From Gammaproteobacteria bacterium (GTDB taxonomy: Bacteria; Pseudomonadota; Gammaproteobacteria; Pseudomonadales; Halieaceae), in contig JAUIEP010000009.1 in assembly GCA_030428835.1 (NCBI GenBank), forward strand, positions 1-64,000: a stretch of 64,000 nt of DNA. Direction: 5' to 3'. How positions within the stretch are numbered: the first letter of the stretch is position 1; every line of letters begins with the position of its first letter. The notes below the pieces were generated by a model. It was given only the letters and a program-made list of their open reading frames with translations, searched no databases and was not told where the DNA came from. Below, one piece after another: positions 1 through 64,000 of the stretch. A program made the position numbers and the translations under genes.

Positions 1-195
1 CGTCGCGCGGGCGTAGCCGTCGGCCGCGTGTGTCGCCGCCTGTTCGTGCCGCACGAGAACATGGGGGACTTTGCAGTCCTTGAACAGCGCGTCGTAAATG
101 TGCAGTACCGCGCCGCCGGGGTAGCCGAAGATGTATTCAACACCTTCGTCTTCCAGCGCGCGGGCGATCATCTCACCACCGGATAACAGGTCCAC
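1..195 (-). CDS. ilvI: Acetolactate synthase large subunit, N-terminal part (truncated by window edge)
   Basis: Reverse complement from GTG at 195 reads [65 protein letters not shown], the typical ThDP-enzyme/IlvI N-terminus; preceded by a ggagaa SD. Not in the ORF track. Confidence 0.88.
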
Positions 196-320
196 GGTTC
201 TTCTCCAAACAAAACGCCCGGCGCGATACCCTCGCCGGTACATTCCTCTCGTGTGAACGCTGCTTTGACGGGCACCTGGGACCGGTACCCGAGATAGCTG
301 CGCCACCCCCTGCGTCAGGC

Positions 321-393
321 CCGATACACCGTCCGGATTAACCCCCGGAACGCACCTAGGGGGTTTGTCGATCACGAACAGCCCGTGTATCGG
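321..393 (-). promoter_or_regulatory. Nested inverted repeat in the ilvI 5' region (candidate structured leader)
   Basis: Outer arms ccgatacac (321-329)/gtgtatcgg (385-393), inner arms aaccccc (340-346)/gggggtt (359-365), nested and exactly complementary. Confidence 0.5.
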
Positions 394-691
394 TCGCCCT
401 GCGAGGTAGCGCAGTGTCTGGCCCTCAATCCACCCTGATGGGAATGGATTGATACGGGACTCGCTGACAGCTGTGCCAAATGATCGCATTACCACAGTGG
501 GCCAGAGGTCGAGGGTACTCGACGATAGCCGTTGCCATCAGCAAGACAGGCGTATTGTTGCTGTTTGGGTCGACTTAAGTCAACCAAAGCAGTAACTTAC
601 CGCGAGATTTATCCGTACTTTGCACAATTGCCAGCGCTTGCGATGTGGGATAATTTTAAGTTGGAATCCAGCGTTTTACGGAGGAATTCCC

Positions 692-1138
692 TTGATTCGC
701 TTACCCTATTTCCCGCTCCTCGCGGCGACCACCCTCTTGTTGTCAGCGGTGTGCGTGCAGGCCGAAACCTACTATCGCTGGACGGACGAGAATGGCCGCC
801 CGGTACACTCCGACCGGCCGCCAACAGCAGGAATCGACTACGAAGTGGTGAACACCGGTTCTCGTCTAAAGCGCGAGGTGGATTCCGAGGAAGGTGCCGT
901 ACCGCGGACGGTAGAACCCACCCAGGGCAATGACTTTGAACCGGTGACGATCTCCAAGGTGAAGATCGAAAAGAACCCGGAGTACTGCGCCCGTGCACGG
1001 CAGAACATCGAGGTCCTGAATGCCAAGGTACGCATCCAAATGAAGGACGAGAACGGCGAAATCTACTACCTTAGTGACGAAGACCGGGAATTTCAGAAAA
1101 AGCGGGCCGAAGAAACCATTAAGGTGCACTGCCCCTGA
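692..1138 (+). CDS. DUF4124-like secreted protein
   Basis: Signal peptide LIRLPYFPLLAATTLLLSAVCVQA followed by ETYYRWTDENGRPVHSDRPP (DUF4124-type). TTG start at 692 preceded by GGAGG; the ORF-track ATG at 620 lies upstream of the signal peptide. Confidence 0.75.
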   Translation: MIRLPYFPLLAATTLLLSAVCVQAETYYRWTDENGRPVHSDRPPTAGIDYEVVNTGSRLKREVDSEEGAVPRTVEPTQGNDFEPVTISKVKIEKNPEYCARARQNIEVLNAKVRIQMKDENGEIYYLSDEDREFQKKRAEETIKVHCP

Positions 1139-1139
1139 A

Positions 1140-1168
1140 ACGATAAACGGCGCCCACAACAGGCGCCG
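1140..1168 (-). terminator. Rho-independent-like terminator of clpB
   Basis: Perfect stem CGGCGCC-cacaaca-GGCGCCG followed on the minus strand by TTTATCGTTT. Confidence 0.6.
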
Positions 1169-1190
1169 GACCTCGCCATCCGACCAACAC

Positions 1191-3818
1191 TCAGGAGTCG
1201 CCGTCCCGCGCCTGACGTGGCAATTCCTCCACCACATCGCCCCTAAGGGCATCGAACACAACCTCCCCATCCGCCAACGTGACATACACTCGCTGTCCCG
1301 GTCCAAAGTCGCCAGCGAGCAAGCGCTGGGCCAGGGGGTTCTCCAGCTCCTGCTGGATGGCGCGCTTCAGCGGGCGTGCGCCGTAGACAGGGTCGAAGCC
1401 CGCAGCGACCAGTTTCTCCATGAACGCCTCGCTGATGTCGAGCTCCAGCTCGCGTTCCGCCAGCCGCGCGCGCAGGCCCTGGAGCTGAATGTCCGCGATA
1501 CCGCGGATCTGCTCCTGGGCGAGCGGGTGGAAGACCACCGTCTCATCGATGCGGTTGATGAACTCCGGGCGGAAGTGCGAACCCACGACTTCCATGACGG
1601 CGGATTTCATTGCGTCGTAATTGCCCTCCCCGGCCATCTCCTGGATCAGGTGTGAACCGAGGTTGGACGTCATCACGACCACCGTATTGCGAAAGTCCAC
1701 GGTACGGCCCTGGCCGTCCGTCAGGCGCCCATCCTCCAGTACCTGCAGGAGGATGTTGAACACATCGGGGTGGGCTTTCTCCACCTCGTCCAGGAGCAGC
1801 AGCGAGTAGGGTCGACGCCGCACCGCCTCAGTCAGGTAGCCGCCCTCCTCGTAGCCCACGTAACCGGGGGGCGCACCGATGAGACGCGCCACGGAATGCT
1901 TCTCCATGAACTCGGACATATCCACGCGCACCATGGCGTCCTCCGAGTCAAACAGGAAGTCCGCCAGCGCCTTGCACAATTCGGTCTTGCCCACACCGGT
2001 GGGACCGAGGAACAGGAAGGAGCCGTTGGGACGCTTCGGGTCCGACAGGCCGGCCCGGGAGCGGCGCACCGCGTTGGACACCGCCACGACCGCCTCGTCC
2101 TGGCCGACCACCCGCTCGTGCAGCGCGGCCTCCATGCGCAACAGCTTCTCGCGGTCGCCCTCCATCATCTTGGACACGGGAATTCCGGTCCAGCGCGACA
2201 CGACCTCGGCGATCTCCTCGTCCGTCACCTTGTTGCGCAACAGGACCTTGTCGGCGGACTCGTTCTTCTGTGCGAGTTCGAGCTGTTTCTCCAGCTCGGG
2301 CATGCGCCCGTACTGCAGCTCCGACATCCGCGTGAGGTCGCCGGCGCGACGCGCCGCCTCGAGCTCCAGCTTCACCTGCTCCAGCTCGCCCTTGATATCC
2401 GCGGCGCCCTGCACGGAGGCTTTCTCGCCACGCCAGATCTCCTCCAGGTCGGCGAATTCGCGCTCGACCTTGTCGATTTCCTCGCCCAGCAGCGCGAGCT
2501 GCTTGGCCGCCGCGGGGTCTGTGTCCTTCTTCACGGCCTCGCGCTCGATCTTGAGCTGGATGAGCCTGCGCTCGAGCTTGTCCATCGCTTCCGGCTTGGA
2601 ATCGATCTCCATGCGGATGCGACTGGCCGCCTCGTCGACGAGGTCGATGGCCTTGTCCGGCAACTGGCGATCGGTAATGTAGCGCTGCGACAGGCGTGCC
2701 GCGGCGATAATCGCGCTGTCGGTGATGTCGACGCCGTGGTGCACCTCGTAGCGCTCCTTCAGGCCGCGCAGGATGGCAATCGTGTCTTCCTCGTTCGGCT
2801 CATCTACCAGCACCTTCTGGAAACGCCGCTCCAGCGCGGCGTCCTTTTCCACGTACTGGCGGTACTCGTTCAGCGTGGTCGCGCCGACACAGTGCAGCTC
2901 GCCCCTGGCCAGGGCGGGCTTGAGCATGTTGCCCGCGTCCATGGAGCCCTCGGCCTTGCCGGCGCCGACCATGGTGTGCAGCTCGTCGATGAACAGAATA
3001 ATGCGACCCTCCTGCTTGGAGAGCTCGTTCAGCACGGCCTTCAGCCGCTCCTCGAAGTCGCCGCGAAACTTGGCGCCGGCGAGCAGCGCACCCAGGTCGA
3101 GGGCCAGCACGCGCTTGTCGCGCATACTCTCGGGTACCTCGCCATTGACCACACGCTGGGCGAGGCCCTCGATGATCGCGGTCTTGCCGACACCGGGTTC
3201 ACCGATAAGCACGGGGTTGTTCTTGGAACGCCGCTGCAGCACCTGGATGGTGCGGCGAATCTCGTCGTCGCGGCCGATGACCGGGTCCAGCTTGCCCTGC
3301 TCCGCGCGCTCGGTTAGGTCGATCGTGTACTTGTCCAGCGCCTGGCGGTTTTCCTCCGCCTCGGGATTGTCGACCGTTTCGCCGCCACGCACCGCCGCGA
3401 TGGCGGCCTTGAGCGCGGGCGCCGTCACGCCGCTCTTCTTGAGCAGCTCCGCGGCGCTGTGCTTGCCCTCCAACATGGCGAGCAGGGCCAGCTCACTGGA
3501 AATGTAGGCGTCCCCGCCCTGCTGGGCGAGCTTGTCGGTGAGATTGAGCACGCGCCCCATGTCGCTCGACATGTGCACGTCACCACCGGTGCCGGACACG
3601 CGCGGCAGGCGCTCGAGCTCGGCTTCCACGCCGGCACCGAGCGCCCCGAGGTCAGCCCCGGCCTTTTGCAGCAAAGGCCGGCAGGGGCCGCCCTTCTGGT
3701 CCAGCAGCGCGCTCAGCAGGTGCACGGGTTCGATATAGTTGTGGTCGCGTCCCAGCGCCAGTGACTGGGCGTCCGCCAGGGCCAGCTGCAGCTGGTTCGT
3801 AAGTTTGTCCATTCGCAT
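1191..3818 (-). CDS. clpB: ATP-dependent chaperone ClpB
   Basis: 875 aa; two AAA+ modules ([33 protein letters not shown]), Clp N-domain and coiled middle domain. Confidence 0.98.
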
Positions 3819-3870
3819 TGCAAATCTCCTTCCGGACGCCCGGGTTGGGGCGTCACATGCTTTGCGTTCG

Positions 3871-3898
3871 ATATGGGGGCAAATAGCCCTGTTTCAAG
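3871..3898 (-). promoter_or_regulatory. Sigma32-type heat-shock promoter of clpB
   Basis: Minus strand CTTGAA-N14-CCCCATAT, matching the heat-shock consensus (CTTGAA / CCCCATnT), about 50 bp upstream of the clpB ATG. Confidence 0.75.
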
Positions 3899-3914
3899 TG
3901 GGGCGAAAGGCCGC

Positions 3915-4664
3915 TCACGCGGAAAAACCGATCAGACTGGCCATGCGGCCGGTCACACCGTCCCTGCGGTAGGAGAAGAACCGCCCGGGCTCGCTGAACG
4001 TGCAGTGCTCACCCCCGTAGATGCGGGTGATGCCCGCGGCCGCGAGGCGTATGCGCGCCAGCCCGTAGAGGTCCGCGAAACTGTGCCCGGGAGCGTCCGC
4101 GGCGTCGCGGAAACAGGCGGCGGTTGCATGCCCGGCGCCCCCGGCGCGCGCCAGGAACGCGGCCCGGACTTCCGGTCCGACCTCGTAGGCTCCCGGGCCG
4201 ATGGCGGGGCCGAGCCAGGCCAGCAGGTCACCCGGGGAGGTGTGCATGGCGGCGAGGGTCGCCTCGAGAACCCCCTCCAGCAGGCCGCGCCATCCCGCGT
4301 GCGCGGCGGCGACCTCGTCGCCGCGGCTGCTGGCGAAGAGCACCGGCAGGCAGTCCGCGGTCAGGACGGCGCAGGTAGCCCCGGCCTCGCGGCTGACGCT
4401 GGCGTCGGCCTCGGGCGGAGAGAGGGCATCACTAGCCTGCACCACGCTCGTCCCGTGCACCTGCTGCAGCCAGCCCACTCGCGCCCCCGGCGGCAGCGCC
4501 GCGGCCAGGCGCGCCCGGTTCTCGCCGACCGCGGCCTCGTCATCGCCTACATGGGAGGCCAGGTTGAGCGCCGCGTAAGGCCCCTGCGACACCCCGCCCG
4601 CGCGGGTCGTACACAGGGCAAAAACGGAAGCGGGCGCGGGCCAGTCCGGCCGCAGCCAGATCAT
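3915..4664 (-). CDS. pgeF: YfiH/PgeF family (laccase-domain, peptidoglycan editing factor)
   Basis: TTRAGGVSQGPYAALNLASHVGD, LTADCLPVLFA, AAHAGWRGLLEGVLE motifs. Confidence 0.92.
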   Translation of the reverse strand: MIWLRPDWPAPASVFALCTTRAGGVSQGPYAALNLASHVGDDEAAVGENRARLAAALPPGARVGWLQQVHGTSVVQASDALSPPEADASVSREAGATCAVLTADCLPVLFASSRGDEVAAAHAGWRGLLEGVLEATLAAMHTSPGDLLAWLGPAIGPGAYEVGPEVRAAFLARAGGAGHATAACFRDAADAPGHSFADLYGLARIRLAAAGITRIYGGEHCTFSEPGRFFSYRRDGVTGRMASLIGFSA

Positions 4665-5620
4665 GGCTCGGGGTCTTCCGCAGCCAGCACCGCGAGCAGG
4701 TTTTCGAGGTCGGCGGGCAGCGGGCTGGAGAACTCAACCCGCTCCGCGTGCGCGGGGTGCGTGAGGGCCAGCGTGCGCGCGTGCAACGCCTGTCGCCCGA
4801 AACCGCGCAGGGTATCGATGAGTTCGGCGGACGCCCCGGGCGGTATGCGCGGCCGCCCCCCGTAGACCGGGTCGCCTACGAGGGGGTGGTGGCGGTGCGC
4901 CATGTGCACGCGAATCTGGTGTGTCCGCCCGGTCTCCAGTTGCACCGCGATCTGCGTGTGGTGCCCGAAGCGCCGCTCGATGCGGTAATGCGTCACCGCC
5001 TCCTTACCCGCGGTCGCGACCACGGCCATTTTCTTGCGCTGGCGGGGATGGCGGCCGATCGGCGCATCCACGGTGCCGCCCCCTGTCATGCGCCCGATGC
5101 ACACGGCCGCGTACTCGCGCTTTACGCTGCGCGCCTGCAGCTGGCTCACGAGGTGATGGTGGGCCGCCAGGGTCCGGGCGACGACCAGGAGGCCGGAGGT
5201 GTCCTTGTCCAGCCGGTGCACGATGCCGCCACGGGGCAGCTGCGCGAGTTCGGGCGCGTGGCCCAGCAGGGCGTTGACCAGCGTGCCTGCCGCGTGGCCC
5301 GCGGCGGGATGGACCACGAGGCCGGCGGGCTTGTCGAGCACGATGATGGCCTCGTCCTCGTGCACGATATCGAGCTCGATGGCCTCCGGCTCCCAGCCGA
5401 CCTCATCGCCCAGTTCCGCGCGCAGCGTCAGCACCGCGCCGCCGGCGACCTTGTCGCGCGGGCGCAGCCGGCGCGTGTCCACGGTCAGTTCCCCGCCCAG
5501 GATCCAGGACTTGAGGCGGGAGCGGGAATAATCGGGGAACAGTTGCGCAGCCACCTGGTCCAAGCGGCTACCGTGCATCTGGGGAGGTACCTGTGCCTCA
5601 AGTTCAACGCGTTCAACCAT
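4661..5620 (-). CDS. rluD: 23S rRNA pseudouridine synthase RluD
   Basis: S4-like N-terminus and GGIVHRLDKDTSGLLVVARTLAAH catalytic motif; adjacent to pgeF and bamD as in other gammaproteobacteria. Confidence 0.95.
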   Translation of the reverse strand: MVERVELEAQVPPQMHGSRLDQVAAQLFPDYSRSRLKSWILGGELTVDTRRLRPRDKVAGGAVLTLRAELGDEVGWEPEAIELDIVHEDEAIIVLDKPAGLVVHPAAGHAAGTLVNALLGHAPELAQLPRGGIVHRLDKDTSGLLVVARTLAAHHHLVSQLQARSVKREYAAVCIGRMTGGGTVDAPIGRHPRQRKKMAVVATAGKEAVTHYRIERRFGHHTQIAVQLETGRTHQIRVHMAHRHHPLVGDPVYGGRPRIPPGASAELIDTLRGFGRQALHARTLALTHPAHAERVEFSSPLPADLENLLAVLAAEDPEP

Positions 5621-5690
5621 GCGATTTGCGGTTTATACCCCTGCTCCGGTGTGCTTAAATACGCGCCGACAAGATAGTAGCACGCCCTGA

Positions 5691-6563
5691 ATGAACCCCT
5701 TGAAGCACATCCTGGTCCTGGTTTTAACCGTCCTCCTGGTCGCCTGCGCGAGCACGGATGACGAGCCCGTCGCCGATACCGGCGAACAGCAGCTGTACGA
5801 GGAGGCGCAGCGCCACCTCAGCAATTCCAACTACGACCTGGCGGTGCGCAGCCTGCAGCTCCTGGAGTCCCGCTACCCCTTCGGGCGCTACGCGGAACAG
5901 GCCCAGTTGGAACTGATCTACGCCCACTACGGCGCCTACGAGCACGAGGCCGCGGTGGAGGCGGCGGAGCGTTTCATCCGCCTGCATCCGCAGCACCCGA
6001 ACGTGGACTACGCCTATTACATGAAGGGGCTGTCAGCCTACACAGGCAACGAGGACATCTTCGTGCGCTTCCTGCCGACGGACGTCACGAAACGCGATAC
6101 CAGCCACGCCAAGGAAGCCTTCGCGGAGTTCGCGCAGCTGCTCGCGCGCTATCCGGACAGCCCCTACGCCGCGGATGCCAAGGCGCGCATGGTCGCCCTG
6201 CGCAACCAGTTGGCGCGGCACGAGATCAACGTCGCCAACTACTACCTGCGTCGCGGCGCTTACCTCGCCGCCGTGAACCGGGGGCGTTACGTGGTGGAGA
6301 ACTTCCAGCGCACACCCGCTGTCGCGGATGCACTGGCTGTCATGGCGCTGGGCTATCACCTGCTGGACCTGCCCGACCTCGCGCACGACGCCGAGGCGGT
6401 ACTCGCCATGAACTACCCGGACCATCCGTCGCTGGACAAGAACGGAGAATTCAGGAACGAATACCGCGAGGGCGGCCTGGAACGCTCGTGGCTCAATCGC
6501 GCTTCGTTCGGCCTGTTCGATCCACCCGAGCCGCCGCAGTTCGACAGCAGGCCGCGACTGTAA
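5691..6563 (+). CDS. bamD: Outer membrane assembly lipoprotein BamD
   Basis: Lipobox LLVAC, TPR-type repeats, [19 protein letters not shown]. Confidence 0.95.
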
Positions 6564-6575
6564 AATGCCACCCGG

Positions 6576-8207
6576 CTAGTCGCCGATCTTCCAGCCCGAG
6601 GTGATCGGGTAGCGCCTGTCGCGGCCGAAACCGCGCTTGGTAATGCGCACACCGATCGGCGCCTGGCGGCGCTTGTACTCGTTGAGGTCCACCAACCGCA
6701 CCACGCGAAATACCTGGTCGCGATCCATACCCGCGGCGATGATGGCCTCGGCACTCATGTCCCGCTCCACGTACATCTCCAGGATCCGGTCCAGCACATC
6801 GTAGGGCGGCAGGCTGTCCTCATCCTTCTGGTCCGGCGCCAGTTCCGCCGAGGGCGGGCGATCGATCACCCGCTGCGGTATACATGGCCCGCGCGAATTC
6901 CGGTGGCGGCAGAGCTCAAACACGAGGGTTTTCGGCACATCCTTCAACACGTCGAAGCCTCCGGCCATGTCGCCGTACAGCGTCGAGTAGCCCACCGCCA
7001 TCTCGCTCTTGTTCCCGGTGGTGAGCACAAGAAAGCCCTTCTTGTTGGAGATCGACATGAGCAGCACGCCGCGGCAGCGCGCCTGCAGATTCTCCTCCGT
7101 CGTGTCGGGCGCAAGTCCGGCGAACTCATCGGCGAGGCTCGCCATGAACGCATCGTACAGTGGCTCTATGGAGATCACCTTGTAGTTCACGCCCAGGTTG
7201 CGCGCCTGCTCCGCCGCGTCTTCCACACTCATCCGGGAGGTATAGCGGAAGGGCATCATCACGGCCTCGACCCGCCCGGGGCCGAGCGCGTCCACGGCGA
7301 CCGCCAGCGTCAGGGCTGAGTCCACACCGCCGGAGAGGCCCAATACGACACCGGGAAAGCCGTTCTTGTCGACATAATCGCGCACACCGAGTACCAGCGC
7401 GCGCCAGGTGGCCTCCAGCTCACCCAGCGGCTCGGCAACACTGGGCCCGCTGAGCGTCGCGGCACCGGCGTCGAAGGCGGCGGCCAGCCAGTAATCCCCC
7501 TCCTCGAAATTCGGCGCGGCAGCGACAACCTCGCCGTCCGCATCCACCGCAAAGGATCCCCCGTCGAACACCAGTTCGTCCTGGCCGCCCACCTGGTTGA
7601 CGTACACGATGGGCATACCGGCTTCGCGCGCACGCCGGCCCACCAGTTCCCAGCGCTCGTGGCGCTTGCCGCGGTGGTAGGGCGAGGAATTGATATTGAG
7701 GAGCAGGTCCGCGCCCGCCGCCGCGACCTGCCGCGTGGGCGCCTCTTCCCAGATGTCCTCGCAGATCGAGAGACCGACACGCACACCGAGAATATCCACC
7801 ACGCACGGCGCGTGACCCGGCTCGAAATAGCGCTTCTCGTCGAATACCTGGTAGTTCGGCAGGGACTGCTTGCGATACTCGGCGATAATCTCGCCGCGGT
7901 GCAACACGCCGGCGACGTTGTAGAGCCTCCCCTCCTCCCGTCGCGGGTATCCCACCACGGCGTAGGCCGCGCCCCGCATCGCCGCGCACAGTCGCGCGAG
8001 CGACTGTTCAATGCGCAGTTCGATGCTGGGCCGCAGTAGCAGGTCTTCCGGTGGATAGCCGGACAATGTCAGCTCGGGAAACACGATGACGGGGTCAGCG
8101 CAGTGCGCCTGCGCGCGCTGGATCGCGTCGATCACCTTGTCCGTATTACCCTCGAAATCACCCACATGGGTGTTGAGCTGGGCCATGAGAATGTTGAGGG
8201 TGGGCAT
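6576..8207 (-). CDS. nadE: Glutamine-dependent NAD+ synthetase
   Basis: Nitrilase domain plus LGLSGGVDSALTLAVAVDALG NAD synthase P-loop. Confidence 0.96.
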   Translation of the reverse strand: MPTLNILMAQLNTHVGDFEGNTDKVIDAIQRAQAHCADPVIVFPELTLSGYPPEDLLLRPSIELRIEQSLARLCAAMRGAAYAVVGYPRREEGRLYNVAGVLHRGEIIAEYRKQSLPNYQVFDEKRYFEPGHAPCVVDILGVRVGLSICEDIWEEAPTRQVAAAGADLLLNINSSPYHRGKRHERWELVGRRAREAGMPIVYVNQVGGQDELVFDGGSFAVDADGEVVAAAPNFEEGDYWLAAAFDAGAATLSGPSVAEPLGELEATWRALVLGVRDYVDKNGFPGVVLGLSGGVDSALTLAVAVDALGPGRVEAVMMPFRYTSRMSVEDAAEQARNLGVNYKVISIEPLYDAFMASLADEFAGLAPDTTEENLQARCRGVLLMSISNKKGFLVLTTGNKSEMAVGYSTLYGDMAGGFDVLKDVPKTLVFELCRHRNSRGPCIPQRVIDRPPSAELAPDQKDEDSLPPYDVLDRILEMYVERDMSAEAIIAAGMDRDQVFRVVRLVDLNEYKRRQAPIGVRITKRGFGRDRRYPITSGWKIGD

Positions 8208-8345
8208 GCGGTACTGCGCTCGTCTCGCCGGATCAGGGCCGCTATTGTCCGGAAAAGTGACGCCCAGAGCCAGCCCTATACCGCGCGCAGCCTGTTACAC
8301 TACGGCGCAGGACAAGACGGCCCCGAGACCCGGAAACCCGCCACG

Positions 8346-9971
8346 GTGAACCGCCCAGCGATACTGACGAAGCCCGAGCCGACCTCGCCCGGCCACCAGA
8401 ACCTCGCCCTCTTCCGCGTCTACATCGGCTACCGCTCCCTGCTCTCGATCGTCCTGCTGATCATGCTGGTGAGCCCCAATACCCGGCAGCTGGTCGGCAT
8501 CCTCAACCCCGCGGTGTACACCAGCGTTGCACTCGCTTACCTGGCGACCAGCGTCCCTCTCGTGGGGTCGCTGTCCACCCGCCTCAGTCGCAGCCAACAA
8601 CTGATGACGGCGGTATTCCTCGTCGATATCGCGGCCATCACCCTGATGGCGGACGCCAGCGGCGGCATGCTAAGCGGGCTGCCGGTGCTGCTCGTGATCA
8701 CGGTCGCCGCGAGCGCGGTCCTGGTCAGCAATCGCACGCTGGCAACACTGATCGCGGCGCTGAGCGTGCTCGCCATTCTGCTCGATACCGTCTGGCTCAT
8801 CCTGCAGGGGCACGGCAATACCAGTTCCCTGTTCCCCGCGGGCCTGCTCGGGCTGCTTATCTTCGGTGTCTCCCTGATGGTGCAGCCCATCGCGCACCGA
8901 CTTGGGCGCGCCGAGGAACTGGCGCGCAACCGCGCGAGTGATCTCTATACCCTGCAGCGCCTCAATGAACAGATCGTGCAGCACATGCAGACCGGCATCC
9001 TGCTGGTCGACGGCGAGGGCACGGTGCGTATCATGAACAAGGCGGCGATCGGCCTGCTGGCGCCCGACCGCCCCATCGCCATGGAACAGGGGCGGAAACT
9101 GTCGGACTACTGCCCGGAGCTGGCGGAGCAGTTCTGGCAGTGGAAGGAAACCGGCGTCCACCGCGCCAGGCCCTTCACGGTAACCGAGGGCTCCCCGGCC
9201 ATTATCGCCAATTTCCGCGACCTGCAACCCAGCGCAAACCGCGAGGCGCTGGTGTTTGTCGAAGACTACACGCCGGTGACGCAATACGCCCAGTCACTCA
9301 AGCTGAATTCCCTCGGCCGCCTGACCGCGAGCATCGCCCATGAGATCCGCAATCCGCTCGGGGCGATCAGTCACGCGGCGCAGCTGCTGCAGGAGTCGAA
9401 GGATTTGTCGGCATCCGATCAACGCATGGCCGAGATCATCGAGAGCCACTCCGACCGGGTCAACCAGATTGTCGAGAGCGTGATGCAGATATCCAGGCGC
9501 GAACCGCCCCGGCCGGAGTACCTGCTGCTCGGCAGCTGGCTCGCAGACTACGTCAGCGGCTACCTGGATGACCTCAACCGCGAAGCCGACGTGACCATCG
9601 ACTGCGCCTACCCTGAGCTGCTGGTCGAGTTCGACCCCGAGAACCTGCAGCGGGTGTTCGGCAACCTGCTGGACAACGCCCTGCGCCACAGCAAGATGGC
9701 GATTGACCGCGAATCAGCGCGCATCGAGGTCAGCCTGGATTTCGCCACGCACCTGTGCCACGTGGACGTCATCGACTACGGTACGGGCGTACCCGCCAGC
9801 GAACTATCGAAACTGTTCGAACCGTTCTATACCACGCGCGCGGAGGGAAGCGGGATGGGCTTGTACCTTTGCAAGGAATTATGTGAAATCAACAATGCGG
9901 ATCTTGCCTATCGCACAACGAGCAATGGCGAGAGCTGTTTCCGCATCTCCATGAACCAGAGAGCACTGTAG
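8346..9971 (+). CDS. pilS: Sensor histidine kinase PilS
   Basis: N-terminal TM helices, PAS, LGRLTASIAHEIRNPLGAISHAAQLL H-box, HATPase; directly followed by pilR. GTG start at 8346 chosen over the upstream ORF start, which overlaps nadE. Confidence 0.92.
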   Translation: MNRPAILTKPEPTSPGHQNLALFRVYIGYRSLLSIVLLIMLVSPNTRQLVGILNPAVYTSVALAYLATSVPLVGSLSTRLSRSQQLMTAVFLVDIAAITLMADASGGMLSGLPVLLVITVAASAVLVSNRTLATLIAALSVLAILLDTVWLILQGHGNTSSLFPAGLLGLLIFGVSLMVQPIAHRLGRAEELARNRASDLYTLQRLNEQIVQHMQTGILLVDGEGTVRIMNKAAIGLLAPDRPIAMEQGRKLSDYCPELAEQFWQWKETGVHRARPFTVTEGSPAIIANFRDLQPSANREALVFVEDYTPVTQYAQSLKLNSLGRLTASIAHEIRNPLGAISHAAQLLQESKDLSASDQRMAEIIESHSDRVNQIVESVMQISRREPPRPEYLLLGSWLADYVSGYLDDLNREADVTIDCAYPELLVEFDPENLQRVFGNLLDNALRHSKMAIDRESARIEVSLDFATHLCHVDVIDYGTGVPASELSKLFEPFYTTRAEGSGMGLYLCKELCEINNADLAYRTTSNGESCFRISMNQRAL

Positions 9972-9973
9972 CG

Positions 9974-11359
9974 ATGGCACAAAGCGTCCTCATAGTCGAC
10001 GACGAGCCGGATATCCGCGAACTCCTCGACATTACCCTGTCGCGGATGGGTTTGGAGACGCACAGCGCCGCCACCCTGGCCGAGGCGCGCGACCTCGTCG
10101 CCTCGGTAGCACCCGATCTCTGCCTGACAGACATGCGCCTGCCGGACGGCAACGGCATCAGCCTGGTCGAGTACATCCAGGGCGAGTTCTCCCACATCCC
10201 CGTGGCGATGATCACCGCCCACGGCAGCGTGGAAACCGCCATCACCGCCCTCAAGGCGGGGGCCTTCGATTTCATCAGCAAACCGATAGAGCTCGACAAC
10301 CTGCGCAATCTCGTGAGTTCCGCGCTGCAGCTCGAGGGCGACACCAGCGCCGCCGAGCACGCGGTGGACGAGGAGCTGATCGGCAAGGCACCGGCCATCC
10401 AGACGCTGCGCAAGCAGATCGCCAAATTGGCGCGCAGCCAGGCGCCGGTGCATATCCATGGGGAATCGGGTAGCGGCAAGGAGGTCGTGGCCAGGCTCAT
10501 TCACAACAACGGACCGCGCGCGGCAGGTGCTTTTGTCGCGGTCAACTGCGGCGCAATCCCGCCGGAGCTGATGGAAAGCGAGTTGTTCGGGCACATGAAA
10601 GGCAGCTTCACCGGCGCCAGCCACGACAAGGTGGGCCTGTTCCAGGCGGCCGCTGGCGGCACCCTGTTTCTCGACGAGGTCGCCGATCTACCGCTTGCCA
10701 TGCAGGTCAAGTTGTTGCGCGCCATCCAGGAAAAATCGGTACGACCTGTTGGCGCCAGCAAGGAACAAAGCACAGACATCCGCCTCCTGAGCGCGACCCA
10801 CAAGGACCTGGCGGCCGAGGTGGAGGCAGGGCGGTTTCGCCAGGACCTGTACTACCGCATCAATGTGATCGACGTCTCGGTACCGGCCCTGCGCGAGCGA
10901 CTCGGGGACCTGCCCGCACTGACCGATAACATATTGCGCAAGATTGAGGGCGTCGACGGGCAGGCCGGTGCGAAACTCGACGCTTCGGCCCTCGCGGCCC
11001 TGGCCCGTTACAATTTTCCAGGCAACGTGCGCGAGCTGGAAAACATGCTGGAGCGAGCCCTGGCGCTGTCCGACGGCACCGTCATAACGGCGGATGACCT
11101 GCAGTTTTCCAGCAGCACGCCGCCCCCTGTGGCGAAGACGGAACCGGAAGAAGTCGCGACGAGCAGTACGGAACAACCGCGCGGCTGGGTGCGCGACGCC
11201 TACGGCGACCTGGAAGGCTACCTCGAGGACATCGAACGCGAGATCATCAGCGCCGCCCTCGAGGAATGTCGCTGGAACAAAACCGCGACCGCCAAGTTGC
11301 TCGGGGTCAGTTTTCGCAGCCTGCGCTACCGGCTGCAGAAACTGGATCTCGTTGACTGA
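9974..11359 (+). CDS. pilR: Sigma54-dependent response regulator PilR
   Basis: Receiver domain, AAA+ with GESGSGKEVVARLIH and ELFGHMKGSFTGA, Fis-type HTH. Confidence 0.95.
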   Translation: MAQSVLIVDDEPDIRELLDITLSRMGLETHSAATLAEARDLVASVAPDLCLTDMRLPDGNGISLVEYIQGEFSHIPVAMITAHGSVETAITALKAGAFDFISKPIELDNLRNLVSSALQLEGDTSAAEHAVDEELIGKAPAIQTLRKQIAKLARSQAPVHIHGESGSGKEVVARLIHNNGPRAAGAFVAVNCGAIPPELMESELFGHMKGSFTGASHDKVGLFQAAAGGTLFLDEVADLPLAMQVKLLRAIQEKSVRPVGASKEQSTDIRLLSATHKDLAAEVEAGRFRQDLYYRINVIDVSVPALRERLGDLPALTDNILRKIEGVDGQAGAKLDASALAALARYNFPGNVRELENMLERALALSDGTVITADDLQFSSSTPPPVAKTEPEEVATSSTEQPRGWVRDAYGDLEGYLEDIEREIISAALEECRWNKTATAKLLGVSFRSLRYRLQKLDLVD

Positions 11360-11364
11360 CGGAA

Positions 11365-11841
11365 TCACCAGCACTCGCCCGGGAGCCCCGGGCCACCACT
11401 GCCCTTGACCCCCAGCCTGTCCAGCGACAGCGTGCCGCACCGCGTGTCGTGGCGCTGCCGGTGTTGCGGCACGGCCAGGAGGATGTAACCCCGCTCGTGG
11501 CTCCGCAATTCCACGAGGTACACGCTGCCGGGTGAATCGCCGGCAATCGGAACGCCACGGCCATCGATCGCGGTCCGTCCGGCGGGTACACCCAACTGCG
11601 CGAGGCTCGTCGCCGGCTGGCGATGGGCCTGGATGAACTGCTGCTGGCGCATGTGCAGTTGCAGCAGGTATGCCTGCGCCAGCCGCCGCTGCGCGACCAG
11701 CACATGCTGCCGGTAACCCGGCAGTGACAGCAGGAGCAGGAGCGACAGGATCACCAGGACGACGAGAATCTCGACGAGCGTCACGCCCCGCGGAGCGCAC
11801 TCAGAGCGGATCGGTCGCCGGAAATCGCCAGTAAACGCCAT
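11365..11841 (-). CDS. pilE: Type IV pilin-like minor pilin (PilE type)
   Basis: Prepilin motif RGVTLVEILVVLVILSLLLLLSLPGYRQH; last gene of a minor-pilin operon. Confidence 0.75.
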   Translation of the reverse strand: MAFTGDFRRPIRSECAPRGVTLVEILVVLVILSLLLLLSLPGYRQHVLVAQRRLAQAYLLQLHMRQQQFIQAHRQPATSLAQLGVPAGRTAIDGRGVPIAGDSPGSVYLVELRSHERGYILLAVPQHRQRHDTRCGTLSLDRLGVKGSGGPGLPGECW

Positions 11842-12391
11842 ACAACTCCCCCGCGCGGTCACCCCCGGGAGGCGTGGCACCCTCCGCTGCGGGCAGGCCG
11901 AGCATCACACCGCGCACCGCCGTGCCTTGCGCCCCGTCCTGGACCACTTCCACGCGCACCTCGAACAGCGCGAACGGCGCACCCGCGGCAGATACCTCGC
12001 CACCGCCGAGCGGCACGCCCTCGAGCGTCGCGGGAGCGCGACGGACAACGCGGTACTCTATCCCGGCCCCCGCCAATTCCTCCGGCAGGGCGGCGAGTCC
12101 GCCACTGTCGCACCCCGCGCCGGCGCTCGCCGCGAAACAGCGCACAGCACCCACCGGCGAGGCAGGGTCGAAATTGGCACCGTACCGCGCGACCTCACTC
12201 GCCACCGCGCGGGCACGAACCAGCGCCTGCGCCGCGAACAGTTCATTGTTCGCCATGTGCAACTGTTGCGTGGACGATTCCACGACGGACGTCGCCACCA
12301 GGGCGAGCAGGAACAGGTAGATGAGCGCGAGCAGCAGGATGGCGCCGCGCATGCGCGCGATTCGTCGCATCGCCCTAATCCGCGCGTTCAA
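11801..12391 (-). CDS. pilX: Minor pilin assembly protein PilX-like
   Basis: RMRGAILLLALIYLFLLALVATSVVESSTQQLHMANNELFAAQA. Confidence 0.8.
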   Translation of the reverse strand: MNARIRAMRRIARMRGAILLLALIYLFLLALVATSVVESSTQQLHMANNELFAAQALVRARAVASEVARYGANFDPASPVGAVRCFAASAGAGCDSGGLAALPEELAGAGIEYRVVRRAPATLEGVPLGGGEVSAAGAPFALFEVRVEVVQDGAQGTAVRGVMLGLPAAEGATPPGGDRAGELYGVYWRFPATDPL

Positions 12392-13349
12392 GGCGGCGCG
12401 TTGCGCGGTCCAGCGCGACGGTCTGGCTCAGCACCCTGCGCAGGAAGCCGTCATCGCGGGCCGGAACGTGCAGCGCGCCCAGGGTATAGCCGACACGCTC
12501 CCGGTGGCCACTCACCGGCAGGATGCTGCGCGCCAGCAGGTGCACCCGCGCGGCGACGACCCGGTCCAGGTCAGTGCCTGCGGGCGCCGGGACGAATTGC
12601 TCCGCGGTACCGTCGCCGTCCGCATCGACACCGTACTCGACCTGCAGGTGTTCGATACCCTCCACCAGGCAACGCGCCAGCATACGATTCCCGGCGAGCG
12701 TCTCGGTGCAAAGCTGTGGTACACCTTCCGCACCGCGCTGCACGGCATAGATGCGGGCCACCGCCGGCCACAGGCTGACACCGGCTGCCGCATAGGACCC
12801 CGCCGCGATATCCCGGGGGCGGAGCTGTTCCCAGCGCAGCGGCACGCCGTCCTCCACCCGCAGGTACCAGTTCAACACCGTCGAGGACGTGAGCGAGGGC
12901 GCGGGGACACCCGCCAACTGGGCTGGCGTCGCGGCCACCCGGCGCAATGCGAGCAGGTCATTCCCAGGGCGCAGGTTATCCGGGTCGATGCAGTCCAGCG
13001 GTTGCCCGGTGACCGTGACCGGCACCCCGCCCGCCGCCCAGTCGTCGACCACATCCAGTGGCACGTCGGAGGCGAGCGCCCACGGGGCAGCGCCACAATC
13101 CACCGCTACCGTTGGTGCCGGGGGTAGCGCCGCACCCGGTATGCCGGCATGAAACCCGGCCATCGCAAGGTCGCGTGTCACCAGGCGCAGCGCGTGCCGC
13201 CCGTTCTCCTGCAGGCGCGCGAGCTCCTGCGAATAGAAGTGATGGCGGCGGCTGTTGGCGTACGTCGCGACCATGGCGGCACTGAGCGACACACCCAGCG
13301 CGAGCGCGATCAGCAGTTCGACCAGCGTCAGGCCGCTCCGGCGGTTCAC
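12375..13349 (-). CDS. pilW: Minor pilin PilW-like
   Basis: GTG start at 13349: MNRRSGLTLVELLIALALGVSLSAAMVATYANSRRHHFYSQELARLQENGRHALRLVTRDLAMAGF. Confidence 0.85.
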   Translation of the reverse strand: MNRRSGLTLVELLIALALGVSLSAAMVATYANSRRHHFYSQELARLQENGRHALRLVTRDLAMAGFHAGIPGAALPPAPTVAVDCGAAPWALASDVPLDVVDDWAAGGVPVTVTGQPLDCIDPDNLRPGNDLLALRRVAATPAQLAGVPAPSLTSSTVLNWYLRVEDGVPLRWEQLRPRDIAAGSYAAAGVSLWPAVARIYAVQRGAEGVPQLCTETLAGNRMLARCLVEGIEHLQVEYGVDADGDGTAEQFVPAPAGTDLDRVVAARVHLLARSILPVSGHRERVGYTLGALHVPARDDGFLRRVLSQTVALDRATRRLERAD

Positions 13350-13927
13350 GTGACGCTCGCGAGCCGGGCCGAAAACACGACCTGGCGCCTGCCCGGATTC
13401 TCCGGCGGCGCACCATCCGCACCGCAATGCACGGCCCCGGCGCCCGGCTCCCCGACGCGCCCCTGCCAGGTGAGTGTTACCGTGACCTCCCGCCCCGCTC
13501 GCTGGACACATGCCCGGGCGCCGTGCAGTCGCCCGAGGCGGCTGGCGCCGGCCACACCGGTCACGGCACCCAACCCGGACGCGACCTCCCACAGGTCGTA
13601 ATGCGCAAGTTCGATCGGCGTGCAGGGTGCGTGGCGACAATCGACCTCGGGCGTATGTGCCGGTCCCGCTACCAGGTCGGTCGCGGCGTACTCATCAACG
13701 GCGCGCGGATTTGCCTCGACCCGCGCGAGCAGGTCCTGCGCCAGCACCAGGGCCACCGTGTGCTGCAGCGCGCTGTGCGTCGCGCGCTGGCCCGCGATCT
13801 GGCTGGAGAGGAGGCCCAGGACACCGGCTGAAAACAACAGGAGCGCAACAAGGAACTCCGCCAGGCCGACGCCTGCTGCACGGCCCGCTTTCCGCCGCGC
13901 TCCCCGTTTCACTACGCGCCCGCGCAC
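13346..13927 (-). CDS. pilV: Minor pilin PilV-like
   Basis: GVGLAEFLVALLLFSAGVLGLLSSQ; 4-bp overlap with pilW. Confidence 0.82.
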   Translation of the reverse strand: MRGRVVKRGARRKAGRAAGVGLAEFLVALLLFSAGVLGLLSSQIAGQRATHSALQHTVALVLAQDLLARVEANPRAVDEYAATDLVAGPAHTPEVDCRHAPCTPIELAHYDLWEVASGLGAVTGVAGASRLGRLHGARACVQRAGREVTVTLTWQGRVGEPGAGAVHCGADGAPPENPGRRQVVFSARLASVT

Positions 13928-14466
13928 GGTGCATCACCCTCATGCAAACGGGCGCGGCCCGCGATATTGATCACCACCGCGCGCGGCGCGATCGCGCTGC
14001 CCGCGGGGGGACAAACCATCAAGGTCTGGTTGCTGCGGGACGTGCCGTCCGGCAGAAAGTTGATAGCGCGCTCGGCATACCCCGTGCCGGCGCCGTTTCG
14101 CACGCTGAAGCCGTGCGGGACACCGGAAAAAATGTGCAGGACCTCGTCGCTGCCCGCATCCACGCTGCGATCGCGATCGACATTGGCGAAGATCATCCAG
14201 CCCTGGGCGTAGTCGCCGGCGCAACTGGCTTCGCCCGAGTGGGCGATGAGCGACGGACAGAGCGTCACGGGAACGCTGCGCAAAACCGCCTCGCTACGCG
14301 CCAGGTTAATGGCGGACAACAGCCGCGTCGATTCGACGCCGACGCGCACGCGGTGCAGGACACTGGTCATGAGCGGCGCCGCGGCAGCCAGCGACAGCGC
14401 CGCGATGAGCATCACCACGAGCAGTTCGATCAGGGTAAAACCCCGCGACCGGGGTAAGGCAGACAT
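13912..14466 (-). CDS. fimT: GspH/FimT-family minor pilin
   Basis: SRGFTLIELLVVMLIAALSLAAAAPLMTSV ... INLARSEAVLRSVPVTLCPS. Confidence 0.85.
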   Translation of the reverse strand: MSALPRSRGFTLIELLVVMLIAALSLAAAAPLMTSVLHRVRVGVESTRLLSAINLARSEAVLRSVPVTLCPSLIAHSGEASCAGDYAQGWMIFANVDRDRSVDAGSDEVLHIFSGVPHGFSVRNGAGTGYAERAINFLPDGTSRSNQTLMVCPPAGSAIAPRAVVINIAGRARLHEGDAPCAGA

Positions 14467-14593
14467 CCTGTCCACGACACACCTCCTTGGTGCCACCAGC
14501 ATAGCAACGTCCGGCGGAGATACCAGCGCCTGCCGTTATCTGGCCGAATCTGGCGGGATGGGATGCGTGACCGGGGTTCGGTCGAATGTCGTC

Positions 14594-15544
14594 CTAGAGG
14601 TTTACCGCGTCGATGCGCAGTTCTCTCGGCAGGGAAAAGGTCACGTTCTCCGGGCGGCCCGCCACTTCCTGCGGCGGGTCTGCGCCGAGCGCACAGAGTC
14701 CCTCGACCACTTCCCGCACCAGCACCTCGGGCGCGGAGGCGCCGGCGGTGACGCCGATGCGCGTCTTGCCCTCGAGCCAGCGCGGGTCGATGTCACCCGC
14801 GCCGTCCAGCAGGTGGGCCTCCGCGCCCATACGCTCGGCGAGTTCGCGCAGGCGGTTGGAGTTGGAGCTGTTGGGCGAGCCCACCACCAGCAACAGGTCG
14901 CAGCGCTGCGCGAGCTGCTTGACCGCGTCCTGGCGGTTCTGCGTGGCGTAGCAGATGTCGTCCTTGCGCGGACCCTCGATGTTCGGGAAGCGCGCGCGCA
15001 GCGCGTCGATCACGCGCGCCGTGTCGTCCATCGAGAGGGTCGTCTGGGTCACGTAGGCCAGGTTATCCGGGTCGCGCACCTCGAGACTGCCGGCCTGTTG
15101 GTCATCCTCCACCAGGTAGATTTCCCCGCCAGCGCTGCGGTCGTACTGCCCCATGGTGCCCTCGACCTCGGGGTGACCGCGGTGGCCGATGAGGATGCAC
15201 TCGCGCCCCTGCAGGCTGAGGCTGGCGACCTCCACGTGCACCTTGGTCACCAGCGGGCAGGTCGCGTCGAACACCTTGAGGGAGCGTTGGCCCGCCTCCT
15301 GGCGCACAGCCTTGGAGACACCGTGGGCACTGAAGATCACGATGCAGTCGTCCGGCACCTCGTGCAGCTCGTCGACGAAAATGGCGCCGCGATCGCGCAG
15401 GTCATCAACCACGAAACGGTTGTGCACTACCTCGTGGCGCACGTAGATAGGGGCGCCGAATACCTCGAGGGCCCTGTTCACGATGTCTATCGCCCTGTCG
15501 ACGCCGGCGCAGAAACCGCGGGGATTGGCCAGTTGAATTTCCAT
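14594..15544 (-). CDS. ispH: 4-hydroxy-3-methylbut-2-enyl diphosphate reductase
   Basis: [42 protein letters not shown] start; conserved cysteines. Confidence 0.96.
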
Positions 15545-15575
15545 GCTGTCCTGTCGTACCGGGGTCCGGGCCCGC

Positions 15576-16025
15576 TCAGTGCAGTTCCGCCGGCTCGACC
15601 CGGTGAATGAGTACGTCAAACAGTATTGTACGCCCGGACAGCGGGTGGTTGAAATCCACCGTCACCTCGTCGTCGTCAAACGCGACGATCATGCCGGGCA
15701 ACTCGCCCCCGGAGGAGTCGGCAAAGGAGTACACCAGGCCGACCTGCAGGTCGCCGTCGCCGTCGAAGCGGTCCCGCGCCACCCGCTGGACATTGTTCTC
15801 GTTGGGCTGGCCGAAGGCGTTCTCCGGCTCGACGGTGAACATCTGGCGATCACCCGCATTCAACCCGAATAGGAGTCGTTCGAACCCGGGCAGCAGGCTG
15901 CCGTCGCCGATAACGAAATCCACGGGCTCACCCCCGAAGTTGGTATCGACCTCCGAGCCGTCCTCCAGGCTCACGGAAAAATTCAGGAACACGCGCGTGC
16001 CTTCGCTGACGGGTACACTGCTCAC
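15576..16025 (-). CDS. fkpB: FKBP-type peptidyl-prolyl isomerase (SlpA/FkpB)
   Basis: FKBP fold with [23 protein letters not shown]; between ispH and lspA. Confidence 0.88.
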
Positions 16026-16516
16026 GCGGTCGCCTCCCGGGCGTCGCGGTGCAGCAGGCTGTCGAGAATCATGCATGCGGCGCCCACGCTGATGGCCGAA
16101 TCGGCGAGGTTGAATGCCGGAAAATAGTAGCCCCCGTAGTGCACGGAGATGAAATCGACCACGTAGCCGAGGGTGACGCGGTCGTACAGGTTGCCCAGCG
16201 CTCCCGCGAGGATAAGCGCGACGGAGAACGCCAGCAGTCGCTGGTTGCGCGGCATGACGAACAGCCAGATGATGAGCGCGACACTGACGCCCGAAGCGAC
16301 AATGGTGAAAAAGTAGCGCTGCCAGCCGCCGGCCTGGTCGAGGAAGCTGAAGGCGGCGCCCGTGTTGTGCGCCAGGGTGAGATTGAACCAGGAGAACACT
16401 TCCTGCGGGCGGCCGTAATCGAGGTGGGCGCTGGCCAGGCCCTTCGTGTACTGGTCCAGGAGTATCAGCACGAGCGCAAGGCCGTACCAGGCGAACGCCA
16501 ACGTGCCGTTACGCAA
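16022..16516 (-). CDS. lspA: Lipoprotein signal peptidase
   Basis: [48 protein letters not shown]; start (TTG 16516) uncertain. Confidence 0.9.
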
Positions 16517-19313
16517 AGTGGCGCACCTCACCGGAACCGTCGACGTTCTCGACGCAGCGGCCGCACAGGGTCGGGTGAGCCGGGTGGGAGCCGACATCGG
16601 CGCGGCGGTGCCAGCAGCGCTCACACTTGTCATCGGCAGACACCGCGACACTCAGCTTCAATCCCGCAATACCGGTGGCGGCCGCGTCTTCACCCGCATC
16701 GTCCAGCGGCGCGACGACGGCGTCGGACGTGATGAGCACAAAGCGCAGTTCCTGCCCGAGTTCACGCAGTTGCGCCGCGAGCGCCGCATCGCAGTAGAGC
16801 GTCACCGCGGCGTCCAGGCCACCCTTCAACACGCCGGCGGCGCGCTGGTGTTCCATCTCGCGATTGACCGCGGAGCGCACCGCCATCACGCCCTGCCAGT
16901 AGGCATGGCCCATGGCGGCGTCATCCGCCTGTCGCGCGAGTCCCTCGTACCAGGTGACCAGCATCACCGACTCCGGCCGCTCGCCGGGCAGGTTCTCCCA
17001 GATCTCCTCGGCCGTGTAGCTGAGGATAGGCGCGATCCAGCGCACCAGGGCTTCAGCGATGTGATACATCGCGCTCTGCGCCGAGCGCCGGGCCACGCTG
17101 TCGGCCCGCGTGGTGTACTGGCGATCCTTGATGATGTCCAGGTAGATCCCGCCGAGGTCAGTGGCGCAGAAGTTATGCAGTTTCTGGTAGACCTGGTGAA
17201 AATGGTAGCCGCGATAGAGCGCCTCCAGTTCATCCTGCAGCCGCGCCGCCTGGTCGACCGCCCACTGGTCGAGGGGCAGCATGTCCGCGAACGGCACGGC
17301 GTCGCTGTGCGGGTCAAAGCCATTCAGGTTGGACAACAGGAAGCGCGCGGTGTTGCGAATGCGCCGGTAGGAATCGGCCGTGCGCTTGAGGATCTCGTCG
17401 CTGACCGCGACTTCGCCGCGGTAGTCCGTCGCCGCCACCCACAGGCGCAGGATATCGGCGCCCAGATCGTTCATGACTTTCATCGCGGGCACGATATTGC
17501 CGAGCGACTTGGACATCTTGCGCCCCTCGCCGTCCACGGTGAAGCCGTGGGTGAGCACCGTGCGGTACGGCGCCTCTCCCTCGATCGCCATCGCGGTCAG
17601 CAGCGAGGACTGGAACCAGCCGCGGTGCTGGTCGGAACCCTCCAGGTACAGGTCGGCCGGGAACTGCAAATCCGCGCGCTTGTTCAGCACGCAAGCGTGG
17701 GTCACGCCGGAGTCGAACCAGACATCGAGGGTGTCGGTGACCTTCTCGTAGTCCACGGCCTCCGCGCCGAGCAACTCCGCGGGGTCGAGGTCGAACCAGG
17801 CATCGATGCCCGCCTCCTCGATCTTCAGCGCGACCTGCTCCATCAGCTCGCTCGTGCGCGGGTGCAACTCGCCCGATTCGCGGTGCAGGAACAGCGTGAT
17901 GGGAACACCCCAGGTGCGCTGCCGCGAGATGCACCAGTCCGGGCGGTTGCCCAGCATCGCATCGATGCGCGCCTTGCCCCACTCCGGCAGCCAGGTCACC
18001 TTCTCGACCGCGTCTTTCGCGCTGTCCAGCAGCCCGTTCTGCTGCATGCTGACGAACCACTGGGGCGTCGCGCGGAAAATAATCGGCGTCTTGTGGCGCC
18101 AGCAGTGCGGATAGGAGTGCTCGTAGCGCTCGTGATGCAACAGCGCGCCCCGCTCGGCCAGCAGTTCGATGATGGCGTCGTTGGCCTTCAACACGTGCTG
18201 GCCGCCGAACAGCGGTGTGTCGGGCAGGTAGACGCCGTTGCCGCCCACCGGGTTGTAGACCTCGAGGTCGTACCGCTGGCCCACGACAAAGTCGTCCTGG
18301 CCGTGCCCGGGCGCCGTGTGCACGGCGCCCGTACCGGCCTCGGTGGTGACGTGGTCGCCAAGGATCACAGGCACCTCGATGTCCAGGAAGCAGTGCCGCA
18401 GCAACTGGTGCTCAAGCGCGACACCCTTGCAGCGCCCCAGCACCTTGACGCCGTCGAGTCCGAAGCGGGCGGCACACGCCTCCGCCAGCTCCTGCGCAAC
18501 CAGCAGCGCGCGTTCGCCCGCGTCGAGCAGCACGTATTCAAGCTCCGGATGCAGGCACACGGCGCGGTTGGCTGGCAGTGTCCACGGCGTGGTGGTCCAG
18601 ATGGGGATCGCGATTTCACCCGGGAAGTTCGCGCCGCAGGCGGCGTTGATGGCCGCCGCGTCCACCGCGGTGAAGGCCACGTCGATGGCCGGGGACACCT
18701 TGTCGGCGTATTCCACCTCGGCCTCGGCGAGGGCGGAACCACAGTCCATGCACCAGTGCACCGGCTTGAAGCCCTTGTGCAGGTGGCCGTTGGCGACGAT
18801 CGCCTGCAGCGCACGCACGATGTTCGCCTCGAAGACGTAATTCATCGTGAGGTAGGGGTTCTCCCATTCGCCCAGCACACCCATGCGCATGAAGACCTCG
18901 CGCTGGGCGTCCACCTGCGAGGTGGCGTATTCCCGGCACTTCTGGCGAAACTGGGCGGGCGTCACCTTGTTGCCGGGCTTACCTACCTTCTTCTCGACAT
19001 TCAGCTCGATGGGCAGGCCGTGACAGTCCCAGCCCGGGACATAGGGGGCGTCGAAGCCGTCGAGCGTGCGTGAGCGCACGATGATGTCCTTGAGGATCTT
19101 GTTGACCGCGTGACCGACATGCAGGTCGCCGTTGGCGTATGGCGGGCCGTCGTGCAGCACAAATTTCGGGCGCCCCGCGCTGGCCTCGCGGATCTTCGCG
19201 TACAGGCCGGAATCCTGCCACTGCTTTAGGCGCGCGGGCTCGCGCTGGGCGAGACTCGCTTTCATGGGGAATGCCGTCTGCGGCAGGTTCAGTGTGTCTT
19301 TGTAATCACTCAT
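16509..19313 (-). CDS. ileS: Isoleucyl-tRNA synthetase
   Basis: 934 aa; [22 protein letters not shown] (HIGH), KMSKSLGN (KMSKS), C-terminal Zn-binding cysteines. Confidence 0.98.
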
Positions 19314-19321
19314 ACCGTTTC

Positions 19322-20263
19322 TTAACGTGTACCGGCGCGGGCAAACCAGTCCCGTGCCGCTTCGATGTCCCGCCCGATCTGCTCCCTGAGCGCCGCGACG
19401 GAATCAAACTTGCGCTCGTCCCGCAGCTTGCTGCGAAAGGTCACCTCGATGTGCCTGCCGTAGAGCTGCACCTCGCGGTCGAGCAGGTGCACCTCCAGAT
19501 TGGCCTTGATGCTGTCGTTCACCGTGGGCCGCACACCCACGTTGGCCACGCCCTGCACGCCTGCGAGTCCCGCCCCGCTCACCTCCACCGCGAACACACC
19601 CGAGAGCGGCGAGCGCAGTCGCCGCAGCTCGAGGTTCGCCGTCGGCACACCGATGCTACGCCCCAGCTGGCGGCCGTAGATCACCCGGCCACTGATGCTG
19701 TAGGGGCGACCCAGCAGCGCCTCGGCCTCCGCGAAATCCGCCCTCTCAAGCGCCTCGCGGATGCGCGTGCTGCTGACGCGCTCGCCGGCGATCTCCAGGG
19801 TCGGCGTGGGGCCCGCGTCGTAACCGTGGCGTTTGCCCTCACGCTGGATAAAGGCCACGTCGCCCTGCCGGCCGGCGCCGAAGCGAAAATCATCGCCCAG
19901 GACCACGTAACGGACACCGAGTCCGGCGACGAAGATGTCGTCGATAAACCGCTGCGCGGACATGCCGCGCAACTGTTCGTTGAACCGGATGCGCAGGACC
20001 CGGTCGACCCCGAGCTCGGCGAGGGCCATCACCTTCTCCCTGAAACTCATGATGCGGGCGGGCGCCTGTAGCGGGGAGAAGTACTCCCGCGGCAGGGGCT
20101 CGAACACTATGATCAGCGAGGGCAGCTTGAACTCGCGCGCCTTGTCCAGCAGGTGGCGGATCACCGCCTGGTGCCCCAGGTGCACACCGTCGAAGGCCCC
20201 GATCGTCGCGACACAACCCAAGTGTCTCGGCCGCAGGTTGTGCAGGCCTCGAATCAGTTCCAT
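19322..20263 (-). CDS. ribF: Bifunctional riboflavin kinase/FAD synthetase
   Basis: [42 protein letters not shown]. Confidence 0.96.
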
Positions 20264-20322
20264 GCGGTGAATGTGCCCGGGCAGACCAAACGGGGAAGTA
20301 TAACGACTTTACCCCCGCTAGC

Positions 20323-21939
20323 CTACGGCAGGGCCCTGGGCCGGGAGGCGGCCGGCGGGGAGCGCAACTCGCGAAAGCGCGTGCCCAGGGCGAGGTGTGC
20401 GAGGACGTAGGCGCCCAATCCTGCAGCCACGAGCAGCACCAGGTCGAGGATGCGCCGACTGGCGCTGTGGGCCTGCCAGTCGGGCACCGGGGAATCCAGC
20501 AACGTGAGCACAACGCCCATCGCCGCGGTGGCCAGCAGCAGGCGCACTAGGTAGCGCCGCCAGCCCGGCGCCCACACATAAACGCCCTCGCGCAGCAGGC
20601 CGCGCAGCAGCAGCCCGGCGTTCAGCCAGGCGGCCAGGGCGGTGGCGAGGGCGAGCCCCACGTGGCCGGTGTTCCACAGGTGCATCAGCGGGATGACAAA
20701 TGCGAGGTTCATGACCATGTTGGCCGCCATCGCGATAATCCCGATCTTCACCGGTGTCCTGGTGTCCTGGCGGGCGTAGAAACCGGGCGCCAGTACCTTG
20801 ATGAGCATGAAGGCCACGAGGCCCACGCAGTAGGCGCGCAGGCTGAGGCTCGCCATCTCGGCGTCGAAGGGCGTGAGCGCGTCGCGCTGGAACAGCGTGA
20901 TCAGGATGGGCTCGGCCAGCAGGATCAGCGCAGTGGCCGCCGGCACCCCGATAAGCAAGACCGAGCGCACTGCCCAGTCGAGCGTTGCGCTGAATGCCCC
21001 CTCGCGCTCCGCCGCACGATGTGCCGAGAGGTTGGGCAGGATAACCGTCGCAATGGCGACGCCGAACACGCCCAGCGGCAGCTCCGCCAGGCGGTCAGAG
21101 AGGTACAGCCAGGTAATACTGCCGGTTGGCAGGAACGAGGCCAGCACTGTATCCAGCAGCAGGTTGATCTGGCTCACGGACACACCGAACAGGGCGGGCA
21201 CCATCAGCGTCATGATGCGCCTGACGCCCTCGTCCCTGGTGTCCCAGATGGGTCGCGGCACAAGATCGAGGCGGTACAGCGAGGGTAGCTGGAAGAGCAA
21301 CTGCACCACGCCGGCCATGAACACCGCCCATGCGAGGGCGAATACGGGTTCCTCGAACCAGGGAGCGGCGACCAGCGCACCACTGATCAACGACAGGTTG
21401 AGCAACACCGGTGTGAAGGCCGGTACAGCGAAGCGACCGTAGCTGTTGAGGATCGCGCCGCAAAAGCCGGTCAGGGAGATGAGCATCAGGTAGGGGAAGG
21501 TGATGCGAATCATGTCCGCGGTGAGCGCGAATTTCTCCGCCTGGCTGATGAAACCGGGCGCGAAGATCGCCGTGACCACCGGTGCCGCGACGATGGCGAA
21601 TGCGGTGAGGGCCAGCAACGTACCCCCCAACACCCCCGCCACCCGATTGATGAGACCCTGCACGGCGGCGGTGCTGCCCGCCTCCCTGTAATCGGCCAGC
21701 ACGGGCACGAAGGCCTGGGAGAACGCACCCTCCGCGAACAGGCGACGCAGGAAGTTGGGTATCTTGAAGGCGATGAAGAAGGCGTCGGCCTGGGCCGTGG
21801 CGCCGACGAACGCCGCGACCACGATATCGCGCACCAGCCCAAGCACGCGCGACAGCATGGTCAGGCTGCCGACGAGGGCACTGGAGCGCAGCAGGCCGCC
21901 CTGGCCCGGTGGCTGTGCGTCGGCTACATCTTCTGCCAT
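20323..21939 (-). CDS. murJ: Lipid II flippase MurJ
   Basis: 14-TM MviN family; LTMLSRVLGLVRDIVVAAFVGATAQADAFFIAFKIPNFLRRLFAEGAFSQAFVPV. Confidence 0.97.
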   Translation of the reverse strand: MAEDVADAQPPGQGGLLRSSALVGSLTMLSRVLGLVRDIVVAAFVGATAQADAFFIAFKIPNFLRRLFAEGAFSQAFVPVLADYREAGSTAAVQGLINRVAGVLGGTLLALTAFAIVAAPVVTAIFAPGFISQAEKFALTADMIRITFPYLMLISLTGFCGAILNSYGRFAVPAFTPVLLNLSLISGALVAAPWFEEPVFALAWAVFMAGVVQLLFQLPSLYRLDLVPRPIWDTRDEGVRRIMTLMVPALFGVSVSQINLLLDTVLASFLPTGSITWLYLSDRLAELPLGVFGVAIATVILPNLSAHRAAEREGAFSATLDWAVRSVLLIGVPAATALILLAEPILITLFQRDALTPFDAEMASLSLRAYCVGLVAFMLIKVLAPGFYARQDTRTPVKIGIIAMAANMVMNLAFVIPLMHLWNTGHVGLALATALAAWLNAGLLLRGLLREGVYVWAPGWRRYLVRLLLATAAMGVVLTLLDSPVPDWQAHSASRRILDLVLLVAAGLGAYVLAHLALGTRFRELRSPPAASRPRALP

Positions 21940-21964
21940 GGCGGTAACGGTGCCGGCGGGCCGC

Positions 21965-22579
21965 TCAGCACCAGCGCTCCCGTAGCGATTCGAAGTGACT
22001 CTTGAGCCACAGCAGGGCGATCAGCGTATGGCCGTTGGGGATGCTGTCCTCGGCCAGCATTCGCATGGCGTCCTCGCGCGGAACGGCATGCACGAGGATG
22101 TCCTCACCCTCCCCGGCCACGCCCCTGAGGCCGCCGATCGCGGCGTCCTCCGCGCGACCACAGAACAGGCGTACCTGCTCGGTGCACGCCCCGGCGCTGG
22201 GAAACACCGTGGCGATGGGCACCAGTTCGGATACCTCGCAGCCCGCCTCCTCCATCGCCTCGCGGTGGATGACATCCTCGTCGCTCTCCCCCTCCTCGAC
22301 CACACCGGCGATGAGTTCCAGCATCCAGGGGCTGTCCGCGCCGCGGATGGCGCCCGGGCGGAACTGCTCCACCATGACAAGGCTGTCGGATTGCGGATCG
22401 TAGGGCAGCACGCCCACGGCGTCGCCACGGTCGAACACCTCGCGCATGATGGGCTCACTCCAGCCGCCCGCGAAGCGCTTGTGGGTGAGCGTCAGGCGGC
22501 GCACCTTGAAGTGTCCGTCGTAGGCGCACTCGTCCTCGAGGACCCGCACATCCTGGGCGCCGAAGCGCAGCGTAGGCAT
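21965..22579 (-). CDS. nudF: NUDIX hydrolase, ADP-ribose pyrophosphatase
   Basis: Nudix box GVVEEGESDEDVIHREAMEEAGCEV. Confidence 0.88.
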   Translation of the reverse strand: MPTLRFGAQDVRVLEDECAYDGHFKVRRLTLTHKRFAGGWSEPIMREVFDRGDAVGVLPYDPQSDSLVMVEQFRPGAIRGADSPWMLELIAGVVEEGESDEDVIHREAMEEAGCEVSELVPIATVFPSAGACTEQVRLFCGRAEDAAIGGLRGVAGEGEDILVHAVPREDAMRMLAEDSIPNGHTLIALLWLKSHFESLRERWC

Positions 22580-22588
22580 CGGGGCGAC

Positions 22589-23602
22589 CTAAAACCGGCT
22601 CGCGGTATACCAGTTGACGTCCCGGGCGTGCCGGTCGACCTGGTCCACGACATCGAGAATCATGGCGAACAGCGCCATGCGCACCAGCAGGCCGTTATCG
22701 GTCTGGCGGAAGATCGCGAGATTGGGGTTTTCATTCAAATCGTCGTCCAGCTCGCGGGCGTTCTCGCGCGAGTCCCGCGGCAGGGGGTGCATGATGACGG
22801 TGTTCGGTTCGCAGTTGTGGGTGTAGACTGACTGGTTGAGGCGGAACTTGCCACGGTACAGGTCGGCCTCTTCCTGGCTGGAGAAGCGCTCCTCCTGTAT
22901 GCGCGTGGAGTAGACGATATCGACATTGGAGATGCTCGACTCGAGCTGGTCGGACTCCAGCACCTGGTGTTCCGTGGCGCGCAGCTCATCGACAATTTCC
23001 GGCGGCATCTTCAGCGCCTCCGGCGACACGAGCACCACTCGCACGCCGGGGAACAGGCTGAGCAGCTTGCACAGGGAGTGGACGGTGCGGCCGAAGCGCA
23101 GGTCCCCCACCATGGCGATGCGCAACTGGTCCAGCGAGCGCCGCTTGGTCGCGAGTTCGGCGCGGATGGTGTAGAGGTCGAGCAGCGCCTGGCTGGGGTG
23201 CTCGTTGCTGCCGTCGCCGCCGTTGATCACCGGCACCCGGCTGGCCGCGGCGAACTCCGCCACAGAGCCGGTGGCGGGGTGGCGCATGGCGATCACGTCG
23301 GAATAGCCGCTGAGCACCCGCGCCGTGTCGTACAGTGACTCGCCCTTGGCGATGGCGGATTGCTCGAAGCCCGTGGTCTCGCGGACCTCGCCCCCGAGCA
23401 GGTTGAAGGCGCTGCCGAAGCTGACGCGCGTGCGGGTGCTCGGTTCGAAGAACATCGACCCCAGGATCGCGCCGTCCAGCACGCGGGTCACGCGGCGCCG
23501 GTGGGCGTAGGGGGCCATGCGGTCGGCGATGGAGAAGATCAGCTCGACGTCCTCGCGCTGGAACTGCTGGACGGACAGGATATGGCTACCGGCAAAGTTC
23601 AC
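22589..23602 (-). CDS. pyrB: Aspartate carbamoyltransferase
   Basis: FFEPSTRTRVSFGSAFNLLGG, NGGDGSNEHPSQALLDLYTI; GTG start at 23602. Confidence 0.9.
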   Translation of the reverse strand: MNFAGSHILSVQQFQREDVELIFSIADRMAPYAHRRRVTRVLDGAILGSMFFEPSTRTRVSFGSAFNLLGGEVRETTGFEQSAIAKGESLYDTARVLSGYSDVIAMRHPATGSVAEFAAASRVPVINGGDGSNEHPSQALLDLYTIRAELATKRRSLDQLRIAMVGDLRFGRTVHSLCKLLSLFPGVRVVLVSPEALKMPPEIVDELRATEHQVLESDQLESSISNVDIVYSTRIQEERFSSQEEADLYRGKFRLNQSVYTHNCEPNTVIMHPLPRDSRENARELDDDLNENPNLAIFRQTDNGLLVRMALFAMILDVVDQVDRHARDVNWYTASRF

Positions 23603-23682
23603 CGAAATCTCCAAGGGCAAGGAACGGGGCACATTATAAGGGCGACGCCGTGGCGTGCCCATGTAGAAATTACCGCGGACCG

Positions 23683-25134
23683 TCAGGCCAGCAGGCTGTC
23701 GCCGTAATCCAGCAGGGCGCGCAGGACCTCGCGGTCGGCGTCCGCCAGTGCGGCGTCGGCCAGGTGTTCCTCGATCCGGGCCTGGTACGCCTCCAGGCAG
23801 ATGCTGGCCCCCGCCTCGGGGTCAGTCAGCCGGGCGAAGCGATACTCCTCCCAGGCGGCGCGCTCTTCCCCGGTGAGGGTGTCGGGGAAATTGCGCGCCC
23901 GATAGCGCAGCAGCATCTCCGGCAGCCGGGGGTCCTCGAAGGGAAAGCTCGCAGCGGCGAGGTCGTAGGGCGAGAGGTCGCGGAGCCGATCCATCAGGCG
24001 CTTGTCAGCGTCGGAAAAGAAGCCGCCGCCGTAGAGCATGAGGTCCGGGTCCGTGTGCTCGGCAAAGCGCCGCTCGCGGTAGACCGCCTGCATCTTCGCG
24101 GTGAATGCCTTCGGGTCGCGGTCGCGATAGTCGCGCAGCGCCGCGAGGTGCTCGCGGCAGCGCGCGCCCGATATGCCCAGTCGCTCGGCCGTGGCGGGAT
24201 CCGCGAACTTCGCCGTCAGCAACACCGGGCACTTGTTGATATGCACTGTCTTGAGGCCGGGGCGCTCGACCCCGTCCGCGAGCTCCGCCGTCGGGGTATA
24301 GAGCCGTTTGGCGATGTCGGCGGCGGAGAGGTCAGCAAGCTGGGTGGGGTCCGCCATCAGGTCGTAACAGATGACCTCATTCTTGTTCTTCGGGTGCATG
24401 GCGAGCGGCGCGATCAACGCTATGTTGTGCCGCGCCGCGCCGAACATGCCCGAGACGTGCAACACCGGTTTCATCGCGGCGATATCGAGTGCGGCCATGG
24501 CCGAGTGCTTGTCGCGGTGCTCCAGCAGGTGCTCGAACAGGCGCGGCTGGCGCTCGCGCACGAGGCGCGCCAGCGCGATGGTCGCCTCCACATCGGCCAG
24601 CGCATCGTGCGCATCCGCGTGCCCGATGCCGTTGGCTGCGGTGAGGTCCTCGAGGCGAAAACTCGGCAGGCCGTCGTCCCGCAGGGGCCACTCGATACCC
24701 TCGGGGCGCAGCGCGTGCGCCGTGCGCACAACATCGATGAGATCCCAGCGCGAGTTACCGTTCTGCCACTCCCGCGCATACGGGTCGTGGAAGTTGCGGT
24801 ACAAGGTGTAGCGCGTGACCTCGTCGTCGAAGCGCAGCGAATTGTAGCCGACACCGCAGGTACCCGGCGCCGCGAGTTCGTCGTGCACGCGCCCGATGAA
24901 CTCGGGCTCGATAACGCCCTCGGCGAGGGCCTTCTGGGGTGTGATGCCCGTGACCAGGCAGGCGTCGGGCTGGGGCAGGTAATCGTTCGCCGGGCGGCAG
25001 AACACAACCAGCGGTTTGCCGACGACGTTCAGCGCCATGTCGGTGCGCAACCCGGCAAACTGCACGGGCCTGTCCCGGGCAGGGTCGGCCCCGAAGGTCT
25101 CGTAGTCGTGCCAGTAAAGACTCGTCCCGGCCAC
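23683..25134 (-). CDS. sbcB: Exodeoxyribonuclease I
   Basis: LYWHDYETFGADPARDRPVQFAGLRTD exonuclease motif; 483 aa. Confidence 0.95.
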   Translation of the reverse strand: MAGTSLYWHDYETFGADPARDRPVQFAGLRTDMALNVVGKPLVVFCRPANDYLPQPDACLVTGITPQKALAEGVIEPEFIGRVHDELAAPGTCGVGYNSLRFDDEVTRYTLYRNFHDPYAREWQNGNSRWDLIDVVRTAHALRPEGIEWPLRDDGLPSFRLEDLTAANGIGHADAHDALADVEATIALARLVRERQPRLFEHLLEHRDKHSAMAALDIAAMKPVLHVSGMFGAARHNIALIAPLAMHPKNKNEVICYDLMADPTQLADLSAADIAKRLYTPTAELADGVERPGLKTVHINKCPVLLTAKFADPATAERLGISGARCREHLAALRDYRDRDPKAFTAKMQAVYRERRFAEHTDPDLMLYGGGFFSDADKRLMDRLRDLSPYDLAAASFPFEDPRLPEMLLRYRARNFPDTLTGEERAAWEEYRFARLTDPEAGASICLEAYQARIEEHLADAALADADREVLRALLDYGDSLLA

Positions 25135-25139
25135 TGCGG

Positions 25140-26663
25140 TCAGACGACTTCGATAGCCTGTTCTTCGATTTTCGCCTGCCAGATTTTCGGCCCGGTCTCG
25201 TGCACGGACGTGCCGTTGACGTCGACCGCCACACTGACCGGCATGTCCTTCACCTCGAACTCGTAGATGGCCTCCATGCCCAGCTCCGGAAACGCGACGA
25301 CCTTCGCACTGGTGATGGCCTTGGACACGAGGTACGCCGCACCGCCGACCGCCATGAGATAGACCGCCTTGTGTTTCTTGATGGCCTCGACGCCCGCGGG
25401 TCCGCGTTCGGCCTTGCCTATCATGCCGAGCAGGCCCGTGTGCTCCAGGATGAAGTCAGTGAACTTGTCCATGCGCGTCGAGGTGGTGGGTCCCGCGGGG
25501 CCGACCACCTCGTCGCGCACCGGGTCCACGGGACCGACGTAGTAAATGAAGCGGCCGTTGAAGTCCACGCCCGCGGGCAGGCCCTCGCCGCTCTCGATCA
25601 GTTCGCGAATCTTCTTGTGCGCGGCGTCGCGGCCGGTGAGCATCTTGCCCGACAGCAGCAGGGTGTCGCCCGGCTGCCACGCCGCGGCCTCCTCGCGGGT
25701 CACGGTATCGAGGTTGACGCGGCGCGTGCCCTCGCCCACCTCCCAGGTAATATCGGGCCAGTCGCCGATGTCGGGCGGCGCCTGCAGTGCGGGGCCCGAG
25801 CCGTCGAGGACAAAATGCGCGTGGCGCGTGGCCGCGCAGTTCGGGATCATCGCCACGGGCAGCGATGCGGCGTGGGTCGGGTAGTCGCGGATTTTCACGT
25901 CCAGCACCGTGGTGAGGCCGCCGAGCCCCTGGGCGCCGATACCCAGCCGGTTGACCTTCTCCATGATCTCGAGGCGCAGTTCCTCGATGCGGTTGGCCGG
26001 GCCGCGCTCGCGCAGCTCGTGTATGTCGATGGGATCCATCAGGGATTCCTTGGCCAGGACCGCGGCTTTTTCCGCCGTGCCACCGATACCGATGCCGAGC
26101 ATGCCCGGCGGGCACCAACCGGCGCCCATGGTCGGTACCGTCTTCACCACCCAGTCGACGATGCTGTCGGAGGGGTTGAGCATGGCCAGCTTGGATTTGT
26201 TCTCGGAGCCGCCACCCTTGGCCGCGACCTGCACATCCACGGTGTCGCCCGCCACGACCTCCATGTGAACCACTGCCGGTGTATTGTCCTTCGTGTTCCT
26301 GCGCGCACCCGCCGGGTCGTCCAGGATAGAGGCGCGCAGCACGTTGTCGGGATGCAGGTAGGCGCGACGCACGCCTTCGTTCACCATCTCCGCCACAGAG
26401 AGTTCGGCGTCCCACCGCACGTCCATGCCGATCTTCATGAAGACAGTCACAATGCCCGTGTCCTGGCAGATGGGCCGGTGCCCCTCGGCGCACATGCGGG
26501 AATTGATGAGAATCTGCGCCATCGCGTCCTTGGCGGCCGGGTTCTGCTCCCGCTCGTAGGCCTCGTTGACGGCCTGCACGAAGTCGAGGGGGTGGTAATA
26601 GGAAATAAACTGCAGGGCATCGGCGACGCTGTCGACAAGATCGTCCTGACGAATGACAGTCAT
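25140..26663 (-). CDS. fumA: Class I (Fe-S) fumarate hydratase
   Basis: ICQDTGIVTVFMKIG, WCPPGMLGIGIGGTAEKA, GPAGPTTSTRMDKF. Confidence 0.92.
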   Translation of the reverse strand: MTVIRQDDLVDSVADALQFISYYHPLDFVQAVNEAYEREQNPAAKDAMAQILINSRMCAEGHRPICQDTGIVTVFMKIGMDVRWDAELSVAEMVNEGVRRAYLHPDNVLRASILDDPAGARRNTKDNTPAVVHMEVVAGDTVDVQVAAKGGGSENKSKLAMLNPSDSIVDWVVKTVPTMGAGWCPPGMLGIGIGGTAEKAAVLAKESLMDPIDIHELRERGPANRIEELRLEIMEKVNRLGIGAQGLGGLTTVLDVKIRDYPTHAASLPVAMIPNCAATRHAHFVLDGSGPALQAPPDIGDWPDITWEVGEGTRRVNLDTVTREEAAAWQPGDTLLLSGKMLTGRDAAHKKIRELIESGEGLPAGVDFNGRFIYYVGPVDPVRDEVVGPAGPTTSTRMDKFTDFILEHTGLLGMIGKAERGPAGVEAIKKHKAVYLMAVGGAAYLVSKAITSAKVVAFPELGMEAIYEFEVKDMPVSVAVDVNGTSVHETGPKIWQAKIEEQAIEVV

Positions 26664-26747
26664 GGCGGAATCCTCGGGGGGAATAAAGGGAGCGTTAGTA
26701 TACACCCCCCGGGTTGCGCCGGGAGCAAGGGAGCGCGGTCGCGGCCC

Positions 26748-27500
26748 TCAGGGGATCGACTGCATAGCGCTGACCGTGGAGCGCAACTCCAGGATGCTGG
26801 CATTGACCTGCTTGCGGAACGCGTTGACGGAGCCGACCCACTCCTCATTGGTGGAAACCCGCTTGTCGAGCTTCGACACCTCCAGGTTGAGGCGATTGAG
26901 CGTGTCGGCCACCCGCTCCACCTGGGCCTGGTTGGCCTTCGCGCTGGACATGAGCCGCGACAGGTCGTCCGCCACGCCCTTGAGCGTGGCGAGATCCTTC
27001 GACGCGGCGGACAGTTCAGCCTGGACACTCTTGACGTCGCCCTGCAGGCCCTGCACCGATGCGCCCTGGGACTTGCTGGACGCTTCGAGCGCAGACAGGC
27101 GCTCCTTGCTGCGTTTCCAGACGTTGTCCCAGAGTTTGCGCACCTCCGTGTCCAGTTCCCTGACCTTGACCGCCATTGCCTGCGCATTCTGCGCCAGGCC
27201 CTCGTCGGTATCGGACAGGCGCGCCTCGAGATCGGCGATGCGCCCGGCGTAGCCCGCCATATCCCTCTGTGCATTCTCGAGTTGCTGCTGCAACTGCCAG
27301 GCCCAGGCACAGGCCACGGCGGCCACCACGAGCGCGACCACGATGAACAGCCGGGACCACATACCCGCACCACCGCCACTACCGTTGCCCTTGCCCTTCC
27401 CGCGAGCGCGACGGCGTGAGCCGCCGCCCACGGGCTCGCGCCGGGTGTTGTCGATGTCAGGCACTATGGAGGGGATGTCGTGATGGGTATCTCGGGCCAT
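26748..27500 (-). CDS. Membrane-anchored coiled-coil protein of unknown function
   Basis: Basic N-terminus, one TM (LFIVVALVVAAVACAWAWQL), then long heptad-rich region. Confidence 0.7.
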   Translation of the reverse strand: MARDTHHDIPSIVPDIDNTRREPVGGGSRRRARGKGKGNGSGGGAGMWSRLFIVVALVVAAVACAWAWQLQQQLENAQRDMAGYAGRIADLEARLSDTDEGLAQNAQAMAVKVRELDTEVRKLWDNVWKRSKERLSALEASSKSQGASVQGLQGDVKSVQAELSAASKDLATLKGVADDLSRLMSSAKANQAQVERVADTLNRLNLEVSKLDKRVSTNEEWVGSVNAFRKQVNASILELRSTVSAMQSIP

Positions 27501-27571
27501 GGAACAAACCTTACTGCGCAATGCGGGCAATTATACATAGGCACCGCAGACGCTCATAAATTCCGGGGTAC

Positions 27572-27599
27572 AAAAAAAGCCGGGCTGGGCCCGGCTTTT
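27572..27599 (-). terminator. Rho-independent terminator
   Basis: AAAAGCCGGGC-tgg-GCCCGGCTTTT with A/T tracts, downstream of the 28246-27617 gene. Confidence 0.85.
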
Positions 27600-27616
27600 C
27601 GGAATTTACAGATACC

Positions 27617-28246
27617 CTACAGGAAGTGCAGCAGCGCCCAGATAATCGCCGTCAGCGCGATGCTGCAGTGGATGACGCCTTTGACGCTGGCCATCGGGCC
27701 CATTTTGCCGAACAGGGCATTGGCCTCCACGGCCACGATCACCGCCACGGCGGCCCAGAACCCGGTGCCGTCGGGGCTTGCCACCGCGAGGTGCTTGGCG
27801 CCCAGCATCCCGAACAGCATGGGGCCGGAGAACAGCGTGTTGGTACGCGAGGCAAGCCCGGCCTTCGCCGCCGACGCCGGTCCGTCGCCGGTCTTGCCGT
27901 TGAGGCCGAGGACCACCTGCTGTGCGGGCCAGATAATCAACCAGACGTTCAAAAACATGAACGTACCTGCCAGCGCACCGACCCAGATAACAGGCGTGGA
28001 GGAGAAATACTGGAAGGCGCCAACCATTCCGAGCAGCAGGACACCCGTGAGGAAGGTGAACATGGCGCCCCAGCGGAACCACCAGAGGGCGCGCGGGGCC
28101 AGCTTGGCCTTGGCGTCCTTGAGGGCCTCGGCTTCCGCCTCCTTGAAGTACTCGGTTTGTACGAAATTGAAGTAGTAGAGCATGCCTATCCACGTGATAC
28201 CGAAGAGCACGTGGGCCCAGCGGAACAGAAATTCGACAACTGCCAT
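27617..28246 (-). CDS. PuuD-like (urate hydroxylase N-terminal-like) integral membrane protein
   Basis: FRWAHVLFGITWIGMLYYFNFVQTEYF, multiple TM helices. Confidence 0.7.
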   Translation of the reverse strand: MAVVEFLFRWAHVLFGITWIGMLYYFNFVQTEYFKEAEAEALKDAKAKLAPRALWWFRWGAMFTFLTGVLLLGMVGAFQYFSSTPVIWVGALAGTFMFLNVWLIIWPAQQVVLGLNGKTGDGPASAAKAGLASRTNTLFSGPMLFGMLGAKHLAVASPDGTGFWAAVAVIVAVEANALFGKMGPMASVKGVIHCSIALTAIIWALLHFL

Positions 28247-28352
28247 GACGATCTCCTTCTTGTTCTAGAGAATGGATCTGAAAGAATGTGGTGACCCCAT
28301 TTGAATTGTACACCCTCTCCCGTAGCGGGGCCATGGACCGGGCGGGGTGCGC

Positions 28353-28381
28353 AAAAAAAACCCCACCGCGAGGTGGGGTTT
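28353..28381 (-). terminator. Rho-independent terminator of groEL
   Basis: AACCCCACC-gcga-GGTGGGGTT followed by T8 on the minus strand. Confidence 0.9.
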
Positions 28382-28403
28382 CGATACAGGGAGTGAGGGC
28401 TGC

Positions 28404-30059
<1,656 letters not shown>

Positions 30060-30083
30060 TTATTGCTAACGTTGTGTTCGGGG

Positions 30084-30374
30084 TTACTCGACGACAGCGT
30101 AGATTTCGCTCTCGCCCATGATGATCAGCTCTTCACCATCGACCTCGATGGTGTTGCTGCCGGCGTACTGGCCGAAGACCACGGTGTCACCGACCTTCAC
30201 GGCCAACGCACGGGTCTCGCCGCTATCGAGCACCTTGCCCTCGCCGACGGCCACTACTTCACCCTGGTTGGGCTTTTCCTTGGCGGAACCGGGCAGCACG
30301 ATACCCCCGGCGGTGGTCTCTTCCTCTTCTTTGCGACGGATGACCACTCGGTCATACAGCGGACGGATTTTCAT
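30084..30374 (-). CDS. groS: Co-chaperonin GroES
   Basis: [44 protein letters not shown]. Confidence 0.99.
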
Positions 30375-30430
30375 CTCTGCATTTCTCCAAACTATCGATG
30401 TTATGGGCCCCGACTGGGGGTTAGCTGCTG

Positions 30431-30456
30431 AATTGGGGCGGAAAAGGCGTTTTCAA
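30431..30456 (-). promoter_or_regulatory. Sigma32-like promoter upstream of groES
   Basis: Minus strand TTGAA-N13-CCCCAATT, close to the heat-shock consensus in sequence and spacing. Confidence 0.55.
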
Positions 30457-30463
30457 CCCACAA

Positions 30464-30490
30464 TTAGCACTCTTTTCAAGAGAGTGCTAA
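30464..30490 (-). promoter_or_regulatory. CIRCE element (HrcA operator)
   Basis: TTAGCACTC-TTTTCAAGA-GAGTGCTAA: exact match to the canonical TTAGCACTC-N9-GAGTGCTAA inverted repeat. Confidence 0.96.
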
Positions 30491-30517
30491 TTCTAGTCAC
30501 GAAAGAGGCCGAGTCAA
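30490..30517 (-). promoter_or_regulatory. Sigma70-like promoter of groESL abutting CIRCE
   Basis: Minus strand TTGACT-N16-TAGAAT; the -10 touches the CIRCE arm. Confidence 0.7.
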
Positions 30518-30584
30518 GGGGTTACGGGCGTCGCCCCGCAGGTCGCGCGACACATACTTTTTTATTAAAAACAACGGGTTGCCG

Positions 30585-31004
30585 TTAATCGTCTTCATCG
30601 ACGCGGCGATAGCTGCCCTCAATGGTGTGGCTGCCGTCTACCTCGCGCCGGGCTGCCGGCCCCGTTTCGGGCTCCCCGGTGAACAGGCGCGCGATGCGCC
30701 TGCGCAGAGGGCCGATGAGCACCAGAACAGCCACGCAGTCCGTGATGAGACCGGGCACCATGAGGAGCAAACCGGCGAACCCGAGGGCCATCTCGTCCAG
30801 GAACAGCTCCGGCCCGACCTGCCCGCCGTTCTGCAGGCTGTTCAGTTGGTTGAAGATGCCCCGGCCCTGGCGCTGCAGGAGCGCGAGGCCCAGGAAAAGC
30901 GTGGCGAATACCCAGGCGAGGGCCGTGAGCGCGGAGGTCTCGATGCCGAGCTGGATGAGCGTGAATAACTCCAGCCAGGGCAGGAGCAGGAATACAAAGC
31001 GCAT
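30585..31004 (-). CDS. fxsA: FxsA family membrane protein
   Basis: MRFVFLLLPWLELFTLIQLG ... ALLQRQGRGIFNQL ... LLMVPGLITDCVAVLVLIGPLRR. Confidence 0.88.
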   Translation of the reverse strand: MRFVFLLLPWLELFTLIQLGIETSALTALAWVFATLFLGLALLQRQGRGIFNQLNSLQNGGQVGPELFLDEMALGFAGLLLMVPGLITDCVAVLVLIGPLRRRIARLFTGEPETGPAARREVDGSHTIEGSYRRVDEDD

Positions 31005-31026
31005 GAAATGTCCTCGGTACCCATGA

Positions 31027-31428
31027 TTGGGGCTTGTGCGCCGCGAATCAAGCCGGCGGCTCGACCGGCCGGCAGGGCTCTGCCACACTGCCGCGGTCAC
31101 CACGCCCGAGAATGCGCACTTGGATGAGCCCGATATCAACCACCGCATCTGGCAGGTAGTCGCCGCGGTGCCGGAGGGCAAGGTCAGCACCTACGGTGAG
31201 ATTGCGGCCCGCGCGGGCCTGCCCGGCGCGGCGCGGCGCGTGGGTCGGGCCCTGCGGGTCCTGCCGGGAAACTCGCGTATCCCGTGGCACCGGGTCATCA
31301 ACGCCGGCGGCCGCATCTCGTTTCCAGCGGGTTCGGAGGCCTACGAGCGACAGCGCCGGCGACTCGAACACGAGGGCGTGGAATTCAAGCTGAACGGCGC
31401 GATCGACCTCGCGCGCTTTCGCTGGTAA
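31027..31428 (+). CDS. Alkyltransferase-like (ATL) protein, MGMT-family DNA-binding domain
   Basis: VPEGKVSTYGEIAARAGLPGAARRVGRALR ... IPWHRVINAGGRIS, with Trp in place of the MGMT catalytic Cys (PCHRV). Start uncertain. Confidence 0.85.
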   Translation: MGLVRRESSRRLDRPAGLCHTAAVTTPENAHLDEPDINHRIWQVVAAVPEGKVSTYGEIAARAGLPGAARRVGRALRVLPGNSRIPWHRVINAGGRISFPAGSEAYERQRRRLEHEGVEFKLNGAIDLARFRW

Positions 31429-31437
31429 ACGGCAGCG

Positions 31438-32331
31438 TCAGGAAAACTTGCGCCGGTGGATCTTGGCGGCATCGTTCGGCAGGTGGCCCATGTAGTGGAA
31501 CAGCTTGTGCGTGATCACGTCGTCGTGGCCGCGGATCTCAATGAACTGCTGCCGGTAGGTCTCGAGGCTGGCGTTGCGCTCCTCGGGGGTGACATTGGTG
31601 GTGGTGCCGCCATGTAACTGGTGGAAGCAACCCTCACCGATAAGCTGGGCCGCCGTACCGGTGGGCGCATCGACGGCGCGCTTGAAGATGTCCAGGTTAA
31701 TGAAACCGCCGCCGGGGTAGTCGAAGCGCTCGTCGGCACCGCCCAGTTCCTCCAGCAGTGAACGCTTGAGAAACAGGCAGTTGGATTCGAACATGCGGTT
31801 GAACCAGCCGATATTCTCCGGACCGGCCCGCAGCGGCGTACCCACCTCGAACAGGCGGTAACCCTCCTCCGGCCAGTTGATGCTGCGCAGCAGCTCGTCT
31901 TCCACCTGCTTGTTGTAGCCGTTGGCAATGGAGTCGTTCTGGCAGTCGGGACCCATCCAGAAGTAGCGCGTCGCCACCACCGGGTCGTCGTAGGCGTCGT
32001 AACAGGCGAACGCCATGCGAAACACGCCCGGGGTCAGCAGGTGCGCGCCATCGATCATGAGGCAGACGATCTCGCCTCGCGCCCGCTCCAGCGCAACATT
32101 GATCGCGCGGGCCGGTGACGGTGGCGCATCCTCCAGGTAGATGAACTCCACCGGCACGTCCACGTCGGCCCAGGTATCGGGATTCAGTGGCTCCGGGGAA
32201 CCGTTGTCGACCAGGATCACCTCGTAGTCGAGGTCCGCGGCGCCGTGCTGGTAACCACGCGACAGCCCCTGCAGGGTGCGCGGGATTTCCCGCGCCATGT
32301 CGTAGGCAATGAGAATAACGGACAGCTTCAC
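31438..32331 (-). CDS. GT-A-type glycosyltransferase, paralogue A1
   Basis: MKLSVILIAYDMAREIPRTLQ ... VDNGSPEP ... CLMIDGAHLLTPG ... FHQLHGGTTTN. Confidence 0.75.
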   Translation of the reverse strand: MKLSVILIAYDMAREIPRTLQGLSRGYQHGAADLDYEVILVDNGSPEPLNPDTWADVDVPVEFIYLEDAPPSPARAINVALERARGEIVCLMIDGAHLLTPGVFRMAFACYDAYDDPVVATRYFWMGPDCQNDSIANGYNKQVEDELLRSINWPEEGYRLFEVGTPLRAGPENIGWFNRMFESNCLFLKRSLLEELGGADERFDYPGGGFINLDIFKRAVDAPTGTAAQLIGEGCFHQLHGGTTTNVTPEERNASLETYRQQFIEIRGHDDVITHKLFHYMGHLPNDAAKIHRRKFS

Positions 32332-32340
32332 GAGCGCCCC

Positions 32341-33264
32341 TCAATCCAGGGGGCGGCCGGCCATACGGGCGCGGCGCTTTTCGACGGCGGAGATATTGGA
32401 CGTAATAGTCGGCATATGGCCCATGTACATGAAATCGGCGTTCGCCATGACCTTGTCGTGCCCGTGAATAGCCTTGTACTGCGCCCGGAACTCCGCCAGC
32501 TTCGCCTCCCGGACCTCCCCGCTGGAATTCGTGGTCGTACCGCCGTGCAACTGGTGGAAACTGCCCTCGCCGATGACCTGTACGGGCGTGACCCCCGGGG
32601 CCTCCATCGCCTTCTTGAAGATATCGAGATTGAGGAACCCACCGCCCGGCAAATCGAACGCCTCGTCGGCACCGCCCAGGGACTCAAAGAGCGCGCGGCG
32701 CAGGAACAGGCAGTTCGACTCGAACATCTTGTTGAACCAGTGCAGGCGCTTGGCGCCCGAACGCAGCGGTGTGCCGATTTCATAGAGCCTGTAACCGTCG
32801 GTCGGCCACGCAATGCGCTCGAGCAACTCGTCCTCGACCTGCTTGTTGTAGCCGTTGTCGACGCTCACGGTCTGTTCTTCCATGCCCAGGTAGAAATACC
32901 GGATGGCGATGACCGGCTCGGCAAAGGCGGCATAGTTTGACAGCGCCATCTTGAACACCCCGGGAGTCAGCAGGTGCGCGCCGTCGATCATAAGGCAGAG
33001 CACTTCACCGCGCGCCTCGCGCAGTGCCCGGTTGATGGCCTGGGCCGGCGATGGGTGGGCGTCGTCGATGCGGATCAGGCGGACCGGTGTATCGACATGG
33101 GCCCAGGTGGCGGGGTCGAGGGGTTCGGGCGACCCGTTATCGACCAGCAGCACCTCGTACTCGAGTTGCGCCATATCGGTCTGGTAAGTGCGCGCAAGGC
33201 TCTGCAGGGTACGGGGAATCTCCCGCGCCATATCGTAAGAAATAAGGATAATGGAAAGTTTCAT
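32341..33264 (-). CDS. GT-A-type glycosyltransferase, paralogue A2
   Basis: Highly similar to the 31438-32331 product (MKLSIILISYDMAREIPRTLQ ... CLMIDGAHLLTPG ... FHQLHGGTTTN). Confidence 0.75.
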   Translation of the reverse strand: MKLSIILISYDMAREIPRTLQSLARTYQTDMAQLEYEVLLVDNGSPEPLDPATWAHVDTPVRLIRIDDAHPSPAQAINRALREARGEVLCLMIDGAHLLTPGVFKMALSNYAAFAEPVIAIRYFYLGMEEQTVSVDNGYNKQVEDELLERIAWPTDGYRLYEIGTPLRSGAKRLHWFNKMFESNCLFLRRALFESLGGADEAFDLPGGGFLNLDIFKKAMEAPGVTPVQVIGEGSFHQLHGGTTTNSSGEVREAKLAEFRAQYKAIHGHDKVMANADFMYMGHMPTITSNISAVEKRRARMAGRPLD

Positions 33265-33375
33265 TACAACGAGGAGTAGTGCGCCCGGGTTGCAGCCGCG
33301 CCGGCCGTTATTTATATAGTGGCCAATAGTAGAGAAAAACCCTCTGCCTTAGTAGCCGCGTTGCGCGACCAACGC

Positions 33376-33402
33376 GCGGAAGTGTGACCGGTTACACGCC
33401 CC
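33376..33402. repeat. 27-bp direct repeat, copy 1
   Basis: gcggaagtgtgaccggttacacgcccc; contains near-palindrome GTGTGACCGGTTACAC. Confidence 0.7.
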
Positions 33403-33410
33403 TGAATGCC

Positions 33411-33437
33411 GCAGAAGTGTGACCCCGCACACGCCCC
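33411..33437. repeat. 27-bp direct repeat, copy 2
   Basis: gcagaagtgtgaccccgcacacgcccc; 22/27 identical to copy 1, offset 35 bp. Confidence 0.7.
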
Positions 33438-33444
33438 GACCCCC

Positions 33445-33458
33445 TTGATCTCCATCAA
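33445..33458. promoter_or_regulatory. FNR/Anr-type box
   Basis: TTGAT-CTCC-ATCAA, exact match to TTGAT-N4-ATCAA; TATGAT (33482-33487) downstream gives a predicted TSS about 42 bp from the box centre. Confidence 0.7.
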
Positions 33459-33608
33459 TGTCCGGACTTTGTGTCAGACTATATGATCAGGCAACTTGAG
33501 TGGCAACACGCCAGTCGGGAACCCGCGACAGCAGGCCTTTCGGGTTCGACGCCCACGGGCAAATAACATAGACTTTTGAAGGTTTTACGCCCTTTTTCCG
33601 GAGCTGCC

Positions 33609-34586
33609 ATGACAGCCTTTCAATTGAGCAGGGAGAGCATCGAGGCGCGCGACCCCGCGGCGGACGCCCAGACCCTCGCGCAACGTATCGAGGCCTTCCG
33701 CGACATCGAGCCGCGCGACGCGCCCGACCTGATCATCGGCGCCGACAAGACGCCGGCCGCGCCCGGGGATGTCTGTATACCCGTCATCGACGCCGCGGAA
33801 CTCACCGCCACGACACTCAGGAATGCGGTGGTCGATCACGGCGCGTTGCACGTCAAGGGCCTGTTCGACCCCGCTACCCTGACACCGCTCATTCCGGCCA
33901 TCGACAATGTCCTGGACGCCGTGGCCAGCCCGCGCGAGGAGCGCGCAAAGTTTGCCGCCCACTACTTCAATCCGCCGTCCAACCTCGTGTCCATCATGCC
34001 CGAGAAGGCCATGGAACTCGGCAGCCTGAGGCTGTTCGGCACGGCTTCAGGCTCCGCCATGTGTGTCGAGGCACCCAGCATCGCCGAATCCCTCCTCGAA
34101 CTGTACGAGAGCTACGGGCTCAAGGAACTTGTCACCGACTACCTGGGTGAGGCGCCCTGCCTGTCGGTCAAGAAATGGGTGCTGCGCCGCTCGGTGCTGC
34201 CGGTAGAGGAAAACGGCTGGCACCAGGACGGCGCATTCATGGGCACCGACATCAATACGATCAACCTGTGGATCCCGCTGACCACCTGCGGCGGAGACAC
34301 CGGCGCGCCGGGGATGGATCTCGTGCCCGTGCGGCTGAACAAGATCGTCTCGGCACAGGGCGCGACATTCGACTGGTCGGTCAGCGACGATGAGGTGCAT
34401 GCAAGTTTCGCGGGCAGTGAGCCGGTCGCCCCCGTGTTCGAACTCGGCGATGCCTTTTTCTTCGACCACTTCTACCTGCATCGCACACAATACCGCGAAC
34501 AGTTCACGGACCTGCGCTACGCCGTGGAGACCTGGTTTTTCGGCGCTTCCGCATTTTCCAAGTCACAGGTACCCATCGCCTGGTAG
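33609..34586 (+). CDS. Phytanoyl-CoA dioxygenase (PhyH)-like Fe(II)/2OG oxygenase 1
   Basis: GWHQDGAFMGTDINTINLWIPL (HxD) and FFDHFYLHRTQYR (distal His). ATG at 33609 preferred over the ORF-track start. Confidence 0.82.
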   Translation: MTAFQLSRESIEARDPAADAQTLAQRIEAFRDIEPRDAPDLIIGADKTPAAPGDVCIPVIDAAELTATTLRNAVVDHGALHVKGLFDPATLTPLIPAIDNVLDAVASPREERAKFAAHYFNPPSNLVSIMPEKAMELGSLRLFGTASGSAMCVEAPSIAESLLELYESYGLKELVTDYLGEAPCLSVKKWVLRRSVLPVEENGWHQDGAFMGTDINTINLWIPLTTCGGDTGAPGMDLVPVRLNKIVSAQGATFDWSVSDDEVHASFAGSEPVAPVFELGDAFFFDHFYLHRTQYREQFTDLRYAVETWFFGASAFSKSQVPIAW

Positions 34587-34606
34587 TTGACCGGGCCAGA
34601 AACGAC

Positions 34607-35581
34607 ATGACAGCTTTCGAACTCACCACCGAACACATCGAGCAACGCAATACCGCCACGGACTGCGCGCGCATGGGCACGCGTATCGAGGAGTACCGCA
34701 CGCGTGAAGCGCGCGACAACCCGGAGCTATTGATCCGGGCGGAAGCATCACTTGCGGCGCCGGCGGGAGAAATACCCGAGATCGCTGCGCAGGAACTCGA
34801 TGCCGGAATCCTGGGCGAAGCGATCAAGCGCCACGGCGCATTGATTGTGCGGGGGATGTTCCCGGCTGCCAGCATGGCGACCCTGCGCCAGGCGGCAGAC
34901 AAGGTAATCGATGCCTGCGCGGACCCCGAAGCCGACAAAACTGCGGCTCGCGGCCACTACTTCAATCCACCGAACAACCTGCGCTCCATCATGCCCAACA
35001 AGGATCGCGAACTGGGCAACACACGCAATTTTCATCGCACCTCCGGCTCGGCCATGTGTGTCGAGGCCCCCTCGGTAGCCGAGTCGTTGCTGGAACTGTA
35101 CGAGCAGCACGGCCTGAAGGAGCTGGTGACACAGTACCTGGGTGAGGCGCCGTGCCTCTCGGTCAAGAAATGGGTGCTGCGCCGCTCCCTGTTGCCGGTC
35201 GCCGAAGCGGGCTGGCACCAGGACGGCGCGTTTATGGGTACAGACATCAACACCATCAACATGTGGATTCCGCTGAACGAGTGCGGCGGCACGACCGGCG
35301 CGCCGGGTATGGACGTTGTGCCGCAGCGACTCTACGGCATCGCCTCCGCGGAGGGCGCGCAATTTGAGTGGTCGGTGAGTGACTCTCACGTGCAGGGCGA
35401 CTTCGCGGGCAATGAACCGACCGCGCCCGTATTCCAGGCCGGCGATGCGTTCTTTTTCGATCACCTGTTCCTGCACAGGACACAGTACCGTACCGATTTC
35501 ACCAGGACCCGCTACGCGATCGAAACCTGGTTCTTCGGCGCAACGGCCTTCCCGAAAAACCAGATCCCGCTGGCCTGGTAA
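34607..35581 (+). CDS. PhyH-like Fe(II)/2OG oxygenase 2 (tandem paralogue)
   Basis: GWHQDGAFMGTDINTINMWIPL, FFDHLFLHRTQYR; collinear similarity to the upstream gene. Confidence 0.82.
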   Translation: MTAFELTTEHIEQRNTATDCARMGTRIEEYRTREARDNPELLIRAEASLAAPAGEIPEIAAQELDAGILGEAIKRHGALIVRGMFPAASMATLRQAADKVIDACADPEADKTAARGHYFNPPNNLRSIMPNKDRELGNTRNFHRTSGSAMCVEAPSVAESLLELYEQHGLKELVTQYLGEAPCLSVKKWVLRRSLLPVAEAGWHQDGAFMGTDINTINMWIPLNECGGTTGAPGMDVVPQRLYGIASAEGAQFEWSVSDSHVQGDFAGNEPTAPVFQAGDAFFFDHLFLHRTQYRTDFTRTRYAIETWFFGATAFPKNQIPLAW

Positions 35582-35640
35582 AGGCCGCCTCCCACAACTC
35601 CGGTTGCGATAACAGCGCTGCCGGCCGGCAGCGCCTGGGT

Positions 35641-36822
35641 TCAGCCAGCCTCGGGCGTGGCCTGGCCTTCCTTGCGCCGCGAGAAGGCGACGTTGAAGGC
35701 GAGTTCCTGCTCGTAGGCCTCGTCGATATGCTCGTCGGGCAGCGCGTGCAGGTTTTCGTCCCACGGCACTTCCACGAAATGCTTGTCGCGCCAGTAGTAC
35801 TTGTAGCGGTCCGACTTCCAGTCGGCGTAAATCTCTTCCCAGGAGAGCCGCTGGAAATGGGGCTTGAGGCAGCCCTCGGTCAATGCCTCGCCCTCCAACT
35901 GGTAGCGAAAGTCGACGGACAGGCGCATGCGCTCCTTATTGTGGTTCTCCATCGCCTTGTGCACGGTGAGCGCGGGAAACAGGATGAGGTCACCCAGGCG
36001 GAAGTCCGCTCCCACCCAGCGACAGCGACGTATCTCGTCGGGCAGCACGGCGGCCCTGTTACCTGCGCCGAGATGGAACTTGAGCGGCAGGACACCAAAC
36101 TTGTTGGAACCCTCCAGGACGGCCAGCGACCCGTCCTCTATCCTGCAGTCCGCCAGCGGCATCCAGGCGGCGGTCAGGTTGGGGGTGCCCTGGTTGTTCG
36201 GGAAGTCCTGGTGTGGCGGTGTCGACAATTCCGGTGCGCCCGGGAAGACCAGCCGCGTGATGCTCAGGGGGTGGGGAAACACCGTTTCGCCCAGGGCCTG
36301 GCGCATGACATCCATCAAGTGAGGCTCGTGCGCCATGCTGTGCAGGCTCTCGAGCTTCATCACCCTGTCATGGACCTGGAAAAACTTCGGCTGGCCTTCG
36401 CGGCGTGGCCGGCTGATGGCCCGCGCGTCCATACGCCGTTCCCCGTCCTCGATCCAGCCGTGTTCGGCCAGGATACGGGTGATGTCGTCGCGCACCTCGA
36501 GCAGGCGGTCACGGGGTAAGACGTCGCGGAAGAACAGGTAGCCGTCGTCCGCCAGGCGGGCCTTGACGGCATCCGGGTCGCCGAGCAACTCGTTGGCCTC
36601 GTACATGGGCTCGGGGTCGATGACCTCGTTGATGACCTTGAAGCCCTCAACGCGCATCTCGACCAGGCGCTGCATCAGGGCGTCGCTGCCACTGGCGCGG
36701 GCAGCCTTCTGGAACCTGGCGATACCTGCCTCGTATTCGCCGGCATCGATCATAGCCTGCACCTCGGCTATGAGGTCGGCGTACTCGCTCAGGTCGTCGG
36801 CGGTGTCTGCGTGTTCACTCAT
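35641..36822 (-). CDS. PhyH-like oxygenase 3 with N-terminal helical extension
   Basis: TPPHQDFPNNQGTPNLTAAWMPL, LFPALTVHKAMENHNKERMRLSVDFRYQ; TPR-like N-terminus. Confidence 0.8.
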   Translation of the reverse strand: MSEHADTADDLSEYADLIAEVQAMIDAGEYEAGIARFQKAARASGSDALMQRLVEMRVEGFKVINEVIDPEPMYEANELLGDPDAVKARLADDGYLFFRDVLPRDRLLEVRDDITRILAEHGWIEDGERRMDARAISRPRREGQPKFFQVHDRVMKLESLHSMAHEPHLMDVMRQALGETVFPHPLSITRLVFPGAPELSTPPHQDFPNNQGTPNLTAAWMPLADCRIEDGSLAVLEGSNKFGVLPLKFHLGAGNRAAVLPDEIRRCRWVGADFRLGDLILFPALTVHKAMENHNKERMRLSVDFRYQLEGEALTEGCLKPHFQRLSWEEIYADWKSDRYKYYWRDKHFVEVPWDENLHALPDEHIDEAYEQELAFNVAFSRRKEGQATPEAG

Positions 36823-36889
36823 CGGCTCACCCCGGAGAACGGCTGTGCCCGCTCGCTTGTAAACATGGTCATAGCACGTTACCCGACAG

Positions 36890-37969
36890 TCAGAAGACCA
36901 CCGGCTGTTGCTTCATGGGCGCTGTTGAACCCGCGAAGAACCAGGACTCCAGTGCGTAGCGATTCTGCGTGTGGTTCTGGCCGAAACCCGTGCGATGCAG
37001 GTTGTAATGGTCGAAGAAGATGCCGTCGCCGGCATTGAAGCGGGGGCACTGCACCGGGTTGCGCTCGGCCAGTTCCGCAACCAGTTCGGGGCCGACCGTC
37101 CAGTTGAAGGGTGCCCCGCGCGTACCCACCTCCAGTATCTTGCGCTCGGTGCCACTGAGCATCTCCATACCGGGAGCCTGCGCATCGCCACCGCAGTCCG
37201 TCAGGGCAACCCACAGGTTGGCCGTGCGGATGGCATCGGCGTCACCCAGGAACTGGCCGTCCTGGTGCCAGCCGGCGGAGGCGCCGTTGTTGGGGGCGGC
37301 GCAGCGCACAACCCACTTGCGTACGGACAACACGGGCTGCTCCTCGAAGTACTCGGTGAGCAGTTGCGGCAGGCCTATCTCCCTGAAGAACTTGATGGCC
37401 TGGAATGCACAGGGCGGTGAGTCGACGGTCCAGGCGGAGCCGATGTTGGTGTAGCGGGTGCCGCCGCGGAACTGGGCGGGGCCGCCATTGACGCTGTCGC
37501 AGCGAAAGTACCAGGGATTACCCTCGGCGCCGGGCTCTTCCTCGGCCAGCGCGCGCCTGGCCTCGAGCGTGCGGTCTATGCTTTCGCGGATGACCTCGAC
37601 CCACTCGGGGCGCATGATGTTGCGCACGATCAGACCGCCCTTGCCGAGAATTCCCGCCTTGAGGTCATCGACGGTAAGGTCACTGAACTCCACCTCCGGG
37701 AAGCCCTCGACCTGCGCGAAGCGATTGTCGTGCGCGGGCGGCCAGTGGTCGTGGGGCTCGGGCCAGTTGAGCTGGGAGTAGGCGTCGATACGCAGGTTGA
37801 CGAGGCGCCGGGCGAGTTCCACATCGTTGTGGCTACCCGAGGATTCAAGCAGGTCTATCGCGGCGCGATACTGGCCGTCGCTGACCAGGCCCTCGGCCTG
37901 TGAAAGGAGTTCACTTGCGGCGCTCATGCCGTCATCTTGCCGACTGGCCCCAACACTGTCAATTGACAT
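36890..37969 (-). CDS. PhyH-like oxygenase 4 with N-terminal helical extension
   Basis: GWHQDGQFLGDADAIRTANLWVAL, FFDHYNLHRTGFGQNHTQNRYALESWFF; start MSIDSVGAS at 37969. Confidence 0.8.
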   Translation of the reverse strand: MSIDSVGASRQDDGMSAASELLSQAEGLVSDGQYRAAIDLLESSGSHNDVELARRLVNLRIDAYSQLNWPEPHDHWPPAHDNRFAQVEGFPEVEFSDLTVDDLKAGILGKGGLIVRNIMRPEWVEVIRESIDRTLEARRALAEEEPGAEGNPWYFRCDSVNGGPAQFRGGTRYTNIGSAWTVDSPPCAFQAIKFFREIGLPQLLTEYFEEQPVLSVRKWVVRCAAPNNGASAGWHQDGQFLGDADAIRTANLWVALTDCGGDAQAPGMEMLSGTERKILEVGTRGAPFNWTVGPELVAELAERNPVQCPRFNAGDGIFFDHYNLHRTGFGQNHTQNRYALESWFFAGSTAPMKQQPVVF

Positions 37970-38215
37970 AATTTCCTTACCTCGCAGGGAGTTACGGCGC
38001 TTTCGGAGTCCGTATCCAGCACCCTTTCCCCTGTTCCTGCCAACGCGCCAAGCCAGTCTAGCCCGGCCCTCGGACGGCGTATCTTGATCTGGGGCAAAGT
38101 TTCGCCAAAGCGGGTCCCGCGGCACAACGGGGGCGTTCCAAACCGCGACCCTGTTCTCACAATTGGTCCGGCAGGCGGCCGCCCTGCGCGACTGGCGCCC
38201 TGCCGCATAACGCGA

Positions 38216-38249
38216 AACACCGCCGGGGCTGCGCGCCCCGCGCGGTGTT
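38216..38249 (-). terminator. Stem-loop downstream of the methyltransferase gene
   Basis: AACACCGC ... GCGGTGTT arms with additional inner CGGGGC/GCCCCG pairing; short T run on the minus strand. Confidence 0.5.
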
Positions 38250-38292
38250 CACGACTGCCGGCAAGCGGGACCGAGGTCCGGCCTCGCGAGAT

Positions 38293-39084
38293 TCAGGCGC
38301 TCTGCTCGGCCTTCTGCTTGCCCTGGCCGCCCTTCTTCAGGCCCTTGCGGCTCTCGCGCCAGAAAGTGGCCTGGCGACGCGCCTCCAGGAAATGGCCGGC
38401 GTGCACGTAGAACTGGCGCAGGCGCTTTTCGGTCTCCTCGTCACCGGTGAACAGGAGCTTCAGTAACTGCTCGTCACTTGGCTCGCCACCCGGCTTCCTG
38501 AGCACGCCCAGGCCGAAGCCGTGGTTGAACTTGAAGATATCCTCGTGCTGGCCCTCGAGTTCCTCGAAGAATTTCCAGGCGCCGAAGTCCTTGATCTTGG
38601 CCATGACGTCGTGGAACAGCACGATGCCTCCGGGTTTCACCTTTGGATACCAGTTGGTGAAATCTTCCTGCACCGCCTCGTAGGTATGCAGCCCGTCGAT
38701 GTGCAGCAGGTCCACCGAGTCGTCCTCGAAGTGTTGCAGCGCCTCGTTGAAGAACATACGCAGCAGGTAGGTGATCCCGCGGTAGTTCTCGCGTGCGTGG
38801 TCGGCAACATCGTTGTAAATGGAATCGTCGTACGCGTCAGTGTGCTCATCGCCCTCCCAGCAGTCCACGCCGTAGGCGACGCCGTCGATGTCATGTTCCA
38901 CCATGGACTGGCAGAAGGTGAAAAAGGAAAGACCGTTATAGACACCGAGCTCGACAATCAACTTGGGGCGAATGGCTGCGACGAGGTCATAGGCGAACGG
39001 CAGGTGGTCTACCCACGTGCTGAACACCATCCTGTTCGGCTCGAATCGCTGTAGCGATGGAGGAAAATAGATATCGTTACTCAT
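38293..39084 (-). CDS. Class I SAM methyltransferase (Methyltransf_24-like)
   Basis: LIVELGVYNGLSFFTFCQS ... VDLLHIDGLHTYEAVQEDF. Confidence 0.75.
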   Translation of the reverse strand: MSNDIYFPPSLQRFEPNRMVFSTWVDHLPFAYDLVAAIRPKLIVELGVYNGLSFFTFCQSMVEHDIDGVAYGVDCWEGDEHTDAYDDSIYNDVADHARENYRGITYLLRMFFNEALQHFEDDSVDLLHIDGLHTYEAVQEDFTNWYPKVKPGGIVLFHDVMAKIKDFGAWKFFEELEGQHEDIFKFNHGFGLGVLRKPGGEPSDEQLLKLLFTGDEETEKRLRQFYVHAGHFLEARRQATFWRESRKGLKKGGQGKQKAEQSA

Positions 39085-39114
39085 GAGTTATTCTTCCTTT
39101 GTCTGACTGAAATT

Positions 39115-40119
39115 CTATGCCGAAATGCGATGCGGTTCCGGGACCTCCCCGAGGCGCTCCATCTTCTTTGCCGATGACACGCTGACAAACTTCAGCGCGT
39201 GGTCCGAAAGCTCACCCAGGTAGATGGGATGCGTCGCCGGGCTTTCGTACTTGCGGCCGCGAATCTCTTCGTACTGCGCCATGATCGCGTCGATAAACTT
39301 CTGGCGTGTCTCGGCGTCCTCGCCGCCTGTGGTGACGCCGCCATGAAACTGGTGAAAGGTACCCTCGCCGTGCAGGAACACGTGGACGGCACCCGGGTAT
39401 TCGCAGGCGCGCTTGAACAGGTCGAGGTTCACCACTCCGCCGCCGCGCATATCGAACCGCGGGTCGTACCCACCGAGGTCATCCCAGATGCGGCGCGGCA
39501 TGCTGATACAGTTACTCTCGCTGTGGGGCAGGTAGAAGCCCGCCGCACAGGAGCCGCTGAAACAGGCGATATCGAACAGGCGGTATCCGTTTTCAGGCCA
39601 GCCTATCGACTCCATGAGACGCTTCTCGGTCTCCTCGTCATAGCCTGAGCCCACCGCCTTCTGTTGCAGTTCATACCCCAGGTGATAGCCCGGCACTGTA
39701 ACGACGGCCAGATCCGACAGGCGGTGGCCGAGAATCGTGTTCCTGATAATTCCCGGGGTCAGCACACGGGCGCCGTCGATCATCACGCAGACGTTTTCAC
39801 CGCGGGACTGCTGGATACCGAAGTTGATGGCGTGAATCGGCGTCGGCCGGGCTTCCTTGCGCAGGTGGTAGGAGAAATTGTCCGGCAGGCTGCTGATGAA
39901 CTCGGGACGCATGTGATTGCCAGATTCGTTTTCGACGATCACCACCTCGTACTCCGAGGCCAAGGCGCCGACCTGGTAGTCAGTCAACAGGGAGCGAGCC
40001 GTGTTTTCCGCCTGTCGCGGCATGTCGTAGACAATAAGGACGAAGCTGACGATCGGGGCGTCGGTTGTGCGCGGACCGCGTAACATCGTTCGCATACCTT
40101 GTTGGACCCGCTTCAGCAT
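39115..40119 (-). CDS. GT-A-type glycosyltransferase, paralogue A3
   Basis: VSFVLIVYDMPRQAENTARSLL ... CVMIDGARVLTPG ... FHQFHGGVTTGG; same signature as A1/A2. Confidence 0.72.
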   Translation of the reverse strand: MLKRVQQGMRTMLRGPRTTDAPIVSFVLIVYDMPRQAENTARSLLTDYQVGALASEYEVVIVENESGNHMRPEFISSLPDNFSYHLRKEARPTPIHAINFGIQQSRGENVCVMIDGARVLTPGIIRNTILGHRLSDLAVVTVPGYHLGYELQQKAVGSGYDEETEKRLMESIGWPENGYRLFDIACFSGSCAAGFYLPHSESNCISMPRRIWDDLGGYDPRFDMRGGGVVNLDLFKRACEYPGAVHVFLHGEGTFHQFHGGVTTGGEDAETRQKFIDAIMAQYEEIRGRKYESPATHPIYLGELSDHALKFVSVSSAKKMERLGEVPEPHRISA

Positions 40120-40128
40120 GGCGTCGGA

Positions 40129-40857
40129 CTAGAGTCCGGCCTTCTTGAGCTTCTTGTACAGCCGACCGACCTTCCACGGCAATGACGGGCCGTCGACATC
40201 GACATTGTTCTTCAGCTCGGCGCTGTAAAAACGCTCGTCGTTATCCTCGCGCGACAGGCCCATGTCCGCCATCACGCTGACGATCTTGCGGTCGAGTGTA
40301 TCCTCGTCGTCATCAAAATTGAGTATGGGAAACGGGTTCAGCCTGTACTCACGGTACATCGCACTGTTGTAGGCGTACCACAGCTTCATCGCGTCGCCCC
40401 GGGAGATACTGCTGCGCTTGTCCAGGGAGCGCGCCACCGCGTTGGGGTGGCGGAAGATGCCGACGAACTCAAGTTTCGGGAACAGGGCCTTCCAGCCGTC
40501 CAGCGTGAGCAGCGCTCGGGGGTCCTTGAAGCCGAACATCGGTTCGTCTGCGTGATCGGCAAGCAGCGCCCTGCCGGCCTCTATACGCTCGACTCGCCAG
40601 GTCACCGTCCCGCTGGGGGGGTTATCCCATGCCGCGCCGTTGTCGGCGAGTACGGCGTCGTTGAGATCGACGATGCGCTGGTTTTCACGGTTGCCCTTGA
40701 GGTTGTGCGGGTTCCAGGTATGGCGCTCGCCGAGCGCGAGCCCCGCCTCCTCGAGGGACCCGGTCAGGCAGCTCGTGCCGGATCGATGCATGCCAAGGAC
40801 ACCGATAACCCTGGCCGGCATCCTCAGGTCGACGGGGTTGGCCGCTTCGACAGTCAC
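40129..40857 (-). CDS. Sulfotransferase-family protein
   Basis: RVIGVLGMHRSGTSCLTGSLEEAG (PAPS 5'-phosphosulfate-loop-like) and FVGIFRHPNAVARSL. Confidence 0.75.
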   Translation of the reverse strand: MTVEAANPVDLRMPARVIGVLGMHRSGTSCLTGSLEEAGLALGERHTWNPHNLKGNRENQRIVDLNDAVLADNGAAWDNPPSGTVTWRVERIEAGRALLADHADEPMFGFKDPRALLTLDGWKALFPKLEFVGIFRHPNAVARSLDKRSSISRGDAMKLWYAYNSAMYREYRLNPFPILNFDDDEDTLDRKIVSVMADMGLSREDNDERFYSAELKNNVDVDGPSLPWKVGRLYKKLKKAGL

Positions 40858-41049
40858 TCAATACGCCCTCACAGAATGGAATGTCCCGAACAGCTTCATA
40901 TTCCGTTCACTTATAGTAATGCGGGAACGCTAGCTAGTATAACTTCAGGCCATAGCAATAACTATGTCGCGAACTTCGTCCACCGCGACGAATTGCCGTA
41001 TTCGTGACGAGGTGCCCATAAATTCCCAAGCAGTTGAAAAGCCTGGGTT

Positions 41050-42303
41050 TTACGAGTTCTCCTCGGGTTCGGCGGACCACGGTGCAACCCAGTACAGCAA
41101 GAGCATCCCGGGCACCGCCATGAGGGTGCAGAGCAGGAAGAAATCCACCCAACCGACGGACTCCACGATAAACCCGGTGCTGGCATTGGCGAAGGTTCGC
41201 GGCAGCGCGGCAAGGGCGGTGAGCAGGGCGATCTGGCTCGCGGCGAACGCCTTGTTGGTCTCGCGAAACATGAAGGCGAGAAAGGCCGCGGTGCCCAGCC
41301 CTACCCCCAGGTACTCAAACGCTATCACCAGCGCGAGCAGCCACAGCAGCGGCCCCTGGCTCGCCAGCACCGCAAAGCCGAGGATGCTCACCAGCTGCAC
41401 GACCCCGAACAGCCACAGGGCGCGGTTGATACCGGTCTTGACCATGATCAGACCGCCGAGCAGCCCGCCGAAGATCGACGGCCACAGGGCGGCATGCTTG
41501 GCGACCAGGCCGATTTCCGTCGTGTCGAAGCCAAGGTCAAGGTAGAAAGGCGTCGACAGCGCCGTGGCCATGTTGTCACCGAGCTTGTAGAGCACCATGA
41601 AACTCAGGATAAGCAGCAGGTTGCGCCAGCCGCGGCGCCCGAGGTAATCCGCGAAGGGGTCCAGGATCGTGCGGCGCAACCCCGCCGGCGCGGGAATTTC
41701 CGAATCGGGCTCGCGCACCACCAGGGTCATTACCATGCCCACGCCCATGAACGCCGCCGTGATCCAGAACACTGTCTCCCAGGGCAGGATACCGGCCAGG
41801 ACCAGCGACAGTGAACCGGGTACCAGCACCGAGACACGGTAGGCGCTGACGTGTACCGCGTTGCCTATCCCGAGCTCGGAATCGGGCAGAATCTCGCGCC
41901 GAAAGGCATCCAGCGCGATGTCCTGCGTGGCGCTGAAGAATGCGATAAGGGTGACCAGTGACGCCACGAGCGTCATGGAAGCGGCGGGTTCGAGCATGCC
42001 CAGCACGCCGATAGAGACCAACAGGGCGACCTGTGTCATCAGCATCCAGCCGCGCCGCCGCCCCAGGAAAGGCGGCACATAGCGGTCCATCGCCGGCGCC
42101 CAGAGGAACTTCCAGACGTAGGGCATGCCGGCCAGGGAGAACAGGCCGATGGTGGCCAGGTCGACGCCCTCCAGGCGCAGCCAGGCCGGCACCAGGTGCA
42201 GGATCAGGAAGAGCGGCATGCCGGAGGTAAACCCGGTAAACACGCACGTGAACAGCCTGGGATTGACCAGGATGTCGCGCCAACTAACGGTGGCTGCAGT
42301 CAC
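41050..42303 (-). CDS. AmpG-family MFS permease (muropeptide/saccharide)
   Basis: FTSGMPLFLILHLVPAWLRLEGVDLATIGLFSLAGMPYVWKFLWAPAMDRY ... ATQDIALDAFRREILP. Confidence 0.82.
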   Translation of the reverse strand: MTAATVSWRDILVNPRLFTCVFTGFTSGMPLFLILHLVPAWLRLEGVDLATIGLFSLAGMPYVWKFLWAPAMDRYVPPFLGRRRGWMLMTQVALLVSIGVLGMLEPAASMTLVASLVTLIAFFSATQDIALDAFRREILPDSELGIGNAVHVSAYRVSVLVPGSLSLVLAGILPWETVFWITAAFMGVGMVMTLVVREPDSEIPAPAGLRRTILDPFADYLGRRGWRNLLLILSFMVLYKLGDNMATALSTPFYLDLGFDTTEIGLVAKHAALWPSIFGGLLGGLIMVKTGINRALWLFGVVQLVSILGFAVLASQGPLLWLLALVIAFEYLGVGLGTAAFLAFMFRETNKAFAASQIALLTALAALPRTFANASTGFIVESVGWVDFFLLCTLMAVPGMLLLYWVAPWSAEPEENS

Positions 42304-42330
42304 CCGGGCACCCGCGGACAGGCGTGGCGG

Positions 42331-44529
42331 CTACTTGCCGACGATGTCATGCATCGGGCGGTGCGAGAGGCTGCGCTTGATCGTGCGCTGCAACCGGAAC
42401 GGCACCATTGCGATCAGCATGGCTCCCAGGGGGCGCCGCGAGAAGCGCCAGATGCGCCGCAGGACGCGCTCCGCCCGCGACAGGTTCAGGTCCGCGCCGT
42501 AGAGATTGTGCGCCAGGCTGGTCAGCAGGTCGCGCCTCAGGCTGCCCTCCACCTGCCGCACGGCGGCCAGGTAGGCGCCGCTGTAAAAATCCGCGCCGTT
42601 TTCATCGGACCGGATAGCGGCCGGTTCACCGGCGGGCAGTTCGCGACGCGCCAGGATATCCTCCCAGAAGCCGCGCCACTCGGCGGTCGTCTTGTCCCAG
42701 TGGGTCACCACCGAGTGGGGGCGACCGCGCACGCGCTCGGCGAACGCGCCGATGTCGGGCACCACCACCGGCAGCTGCTCCGCGATGGCGATGCTGAGGG
42801 TATAACTGTAGGTCTCCGGCCAGGTTGCGGGATACCAGACGACATCCGGGTCGATCCTGCGCACCAGGTCAAACACCTCGGCATTCTTGTAGGGCCCGTG
42901 ACAAATCACGCCGCCGCCCAGGCGGCGATAGGCGTAACCGAGCAGGTGGAACTCGATCTGGCGGCCGGCGAGGCTCGCCGCGACACTTTCCAGTACGTCC
43001 GCCCCCTTCTCCTTGCTGAGCGCTCCCAGGATCAGCACACGCAGCGGTCGGGCGGTGGGGAAGTGCCACTGCGGCGGTGCGGCGGCGCGCAATTCCTCAC
43101 TGTCGGGGTGCCACGCGACCACCGGGTTGCGCACGGGGAACTGGAACTGGAACCGGTTCGCGCAGTCCCGGGAGGGGAAGATGACGCGGTCGGCACCGGC
43201 GATGAGTGGCCGCTGGTTCTCGCGCCAGTGCGCTGCGGTAACACCGTCGGGCAGCGGGCGATATCCCGCACACTGCTGGTCGAAGTCGTCCCGCTCCTCG
43301 TTCACGTAACGGCCGTTCTTGTCCACCATTGCGGGATTGGCGTTGACCAGGTAATAGTCGTGTACGGTGAGGTCATAGCCGCAGCCGAGGTCGGCGGGCA
43401 GACCCCAGAGTCGCGTGGGAAGACCCATCGTATGGTGGAAGTGCACACGACCGACGCCGAGCCCCTGCAGCAGCTCCAGCAACTTGTCGTACTCAATCCC
43501 GATATCGAAGGTGAGTCCGTCCTTGAAGCGTTCGTCCTGATCGTAACAGGACAACCTGACGGACTGGCCGTCGACCTGTGGCACGAGCAGCAGGCAGAGC
43601 GCCTCGCCCGCCAGTTTCTTTGCAAGCTCGTCGACATGTTGCTGCGCACCGCCGCCCAGCTTGTGGGAGATCATGAGGATCTTCGGTATCGACTGGCCCC
43701 CGATCAGCCGCAGCCAGGCCCGCACGCGCGCGAGCCGCGCCGGGTCGCGCGCGATGAAACGCTGTATGTCGGAATGGTAGCGCGGGTATTTCCTGTCGAG
43801 TGTGTCGAGGGCCACCGCCAGGCGCGGGTCGTGTTCCGCGCCGAAGCTTACACCGCCGCGGTGATAGACAAAGCAGTTCGCCGCGTGCAGGTTGCGATAA
43901 CCCGCCCGCGATGCGCGCTGGCACCAGTCGTTCTCCTCCCCGTAGCCCCTGCCGAACGCCTCCAAGTCGAACACCCCGACCTGGTCCAGACAGTCGCGCC
44001 GCATGTACATACAGCAACCGACGCCGGTGGGTATCTGGAACGCGTCCTCCACATCGAACTCGCTGCGGAACTGCGCGTCGACATCGGCAACCGAGAGGCC
44101 GAACGGCAGGTCGTTGTCCTCACACATGTTCGGAAAGCTGCAGACAGTGGCATTGTTGGAAAACGGCGTGACCGAGGCCACCTTGTCATGGTGGTAGGCA
44201 GCATCGCGCAGTCGCTCCAACCAGTTTCCCGCGACCTCCACGTCGCTGTTCAGGATCAGCACATCGCGCTGCGGGTCATAGAGCATGCCCCGGTTGGCGG
44301 TGGCCACGAAGCCGAGGTTCGCCTCGTTCTCCAGCAACACGAACCCGCCATGCTCGGCTTCTTGCCGGCGCAGGTAGGCCGTAATTTCCGGGTTGGGCGA
44401 GCAGTCATTGATCACAACCACTCGCGCCCAGTCGTGGGTTACCGTCTGCAGCACTGTCTGCAGGCAGGCCCGCGTCTCCGCCAGCCCGTCGTAGACCGGT
44501 ATCACGACGTCAACGTTGCGCACGGTCAC
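42331..44529 (-). CDS. Two-domain glycosyltransferase: N-terminal GT2 + C-terminal GT4 (GT-B)
   Basis: N-term VDVVIPVYDGLAETRACL ... LILNSDVEVAGNWLERL; C-term GGGAQQHVDELA ... LGALSKEKGADVLE ... PETYSYTLSIAIAEQLPVVVPDIGAFAE. Confidence 0.85.
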   Translation of the reverse strand: MTVRNVDVVIPVYDGLAETRACLQTVLQTVTHDWARVVVINDCSPNPEITAYLRRQEAEHGGFVLLENEANLGFVATANRGMLYDPQRDVLILNSDVEVAGNWLERLRDAAYHHDKVASVTPFSNNATVCSFPNMCEDNDLPFGLSVADVDAQFRSEFDVEDAFQIPTGVGCCMYMRRDCLDQVGVFDLEAFGRGYGEENDWCQRASRAGYRNLHAANCFVYHRGGVSFGAEHDPRLAVALDTLDRKYPRYHSDIQRFIARDPARLARVRAWLRLIGGQSIPKILMISHKLGGGAQQHVDELAKKLAGEALCLLLVPQVDGQSVRLSCYDQDERFKDGLTFDIGIEYDKLLELLQGLGVGRVHFHHTMGLPTRLWGLPADLGCGYDLTVHDYYLVNANPAMVDKNGRYVNEERDDFDQQCAGYRPLPDGVTAAHWRENQRPLIAGADRVIFPSRDCANRFQFQFPVRNPVVAWHPDSEELRAAAPPQWHFPTARPLRVLILGALSKEKGADVLESVAASLAGRQIEFHLLGYAYRRLGGGVICHGPYKNAEVFDLVRRIDPDVVWYPATWPETYSYTLSIAIAEQLPVVVPDIGAFAERVRGRPHSVVTHWDKTTAEWRGFWEDILARRELPAGEPAAIRSDENGADFYSGAYLAAVRQVEGSLRRDLLTSLAHNLYGADLNLSRAERVLRRIWRFSRRPLGAMLIAMVPFRLQRTIKRSLSHRPMHDIVGK

Positions 44530-45754
44530 GTATCGCCCGGACTACCCGGCCAAGCACAGGCAGCCCGCCTGCACCGGCTGTCCGCCTGTCCAGTTCATCC
44601 AGCCGCGCAAGCGCGGCGCTGTGCAGCTCGCCGATTTCAGCGAGGCGCCGATCGAATTCGCGAATCTGCTCATCCCGCTCTTCGATAACGGCCAGGGCCC
44701 GACTGTGCATCTGCCCAAGTTCGTTGAGTTGTACTTCCAGGCCACGCGCTTCCTCGTAAAGTTCCGTCAGCTCGGCAATCTGGGCGTCGCGTTGTTCGAT
44801 GGTGGCAAGGGCCTCATCGTGCAGGCTGCCCAGCCGGTCCCGGTCCGCCGCCAGGGCAACACCCGCGTCACGCGCCTGGGTCACCTCTGCCTCGCGCTCA
44901 CGGATCACCTCCAGCGCGCTGCTGTGCATGTCGCCCACACGGGTCATTTCCCGGCCGCGCCGTACCAATTCTTCCACAAGTTCATCCACGGTTGCATCCA
45001 GCGGATAGTGCGTCTCCAGCCAGTCGTCAAACGCGTCAGTGCCTATAGTATCGCACGGAACAGCGTTGTCTGAGGTGGGGGGCGTCCCCGCGTGATGGCG
45101 CAGGCGCGCATCCAGCGCCCGTGCCACAGCCTCGGCGTCGAGCGTCAGCGGCAGCGCCGGTGTGAGGCTCGCAAGCACGGTCGCAGGCGAGTCGAGCAGT
45201 GCCTCATAGCTGACGGCAAAGCTGCCGGGGGGCGCGGCCTGGCGCAGCATTCGCTCATACAGAGATGCCAGCCTGAGGCCGTAGCCGAGCGGGAAACCAT
45301 CTCTTTCGCGCAGCGATTCGGCAACCGCCAGCGGGTGCCGGCGCACCTCGCAAACCGACACCCGCAATCCGGCCCCGGCGCAGGCGCGCAGCCAGAACGG
45401 CAGCGTAATACACAGGCGCGGGTCCTTGACGACCTCCAGAGGCCCGCCCCCGAATCCAGTTTGCAGCAGACCGGAAGCCGTGCGCGAGAATTCCGCGAAA
45501 CTCTCGTTGTCGAAATCGCAACCTGCGAACGACAGCGAGTACCACGCCCGCCCCGCGCGCCCCAGCAACGCCTCGTTCAGCGCAACCACTGGTTCCGACT
45601 CCCAGAAACCACGCTCGTTTACCCGCTGCATGGGCTCGAGCAGACTGCCGCCGAACGTTGCGCCACAGGCCTGCAGGGCGGCGCAGAGCGCCGAGGTGCC
45701 CGAGCGGTGCATGCCGACTACAAAGAGAATGTGGCGGTCAGGGACGGTGTTCAT
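44510..45754 (-). CDS. Sulfotransferase-like protein fused to a repetitive coiled-coil tail
   Basis: ILFVVGMHRSGTSALCAALQACG plus C-terminal repeats G-x-[ML]-H-x-x-A-L-x-x-I-x-x-R-[DE]. Confidence 0.75.
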   Translation of the reverse strand: MNTVPDRHILFVVGMHRSGTSALCAALQACGATFGGSLLEPMQRVNERGFWESEPVVALNEALLGRAGRAWYSLSFAGCDFDNESFAEFSRTASGLLQTGFGGGPLEVVKDPRLCITLPFWLRACAGAGLRVSVCEVRRHPLAVAESLRERDGFPLGYGLRLASLYERMLRQAAPPGSFAVSYEALLDSPATVLASLTPALPLTLDAEAVARALDARLRHHAGTPPTSDNAVPCDTIGTDAFDDWLETHYPLDATVDELVEELVRRGREMTRVGDMHSSALEVIREREAEVTQARDAGVALAADRDRLGSLHDEALATIEQRDAQIAELTELYEEARGLEVQLNELGQMHSRALAVIEERDEQIREFDRRLAEIGELHSAALARLDELDRRTAGAGGLPVLGRVVRAIRDRAQR

Positions 45755-45935
45755 TGGGACGTTGCTAACGGCTCCCGTTGGAATGGGTGGATAGTATCAC
45801 GGGGCTTTCTGCCTGAGCACTTGCTGCCGGCGGCGGCCGGGGTATGGAATTGGTACTGCTGAAGATATACTGGCAGCGCAACACGGCTGGCCCGCGTACT
45901 TAGCCGGTCAACAAACAACGCGCAGGAATCGCACC

Positions 45936-47180
45936 ATGGGCCCTGGCGAATCGCCGAATATTCGTATTATCGTACCCGTCTTCCGCGCTTTGGACATCAC
46001 CACGCGCTGCCTGAACGCACTGGCCGCCAGCACCCTGCCCCCGCACGCGTCGGTGCAGGTGATAGATGACAAGTCGCCCGAGGAGTCCCTGAGCGACTTC
46101 TGTCGCGGATTCTGCGCCCAACAGGGCTGGGAGTACCAGCTTAACCCTGAAAACCTGGGTTTTGTCGCCTCCGCGAACCAGGGGATGTCCGCGGCGCCTG
46201 ACAGTGACATCATCCTGTTGAACAGCGACACCAGGGTACACGGCGACTGGGTCCAACGCCTGCAGGCCTGCATCTACGGCAGCGATCGCAACGGTACCGC
46301 CACCCCGTTCTCCAACAATGCCACGATCTGCTCCTACCCGGTTTTCAATACCGCCAACCCCCTGCCGGAGGGGTGGTCCGATGGCGACCTCGACGCACTC
46401 GTGGCGCGGGCGAACGCTGGCAAATACGCCGAACTGCCCACGGCCGTGGGTTTCTGCATGTACATCCGCCGCGCCTGCCTCGACGAGGTAGGTCCTTTCG
46501 ATGAGCAGGCGTTTGGCGCCGGCTACGGCGAGGAATGTGATTTCTCCATGCGCGCCAGGCAAAGCGGTTGGCACAATCTGCTGGCGGCGGATGTATTCGT
46601 CTACCATGAGGGCAGTGCAAGCTTCCAGGGCACCACAGGCGAGCGCAAGGCGCACGCGGACCAGAGAATGCTGGAACGCTATCCGGAGTGGGGCTCGCTA
46701 CTGGAGACCTGCCTGAACGAGGACCCCGCCGCCGGGCTGCGAGCGGCGATCGACAACGCGCGCCTCGCCGAGCGACCCGGTGACGCAACCCTGCTGCTGC
46801 GGGAGCAGCGCCGCGCCGTTGCGAGCCTGCGGGACAGGGCGTCCCAACTCACGTCGCGACTGGACGAAAACGCCGCTGAAAAACAGTATCTCGCAGGGCA
46901 GTTGCAGGAATGTCGCGACCAGTTTACCGCCACCGACCGGGCGCTCGCGCACGCCGACCATGTGGTCGGCGAACTGCGGGAAGAACTCGAACAACAGGCG
47001 CCCAGAATCGAGGCAATGGAGAAAACGATCGCGGAGCAGAAACAGAGGGTGATCGAACTCGATGCCGCGGTGGTGGAACTCCACGCTCAAATCCGCCTCG
47101 TGGAACAGAGCCGCTCGTGGCGCTGGACCGCCTGGTTGCGATACGACTATTCCGCCTGGTGGCGGCGCTTGAGGGGTTAG
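45936..47180 (+). CDS. GT2 glycosyltransferase with C-terminal coiled coil
   Basis: IRIIVPVFRALDITTRCLNAL ... IILLNSDTRVHGDWVQRL ... GYGEECDFSMRARQSGW; heptad-rich C-terminus. Confidence 0.83.
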   Translation: MGPGESPNIRIIVPVFRALDITTRCLNALAASTLPPHASVQVIDDKSPEESLSDFCRGFCAQQGWEYQLNPENLGFVASANQGMSAAPDSDIILLNSDTRVHGDWVQRLQACIYGSDRNGTATPFSNNATICSYPVFNTANPLPEGWSDGDLDALVARANAGKYAELPTAVGFCMYIRRACLDEVGPFDEQAFGAGYGEECDFSMRARQSGWHNLLAADVFVYHEGSASFQGTTGERKAHADQRMLERYPEWGSLLETCLNEDPAAGLRAAIDNARLAERPGDATLLLREQRRAVASLRDRASQLTSRLDENAAEKQYLAGQLQECRDQFTATDRALAHADHVVGELREELEQQAPRIEAMEKTIAEQKQRVIELDAAVVELHAQIRLVEQSRSWRWTAWLRYDYSAWWRRLRG

Positions 47181-47181
47181 G

Positions 47182-47700
47182 TCAGGGGGCAAGCCCTTCG
47201 CAGTTCTCCGTGCAGGTGGTGACCCGGCCCAACAGCCAGTCCACCTGCAACTGCACCGCGTTGCCGTTGGCGCCCAACAGGTTGACATAGCCGCCACTGG
47301 CGCCGCCATCGGGATAGAAGCGGATCACACCCGCCCCGTCCCGGTTCAGTTCAACGCTGCCCAGGACTTCGAGCGTGATGCTCTCGGGCAGGATCTTCTC
47401 GACACTGCCGGCCGCCACCCGCCGCTCGCGCGGGTCCACGAGGACATCCTGGGCCTGGCCCGTGCGAATGGCGGTATGCCGGGCGGAGCCCAGCAGGCCC
47501 AGCACGTCGGCGATCGCGCCACGATACTGGGAGGATGCGTACAGGCGTTGCATGGCGGGCACGCTGACGCCGACCACAAGGACGACAACCGCCAGTGCGA
47601 TGAGCACCTCCAGCAGGGTGAACCCCCCCGGGGAGCGCCCTCGGCGGAGCCTGTCGCCGGCGGGGCGCAAGCGGCGCCTACCAGTTGCCGACGTCGGCAT
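47182..47700 (-). CDS. gspH: Type II secretion minor pseudopilin GspH-like
   Basis: GGFTLLEVLIALAVVVLVVGVSVPAMQRLYASSQYRGA. Confidence 0.78.
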   Translation of the reverse strand: MPTSATGRRRLRPAGDRLRRGRSPGGFTLLEVLIALAVVVLVVGVSVPAMQRLYASSQYRGAIADVLGLLGSARHTAIRTGQAQDVLVDPRERRVAAGSVEKILPESITLEVLGSVELNRDGAGVIRFYPDGGASGGYVNLLGANGNAVQLQVDWLLGRVTTCTENCEGLAP

Positions 47701-48115
47701 CCTCGCCGTCACCGCCCTCGGCGCCATCCTGGCCGAGGGAGAAGATATCGACCTCGCCCCGGGTCCCCGGGTTGCTGTAGTAATACTCGTTCTTCCAGGG
47801 GTCCAGGGGCACGCCGGATTTCAGGTAGGGTCCGTTCCAGCCATCGGCATTGCCGGAGCTGTCCACGAGCGCCATAAGGCCCTCGGAGGAGGACGGATAG
47901 CGCCCGACGTCGAGTTTGTACATTTCCAGGGCCTGCTCCAGCTCCTTGATCTGCACCCGCGCAGTCTTCGATTTCGCGCCCCCGAGCTGGTTGAGTACGG
48001 TGGGACCCACGAGCCCGGCGAGCATCGTGATAATGGCCAGCACCACAAGAATCTCGATGAGCGTCAGGCCGGCCTGCCTGGTCGGGCGGCGCCCGTGATT
48101 GTCCAATACCTGCAT
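47678..48115 (-). CDS. gspG: Type II secretion major pseudopilin GspG
   Basis: QAGLTLIEILVVLAIITMLAGLVGPTVLNQLGGAKSKTARVQIKELEQALEMYKLDVGRYPSSSEGL ... GTRGEVDIFSLGQDG. Confidence 0.93.
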   Translation of the reverse strand: MQVLDNHGRRPTRQAGLTLIEILVVLAIITMLAGLVGPTVLNQLGGAKSKTARVQIKELEQALEMYKLDVGRYPSSSEGLMALVDSSGNADGWNGPYLKSGVPLDPWKNEYYYSNPGTRGEVDIFSLGQDGAEGGDGEDADVGNW

Positions 48116-48170
48116 AGTTATGCCATCCTGCTGTGCGTTGCCAGCCTCGGCAACATTTTGAATTAAGTGT

Positions 48171-49376
48171 CTATATCGCCAGGTCATTGACCGACATGAT
48201 GCCCATGAGAATCGCCACGATGACAACCGCAATCGTGACACCCATCAGCAAAATAAGAATCGGGCCGAGCAGCGACAGGCTGCGCGCAATACCCACCTGC
48301 ACCTCCTCATCGTACACGCCGGCCAGTTCAGTCATCATCTGGTCGAGCCGGCCCGACTCCTCCCCCACCCTGACCATCTGGATGACCAGTGGCGAGAAGC
48401 GTCCGGCCTCTTCCAGTGCCGCGGATATCCGCTGGCCACGTTTCACCGCCGGCTGGAGAACGCCGAGCGCCTCCCTGATGGGACGATTCCCCACGGTATC
48501 CACCGCTATCGAAATCGCCTGCAGCAGTGACACCCCGTTACCCAACAGCGTGCCCACCGTGCGCGCAAACTTCGACATCTCGTACTTGAACAACAAATCG
48601 CCGAACAGGGGGAGCCGCAACAGGGTCTCGTCGAGTTGTGTCCGGCCCTCCTCGGAACTCACCCAGTTGCGTACCAGCACGACAACCACTGTGATAAGCA
48701 GCGCGAGCAGCCACCACCAGTTCGCCACGAACTCGCCGGCGGCAATCACCGTTCGTGTCAGCGCGGGTAGCGCCTCACCCATATCCGCGAAGAGGGCTTC
48801 AAACTGCGGCACCACAAAGCCCAGTATCCCGGCGACGGACAACACCGTCATGACAAGGAGAAACGCCGGGTAGATCATGGCCGACCGGACACTCGCGCGC
48901 ACGTTCTTCGCATTGCCCAAATAGTCGGCCAGGCGATTCAGCACTTCCGCGAGGTGACCACCGGCTTCACCCGAGCGGACCATGTTGAGGTAAAAGCTGT
49001 CGAACACCCGCGGGTAGGCTTCCAGTGCCTGGCTGAGGCCCTTGCCCGACTTCACCGAGGCGAGCAACTCCTCCAGCAACTCCTGTGTCGAGGGTTGTGC
49101 CGCCATGTCGATCATCACCTTGAGGGCACGATCGATCGGCAGGCCAGCGCGCAATAACACGCCCAACTCCCGCGTGAGTGCAAGCACATCCGAACTGCTT
49201 GCCGAGCCCCGGCGCGCGCCCTGGGCCGTACTCCCCTCTTTCGCGGGCTCCAGGCTGAGCAGGGTCAGGCCCTGCGCGCGCAGTTCGCGCGAGGCGAGTT
49301 CTATGCGGTCGGCGGCTATCGCGCCCTGCACGGCCTTGCCCTGGGTCGAAATCGCCTTGTAACTGAATGAAGCCAT
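48171..49376 (-). CDS. gspF: Type II secretion inner membrane platform protein GspF
   Basis: 401 aa; FYLNMVRSGEAGGHLAEVLNRLADYL and LVIQMVRVGEESGRLDQMM repeats. Confidence 0.93.
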   Translation of the reverse strand: MASFSYKAISTQGKAVQGAIAADRIELASRELRAQGLTLLSLEPAKEGSTAQGARRGSASSSDVLALTRELGVLLRAGLPIDRALKVMIDMAAQPSTQELLEELLASVKSGKGLSQALEAYPRVFDSFYLNMVRSGEAGGHLAEVLNRLADYLGNAKNVRASVRSAMIYPAFLLVMTVLSVAGILGFVVPQFEALFADMGEALPALTRTVIAAGEFVANWWWLLALLITVVVVLVRNWVSSEEGRTQLDETLLRLPLFGDLLFKYEMSKFARTVGTLLGNGVSLLQAISIAVDTVGNRPIREALGVLQPAVKRGQRISAALEEAGRFSPLVIQMVRVGEESGRLDQMMTELAGVYDEEVQVGIARSLSLLGPILILLMGVTIAVVIVAILMGIMSVNDLAI

Positions 49377-49386
49377 GGCCGGGGGG

Positions 49387-51123
49387 TCAGTATTCGGACG
49401 CGGTCAGGTCCAGTTCCGCCGCGGGCACGGTCTGGGCGTCCTCTTCCTGCTGATCGAGGGTGACACGGAGGACTTCCTCGAGCGAGGTAACTCCCGCGGC
49501 TACCTTGCGCAGGCCATCCTCGAACAGGGTGAACATACCGTTGCGTCGCGCACTCGCGTGCAGGGTGGTCGCATCGGCCCCATCGAGGATCGCCTCGTGC
49601 ATGCGCTTGTCGAGCACAAACAACTCGTGGATCCCCGTGCGACCGGCGTAACCGGTGTGCTTGCAGGCCTCGCAGCCAACCGACTCGTAGATCTGCGCGT
49701 TCTGTGGATCGAGGAAACGCCCGAGGCCGTGACCCTCCATGACATCCTCACCCGGATGGACAGGTTGCTTGCATTCCGGGCACAGCTTGCGCACGAGGCG
49801 CTGTGCCAGCACGCCGTTTACGGACGAGGTGATCAGGTAGCGCTCGATCCCCATGTCCTCCAGGCGGGTGATCGCGGCTGCCGCGGTATTGGTGTGCAGG
49901 GTAGACAACACCAGGTGGCCGGTCAGCGCTGACTGCACACCGATCTGCGCGGTTTCGCCGTCGCGCATCTCGCCGATCATGATGATGTCGGGGTCCTGGC
50001 GCAGGATGGAACGCAGCGCCATGGCGAAGTCCAGGTCGATCTGGGGCTTCACCTGGATCTGGTTGATGCCCCGCAGCTGGTACTCCACCGGGTCCTCCAC
50101 GGTGATGATCTTGAGACTCTCCGCGTCCATCGAGGACAGGGAGGCGTACAGGGTGGTGGTCTTCCCGGAACCCGTGGGACCGGTGAGCAAGAGCACGCCG
50201 TGCGGGCGGTCAAGCAACTCGCGGTAGCGCGTCAGGGTCTCGTCGTCAAAGCCCATGTCCGTGAGGCTGAAACGAATGCTCTGGCGATCGAGCACACGCA
50301 TCACGATACTCTCACCGTGGACCGTCGGGATGGTGGACACCCGCAGGTCCAGCTCGTGCCCCTTCACCCGGAGCATGATGCGACCGTCCTGGGGCAGGCG
50401 TTGCTCCGCGATATTGAGGTTGGCCAGCAGCTTGATGCGCGACGCGATGGCGGGCGCGTGACTGGCCTGTGGTGGATCCTTGGCTTCCTGTATGACCCCG
50501 TCGATCCGATAGCGCAGGTGCAGGCCGTCGTCGAAGGGCTCGATATGGATATCGGAGGCGCCGAGATCGACGGCGCGATGGATAATCTGGTTGACCAGGC
50601 GGATGATCGGGGCCTCGCTCGCGAGGTCCTTGAGGTGTTCGATAAACTCCTGGTCATCGGAGTAGACATCGTACCCCGCGCCCTCTTCGGCCTCGTCCTC
50701 GGCGCTTTCACTGGAATGTTTCTGCAGGGCGGCGAGTACGTCTGACTCCAGCCCGAGACTGAGCTCAACGGGGCGATCCAGCGCCAGGGCCAGAGCCTTG
50801 CGCAGGAACACGTCCTGCGGCACGACTGCCGCGAAATGGGCGCGCGCCTTGTCCAGCTGAATGGGTACGACGAGATTGCTGAGCATGAAATCCAGCGACA
50901 ACCCGGGGACGCTGATGGGCTCCTCCGGGTAGGCGGCGGCTTCCAGCAGGGGCAGGTTGTGGATCTGGGAAAGCGCCTGGGAGAGATCCAGCTCGGAGAC
51001 CAGGCCAAGGCGAACGAGGGTCTGGCCGAACAGGCCACCCATCTCCGCCCGCGCCACCAGCGCGCGCTCGACGTCGCGATGGGTGATCTTCCCGGCGTCA
51101 ATCAGATACTGACCAAGTTCCAT
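49387..51123 (-). CDS. gspE: Type II secretion ATPase GspE
   Basis: N-terminal MshEN/T2SSE_N-like domain, GPTGSGKTTTLYASL Walker A, Asp/His boxes, Zn-binding CPEC...CEAC; ATG at 51123. Confidence 0.93.
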   Translation of the reverse strand: MELGQYLIDAGKITHRDVERALVARAEMGGLFGQTLVRLGLVSELDLSQALSQIHNLPLLEAAAYPEEPISVPGLSLDFMLSNLVVPIQLDKARAHFAAVVPQDVFLRKALALALDRPVELSLGLESDVLAALQKHSSESAEDEAEEGAGYDVYSDDQEFIEHLKDLASEAPIIRLVNQIIHRAVDLGASDIHIEPFDDGLHLRYRIDGVIQEAKDPPQASHAPAIASRIKLLANLNIAEQRLPQDGRIMLRVKGHELDLRVSTIPTVHGESIVMRVLDRQSIRFSLTDMGFDDETLTRYRELLDRPHGVLLLTGPTGSGKTTTLYASLSSMDAESLKIITVEDPVEYQLRGINQIQVKPQIDLDFAMALRSILRQDPDIIMIGEMRDGETAQIGVQSALTGHLVLSTLHTNTAAAAITRLEDMGIERYLITSSVNGVLAQRLVRKLCPECKQPVHPGEDVMEGHGLGRFLDPQNAQIYESVGCEACKHTGYAGRTGIHELFVLDKRMHEAILDGADATTLHASARRNGMFTLFEDGLRKVAAGVTSLEEVLRVTLDQQEEDAQTVPAAELDLTASEY

Positions 51124-51227
51124 AAATCGTTCGTCCCCCGGGGACTCCTGGCGGCGGCTGCAGCGCCGGGACACCCGGGCGTTAGTTTACCATCTTTAGC
51201 CGTAGCGAAGCTGCACCCGGCGGCCTG

Positions 51228-51872
51228 TCACGGCTTGACGAGGAACCCCGAGGGGGCGAACGTGAAGCCGAACTTGGCTTCCCGATCCTCGTCGCGAACA
51301 TAATCGGCGGGGTAGCGCTCGAAGTAGGCTTCCAGCGCCTCTGTCGGCCCCTCACCCCAGCCGGGCAGCACCGGGTGCCCGTTGATGTTGCCGTCCTCGA
51401 CCACCACGTAATCGCCCGATTCCACCACCCTGCGGAGCTGCTCCAGTTCCGCCAGCACATGGTCCCTGGAGTGGTCGCTGTCCAGGATGAAGAATACCCT
51501 GCCGGGGTTCTGACCACGCATCTGCCGGATAATTTCGAGGACTTCCGGCGAAGTTGAGGAATTTGTCACAAGCCGGATCGCGGGATCCTCATGCACCCTC
51601 GGAAACACCTCGTGATGATGGATATCGACGGACAGGACCTTGAGGTCAGGGTTAATAGCGCGACCAATAACGCTGAAGTAGAGCGCGGAGCCGCCAAACC
51701 GCGTCCCGAACTCGATGACCAGGGACGGCCGCAGTTCCGACAGGATCTCCTGGTAGTTCCACATGTCCGACACGGACTTGTTGGTGGTCACCCCGAGGAA
51801 ACTGACGCCCTCCCATACCTCGGTATCGTAGTACCATCGGTGGTAGGCCTCGGCCGGGTGACGATCACTCAT
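51228..51872 (-). CDS. Cephalosporin hydroxylase/CmcI-family methyltransferase-like protein
   Basis: YHRWYYDTEVWEGVSFLGV ... LVIEFGTRFGGSALYFS ... FILDSDHSRDHVLAEL ... VVVEDGNINGHPV. Confidence 0.8.
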   Translation of the reverse strand: MSDRHPAEAYHRWYYDTEVWEGVSFLGVTTNKSVSDMWNYQEILSELRPSLVIEFGTRFGGSALYFSVIGRAINPDLKVLSVDIHHHEVFPRVHEDPAIRLVTNSSTSPEVLEIIRQMRGQNPGRVFFILDSDHSRDHVLAELEQLRRVVESGDYVVVEDGNINGHPVLPGWGEGPTEALEAYFERYPADYVRDEDREAKFGFTFAPSGFLVKP

Positions 51873-51884
51873 GGCTGCTCCCGC

Positions 51885-53081
51885 TCACGACAGGTGGCTC
51901 AGGCGCCGCAGGAAACGGTTGATTCCGAGGCGCATACCCATACGACGGTAGAACGTGGACAGTCGCCGGAATACGCGCCACGTGATGGAGTGATGAATGG
52001 CGTCGAGTTCCTGGCGCATCACACTGACGACCTCTTCCTCCTCGCTCCTGAAAGCCAGCGAGCGGGAATGGCGCCGGTACCAGGCCAGGTAGCCGCCCTC
52101 CTGTACCGCGCAGTCGTAGGGGTCGGGAAAGCGCTCCTGCAACTCGATCCGATAACGGTACAGTAACCGCTCCGCGGGCTTCACCCGTTCGCCGTTGCTG
52201 TACAGGTCATAGCGACACGGGAGCGCGCCAAACGTCTTCTGCCCGGCCGCATCACACTGCCTGAGGTACCACTGTCGCAGCTCCTCCAACAACGGGTTGC
52301 CGCCGCCGTACACATCCATCATCACCTTGAGCGCGCCACTGTCGAGGCCGGAGAAATGATAGAAGCACAGCGGCTTGCCGTTGACGCTGATGCCGCTTTC
52401 CAGGCTTCCCGCCAGGTCGCGGTGATTGATGTTCCAGGTGGAGACGTTGAACTGCGGCTCGCGCAGAATGGCGATGTCCGAAAAGAAGGCCGGCGCGAGA
52501 TCGATCCACTTCTGGTCGGTAAACAGCCCCTGGCCCTTGTCGTCATAACAAAAATCCCGCAGGCGTTCGCTCCACCACCGCACGAACCGCCGGCCCTCAA
52601 CGGAGTTACGCACGGCGAGAAATCCGAGATTGAAAACACCGTGCTTGAGACTGCTGACCTCGTGATCGAGGATCGCTGAACGGGTGGCCTCGGGCTCGGT
52701 CTGGTGCGGCGTGAGCACAATGCTGTGTTCATCCAGCAGCTGCCCAATCGAGTCGAGGTCGGAGAAGACGACGATATCGGGGTCCAGGAACACCACTTTT
52801 TCCGCGCCCCGCTGGAACAGGCGCTCGAAGCCCATCCCCTTGACCGCGGTGCACAGCTCGACAACGTTGTGCTGGTAGATCCAGCCCTTGCCCACGGGGG
52901 TCTCGAAATCATCGAGAGTGATCAGGTCATCGAAGGGTTCGTCCTCGAGGGAAAAACCCGCGGGGGGTGCATCGCACAGGACCAGGTGGAAAGTTGCCCC
53001 CGGGACATGGCGTCTCACGGACTCCGCCAGCACCCGCGCCTTGGGGATGTAATTGCTCGTGCTGCTGGTGAAGATGTGCAT
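51885..53081 (-). CDS. Glycosyltransferase (GT-A fold), paralogue B1
   Basis: SNYIPKARVLAESVRRHVPGATFHLVLCD ... KVVFLDPDIVVFSDLD ... NLGFLAVRNSVEGRRFVRWW. Confidence 0.75.
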   Translation of the reverse strand: MHIFTSSTSNYIPKARVLAESVRRHVPGATFHLVLCDAPPAGFSLEDEPFDDLITLDDFETPVGKGWIYQHNVVELCTAVKGMGFERLFQRGAEKVVFLDPDIVVFSDLDSIGQLLDEHSIVLTPHQTEPEATRSAILDHEVSSLKHGVFNLGFLAVRNSVEGRRFVRWWSERLRDFCYDDKGQGLFTDQKWIDLAPAFFSDIAILREPQFNVSTWNINHRDLAGSLESGISVNGKPLCFYHFSGLDSGALKVMMDVYGGGNPLLEELRQWYLRQCDAAGQKTFGALPCRYDLYSNGERVKPAERLLYRYRIELQERFPDPYDCAVQEGGYLAWYRRHSRSLAFRSEEEEVVSVMRQELDAIHHSITWRVFRRLSTFYRRMGMRLGINRFLRRLSHLS

Positions 53082-53164
53082 GCGGGGCCCGACCGTGGAA
53101 CTGAGCGGGAGGATACCAAAACCGCGCCCCCTTTACCGCAGGAATCCCCCGGGGCGGGTGGCTG

Positions 53165-55378
53165 TCAGGCCGCCAGCCGCCGTGCCAGGAAGCGCAGTGG
53201 CCGGATGACCAGCGGCCGCAACCAGCCCGGCAGTCGTGCGGAGACCTCGGCCTTGCCCGCGGAATAGCGCAGGAAGGCGACCAGCACCCGCCTGTAGGAT
53301 ACGTGCCGGCCCACGATGAGCGCCTCGTCCTGTGCCGCCGCGACAGCATAGGGGTTGGTATGGGAGCGACGCGGGAGCCAGTAGCGGGAGAGCGGGATAC
53401 CCTCGCGCGCCGGGCTCAACACGGCGTAGTCATCACACATCGCGCGCGCTGTGCGCGCCGCCGCGCCGGCCAGTGTCGCGCGAACACGCGCCAGTGCCGC
53501 ACGGTCTGCCTGCAGCGCCCGGAGCCGTTCCAGTACCGACTGTGCGTCCGGTTGCACCAACCAACCGGTCTCGCCCTCATCGATACGCTCAACAAAGGCG
53601 CCCACGTTGGTAGCGAGCACAGGCACGGCAGCGGCGCGGAGCTCGCTGAGGGTATAGCTGAACGTTTCCGGCACGACCGACAGCAGCAGCGCGAGGTGCG
53701 GTCGAATGTCGCGCAGGAGGGCACCCAGTTCCGCTGAGTCGTAACTGCGAACCACTGGCACATTCACGGTTTTCTCGAAGCGCGCTCCGCTTTCCCCGGT
53801 ACCCAGGAGGTGCAGCTCGGCAAACCCGACGACCTCGTCGACGATCGCTGCCAGTATTTCGCCGCCCTTCTCGGCGGTCAGGCGACCGAGTACGACGAGC
53901 CGCAAAGGTCCCGCGTCTTCCGCGAACTCAGCGCCGGGCGCGAGTGATGCAATGAGGTCACCGGCGAGGCCATGGGCCACGACGGATATCGGTTTCCCGC
54001 CCAGCTCCGGTGCCAGTACACGATAGCGTTCCACCACGGACGCGCTGGGAGCCGCGAGGGTGATGTGCTCCTGTACCAGGCTAGCCAGGAAGAACTTCCG
54101 CACGCCGAGCCAGTGCGCACTCGATTCGAACTTGAAGTAGTGGTGCTGTGGATTGTCCCGGCCACAGGCCGCCAGGCGCTCGGCCGTGCACCCGGTACAC
54201 GGCGTGTCGAAAGTTGCATACAAGGCGGGGCAAAAGGGAAAGAAGTCGTGCAACACCACGGTCGTGGGTAGCGAGGTATGGAGTATATCGAGGGTATGGC
54301 CGATCACCGAGGAAACCACGATGCTCTCAACCGAGTAAGACTCGACCAGTTCGGCAATGATTGCCCTGTACTCGGGGCAGTTCTGGCGCACAGAGAGAAT
54401 CGGCTGGCTCAGCGTCCAGGAACGTATGGGGGAGTCCATCCCGGCATCCCCATACAATGCGATTGTCTGGCCGAAACCGGTGCGGTCACCGATCGAGCGC
54501 AGCACGAGATGGTTGTTGTGACAATCCGCCGCAATGAAATCGCTCATCCATTGCCCCACTCCCCCGCCCCAGCTATGGCCCACATGCAGCTGGACCGGCC
54601 TGCAATCGCGTACCTGCGGAGGGCGCTCGGCCCGCGCCGAAAGCTCAGTCAGCGGATGCCGCAGCGCAGCCAGCGGAGAGCGCATGCTGTAGGCGTCCCT
54701 GACAGCGAGAGGCAGCGCCTGGATGTCGCCAGCACAAGCGAGGGCGGCGTCATCGATATACACCTGCGTATCGGCGAGCACCTCGATCCGGTCGTTCGCG
54801 AGTCGCTCGAACAGGTGTTCATCCCCGGCGCAGTCCTCGGGCCGCTCCTGCCAATAGCCACCCTGGAACAACAGGCAGCCATGCGGCAACGCGGGCAACG
54901 GGAACGCCCGCCCGTCGGAATACTCGTTGAGCCACTGGTCGATGTCATCCACCGCAAGGCCGGGCGCATGGGTGGTTGAGCTGAACAGCGAGGTCAGGGG
55001 GTGTCGGACCGACACCGGAGCCACAATACCCGCCGCAGGGTTGCGTTGACCCGCGGCTACCAGGCGTGCGTCCCAGTGCTGGGGCACCAGGCACCCGGCC
55101 TGCAGAAACAGCACAGGCTCACCGCTAAACCGGTAGCTGCACGCCACGGTGGACCAGAAGCCGCCTCCGGGAATCGTGGCGGGAAGATCGTACGCGACCG
55201 GTAGTTCGAGGTCGACTAACGCGGCCCGCACCGGGTCGGCGTCGCCGGCGAGCAGGGAGATATCACGACCGAGCGACTGCGCCCGTACGCTGGCCAGCGT
55301 GTTGGGCAGCAACGGCAAAGTGTCCGTGTGCACGATGACCACGATTCGCCAACGGGCACTGAGCAGCGGGCCGCCCAT
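53165..55378 (-). CDS. Two-domain glycosyltransferase: degenerate GT2-like N-domain + GT4
   Basis: VLFLQAGCLVPQHWDARL (GT2-like, no DxD); C-term HSWGGGVGQWMSDF ... LGRLTAEKGGEILA ... PETFSYTLSELRAAAVPVLATNVGAFVERI. Confidence 0.78.
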   Translation of the reverse strand: MGGPLLSARWRIVVIVHTDTLPLLPNTLASVRAQSLGRDISLLAGDADPVRAALVDLELPVAYDLPATIPGGGFWSTVACSYRFSGEPVLFLQAGCLVPQHWDARLVAAGQRNPAAGIVAPVSVRHPLTSLFSSTTHAPGLAVDDIDQWLNEYSDGRAFPLPALPHGCLLFQGGYWQERPEDCAGDEHLFERLANDRIEVLADTQVYIDDAALACAGDIQALPLAVRDAYSMRSPLAALRHPLTELSARAERPPQVRDCRPVQLHVGHSWGGGVGQWMSDFIAADCHNNHLVLRSIGDRTGFGQTIALYGDAGMDSPIRSWTLSQPILSVRQNCPEYRAIIAELVESYSVESIVVSSVIGHTLDILHTSLPTTVVLHDFFPFCPALYATFDTPCTGCTAERLAACGRDNPQHHYFKFESSAHWLGVRKFFLASLVQEHITLAAPSASVVERYRVLAPELGGKPISVVAHGLAGDLIASLAPGAEFAEDAGPLRLVVLGRLTAEKGGEILAAIVDEVVGFAELHLLGTGESGARFEKTVNVPVVRSYDSAELGALLRDIRPHLALLLSVVPETFSYTLSELRAAAVPVLATNVGAFVERIDEGETGWLVQPDAQSVLERLRALQADRAALARVRATLAGAAARTARAMCDDYAVLSPAREGIPLSRYWLPRRSHTNPYAVAAAQDEALIVGRHVSYRRVLVAFLRYSAGKAEVSARLPGWLRPLVIRPLRFLARRLAA

Positions 55379-55410
55379 GTCCGCTTATGACCCGCGTGGC
55401 GCCCGCATAC

Positions 55411-56643
55411 TCACGCCCCCGCCGCCCGGCGGCGCGTGACCCGGGCGAGTACCCGCAAACCTCCCGCCATGCCACGTAGCAGCCAGCGCTTGGGCCGCGT
55501 GTTACCGCGCCCCTGCGCTATCATGCGGTAGAAGTGACGGGAGAGTTCATCAAAGAGCGTCGACAGCGGCAGGCCCGGGGCGATTTTCACGGCATCGCCC
55601 GGGGGGTGTTCGAGAGGATGGGCGTCGTACCACGCCTTGTAACAATGAGGGCCGCTCACCTCGTAGGGGTTCGGGTAGTCGCGTTGCAGGTCCTCCCGCT
55701 GCCGGTAAAGCAGGCGGTAATCGCGTGCAATACGCTCACCATTGCTGAAGAAGTCATAGCGGCAGGGCAAGGAACCTAGCGCCCCTTGTCCGCAGCGTTC
55801 GCACTCCCGGATGTACCACTCGCGAAGCTCCGTGAGCACCGGGCTCTCGGTGCCGTAGATGGCGAGCATCGTCGCCTGGTCGCCGCTGTCAAAACCTGAA
55901 AAATGGTAGAACCCGAGAGGTTCACCGTTAACCAGGATCCCGTCCGCCAGCGAGCCGGTCGCGCGCCTGTTGGTGATGTTCCAGGTGGCGACATTGAACC
56001 CCGGTGCGCGCAACACCCGGACCTCGTCAAAAAAACACGGCGCGAGGTCCACCCACTTCTGGTCCGTAAAAATCCCCATCGGCAGATTATCGTGACAGTA
56101 GCTCGCCAGCCTCCGCGCCCACCACTCGGCGAATCGGCGCCCCTCCGCGGTGTTGCGCACACCGACAAAGCCCAGGTTGTAGACGCCATGCCGCAGGCTT
56201 GAAATCTCGTTGTCCAGTATCCCCCTGTCACTGATTTCCGGGTCCGTCAGGTGGGGCGTCAGCACGACGCTCACCCGGGACAATTGGTCCTGCAGTTCAT
56301 CGAGGCGGCCGAACACGACGATATCCGGATCGAAATAGAAGACCTGGTCCGCGCCGCAATTTTCGAACAGATGCACCAGCGCCGCCCCCTTTACCGCGGT
56401 ACACAGCTCGACGACCGAGTGCTGGAACACCCAGGCAGGGAAGTCACGGGTGACGAGCTGTTCGATCAGGATGAGGTTGTCAAAAGGCTCGGCCGCGAGG
56501 TCAAAGCCCACCGGTGGCACATCCGACAAAACAAGGTGGAACTGTACCTCGGGATCTACCCGCTTCACCGACTCCGCCAGCACCCGCGCCTTGGGCAGGT
56601 AATTGGAGGTGATGCTCGTATAGGCGTGGACTGCTGCAGTCAT
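55411..56643 (-). CDS. Glycosyltransferase (GT-A fold), paralogue B2
   Basis: SNYLPKARVLAESVKRVDPEVQFHLVLSD ... QVFYFDPDIVVFGRLD ... NLGFVGVRNTAEGRRFAEWW; parallels B1 throughout. Confidence 0.75.
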   Translation of the reverse strand: MTAAVHAYTSITSNYLPKARVLAESVKRVDPEVQFHLVLSDVPPVGFDLAAEPFDNLILIEQLVTRDFPAWVFQHSVVELCTAVKGAALVHLFENCGADQVFYFDPDIVVFGRLDELQDQLSRVSVVLTPHLTDPEISDRGILDNEISSLRHGVYNLGFVGVRNTAEGRRFAEWWARRLASYCHDNLPMGIFTDQKWVDLAPCFFDEVRVLRAPGFNVATWNITNRRATGSLADGILVNGEPLGFYHFSGFDSGDQATMLAIYGTESPVLTELREWYIRECERCGQGALGSLPCRYDFFSNGERIARDYRLLYRQREDLQRDYPNPYEVSGPHCYKAWYDAHPLEHPPGDAVKIAPGLPLSTLFDELSRHFYRMIAQGRGNTRPKRWLLRGMAGGLRVLARVTRRRAAGA

Positions 56644-56696
56644 CGTTTGCGTATCGGGTCGGCCGCTGGATCGTCTGGATAGAACAAAACGGCGGG

Positions 56697-57653
56697 TCAG
56701 GTAATCAGGTTCACCGCCTCGACCTTGTCCGGCGAGAGGCGCTCAAATGACTCACCCGGTTGTTCGGGTGGGCCGAACTCACACGCGTTGCAGATCGGCA
56801 TACTGGCGCGATCGGTCTCGAGTCTGCGGATGAAGGCCTTGCGCTCCTCGGAGGCAAACAGTTCGGTGACAGTCTGTGTCTTCAGGTCGCCCAGCACAGC
56901 GGCGCGCGGATGCGCGCAACAGGGCACCACGGTGCCGAATGCGTCCACGTACAGCAGGTTTACCTCGCCATGGTAGCGCTCACTGAAACGGTGCGATGGC
57001 GCGACAAATGTGCACAGGTCGGCAGGGGCCACCACCGCCCTGCCCGTCATGTTCTCACTGGCTTCGGGCAGCACTTTCCAGTCGCGAAATTCCGGTTCCC
57101 AGCCGCGCGGGAGCAGGATGTCGTTCCAGCGCTGAATGGCGTCCTGGTCGTCGATAATCGTGCGGGTGATCAGGCGCAGTTCGGGAGAACAGCGATTGCG
57201 AATCTCGGCGGCACGCTCGAGGAACTCGATCAGCTTACCCCACTTACTGGGGGGCCGGAGCCGCTCGTAGTCCGCCGGTGTGCCGTCGCCATCGCAGCTC
57301 ACCACGAGTTGGGTCAGCACGCCCAGCGAGAGTGCGGACTCGAAATCGTCCCAGTTGCAGTACTGCGCGTTGGTGGATATCTCGACGATCTCAGGCGTCC
57401 AAGGTTGCTCGGCGATTACCCGGAAAATGCCGGTCAGGTCCTCATGCAACAGCGGCTCGCCAAAATTGAAGAGCCGCATAAGCTGCACATACTCCACATC
57501 CACATTGCGCAGGCAACGGCGAAAATCCTCGACCTCGATGCGCCGCACCTTTTCCAACAACGTGGAATTGGGACAGCCGACGCAGCGCAGCTGGCAGCCG
57601 TGCACAATATCCATCTGGAAGGTATGGAGGCTCCTGGCCCTTGTTTCAAACAT
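56697..57653 (-). CDS. Radical SAM protein with SPASM-like C-terminus
   Basis: MDIVHGCQLRCVGCPN (CxxxCxxC) and C-terminal LCTF...VVPCCAHPRAAVLGDL...PICNACEFG. Confidence 0.85.
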   Translation of the reverse strand: MFETRARSLHTFQMDIVHGCQLRCVGCPNSTLLEKVRRIEVEDFRRCLRNVDVEYVQLMRLFNFGEPLLHEDLTGIFRVIAEQPWTPEIVEISTNAQYCNWDDFESALSLGVLTQLVVSCDGDGTPADYERLRPPSKWGKLIEFLERAAEIRNRCSPELRLITRTIIDDQDAIQRWNDILLPRGWEPEFRDWKVLPEASENMTGRAVVAPADLCTFVAPSHRFSERYHGEVNLLYVDAFGTVVPCCAHPRAAVLGDLKTQTVTELFASEERKAFIRRLETDRASMPICNACEFGPPEQPGESFERLSPDKVEAVNLIT

Positions 57654-57704
57654 GGTACGTGGTCATCAAATCCGGTGGGGCGACAGAGAGAGTGCGACTA
57701 TACA

Positions 57705-59102
57705 CTATCGGGCCGGCTTCCTGAGCCTGAGCGTGACGTTGTCGTTCCAGGCCCAGGTGCGACTGACGTCCCAGAGTACGTCGGTACGCGCCTCCAGGCT
57801 CGCGAGCGCGGCTACCTGCCCGGCAGATACCTCCGCGAGGGATTCGCCGAGGTTCGCCAGGGATTTTTCAAGGCGCGTTAAGCGCGCCCTCGACGCCAGG
57901 CCCAGCAAGCCGAGCAGGCGATCCAGCGGGCCGTCCGCGGGAAATTCCTCCAGCGCGCTGACCGAGGCCGTGGGCCGGGTCACGGGCGGCGGGTCTTCAG
58001 CGAAAGACACCACGCGGTGGGGCTGGTCCTCGTAGCTTGAGTATTCCGGCAGGAAACCCGCCGCGGTGGCCATACCCATGACCAGTTCGGGGTGATAAAA
58101 GCGCACATGCTCCGGGTCCCGCCAGAAACCCAGCAACTGGGAACGAATCGATTCCGGGTCGGGAAACACGAGCACGAGAACGCCGCCCGGCTCCAACGCA
58201 TCCAGCGCCAGTTCGAGCAACTTTTGCACCCCCTCGACCGGCAGGTGCTCAATAAAGTGGGAACAGTGGATACCGTCATAGGTTTTGGCTGCGCCAAGAT
58301 GCTCCAGCGCATCCGCGGTCACAACCTGCAGTCCCATGCCCCTGGCGTACTCCGCTATCCGCGCGTCCCGCTCGACGCCCATCGCGGCAATGCCTTCGTC
58401 TGCAAGACAGGCCAGAAAGATACCCACGCCACAGGCAAGGTCCAGCACATTCGAACAACCCTCGAAATGCCGGACGCCGGGCCTCTGCATGCCCACGAGC
58501 AACGGGTGGTCGCGCTGGCAGAATTCGTAGACCGAGTAATCGTAACGGTACTCGGCTGCGGGCGCGTCCAGTAACCCCTGCAGGGGGCCATCGTTCGAAG
58601 GCGCGACTTCGATGCTCGTTGGGTCAAGCAGGGAAGGCGGCCAGAGATCGCGGGTCCGCTCGTCGGTGGCGAGCAGGCGGCTGCAACTGGAAAGAGCGGC
58701 CCGTAGCCACGCCGTGGTCGAGGCATCCAGCGCTTGGAGGGACTCCGCGGGAGGGCCCAGCCGCATCACTACAGGGATACCAAGAAGTGCCGCGACACGT
58801 GGCAGATCGACCGTACAGCCTTCGAAGCTGTCGACATAGAGCACGGCGGGACGCTCGCGGAGCACCGCCTGTGCGACAAAGTGGTTCAGCGCATGTTGGG
58901 AGAAGCCCCCGGAATAGCCACGCGTGGCGTCCAGAACCCGTATGACCTCGCCTCCCTCATGGGCCGAGCTCCGCCATGACGCCGCGCCATTGTCCTCGAG
59001 CGAAGGACCAAAGCAGTAGGACAGGTCGAATGCAGACATACCAGGAGGCAGCTCAACCTGCCTACCCTCTTGCCTCACCACCAGAACCTGCCGCGTCGCC
59101 AT
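57705..59102 (-). CDS. SAM-dependent methyltransferase with extra N-terminal domain
   Basis: NVLDLACGVGIFLACLADEGIAAMGVERD ... IHCSHFIEHLPVEGVQKLLELALDALEPGGVLVLVFPD; about 215-aa N-terminal extension and coiled C-terminus. Confidence 0.8.
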   Translation of the reverse strand: MATRQVLVVRQEGRQVELPPGMSAFDLSYCFGPSLEDNGAASWRSSAHEGGEVIRVLDATRGYSGGFSQHALNHFVAQAVLRERPAVLYVDSFEGCTVDLPRVAALLGIPVVMRLGPPAESLQALDASTTAWLRAALSSCSRLLATDERTRDLWPPSLLDPTSIEVAPSNDGPLQGLLDAPAAEYRYDYSVYEFCQRDHPLLVGMQRPGVRHFEGCSNVLDLACGVGIFLACLADEGIAAMGVERDARIAEYARGMGLQVVTADALEHLGAAKTYDGIHCSHFIEHLPVEGVQKLLELALDALEPGGVLVLVFPDPESIRSQLLGFWRDPEHVRFYHPELVMGMATAAGFLPEYSSYEDQPHRVVSFAEDPPPVTRPTASVSALEEFPADGPLDRLLGLLGLASRARLTRLEKSLANLGESLAEVSAGQVAALASLEARTDVLWDVSRTWAWNDNVTLRLRKPAR

Positions 59103-59187
59103 AGGAAATCAAGCGCCGCCGGGGCGCGCATCCGTAAGTTTTTCGGGGTGAATGATACCCCAATGCCGGGGATTAATGGGTGGAAAG

Positions 59188-59211
59188 GACCCGCCTCGGC
59201 CGAGGCGGGTC
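59188..59211 (-). terminator. Perfect 24-nt palindrome, probable terminator/stem-loop
   Basis: GACCCGCCTCGGCCGAGGCGGGTC, downstream of the parvulin gene on the minus strand. Confidence 0.6.
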
Positions 59212-59275
59212 GTTGCCTCCAGTAAATGCGCAGTACCGGACTGCGCCGGGACAAACTCGCGCAAGCCCGGGTCTG

Positions 59276-60229
59276 CTAGGGCGCAATATCCTCTGGCGCC
59301 GGCTGGGCTTCCTCCGTGAAGTACTGCGCCTTGAGTTCATCCAGCAGTTCCACGTTGACGTGAAGCCCCCTGGCGGGTGCCTCCTCGCGTACTCGCGTCA
59401 TGACCGTCTTCTGGGCATCGATGCGGGCCTGCTGTTCAACCTGTTTCAGGATTCGCGGCTTGACCTCCTCGAAGGAGAGCTGCCTGGCTTCCTGCCGCTC
59501 GGTCAGGCGTATGATGTGAAAGCCGAAACGGGATTCAGTCAGGGGTGCTATCTCGCCGGGCTCGGTTAGCGCAAATGCTGCATCCTCAAAAGGTTTCACC
59601 ATACGCGCCCGACCGAAGAACCCAAGTTCCCCTCCCACCGACTTGCTGCCGGGGTCGTCGCTGTACTCGGCGACCAGGTCTTCAAAGTTCTCTCCAGCTT
59701 CGAGTTTTGCCAGCACAGACTCCGCAATGGCCTTCGCCTCCTCCGGGCTGCGCTCCTCAACAGAAATAAGTATGTGTGCCGCGCTGACCTGTTCCGGCCG
59801 CATGTACTTTTCCCTGGACGCCTTGTACTCGGCTTCAGCAAGGGCATCGAGGTCCACGTCCTTCAGGATTTTTTCCACCTCGAAATTTAACTGGCGCTCC
59901 ATGAGAAGACGTTCCCTGTGATTGCGGACTTCCCAGTCTATCCGGTCCATATCGATCGCTTCGTTATGCTCCGCGTCCGCTGCCAGGGAGCGAATCAGGT
60001 AGAAATTCTCGAATACCTGGGCAACGGCGCCATTGCGGCCAAGGGCTCGTTCCTTTCGCTCTCCCGTCAGGCCTTGTACTTCCAGTGAAAGGTCGAAGTC
60101 GCGAATCGTTACCGTAAAGTCGTTCGTAGACATCACCACGTCTTCCGGTGCCGCGGTCTCAGCGGCGAGAACAGGCGGGCCAAACATTATGATTGCAGTC
60201 GTTAGTAGGGCTACTAGGTTGCGGGTCAC
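59276..60229 (-). CDS. Exported PpiC/parvulin-type peptidylprolyl isomerase
   Basis: Signal peptide; VSAAHILISVEERSPEEAKAIAESVLAKLEAGENFEDLVAEYSDDPGSKSVGGELGFFGRARMVKPFEDAAFAL. Confidence 0.9.
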   Translation of the reverse strand: MTRNLVALLTTAIIMFGPPVLAAETAAPEDVVMSTNDFTVTIRDFDLSLEVQGLTGERKERALGRNGAVAQVFENFYLIRSLAADAEHNEAIDMDRIDWEVRNHRERLLMERQLNFEVEKILKDVDLDALAEAEYKASREKYMRPEQVSAAHILISVEERSPEEAKAIAESVLAKLEAGENFEDLVAEYSDDPGSKSVGGELGFFGRARMVKPFEDAAFALTEPGEIAPLTESRFGFHIIRLTERQEARQLSFEEVKPRILKQVEQQARIDAQKTVMTRVREEAPARGLHVNVELLDELKAQYFTEEAQPAPEDIAP

Positions 60230-60245
60230 TCAATATCCTCCTTAC

Positions 60246-60276
60246 AAAAAAAAACTCCCCGGAGTCCGGGGAGTTT
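60246..60276 (-). terminator. Rho-independent terminator
   Basis: AAACTCCCCGGA-g-TCCGGGGAGTTT followed by a T run on the minus strand. Confidence 0.88.
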
Positions 60277-60294
60277 GATGGTACACCTACTGGT

Positions 60295-61218
60295 TTAGTT
60301 CCAGGTAGTCATCTCGCGATTGATGCGGCTCGACGACTGGTTTGGATCTACATGCTCGATATGCAGGAAGTAGGTCGTATTCCTCTGCAGCGGGCAGTCG
60401 AAGAAATCACCCGTGGTAGACGCTACCAGCTTGTAGGTACCGGCCTGATTCCTGACGCGGCACTGCCACTGCTGCTGATTCACGGTGGAATTCAGGTCAG
60501 TGGAGATCCAGGCGTTCACGAATGCAGGGGCGACGCCGACCGAGGTCCAGAAACTGAACTTCACTTCCTGGCTGGAATCGCTGGTTGTATCGAAGGTGGA
60601 GACCAGGGTCTTGCCTCTCGGCACCTCGATAGATACCTCGGTGCGCGCACCGGAGTGCCACTCGGCAAAGCTCACGTCATAGCCACACTCGATAGTAGCG
60701 GACGGTACGCAATCGCCGGGCTCTATGACAATCTCACAGCCATTTGAATCAACCGTGGCGTTCGCCTGCGTATTGGGACAGCTGTCGTTGCTATCGATCA
60801 CGCCATCGTCGTCCGAGTCCGGGCAACCGCCGATCGCATTCGGGCCACCGTGGGTATTCGGGCAGTTGTCAGCGGTATCGACTACGCCATCGTTGTCCGT
60901 GTCGGGGCAACCGTTGATCAGGTTGGCGCCGCCTGTGTACGGACAATTGTCATTCTTGTTAAGAACACCATCGCTGTCCTCGTCCCCATTGGGGTCCAGG
61001 CCGGGATCACTGGCCGGCTCAAGCACAATCTCTCCGTCTTGCAGTTCGATCATGACGGTGTTGGTACCAATATCGACCTGAAGGTCGGTAATAACGACGC
61101 CAGTGCCCACCACAGGTACACCGTTTACCTGTAACTGGAAAGCGCTCGCCGCGTTTGCTGAAAAACTGAACAGCCCCAGTAAAGCCATGAAAAAGATGGC
61201 TAATGTCCCCTGTTTCAT
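60295..61218 (-). CDS. Secreted protein with thrombospondin type 3 repeats
   Basis: MKQGTLAIFFMALLGLFSFSANA signal peptide; DEDSDGVLNKNDNCP, DTDNDGVVDTADNCP, DSDDDGVIDSNDSCP repeats. ATG at 61218 preferred. Confidence 0.82.
   Translation of the reverse strand: MKQGTLAIFFMALLGLFSFSANAASAFQLQVNGVPVVGTGVVITDLQVDIGTNTVMIELQDGEIVLEPASDPGLDPNGDEDSDGVLNKNDNCPYTGGANLINGCPDTDNDGVVDTADNCPNTHGGPNAIGGCPDSDDDGVIDSNDSCPNTQANATVDSNGCEIVIEPGDCVPSATIECGYDVSFAEWHSGARTEVSIEVPRGKTLVSTFDTTSDSSQEVKFSFWTSVGVAPAFVNAWISTDLNSTVNQQQWQCRVRNQAGTYKLVASTTGDFFDCPLQRNTTYFLHIEHVDPNQSSSRINREMTTWN
60736..60996 (-). repeat. Three thrombospondin-type-3 (Ca2+-binding) coding repeats
   Basis: Amino acids about 75-161 of the product; D-x-D-x-D-G-V-x-[ND]-x-x-D-x-C-P units. 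Confidence 0.8.
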
Positions 61219-61441
61219 TGCAGTAACCTCTCTAAAAACTGAAAAAACAAACTCAAAGCCCGTCTTCTGCTTGTCTATACCCTGACTGGCCGGACATTTG
61301 TCGCAGCCATACATGAATACAACTTTATTGTATCGATGCGTTTTGGTTATACCAAGACCTTGAAGTGTGAAAATGACGCAAACTGCGACCGCGTTCACGC
61401 TCCTTTGACAAGACGACCTGGAACTGGTTCAAACATTTCAT

Positions 61442-61475
61442 AAAAAAAGGCGCCCTTGTTACAGGGCGCCCTTTT
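61442..61475 (-). terminator. Rho-independent terminator
   Basis: GGCGCCC ... GGGCGCC stem followed by a T run on the minus strand. Confidence 0.85.
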
Positions 61476-61492
61476 GGTTAGAGCATCAACTC

Positions 61493-63100
61493 TTAAGGTG
61501 CAGGTACTGCAGAGCCGTCGTCCTCAACATCAACAGAGGTCTTGTGCTCGGTGCTGGAAGCGTAAGCTGCCAGTACACCTGCTACTACGTCGTTGGCATC
61601 GTCGTTGCGATAGCTGATGATCGCAGAACCGAGAACCGGCAGACCGTTGAAGATCACGAAGCGGTCCGGGTTGCCGATGTCGTCGAGCGAGATACCGTCC
61701 AACTCGTGACCGTTGCCTGACAGAGTCATCTCAGCCCAACCTGCGGTAACGCTGGCAGTCTGGTAACCGTAGAAGATGTCTGCGTTGGCGCGAGTCGCCG
61801 TGTTGTTCACGTCGTAAGCACCGCCCAGCTGTGCGCCGAAGCCCACAATGCTGACTTCAGTACAGATCTGCAGGCCAGGAGTTTCTTCGCCCGGCGGACG
61901 CGGAGAGAAGCCGCCCGGTACACGGGTTACCAACTCTTCACGGTCCCAGAACTGGATGCTGACCGGCTCACAGGCCTTCACGGGAGACAGGTCCCACGCG
62001 TCGGTGTAAGGCTGGTCGGGTGCACCCGGGCCGTTCACGTAGTCACGCTTCGTGGGCTGGGTGAGGATCCAGTCGGTGCGAGCACGCAGACCCACGTCAG
62101 CAACGAAGTCGTTGGAGATGGTGTCATGCATGATCAGTGAGCTAACCGCGTCGATGGAGCTGTCCATCAGGTAATCGGTAGCCGCGCCGTTCGTGAAGAT
62201 CGTGGACAGCGGGATACCATCCTGCAGAGAAGGCTGGGTGTTACCCGGCTGCTCGTGCAGTGCACCAGCGGGCGGGCTGCCAGCAAACTCTTCAATGGCG
62301 ATCGCGTCCAGGCCAGCCGCGGTGCCGTCAGCCACGTTCAGCAGAGTGCTGTAGCCGTAGAGGCCACCGCCCTGCCAGGTGCTGAACAGCTCGGAGCTGC
62401 CTGAAGTGCTGGTCCAGGCACCATCACGACCGTCGGTCGCAACAGTATCCCACGCGCGAATGAGCTTCTCACAGCCGTTGGGGACGCCGGCCGGGTTGTG
62501 CGTTGCAGCGTGGCCCTTGGCGTTGGCGTCGTCCGCGAGGTAGGCGTTGAGGTCAACAAAGTTTGCCGGAGGCAGCTCGCTGCCTTCAAGCTGGCCCATC
62601 TCGATGATTTCAACGTAGCCCTGGAGCGTACGGTCGATGCCGGTGTTGCTCACGGGGTCGTTGCGGTACAGGAAGTCTACGAACGGCTGCGTGCGGGTAA
62701 CGAGGCCGGTGTCAGGATCGGTCACGGTCGTACCGTCGAAACCGTTGTTCGGGCCACCCAGAGCGGGAACCGTACAAGAGTTGTCAACAGTTACGATACC
62801 AGCGCCGTCGCCGATGGGGATAATCGCAGCCGACCAGTGGTCACGCTTGGACAGGTAGAGGTTAAAGTCGAGCACTTCCTGAGAGTTTTCAGCTTCCAGG
62901 AAACGCACCTTGACTGCCTTCACGTCATCGGTGGTGTTAACCACGTGGATGAGCGTCTGGTTTCCGTTAGCGGCGGAATAGTAAGGGTAAATCAGAACCT
63001 CACCAGTGCCCCTTTCATTGATGTACATCTGGCCGAAAGCGCTCGATCCCCCGACAAGCAGAGCTGAGGCCACAGCGAGTGACATGGTTTGTTTTTTCAT
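61493..63100 (-). CDS. Large exported protein of unknown function (candidate surface protein)
   Basis: MKKQTMSLAVASALLVGGSSAFGQ signal peptide; 535 aa, acidic, no enzymatic motif recognised; own terminator and leader. Confidence 0.75.
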   Translation of the reverse strand: MKKQTMSLAVASALLVGGSSAFGQMYINERGTGEVLIYPYYSAANGNQTLIHVVNTTDDVKAVKVRFLEAENSQEVLDFNLYLSKRDHWSAAIIPIGDGAGIVTVDNSCTVPALGGPNNGFDGTTVTDPDTGLVTRTQPFVDFLYRNDPVSNTGIDRTLQGYVEIIEMGQLEGSELPPANFVDLNAYLADDANAKGHAATHNPAGVPNGCEKLIRAWDTVATDGRDGAWTSTSGSSELFSTWQGGGLYGYSTLLNVADGTAAGLDAIAIEEFAGSPPAGALHEQPGNTQPSLQDGIPLSTIFTNGAATDYLMDSSIDAVSSLIMHDTISNDFVADVGLRARTDWILTQPTKRDYVNGPGAPDQPYTDAWDLSPVKACEPVSIQFWDREELVTRVPGGFSPRPPGEETPGLQICTEVSIVGFGAQLGGAYDVNNTATRANADIFYGYQTASVTAGWAEMTLSGNGHELDGISLDDIGNPDRFVIFNGLPVLGSAIISYRNDDANDVVAGVLAAYASSTEHKTSVDVEDDGSAVPAP

Positions 63101-63258
63101 GCGTAACTCCTAAGTGTTAACGGTCTAACAGGTTATTACTTAAAAACGGGCACTGAGGGCAAATCCCCATTGGCCTCCAATAGTCTCTTGCGGACAAGCG
63201 TCAGCAAGCGTTCCTAACACACAATCTGCCCGTTTAAAGTGAGCCGATCGACGCGTAC

Positions 63259-63288
63259 ATTATCACACAGTATTTCCGCGTACAACAA
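63259..63288 (-). promoter_or_regulatory. Sigma70-like extended -10 promoter for the 63100-61493 gene
   Basis: Minus strand TTGTTG-N18-GATAAT with TGT immediately before the -10. Confidence 0.45.
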
Positions 63289-63405
63289 GCAAATCACCTT
63301 GGATATTGTGAAATTTGCCTGCTATTGGTAAGCGGTAGCACTGGCGATCTATATGCTTGATTTTAGTGTTCTTTTGGACCCAGAAACGCTTTAAGCGCGG
63401 CTATC

Positions 63406-63793
63406 CTAGTACAGATACCAGCGACCGTCTACCTCTATCCACACCTCTTTCAGGGGATGCATATTTTCGACCCTTGGCTGGCTCAGTCTGAAGTGCACGA
63501 TGTAGGTCACTTTGCACCTCGACTCCTCGCAGACAACCTGGTCCACGGTCGCCGAAACCCAGTTGCGGATCCCGGCATAATCGTAGGCGTGATCCTTCCA
63601 GTCCTTCGCGACCCGCCGCGCGGGTGCCACGTACTCGAATGACCCCTTGAAGTCTCCCTTCATCAGGAGATCGAGCCGTTCCTGGGCACGCCTGGTCACG
63701 ATCTCCTCGGGCGTCCTGCCCCAGTCCAGGCTTGCACAACCAGCAAGAATGTATACACAAAGTAGGGCCAGAAGGGTCCTGATGGCGCTCATT
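63406..63793 (-). CDS. Small lipoprotein of unknown function
   Basis: MSAIRTLLALLCVYILAGCASLDWGRTPEEIVTRRAQERLDLLMKGDFKGSFEYV; lipobox LAGC. Confidence 0.78.
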
Positions 63794-63877
63794 TCGGGTG
63801 TTCTCCTCAACCGATCAAGGTGTTATGGGCCCGACAATGAGGGGTTCGCGGAACCCCGCCAGGCCCGTTGTCAGCGG

Positions 63878-64000
63878 CTATTTCGACAGGAACTGCAGGG
63901 ATTCGGGGTCGATCAGGTCGAATCCCCGCATCTTGCTGCGCATTTCGCGGCTGACCTCGCGCAGCTCCGACTCGCTGTAGATCACCCGGGGCGTGATCAC
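63878..64000 (-). CDS. gspD: C-terminal end of a GspD-like secretin (truncated by window edge)
   Basis: Reverse complement reads VITPRVIYSESELREVSREMRSKMRGFDLIDPESLQFLSK*; ITPRVI plus a basic helix is typical of secretin C-termini. Not in the ORF track. Confidence 0.65.
   Translation of the reverse strand: MITPRVIYSESELREVSREMRSKMRGFDLIDPESLQFLSK

Follow-up and report, generated by a model that had tools for sequence, protein, structure and literature searches.

Can a regulator that acts when oxygen is low govern genes whose products need oxygen? The question is raised by an intergenic region in the 64-kb stretch of DNA analysed here (the window), which comes from a marine, Halioglobus-type member of the Halieaceae. 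In this region a perfect FNR/Anr-type palindrome is flanked by a divergent glycosyltransferase gene on one side and by tandem PhyH genes on the other. The answer favoured below, at a probability of roughly 0.5, is that this box is a real, lineage-specific FNR site that would form part of an accessory low-oxygen promoter, P2, upstream of a second promoter, P1. This figure, and the likelihoods that are given in words for the other readings, are matters of judgement and not computed posteriors. The kind of regulation involved is already known, whichever reading is adopted.

Layout of the divergent locus

The genes around the box are arranged as described in the initial annotation: two PhyH genes on the plus strand and a divergent family-2 glycosyltransferase gene on the minus strand (32341–33264). 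PhyH1 (33609–34586, plus strand) encodes a PhyH-family Fe(II)/2OG dioxygenase that scores over the Pfam PhyH cut-off and keeps the HxD, H and R residues. PhyH2 (34607–35581, plus strand), also assigned to Pfam PhyH, is a tandem paralogue that is 64% identical to PhyH1 in alignment. The iron triad and the 2OG-binding arginine (H205, D207, H291 and R303) are invariant in the alignment and are kept in both proteins. A comparison of PhyH1 with solved structures, carried out by sequence, found no resemblance.

The two elements reported for the intergenic region were both confirmed by direct reading: the exact box TTGATCTCCATCAA (TTGAT-CTCC-ATCAA) at 33445–33458, which is assigned to neither strand, and a TATGAT hexamer at 33482–33487 on the plus strand. 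A pattern search for TTGAT-N4-ATCAA returns this single perfect match in the window and three in the whole 5.23-Mb genome. TATGAT starts 23 bases past the box and, by comparison with the geometry of the conserved FNR promoters of the genus, is the candidate −10 element of the putative FNR-dependent promoter P2. Transcription is predicted to start at 33493–33494, which places the box centre at −41.5 to −42.5. Class II FNR positions of −40.5 to −42.5 are documented (PMC3688515), and the arrangement is like that of the FNR-activated class II promoters of Escherichia coli (dmsA, narG and ydhY type), which likewise combine TTGAT-N4-ATCAA, some 42 bp ahead of the start, with a TATAAT-like −10 element. 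Unlike these promoters, the window has O2-dependent oxygenases as targets and a second, conserved promoter downstream, and its start site and FNR binding are predicted from sequence.

A tandem 28-nt direct repeat is present at 33375–33437 (plus strand), its copies spaced 35 nt apart and each containing the near-palindrome GTGTGACC..ACAC, and it is possibly an operator for another regulator. Perfect matches to GTGTGACCNSKNACAC are confined, genome-wide, to the two copies of this repeat, and a partial match to the repeat motif (AGTGTGACCGGT, on the minus strand) is found in the same intergenic region of a relative, G013.

The region also harbours a sigma-70-like site on the minus strand, TTGCCA-17-TATAGT (33478–33506), with the box just downstream of its predicted start. 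This site is the basis of an improbable reading in which the box serves the divergent glycosyltransferase gene: FNR bound downstream of the minus-strand promoter (33506–33478) would repress a long transcript at low oxygen. The site is the sole promoter-like match in the intergenic region, agreeing at 10 of 12 positions where shuffled sequences yield a mean of 0.1 such matches, and the box would be centred at about +20 relative to its start. However, conservation of the minus-strand site was not seen, and its use would require a leader of about 207 nt. Closer to the glycosyltransferase gene, 58–67 nt upstream of its start, is a conserved block, ATAGTAGAGAA (33326–33336, minus strand, in plus-strand letters), whose pattern ATA[G/C]TAGAGAA is present in all five aligned intergenic regions; this block is the likelier, and indeed the probable, core promoter of that gene.

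FNR in the genus and the expectation by chance

The genome does not lack an FNR-family regulator, an absence that would have told against the box. It encodes FNR (C257:6541–7296; L003 1601–2359, minus strand), which keeps the CxxCxxxxxC pattern and a fourth cysteine, the ligands of the [4Fe-4S] cluster, as well as the recognition motif E-T-V-S-R, and which matches a solved FNR with E = 1e-69. The fnr gene adjoins hemN and ccoN. Eight of the 18 genus genomes have FNR, hemN and ccoN together, and another nine lack all three, with neither an FNR orthologue nor any match to hemN or ccoN that passes the family cut-off; judging from these presence patterns, the three have been gained or lost as a set within the genus. 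In G004 (C1:1032035–1032680) the fnr homologue is split across two overlapping frames, and matches to ccoN and hemN above the family cut-off are missing from this genome as well.

A second FNR-like protein (L004 949–1770), 38% identical to FNR, has all four Fe-S cysteines and E-T-x-S-R; elsewhere in the genus genomes only G013 has one. Its presence lends something to the reading, regarded as very improbable, that another CRP/FNR-family protein such as this one may use the box for a different signal, and the sites of Dnr and Anr cannot be distinguished (PMC5398030). Yet G013, with its relative of the second protein, has a PhyH promoter devoid of the box.

The baseline for chance was provided by the same half-sites separated by other spacer lengths; these spacer controls replaced a reversed-pattern control, which was set aside because its half-sites, AACTA/TAGTT, are likely rare for compositional reasons. 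Against this baseline the main rival can be weighed, which is judged quite possible but short of even odds: the box would be a chance match or a never-used site in extra, unconserved DNA, and the PhyH genes would be driven by P1 only, with no FNR control. The genome contains three perfect boxes, where each of the other spacers gives about 1.4 (P ~0.17, not significant), and one of the three, which sits beside fnr, is accounted for by the fnr/cco cluster. Furthermore, relatives that lack FNR have as many perfect boxes per genome. The perfect boxes are intergenic in three out of three cases, as compared with 6 of the 22 that have a different spacer and an expectation of about 0.55, these intergenic fractions being approximate as the gene calls come from a simple codon model. 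The bias has P ~0.018 for all three boxes and ~0.10 when the fnr-side box is left aside. In the genus as a whole, the enrichment of spacer 4 is 2.06-fold for the eight FNR-bearing genomes and 1.18-fold for nine FNR-lacking ones (Fisher P = 0.0035); this roughly twofold enrichment, confined to FNR-bearing genomes, shows that a real FNR regulon exists in the genus. Chance is nonetheless expected to account for about half of the perfect boxes in FNR-bearing genomes. The box in the window thus stands somewhat above chance, not decisively so. In E. coli, 63 of 187 predicted FNR sites were actually bound (PMC3688515).

The chance reading has to contend with a perfect, intergenic box that has a −10 element near the right offset. 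A panel of 20 boxes, picked among those lying upstream of genes (hemN, the cco neighbour, OmpW, Rieske and other genes, the KshA box of the same genome included), revealed at least four of six matches to TATAAT exactly 22 nt after the box in 10 cases, with no other offset close. The TATGAT of the window, which matches TATAAT at five of six positions, is located at 23 nt, one base off the usual offset. A match of this quality at offsets 21–23 accompanies 2 of 39 boxes in FNR-lacking relatives, which are presumed to be chance occurrences, and 4 of 29 sites in FNR-bearing genomes, the window's own included. The genus's own hemN and cco-cluster promoters share the box with the window, and their −10 offset is almost identical to that of the window. 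This spacing is the strongest point in support of the interpretation offered in the initial annotation.

Conservation upstream of PhyH1

PhyH1 relatives are found in 15 genus genomes, that of the window included. Among named genomes, those of Halioglobus, Haliea and Halieaceae MAGs come closest; a search of named genomes for further orthologues yielded five loci, all among those already found. The same divergent glycosyltransferase–PhyH pair is present in four relatives, of which G013, G014 and G015 bear FNR and G010 has the gene pair without it. The box is missing from all PhyH1 orthologues: no match with up to one mismatch occurs within 500 bp upstream of any syntenic orthologue, and the best match in G013, G014 and G015 has three mismatches. 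Absence of the box from relatives with the same gene pair had been named beforehand as an outcome that would refute its role, and the box is missing from four out of four. A match with two mismatches at −165 in G006 (L028) was considered as a conserved trace and rejected, as it abuts a separately conserved block, ATTGTACTGCA, and the sister genome is without it.

That such a comparison has the power to reveal a retained site is indicated by hemN, the positive control, upstream of which a box with up to one mismatch is kept in seven of eight genomes; the genome of the window has two mismatches there (TTGACGCAAGTCAA). The hemN box is therefore conserved across FNR-bearing genomes, whereas that of the window is not. 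The relatives are only about 52–63% identical at PhyH1, a divergence over which a real site may have turned over.

What the orthologues do share upstream of PhyH1 is a different element. The pattern [A/T/G]TCGAC-18-TAnnnT is found 59–66 nt before the PhyH1 ATG in most of them, with a probability of about 2.5% of arising by chance in a 200-nt upstream region; in the window it corresponds to the promoter P1, made up of TTCGAC (33545–33550), 18 nt and TAGACT (33569–33574) on the plus strand. A global alignment that placed the promoter of the orthologues against the box region was rejected, because the TTCGAC-18-TAnnnT pattern and the distance to the start codon identify 33545–33574 as its counterpart. 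The conservation of P1 across the genus, as deduced from these comparisons, favours the chance reading. If P1 is the main promoter, transcription would start at about 33581; the box, then at about −129, would not be in any of the positions from which FNR usually activates.

The spacing of the conserved elements tells in the same direction. The ATA[G/C]TAGAGAA block and P1 are separated by 219 nt in the window versus 87–107 nt in G010, G013 and G014, from which it follows that the box and TATGAT reside in additional DNA of about 115 bp that has no counterpart in relatives, adjoining the tandem 28-nt repeat. With the box absent from relatives, and a different promoter conserved in them, the box would be at most a recent, species-specific addition. 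The original interpretation is supported in part. As regards the class II geometry, the TATGAT spacing falls within one base of that of the genus's FNR promoters, but the conserved promoter is elsewhere and the start site is a prediction. In sum, the perfect match, the intergenic position and the good spacing favour function; the absence of the box from relatives, the other promoter that they do conserve and the number of boxes in the genome favour chance.

Oxygenase genes and the FNR regulon

The pairing of an FNR-type regulator with oxygenase genes had been called unexpected, an assessment that appears overstated. In Pseudomonas aeruginosa, Anr, likewise an FNR-type protein, raises O2-using functions when oxygen is scarce, and its micro-oxic targets include cbb3 oxidase, hemN and, reportedly, hemF; the Anr sites have been demonstrated experimentally, whereas that of the window is predicted from sequence. 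Control of hemF by Anr is reported in the title of Rompf 1998. The cbb3 oxidase, which consumes oxygen, is a standard Anr target activated at low O2 (PMC12403760).

The window is not alone in this genus in having an FNR box at an oxygenase gene. A Rieske ring-hydroxylating oxygenase gene is preceded, 148–172 nt upstream (148 nt for L214), by a box with up to one mismatch in three of three orthologues (L214 in G015, L215 in G002 and L216 in G009), which are 81–100% identical; more distant Rieske paralogues (up to 57% identical) have no box. This is a better-supported link between FNR and an oxygenase than the box of the window. The third perfect box of the window's own genome (L208, G000 C59:14185–14198) precedes a KshA-type Rieske gene by 120 nt. 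The orthologue of this gene in G015 (L212) has a one-mismatch box at −131; the orthologues in G009 and G002 are without a box, and the upstream sequence in G016 is too short to count. Perfect FNR boxes are also found beside OmpW genes (L182 in G013 C29 and L205 in G015 C12), and an FNR box is likewise known at E. coli ompW (PMC4886647).

A broader proposal, which is tentative and rather unlikely as a whole, places O2-consuming oxygenases under positive FNR control in those members of this Halioglobus-type genus that bear FNR. The resulting regulon would serve for micro-oxic compensation; it would comprise the Rieske oxygenase in three species and, in the species of the window, both the PhyH pair and the KshA-type Rieske gene, with the PhyH site recently recruited.

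Under the favoured reading of a lineage-specific FNR site, P2 would consist of the box and TATGAT, with a start at about 33494, upstream of the P1 of the PhyH1–PhyH2 pair. As oxygen drops, Fe-S FNR would bind the box in the class II position, some 42 bp ahead of the start, and increase transcription of the dioxygenase genes; the higher expression would probably offset the scarcity of the O2 substrate, and P1 would supply basal, ancestral expression.

If the site does not work, the locus illustrates that a perfect box with a good −10 element can still go unsupported by relatives. FNR-bearing and FNR-lacking members of one genus offer a natural comparison. If the site does work, it would represent a clear case of a low-oxygen regulator recruited, in one lineage, to the genes of oxygen-requiring enzymes.
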